Assembly: GCA_019894655.1 (NCBI GenBank)
Contig: JAGXNZ010000404.1
Coordinates: 1-6,009, forward strand
From: Promethearchaeota archaeon
GTDB lineage: Archaea > Asgardarchaeota > Lokiarchaeia > Sigynarchaeales > SOKP01
Direction: 5' to 3'
DNA length: 6,009 nt
Shown here: positions 1 through 6,009 of the stretch, one piece after another
Numbering within the stretch: the stretch's first letter is position 1
How the letters are laid out: each line of letters begins with the position of its first letter
Translations under genes and position numbers: made by a program
The notes under the pieces: generated by a model
The model's input: only the letters and a program-made list of their open reading frames with translations
Told to the model about the DNA's origin: nothing
Databases searched by the model: none

Positions 1-6
1 ATAATT

Positions 7-32
7 TAATAATAATAATAATTAAAAATATA
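7..32 (+). promoter_or_regulatory. TATA-like promoter and (TAA)5 run before the AbrB-ACT gene
   Basis: Five tandem TAA units (7-21) lead into TTAAAAATATA (22-32). The centre of that AT-only box is about 24 nt before the ATG at 51. This is the spacing expected if an archaeal TATA box places transcription initiation at or next to the start codon, giving a leaderless mRNA. The window begins here, so further upstream elements cannot be seen. In such AT-rich DNA a TATA-like match alone is weak evidence; the spacing is the main support. Confidence 0.4.
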
Positions 33-50
33 CAAAATGTGTTCAGAATA

Positions 51-455
51 ATGAAAGAAGTCAAGATTCTTACAATTGACGAACGAGGGAGGATCGTAAT
101 TCCACAAATTGTAAGAAAATCTTTAGGGATTACGACAAATTCACAACTTATGATGATTAGTGACTCAGAAGCCAAAGAAATTAAGATTACTCCAGTAGGA
201 TTACGTAGTGAAAGTGATCTCATTAAACTGAGAATAACAATGGGTGACACTCCTGGAGCATTGGCTAAATTAGCAACAACTTTTGGAGATTTAAAGCTTA
301 GTATGATGTATAGTGAGGCAGTGATTGTAGAAAAAGATAAATCGGCTGTTTGGACAGTAATCTCGGAAAGTCCAAGTTTTCCCATAGAAGAGCTAGAAAA
401 GATATTAATGGAAAAAGGAGAAGCTCTCAAAATCGAGTTCCTTTCTTTAGAATAA
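51..455 (+). CDS. SpoVT/AbrB-ACT domain transcriptional regulator
   Basis: A 134-residue protein. Residues about 4-48 match a SpoVT/AbrB swapped-hairpin DNA-binding domain: the run ILTIDERGRIVIPQIVRKSL is the classic 'D-x-x-GRI-x-IP-x-x-x-R' signature. Residues about 57-134 look like an ACT domain, with the hallmark DTPGAL turn at 66-71, where ACT domains bind small ligands, often amino acids. The expected role is a dimeric DNA-binding regulator that responds to a metabolite; both the ligand and the target are unknown. An in-frame GTG lies at 39, but the ATG at 51 is preferred because the AbrB strand begins immediately after it and a TATA-like box sits about 24 nt upstream. The gene is followed after 38 nt by the coiled-coil gene and is probably co-transcribed with it. 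It could regulate the cluster, but no operator can be identified here. Confidence 0.88.
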   Translation: MKEVKILTIDERGRIVIPQIVRKSLGITTNSQLMMISDSEAKEIKITPVGLRSESDLIKLRITMGDTPGALAKLATTFGDLKLSMMYSEAVIVEKDKSAVWTVISESPSFPIEELEKILMEKGEALKIEFLSLE

Positions 456-479
456 GTGATTGCTAACAAAAGAGGAAAT

Positions 480-485
480 GGTGAG
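480..485 (+). promoter_or_regulatory. Shine-Dalgarno site GGTGAG
   Basis: GGTGAG lies 8 nt before the ATG at 494 and matches the GGTGA core complementary to the 3' end of archaeal 16S rRNA. It is the clearest ribosome binding site in the window. It fixes the start of the coiled-coil gene and suggests that this gene is translated from a leadered message shared with the upstream AbrB-ACT gene. The other genes have much weaker sites. Confidence 0.65.
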
Positions 486-493
486 CAAATCAA

Positions 494-1222
494 ATGGCAA
501 AGAATAAAAAGAAAGATAAAGAAAAAAGTGTTGTAGAATCACCTACTCCGAATCTGAATAATGTATTAAAATCGTCAAAGAAAACCGAATCAACTTTACA
601 CGGATTACTTAAAGTAGTAACCGAAGAAAAAAGTTTTGCCTCTTCAACTAAGAAAGAAGAAAAAATAGCCCCCCAACTTTCATATGAAACCAAAAAGCAA
701 ATTGCTGAAGATTACATGATGGAACTAGTTCCCCTCTCAGAAAGAGCACCGCATAAGAAAAGAATCCCCATTTCAACTATTGCTGAAGAGGTAAAAAGTT
801 CAGAAGATGATAAAGCTCCAACATCAAGTACAATTGAAAAACCTTCATTCTCAAAGGAAGAGAATATATACGAAAAGTTAACTGTTTTTTTTGAGGACAT
901 ATTTGATAGCTATGTAGATAGATATAACCAGTGGGAAAATTCTATATCCTCCATTCTCTCAATCCTTAGGAAAATGAGGAAAATTACCAAAAAAAACACA
1001 GAGGAGCTAGTCTCCTCAATAAGCGGTATTTATGAAAAAATCGATTATAATCTGGATCAATTCAAATTAAAAAGAGATCAAGTTGAAAAAATTACCGATG
1101 TAGATGTCGAATCTATGTCAAGTGAATTTAAAAAGGTTTTAGGATTATTAGAATTACAAGTGAAAGAATATCAATTAAAAAAGTTATCAGATGAGTACGT
1201 TCATCAGCAGCAATCATTCTGA
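494..1222 (+). CDS. Hypothetical Lys-rich protein with coiled-coil C-terminal half
   Basis: A 242-residue protein of no recognised family. Residues 1-12 are very lysine-rich (MAKNKKKDKEK). Residues about 13-120 are rich in Lys, Ser, Glu and Pro and look largely disordered, with one helix-like patch around 56-75. From about residue 123 to 236 the sequence is amphipathic and helical, with regularly spaced Leu, Ile and Phe and few Pro or Gly, suggesting a coiled coil or helical bundle. It ends in HQQQSF. There is no signal peptide or membrane segment. The start is set by the GGTGAG site 8 nt upstream. It sits directly before an actin-family gene, so it could be an actin partner (bundler, nucleator or anchor), by loose analogy with the coiled-coil arcadins encoded beside crenactin. 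I see no sequence similarity to arcadins, so this is context only. Confidence 0.75.
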   Translation: MAKNKKKDKEKSVVESPTPNLNNVLKSSKKTESTLHGLLKVVTEEKSFASSTKKEEKIAPQLSYETKKQIAEDYMMELVPLSERAPHKKRIPISTIAEEVKSSEDDKAPTSSTIEKPSFSKEENIYEKLTVFFEDIFDSYVDRYNQWENSISSILSILRKMRKITKKNTEELVSSISGIYEKIDYNLDQFKLKRDQVEKITDVDVESMSSEFKKVLGLLELQVKEYQLKKLSDEYVHQQQSF

Positions 1223-1236
1223 TATTATTAATTGTT

Positions 1237-1244
1237 TTTTAAAA
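1237..1244 (+). promoter_or_regulatory. TATA-like box before the actin-family gene
   Basis: TTTTAAAA is centred about 36 nt before the ATG at 1277, in the 54-nt gap after the coiled-coil gene. An archaeal TATA box here would start transcription near 1265 and leave a leader of about 10 nt. No good Shine-Dalgarno sequence lies in that leader. The same TTTTAAAA core recurs twice before the CHAT gene, which may mean a shared promoter style. The gap is also short enough for read-through from upstream. Confidence 0.35.
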
Positions 1245-1276
1245 CCCTGATACTAACCAATTTAGTAAGTAAAATT

Positions 1277-2461
1277 ATGGCAAATAGTGAAAACAATTAT
1301 TTAACTCCATTAATTCTCGATATTGGGAGTAATAATTTCAGATTAGGATGGGCTGGAGGAGATTTTCCAGATATTATTGCTCCTAGCGTATATGTTGATA
1401 TTGCTGATTATCTTTTTACTTCTGATATCAGTGGATCAGACACTATTAGTGGTTTGGAAGAAATATTTCTTGATACGGATACTCAGATACATTTGGTTGG
1501 TTTTGATGCGCTTAAATATCAAAACATCTTAAAGATTCGAGAGTTTAGTAAAGAGAAAGACTATAACATTCTATCCAAGTTTTTTTCCCATTACTACCAA
1601 CAATTAAACATTCCAGTGGAATCGCATTTTAAGCAACCGTTAATAATTATAACTCCATTCTATAAATCGGAATTAGAAAAATCAAAACTCCAAGAGGTAT
1701 TTTTTAATTCTTTAAACTTCCCTTATATTTTGTTTTTACCCGAGAGTCAAGCTATTCTATCGACATTACAAAAATCTAGTGGAATTGTGGTGAATATCGG
1801 AGAATCTTATACGTCAATCTCTTCAATTTTTCATGGGTTTACTAACTTAATGGCGAGAGATATGTTTCCAATAACAGGTAAAAATATTACTAATTATCTC
1901 CTAAATCTAATTTTAAGCAAGATTAGCTCCTCAAAAAACACGTATCTCGATAAAAAGATTACTAAGGAGATTAAAGATAAAATATCTCTTTGTATTCTCG
2001 ATCCTAAGGAAGAAAGGAAAAGAGTTAAAGAGGGGTTAACTAAATACGATCGAATCATTGATTTACCAGATGGAAGCAAATTAAAATTGAACTCTGAGCG
2101 GTTTCTCTTGTCAGAACCTCTATTCGATCCTAAGATCATTCATATCGATTACATAGGATTAGCTGAAGCTATTTCAAAAGTAGTAATGTCGTGGGACAGA
2201 GAAAATTGGGAAGAACTCCTGTCTAACGTGATACTTTCAGGAGGAAGTAGCTTGATTACAGGATTGAGTGAAAGAATCGAAGTTGAATTACAGAAGTTTT
2301 TTTCAGAAAAGTTAAAACCAAAAATCAAAGTAGTAGCAGCCTCCGGAAGAGAAAACATGGGTTGGATTGGAGCTTCAGTTCTATTTTCAAAAGACCAATT
2401 AAAGAAAGGGTGGATTAGAAATCCTTCTCATCAGGAGTTAGAGCAACAACAAGCTGGTTAA
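1277..2461 (+). CDS. Divergent actin-family protein (actin-related)
   Basis: A 394-residue protein that aligns along its length with eukaryotic-type actin (about 375 residues). Landmarks: phosphate-1 LILDIGSNNF with D15 (actin D11); Q158 in ESQAIL (actin Q137); phosphate-2 GIVVNIGES at 169-177; GKNITNYLL matching actin GRDLTDYLM; LPDG at 263-266 followed by NSERF; the adenosine motif NVILSGGSS with S321-G322-G323; and WIG at 363-365. Departures from actin: the D154 equivalent is N173, the H161 equivalent appears to be S180, K18 is R22, and the subdomain-2 region is about 16 residues longer. These suggest ATP binding with weakened or altered hydrolysis. A TTG-initiated extension from 1232 is possible, but the ATG at 1277 matches the actin N-terminus better. 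It is too divergent to call a canonical lokiactin, so an ARP-like role is more likely. Flanked by a coiled-coil gene and a CHAT gene on the same strand. Confidence 0.92.
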   Translation: MANSENNYLTPLILDIGSNNFRLGWAGGDFPDIIAPSVYVDIADYLFTSDISGSDTISGLEEIFLDTDTQIHLVGFDALKYQNILKIREFSKEKDYNILSKFFSHYYQQLNIPVESHFKQPLIIITPFYKSELEKSKLQEVFFNSLNFPYILFLPESQAILSTLQKSSGIVVNIGESYTSISSIFHGFTNLMARDMFPITGKNITNYLLNLILSKISSSKNTYLDKKITKEIKDKISLCILDPKEERKRVKEGLTKYDRIIDLPDGSKLKLNSERFLLSEPLFDPKIIHIDYIGLAEAISKVVMSWDRENWEELLSNVILSGGSSLITGLSERIEVELQKFFSEKLKPKIKVVAASGRENMGWIGASVLFSKDQLKKGWIRNPSHQELEQQQAG

Positions 2462-2463
2462 AC

Positions 2464-2485
2464 AATTTTAAAAAATTTTAAAATT
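2464..2485 (+). promoter_or_regulatory. Tandem AATTTTAAAA promoter-like repeat before the CHAT gene
   Basis: AATTTTAAAA occurs twice head to tail (2464-2473 and 2474-2483) and is followed by TT, in the 43-nt gap after the actin gene. The second TTTTAAAA is centred about 25 nt before the ATG at 2505, the right spacing for a TATA box driving a leaderless transcript. The 10-bp period is about one helical turn, and each unit contains the palindrome TTTTAAAA, so it could also be a paired protein-binding site. The low complexity of the DNA limits confidence. Confidence 0.42.
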
Positions 2486-2504
2486 ATTAGAAGTAGTGGA
2501 AAGC

Positions 2505-5093
2505 ATGGTTATTAGTTTAAGCACGCGATCAGAATTCCTAAAGGGATTCCAAAAGAAAGTTATTCAAGGAAGAAAACTGTTACAGTTTTCAAATCATCTT
2601 TGGGCAGATAGATTATTGACTGATTTATATTTTGATATCGAAAAAACTGAATGGCTCGATATCCAAAAAAAGCATCAATTAATAATGATTATATCAAATT
2701 CTTGGTGGATGTATATCAATTCATTGATTCATAGGACTGAAGAGGGTATTGACATAGATTTTATTAGATATGTCGATGCATATAAACGTTTTTTTTCGTT
2801 TTTGTCTAAATTAGACGATTTTTACCTACTTAATAACTTTGCAACTAACTTACTTAAATCATTTACTAAAATGGATTCTTTATCTCAAAAGGGTATAACA
2901 AAGTTTATCAATTCTTTCTGTGTCAAGGTAATTGAAAGGGAAGATTATATCAAGTTAATCGAATTGCAGTTAGTTTTGATGTATTTAAGAAAATCAGTTG
3001 TTCCTCAGGAGTTTTTTCATTTAAGTATGGAGGTGTTAGGTAGAACAATTTTTAAACTCGAACCAGGGAAACGGGCTTTATTTCTCTATGTTTTTATAGA
3101 GAACGTGAATGTAAATTTTCAACTGATGGAGAATTCTGAAGAATTCGTAAAGATTATGATTAAAATCTTGGTAAATAGAATTCCAGGCTATTTAAAGAAC
3201 GAATTTAGTAATATGGGTAAGATTTCAATTAATGAACGAAATTTTAACACTATTTTAGGGGATTTAGAAGGATTAATTTATTACTTAAACAACATTGGAG
3301 AGCATTCTTGGATAATTCCTATTATAAAAAATCTATTTTCTAAAATTCAAGCGTTCCATTCATATGGAGATGCCGTTACATATATCAGGAAATTTATAGA
3401 TTTTGCAATTACTAGAAATAGATTTGAGATTGCGTTTCAAATTTACGATTTTCTCGAAGATCTTTTCTTGTATCAGACGGATCTTGGATACGATAACATT
3501 TTAATTGAACTTTGGGTCGAGGCATGCAAAAAATTCGTAGAAATGAAGGAAAAGAAATATCTTTTGCAATCTATTGAAAAGTTAAATACACACCTAAAAA
3601 TTCCTCAAACTAATGCTCAACTGTATCACTTCTTTTATACATGTAATTTCTTATGGAAATTTAAGTCATTATTTTTCTCATTAGAACAAAAAGATTTTTG
3701 GCAAATGATGTTTTATCGAGTTGTATATGAGCAAAAAGATTTTAAACTCGCTCAAAAAATTATACCTTATTTAGAGAAAAACTTAATAAATGCAATTGGC
3801 AATACTCTTGTTTTATATAACGAGACGGAATCACTTAGAAGAGAAATTTATTCTTTTGGAAAGGAAAACTTACTTTTTACTGGTTTTGAAGAAGGGTTTG
3901 TAATAAAAAAGATGGTATTTAGGATAGACCACGAGGGTTTAATTTCTATTCGAATGATATCCGTTGATGATAAAATAGTTGAGGGAAAAATTTTCAACGA
4001 ATATTGGAACGATGCACATATAATAGATATTTATAATGACATTTTTTCAGACGGCCAAGAAAAAAAATATAACTTTAGCGTAAACGAATTCGGTAGGTTG
4101 TTATATGTATTTCTACCAATTAAAATTCGCACCTTTTTAGAGCAGTTTGAGATTAAGTCTTTAAATATCACACCCGAAATTTATTTTATTTTAGATGAGA
4201 TGACGATTCCTTTCGAATTGATTTATGACAATAATTTTTTCTTATTAAAATATTCTATTGGGTATATCATTGGAGAACCACCTCTTGGAGGGGTCCCTTT
4301 TGGACACGATACGGATGAAAAAGAAGAAAAGCTAACGAGAGACGGTAATTTCAATGTCCTGATCATCGATTCCATAAATTCTTCAGGACCTATAACGTGG
4401 AACGAAGAAATTAAATCAAAAGAGTTAATATTCCCTTTCAAATCAGGAATTAATGAATTTAACTATATAGCTGAATTTTTCAACAATCGCGAAGAGGTAA
4501 ATCAAATAACCGTCTTAATGGGCCCTGATTCTTCTCGAGATAATATTCTAACACATATAGAAACTGGATCGAATCATATCATCCATTTTGTTGGAAATAT
4601 TTTTTATTCAAAATGGAATCCAAGGGATAGCTTTTTCCTCTCTAATGATAATGAAATAATAACATTTAATGATATTAACAATTCAATAAAAGCGAACTCT
4701 AGCGCAGAAAAACCGTTTTTGTTTTTTAATTCTCAAATTTATGATACTGATGGTAAAAAGTTAAAGAATGTTTTACGCACATTTGGAGAAATAGTTGAAT
4801 ATTTCGATTATGAGCGAATTACAGGTGTAATGTCCAGAAATTATCCGATCTTTAATGACGAGACAAAGGAAATAATCGCTAACTTTTATATCAATTTATT
4901 TAACGATTTTAGCCAAGGTGTTTCCCTTATGAAGGCACGACAAACATGTATGGCAAATAAAATGACTAAGCTTGTAGAAAAGAAATTTGATGAGTTATCG
5001 GCAGAGGAGGGCGTAAAAAACATTGATTTAGAAGGATCACTAGCTATCTCAAGCTATATGCTTTTTGGTAAACCTTGGAAAAAATTAAGTTAG
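2505..5093 (+). CDS. Helical-repeat protein with catalytically degenerate CHAT domain
   Basis: An 862-residue protein. Residues about 1-455 are almost wholly helical and look like a TPR-type or other alpha-solenoid, without crisp TPR consensus. Residues about 464-525 form a beta-rich linker of the kind that often precedes CHAT. Residues about 526-862 match a CHAT domain (clan CD, caspase/separase fold): GRLLY at 530-534, IPFELIYD at 568-575 (usual form 'lPWELlyd'), HIIHFVGN at 691-698, PFLFFNSQ at 737-744, GVMSRNYPIFNDE from 774, FYINLF at 794-799, and a terminal SSYMLFGKPW. In active members the fourth motif reads 'HFa-x-HG' and the fifth 'L-x-AC'. Here the catalytic His position is N698 and the Cys position is Q744, so peptidase activity is unlikely. 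A GTG at 2496 would add three residues; the ATG at 2505 is preferred from the TATA spacing. No membrane segments. Likely a scaffold or sensor; the separase-like layout (helical superhelix plus C-terminal protease fold) is notable but unproven. Confidence 0.85.
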   Translation: MVISLSTRSEFLKGFQKKVIQGRKLLQFSNHLWADRLLTDLYFDIEKTEWLDIQKKHQLIMIISNSWWMYINSLIHRTEEGIDIDFIRYVDAYKRFFSFLSKLDDFYLLNNFATNLLKSFTKMDSLSQKGITKFINSFCVKVIEREDYIKLIELQLVLMYLRKSVVPQEFFHLSMEVLGRTIFKLEPGKRALFLYVFIENVNVNFQLMENSEEFVKIMIKILVNRIPGYLKNEFSNMGKISINERNFNTILGDLEGLIYYLNNIGEHSWIIPIIKNLFSKIQAFHSYGDAVTYIRKFIDFAITRNRFEIAFQIYDFLEDLFLYQTDLGYDNILIELWVEACKKFVEMKEKKYLLQSIEKLNTHLKIPQTNAQLYHFFYTCNFLWKFKSLFFSLEQKDFWQMMFYRVVYEQKDFKLAQKIIPYLEKNLINAIGNTLVLYNETESLRREIYSFGKENLLFTGFEEGFVIKKMVFRIDHEGLISIRMISVDDKIVEGKIFNEYWNDAHIIDIYNDIFSDGQEKKYNFSVNEFGRLLYVFLPIKIRTFLEQFEIKSLNITPEIYFILDEMTIPFELIYDNNFFLLKYSIGYIIGEPPLGGVPFGHDTDEKEEKLTRDGNFNVLIIDSINSSGPITWNEEIKSKELIFPFKSGINEFNYIAEFFNNREEVNQITVLMGPDSSRDNILTHIETGSNHIIHFVGNIFYSKWNPRDSFFLSNDNEIITFNDINNSIKANSSAEKPFLFFNSQIYDTDGKKLKNVLRTFGEIVEYFDYERITGVMSRNYPIFNDETKEIIANFYINLFNDFSQGVSLMKARQTCMANKMTKLVEKKFDELSAEEGVKNIDLEGSLAISSYMLFGKPWKKLS

Positions 5094-5167
5094 AAAAACA
5101 ATTATAGAGTTATAATGTAATCCCTTCGTTTTGCTTAAACTTAATTAAAAGTACTCATATTAAAACA

Positions 5168-5176
5168 TTAAATTTA
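5168..5176 (+). promoter_or_regulatory. Possible TATA-like box before the zipper/PLD-like gene
   Basis: TTAAATTTA is centred about 25 nt before the ATG at 5197, in a 103-nt gap that is the longest between genes in the window. This fits a leaderless start, and no Shine-Dalgarno site is visible before that ATG. Near the front of the same gap a T-rich stretch around 5123-5137 could end the CHAT transcript, but it is not a convincing oligo-T terminator. Nothing else is evident in the gap. Confidence 0.3.
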
Positions 5177-5196
5177 GAAACATAAATTGGTCTAAA

Positions 5197-5736
5197 ATGT
5201 CAGATAGGATTATTGAACTCCGCGTTGAAAATAACAGACTTAAGAATGAGGTACAAAATTTAGAAAATAAAGTATTATCATTAGTAGGAATGATTAGTTT
5301 AGAACCTTCGGGAGGTCCTGAACGCAAGAATGTTCTCAATGAGCATTTAATTAATCTAATTACTTCAACATCTATTCAACTTAATATTGTTTCACCTAAA
5401 ATCGATAAATTTTACAGCATAGAACTTAAAAAGCTGACTGAGAAAGGAATTCCAATACTTATCATTACTAACGATAGAGGTAGTATTCCAAAAATTTACC
5501 AAGAAATCTATGACGATTTAAAAAAAACTTCAGGAATAAGCATAATTAATAACCCAAATGTTAGATATCTATTAATTTTCAATGCTGAAGAAGGTATTTA
5601 TTCCGGTGGCTCATTAGATAAAGAAGAACTAGAAAAATCTATTCTTATTATTACGCGTATCAAAGAAAGCGCTAAACTCAGAAAAATCGCTGAAATATTT
5701 AGTTTAATGCTCCCCTCTTTTATGAGGAGCAAATAA
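5197..5736 (+). CDS. Leucine-zipper protein with PLD-like domain lacking HKD
   Basis: A 179-residue protein in two parts. Residues 3-31 form a textbook short coiled coil: Leu at 8, 15, 22 and 29 (d positions) and I5, N12, V19, V26 (a positions). An Asn at a central a position favours parallel dimers in known zippers. Residues about 47-172 resemble the phospholipase-D-like fold seen in PLD-type nucleases and in the effector domain of archaeal TrmB regulators: an N-terminal helix, LNIVSPKID, then GIPILIITN, then NVRYLLIFNAEEGIYSGGSL at 121-140, where HKD enzymes place their catalytic motif and trailing G-S. The His and Lys are absent, so a catalytic role is unlikely. The domain call is tentative because it rests on strand pattern and the GG-S turn. 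No separate DNA-binding domain is visible. It may act as a dimeric binding or adaptor protein. Confidence 0.7.
   Translation: MSDRIIELRVENNRLKNEVQNLENKVLSLVGMISLEPSGGPERKNVLNEHLINLITSTSIQLNIVSPKIDKFYSIELKKLTEKGIPILIITNDRGSIPKIYQEIYDDLKKTSGISIINNPNVRYLLIFNAEEGIYSGGSLDKEELEKSILIITRIKESAKLRKIAEIFSLMLPSFMRSK
5709..5730 (+). other. GC-rich hairpin at the 3' end of the zipper/PLD-like gene
   Basis: An inverted repeat pairs GCTCC-c-CTC (5709-5717) with GAGGAGC (5724-5730) around a six-base TTTTAT loop, with one bulged C. It overlaps the last codons of the gene (Met-Leu-Pro-Ser-Phe-Met-Arg-Ser). It stands out as a GC-rich stem in very AT-rich DNA. A T-rich run (5751-5761) lies about 20 nt downstream, too far for a classical intrinsic terminator. 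It may stabilise or process the 3' end, or it may be a by-product of the coding sequence. Confidence 0.3.
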
Positions 5737-5779
5737 CTAATAATTCTATAGTTTATCTTTTGAAAGTGGGATTATATAA

Positions 5780-5941
5780 ATGAAGATGACAAATCATTCT
5801 AAGTCTGAGAAATCTAGGGAAAAGGAAGAAAAGAACAAAGATAATTCTGTTAATGATGACAATTTCGATCCTTCGATTTCTAAAAATAAATTTGATTGGG
5901 ATTTCATACTTGAAAGAGAATGGTCGAGAACAAAAAAGTAA
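5780..5941 (+). CDS. Small charged hypothetical protein (53 aa)
   Basis: This short reading frame runs from ATG to TAA and encodes 53 residues. The first 30 are hydrophilic and probably disordered, dominated by Lys, Glu, Ser, Asp and Asn. The C-terminal part (residues 38-48, FDWDFILEREW) is a compact aromatic and acidic stretch that could form a short amphipathic helix or a peptide ligand for a partner. The upstream GAAAGTGGGA (5762-5771) is a purine-rich, weak Shine-Dalgarno candidate 8 nt before the ATG. The gene lies 43 nt after the zipper/PLD-like gene, and the next gene begins inside its last codons, which supports it being a real member of the series. No family is recognised. The opposite strand is also open here but has no supporting context. 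Confidence 0.5.
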   Translation: MKMTNHSKSEKSREKEEKNKDNSVNDDNFDPSISKNKFDWDFILEREWSRTKK

Positions 5942-6009
5942 TAGCCTCCCAAAAAATTGCTGAATTCTTTGGATTGGGGACAAAATTCTATGAGGAAACC
6001 TTTAAATTC
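5920..6009 (+). CDS. Start of a downstream gene, truncated by the window end
   Basis: An open frame from ATG at 5920 reads 30 codons without a stop to the last base of the window, beginning MVENKKVIASQKIAEFFGLG. It overlaps the preceding small gene by 22 nt in a different frame, an arrangement typical of translationally coupled genes. GAAAGAG immediately upstream is purine-rich but too close to act as a normal Shine-Dalgarno site. The visible part looks like a soluble protein with an N-terminal amphipathic helix. Thirty residues are not enough to assign a family. Confidence 0.5.
   Translation, partial: MVENKKVIASQKIAEFFGLGTKFYEETFKF

Follow-up and report, generated by a model that had tools for sequence, protein, structure and literature searches.

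A CHAT-fold protein without its catalytic dyad, encoded beside a divergent actin-related protein in Asgard archaea

The DNA analysed here, which we call the window, is a stretch of 6,009 nucleotides. It carries five collinear genes on the plus strand, in the order AbrB-ACT, coiled-coil, actin-related protein (ARP), pseudo-CHAT and PLD-fold. The features discussed below are the following.

39..455, plus strand: AbrB-type DNA-binding and ACT-like protein, from profile matches; a likely regulator
494..1222, plus strand: protein whose N-terminus varies and whose C-terminal region is conserved and helical (coiled-coil-like), with no Pfam family above cut-off
1277..2461, plus strand: divergent ARP with the Asp154 and His161 equivalents replaced (Pfam actin E 5e-51); start probably ATG 1277
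2496..5093, plus strand: helical-repeat and pseudo-CHAT protein; likely start ATG 2505
2517..3836, plus strand: TPR-like alpha-helical repeat region, residues 8-447, from AF2 secondary structure
4344..5090, plus strand: CHAT fold, residues 617-865, from the AF2 model and structure matches
4596..4598, plus strand: Asn701, at the catalytic His position in the alignment with intact CHATs
4734..4736, plus strand: Gln747, aligned with the catalytic Cys by hhalign and placed one residue before it by MAFFT
5197..5736, plus strand: protein of 179 aa with an N-terminal helix and a PLD fold without HKD; weak PLD match

The last bases of the window (5920-6009) are the start of a sixth gene, matched by eye to L001:9113-9669, and at two loci a sixth gene downstream (L009:10893-13088, L055:8246-10450) resembles Eco57I-type DNA methylases. 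Genes for Roadblock/LC7 and Arf/Ras-like GTPase proteins are seen near the cluster in some genomes (L001:464-853; L055:10569-11186; L043:2617-3114).

The fourth gene is an open frame of 865 amino acids from the GTG at 2496, or of 862 from the ATG at 2505, which encodes M4 and is at least 90% conserved in a 44-row alignment. Residue numbers are counted here from the GTG, so N701 and Q747 are the N698 and Q744 of a sequence-only reading made earlier of this DNA. A Pfam scan of the protein gave no TPR match, though the AF2 model shows a helical repeat; TPR solenoids (LGN, KLC1) appear among the weaker Foldseek rows, at E of about 0.01-0.03. Several Cys and His residues of this part (window 2595-3644) are strongly conserved among the 120 homologues listed of 259, namely H34 (116/120), C344 (110/120), H366 (119/120), H378 (120/120) and C383 (100/120).

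The assignment of the C-terminal part to CHAT was assessed by both profile and structure comparison. The Pfam CHAT profile (PF12770) matches the window protein with E 2.6e-4 and 21 bits, just below the 24-bit cut-off; it matches 31 of 44 relatives at E<=0.01 (best 5.1e-8), and several orthologues lie above the curated cut-off. When the family profile (A1) was compared with that of three intact Asgard CHATs (A5) by hhalign, a profile-profile method, a probability of 98.2% and an E of 4.5e-14 were obtained over 286 columns. A caspase-like alpha/beta fold is present in the AF2 model of this part, as seen with Foldseek, and the profile comparison agrees. The structure prediction proposed in the sequence-only reading thus returned the CHAT fold, and the landmarks it had named, HIIHFVGN (starting at 4575) and PFLFFNSQ (at 4713), are present at the positions it gave. 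DdvA (8rot) is among the structural matches, with an rmsd of 24. An NCBIfam scan gave no match for the protein, and searching solved structures by sequence with the family profile brought up nothing of relevance, just one ribosomal protein at E 0.17.

As controls we used four dyad-keeping CHAT proteins of the same class (L059-L062; Pfam CHAT E 6.7e-29 to 4.2e-33), and the His/Cys pair is seen in all four when aligned. In two Asgard genomes, a Ras-like small GTPase is fused to an intact CHAT peptidase (L060:4077-5741 and L062:3708-5372), with Pfam Ras E of 5.6e-32 and 1.2e-36 and CHAT E of 1.2e-30 and 6.7e-29, respectively.

The profile comparison places N701 opposite the catalytic His (IHFVGN against IHFAGH) and Q747 opposite the catalytic Cys (FNSQ against INAC). 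The His position is ungapped and falls in the same column in both the profile-profile and the MAFFT alignments, whereas in the latter all four controls have their Cys opposite I748, one residue after Q747. Counts at these positions rest on two sets: the 120 homologues listed of 259, and a wider set of 143 rows, from which four of 132 proteins (shorter than 780 aa) were dropped, to which 14 divergent loci were added, and in which the window protein stands twice (W, P0001). Position 701 is Asn in 120/120 and in 142/143 rows, respectively, the one Ile belonging to the most divergent member (L048), and His is found in 0/143. Position 747 is Gln in 119/120 and in 137/143, with Arg in three rows and Lys, Pro and His in one each. 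Among the 249 CHAT positions, N701 ranks 16th in conservation and Q747 33rd. The earlier claim that both catalytic residues are replaced is therefore confirmed: the change of His to Asn and the loss of Cys are upheld, and the change of Cys to Gln at 747, as judged from alignment, is likely but not certain, with a register doubt of one residue. Whichever register is adopted, the alignments place no catalytic Cys in the family, and this is firm because Cys is found in 0/143 rows at 747 and in 0/143 at 748.

We also looked for a substitute pair, and for homologues with the original one, which the sequence-only reading had named as grounds for refutation. Within the CHAT domain the candidates C818 (Cys in 114/143), H694 (His in 96) and H697 (His in 75) were rejected as too variable, and the further well-conserved Cys/His columns (H34, H60, H175, C344, H366, H378 and C383) all lie in the helical-repeat part. 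The polar Asn and Gln kept at 701 and 747 would suit a hydrolase still active through other residues. This is extremely improbable for a CHAT domain that has no conserved Cys/His pair, and in which position 747 also accepts Arg, Lys, Pro and His and position 746 varies among Ser, Thr, Ala, Val, Cys (3/143 rows) and Gly. No orthologue with an intact pair was found among those read, and none of 12 distant relatives from a wider profile search has His at 701 or Cys at 747.

Outside the family, a readable His/Cys pair is found in ten of 12 CHAT matches from the same order (L106-L112, L122, L124, L127, L134 and L135; G161:C407, which has no locus, was left out), one of which, L108, is the same gene as control L059. 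By simple pattern search L111 and L122 have no readable pair. In L122, which lies in G162 and matches CHAT weakly, IHFSGLL stands where an intact CHAT has His after Gly; this is possibly another CHAT without a dyad.

The dN/dS of the CHAT part, determined by the Nei-Gojobori method, is 0.104, 0.141 and 0.130 against L001, L002 and L003, respectively, three more distant pairs being near or at dS saturation. The helical-repeat part gives 0.065-0.074 against the same three loci, meaning that the CHAT part evolves faster. Since the substitutions at 701 and 747 are fixed across the family and the CHAT dN/dS is low, these substitutions are old and maintained.

Damaged copies of the gene do occur elsewhere. 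In G134 (L028:1495-4098) two in-frame TAA codons lie near the domain boundaries of the CHAT gene, with intact neighbours, and this copy may be a pseudogene, a split gene or a sequence error. G104 and G116 each have one in-frame TAA in the gene. In G132 (L103:4649-7144) the protein is shortened at its C-terminus, no PLD gene follows and the genome has no PLD match. In G103 (L104:8161-8784) the ARP gene and most of the CHAT gene are gone, so that between the coiled-coil and PLD genes only a C-terminal piece of CHAT is left. These stops, truncations and remnants are what a dying gene, an isolated mutant or an assembly error might look like, but for the window such an account is refuted and we give it a negligible chance: the same substitutions recur in 142/143 and 137/143 rows, the frame is open and dN/dS is about 0.1.

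We compared the two edges of the sheet, picked from secondary structure and not from coordinates. Mean entropy is 1.58 bits (63 positions) at the edge of the would-be active site, which includes N701 and Q747 themselves, and 2.30 bits (41 positions) at the opposite edge, a contrast that fails for strand 2 (2.02 against 2.00 bits). N628, P632, W635, P709 and S712 are invariant or near-invariant. Overall, the fixed substitutions, the purifying selection and the confirmed fold lead us to conclude that the protein is almost certainly a selected pseudo-peptidase, as had been proposed from the sequence, and the homologue alignment and dN/dS analysis suggested at that time gave the same answer.

The setting of the gene is highly regular. 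For the genes they hold, all 48 non-duplicate loci picked by CHAT match are collinear and on one strand; this set omits ten duplicate loci (L011-L020), the four controls and loci fetched after L062. The ARP gene lies directly upstream of CHAT in 46 of 47 loci with at least 1100 bases of room, the exception being the deletion remnant L052, and the PLD gene lies directly downstream in 42/42 loci with at least 600 bases of room. The gap between the ARP and CHAT genes runs from -71 to 95 bases, and the cluster may well be co-transcribed.

The ARP belongs to the actin family, as lokiactin and the Asgard ARPs do, and differs from them in being a divergent paralogue with replaced hydrolysis-site residues. 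In G001 it scores 166 bits against the Pfam actin model, compared to 427 for the best actin. We take Asp154 and His161 to be hydrolysis-site residues of actin, in both numbering and role. Among ARP matches of at least 385 bits (a cut set by us; the next match has 211 bits), the His161 equivalent is lost in 47/47, and the Asp154 equivalent is Asn or Ser in 45/47 and Asp in 2/47. Reference actins keep each of the two residues in 14 of 16 cases, these being the 16 of 30 fetched loci that passed a motif filter, which the other 14 failed. The cluster ARP would presumably not hydrolyse ATP. For ‘Ca. L. ossiferum’, four actin homologues are reported in PMC9834061.

The protein encoded downstream matches the PLD fold, with the HKD motif in 0/24 sequences, and is similar both to TrmB-type sensor domains and to nucleases. 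Compared with the PLD-fold domain of FAM83 (DUF1669), it is a protein of 179 aa with an N-terminal helix, and sequence identity is 12-17%. More remote homologues of the PLD-fold protein are encoded outside the cluster in G092 and G093, with up to three per genome (L097-L101).

Across the 79 genomes of the order, 54 have both a cluster-type ARP and CHAT, 22 have neither, two have CHAT only (G103, the remnant, and G104, at a contig end) and one has ARP only (G119, at a contig end). Fisher's test gives p 3e-16, a value that ignores phylogeny in a set of related genomes. The PLD gene is present in 50 of the 56 CHAT genomes and occurs without CHAT in six (G095-G098, G139 and G149). G095 and G096 lack both ARP and CHAT, and their AbrB-ACT, coiled-coil and PLD genes follow one another directly. 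G097 and G098 have adjacent coiled-coil and PLD genes, and the fetched region has no AbrB-ACT, ARP or CHAT match. Two large ORFs there were considered as a diverged ARP/CHAT pair and rejected, since they encode an ERCC4-type helicase and a protein of the PHP type. G103 has clearly lost ARP and most of CHAT, whereas G095-G098 may have lost the two genes or never had them.

Of these observations, the shared absence of ARP and CHAT speaks most strongly for the two acting as a pair. Together with the gene cluster it leads us to favour, among the regulatory, scaffolding and substrate-binding roles named in the sequence-only reading, scaffolding with this ARP, a protein which that finding does not mention. 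Co-presence may come in part from shared ancestry and a single gene cluster, which speaks against the scaffold reading. So do the damaged copies and the genomes with no match, the variation at 701 and 747, the missing PLD match in G132, the quicker evolution of the CHAT part and, for use of the old pocket, the failing contrast at strand 2. The pseudo-peptidase could instead be tied to the ARP by gene-cluster economy, each protein acting separately; adjacent genes are often linked without their products binding, and G103 is a single clear loss event. We consider this quite improbable, given that ARP and CHAT are jointly absent from G095 and G096, where the other three genes are kept, and that G103 has lost the ARP along with most of CHAT.

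Of 227 genomes in G001's phylum, 58 have a match to the family profile, as do 58 of 83 in its class and 56 of 79 in its order; no family match is found in the other 23 of the 79, genomes that may be incomplete. The two genomes beyond the order, G090 and G091, give weak matches through other CHATs; of these four matches, the three that were read keep the dyad intact, the fourth being G090:C195. The pseudo-CHAT is therefore seen in one order only among the 227 genomes. Ten named relatives are Lokiarchaeota/Lokiarchaeia MAGs, and a few of the 120 homologues listed of 259 bear the labels Hermodarchaeota, Hodarchaeota or Thorarchaeota, as given by their source. One homologue (P0131) is DSAG12_01480 of Promethearchaeum syntrophicum, an organism in culture; it has Asn at 701 and His at 747, and one source names it ‘CHAT domain protein’.

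Among known systems, we see a likeness to Csx29 (TPR-CHAT; Craspase, type III-E CRISPR), in which helical repeats are likewise followed by a caspase-like region. Foldseek gives E 6.2e-7 (8eey_B), 3.3e-6 (8eex_B) and 5.6e-6 (7y85_D), with a full-length TM no higher than 0.24 and an rmsd of about 27. The caspase clan is already known to include pseudo-peptidases, and PMC10028731 describes Csx29 itself as having TPR repeats, a CHAT1 that is a pseudo-caspase and a CHAT2 that is active, with H615 and C658. Unlike Csx29, the protein studied here lacks His and Cys in the very domain that matches active CHATs and has an actin-related protein as its neighbour; there is no gRAMP/Cas7-11-like gene among the five clustered genes. 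Compared to the SAVED-CHAT filament protease (8tl0), it has no SAVED domain in the Pfam scan and no dyad. Separase, a protease, shares the helical repeats and CHAT-like domain (Foldseek E 5.5e-5 to 7.4e-4, four rows below 0.001), and differs by its dyad.

The closest solved folds include CRISPR-linked and SAVED CHATs. These, and the likeness of the PLD-fold partner to both TrmB-type sensor domains and nucleases, would fit an allosteric or ligand-sensing CHAT module in defence or signalling, with the ARP as effector and not as scaffold partner. That arrangement is possible but unlikely: no PADLOC profile matched any of the three window proteins scanned out of five (CHAT, ARP and PLD-fold; 0 families), and each carrier genome has a single copy of the gene, in a constant gene order that is seen in one archaeal order. 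By analogy to c-FLIP, a pseudo-peptidase that acts on caspase-8, the protein might instead inhibit or regulate an active CHAT paralogue in the same cell, a role that its established pseudo-peptidase status would permit. Another CHAT match (E<=0.001) is found in only six of the 56 carriers (G001, G008, G010, G094, G124 and G146), genomes here too being perhaps incomplete, which argues against such an inhibitor and makes it very unlikely.

The loss of the catalytic residues and the position beside an unusual actin gene suggest that the protein probably serves an actin-linked complex as a partner for structure or sensing, and not as an enzyme. In the mechanism we propose, a lineage-specific CHAT peptidase would have exchanged catalysis for binding. 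Encoded in one apparent operon with the divergent ARP, it would most likely bind that ARP, with the helical-repeat part holding the partner and the CHAT part binding a peptide or ligand uncut, perhaps along the former active-site edge, which is the better conserved one. The coiled-coil and HKD-less PLD-fold products would join in a non-catalytic actin-linked scaffold or sensor, with the AbrB-ACT protein as probable regulator. This account, in which a scaffold or sensor without proteolytic activity would bind an ARP that does not hydrolyse ATP, is the one we find somewhat likely.

More tentatively, and with a little less than an even chance in our view, the genes may encode an undescribed Asgard module, in which a helical-repeat pseudo-caspase, with an HKD-less PLD-fold protein as partner, holds an ARP incapable of ATP hydrolysis, three enzyme folds having jointly turned non-catalytic as a scaffold or switch. 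The literature searched, which lies apart from most subscription papers and all bioRxiv preprints, holds no account of a CHAT pseudo-peptidase in an actin-linked Asgard cluster, and the part of review PMC12993045 at hand has no word starting with ‘chat’. What appears new against the papers searched is a family-wide CHAT pseudo-peptidase tied to an ARP in Asgard archaea. It is a concrete candidate for an actin partner specific to Asgard archaea, with a homologue in the named species P. syntrophicum. If the module proposal is true, three enzyme folds would have been made into one non-catalytic actin-linked device in the archaea closest to eukaryotes.
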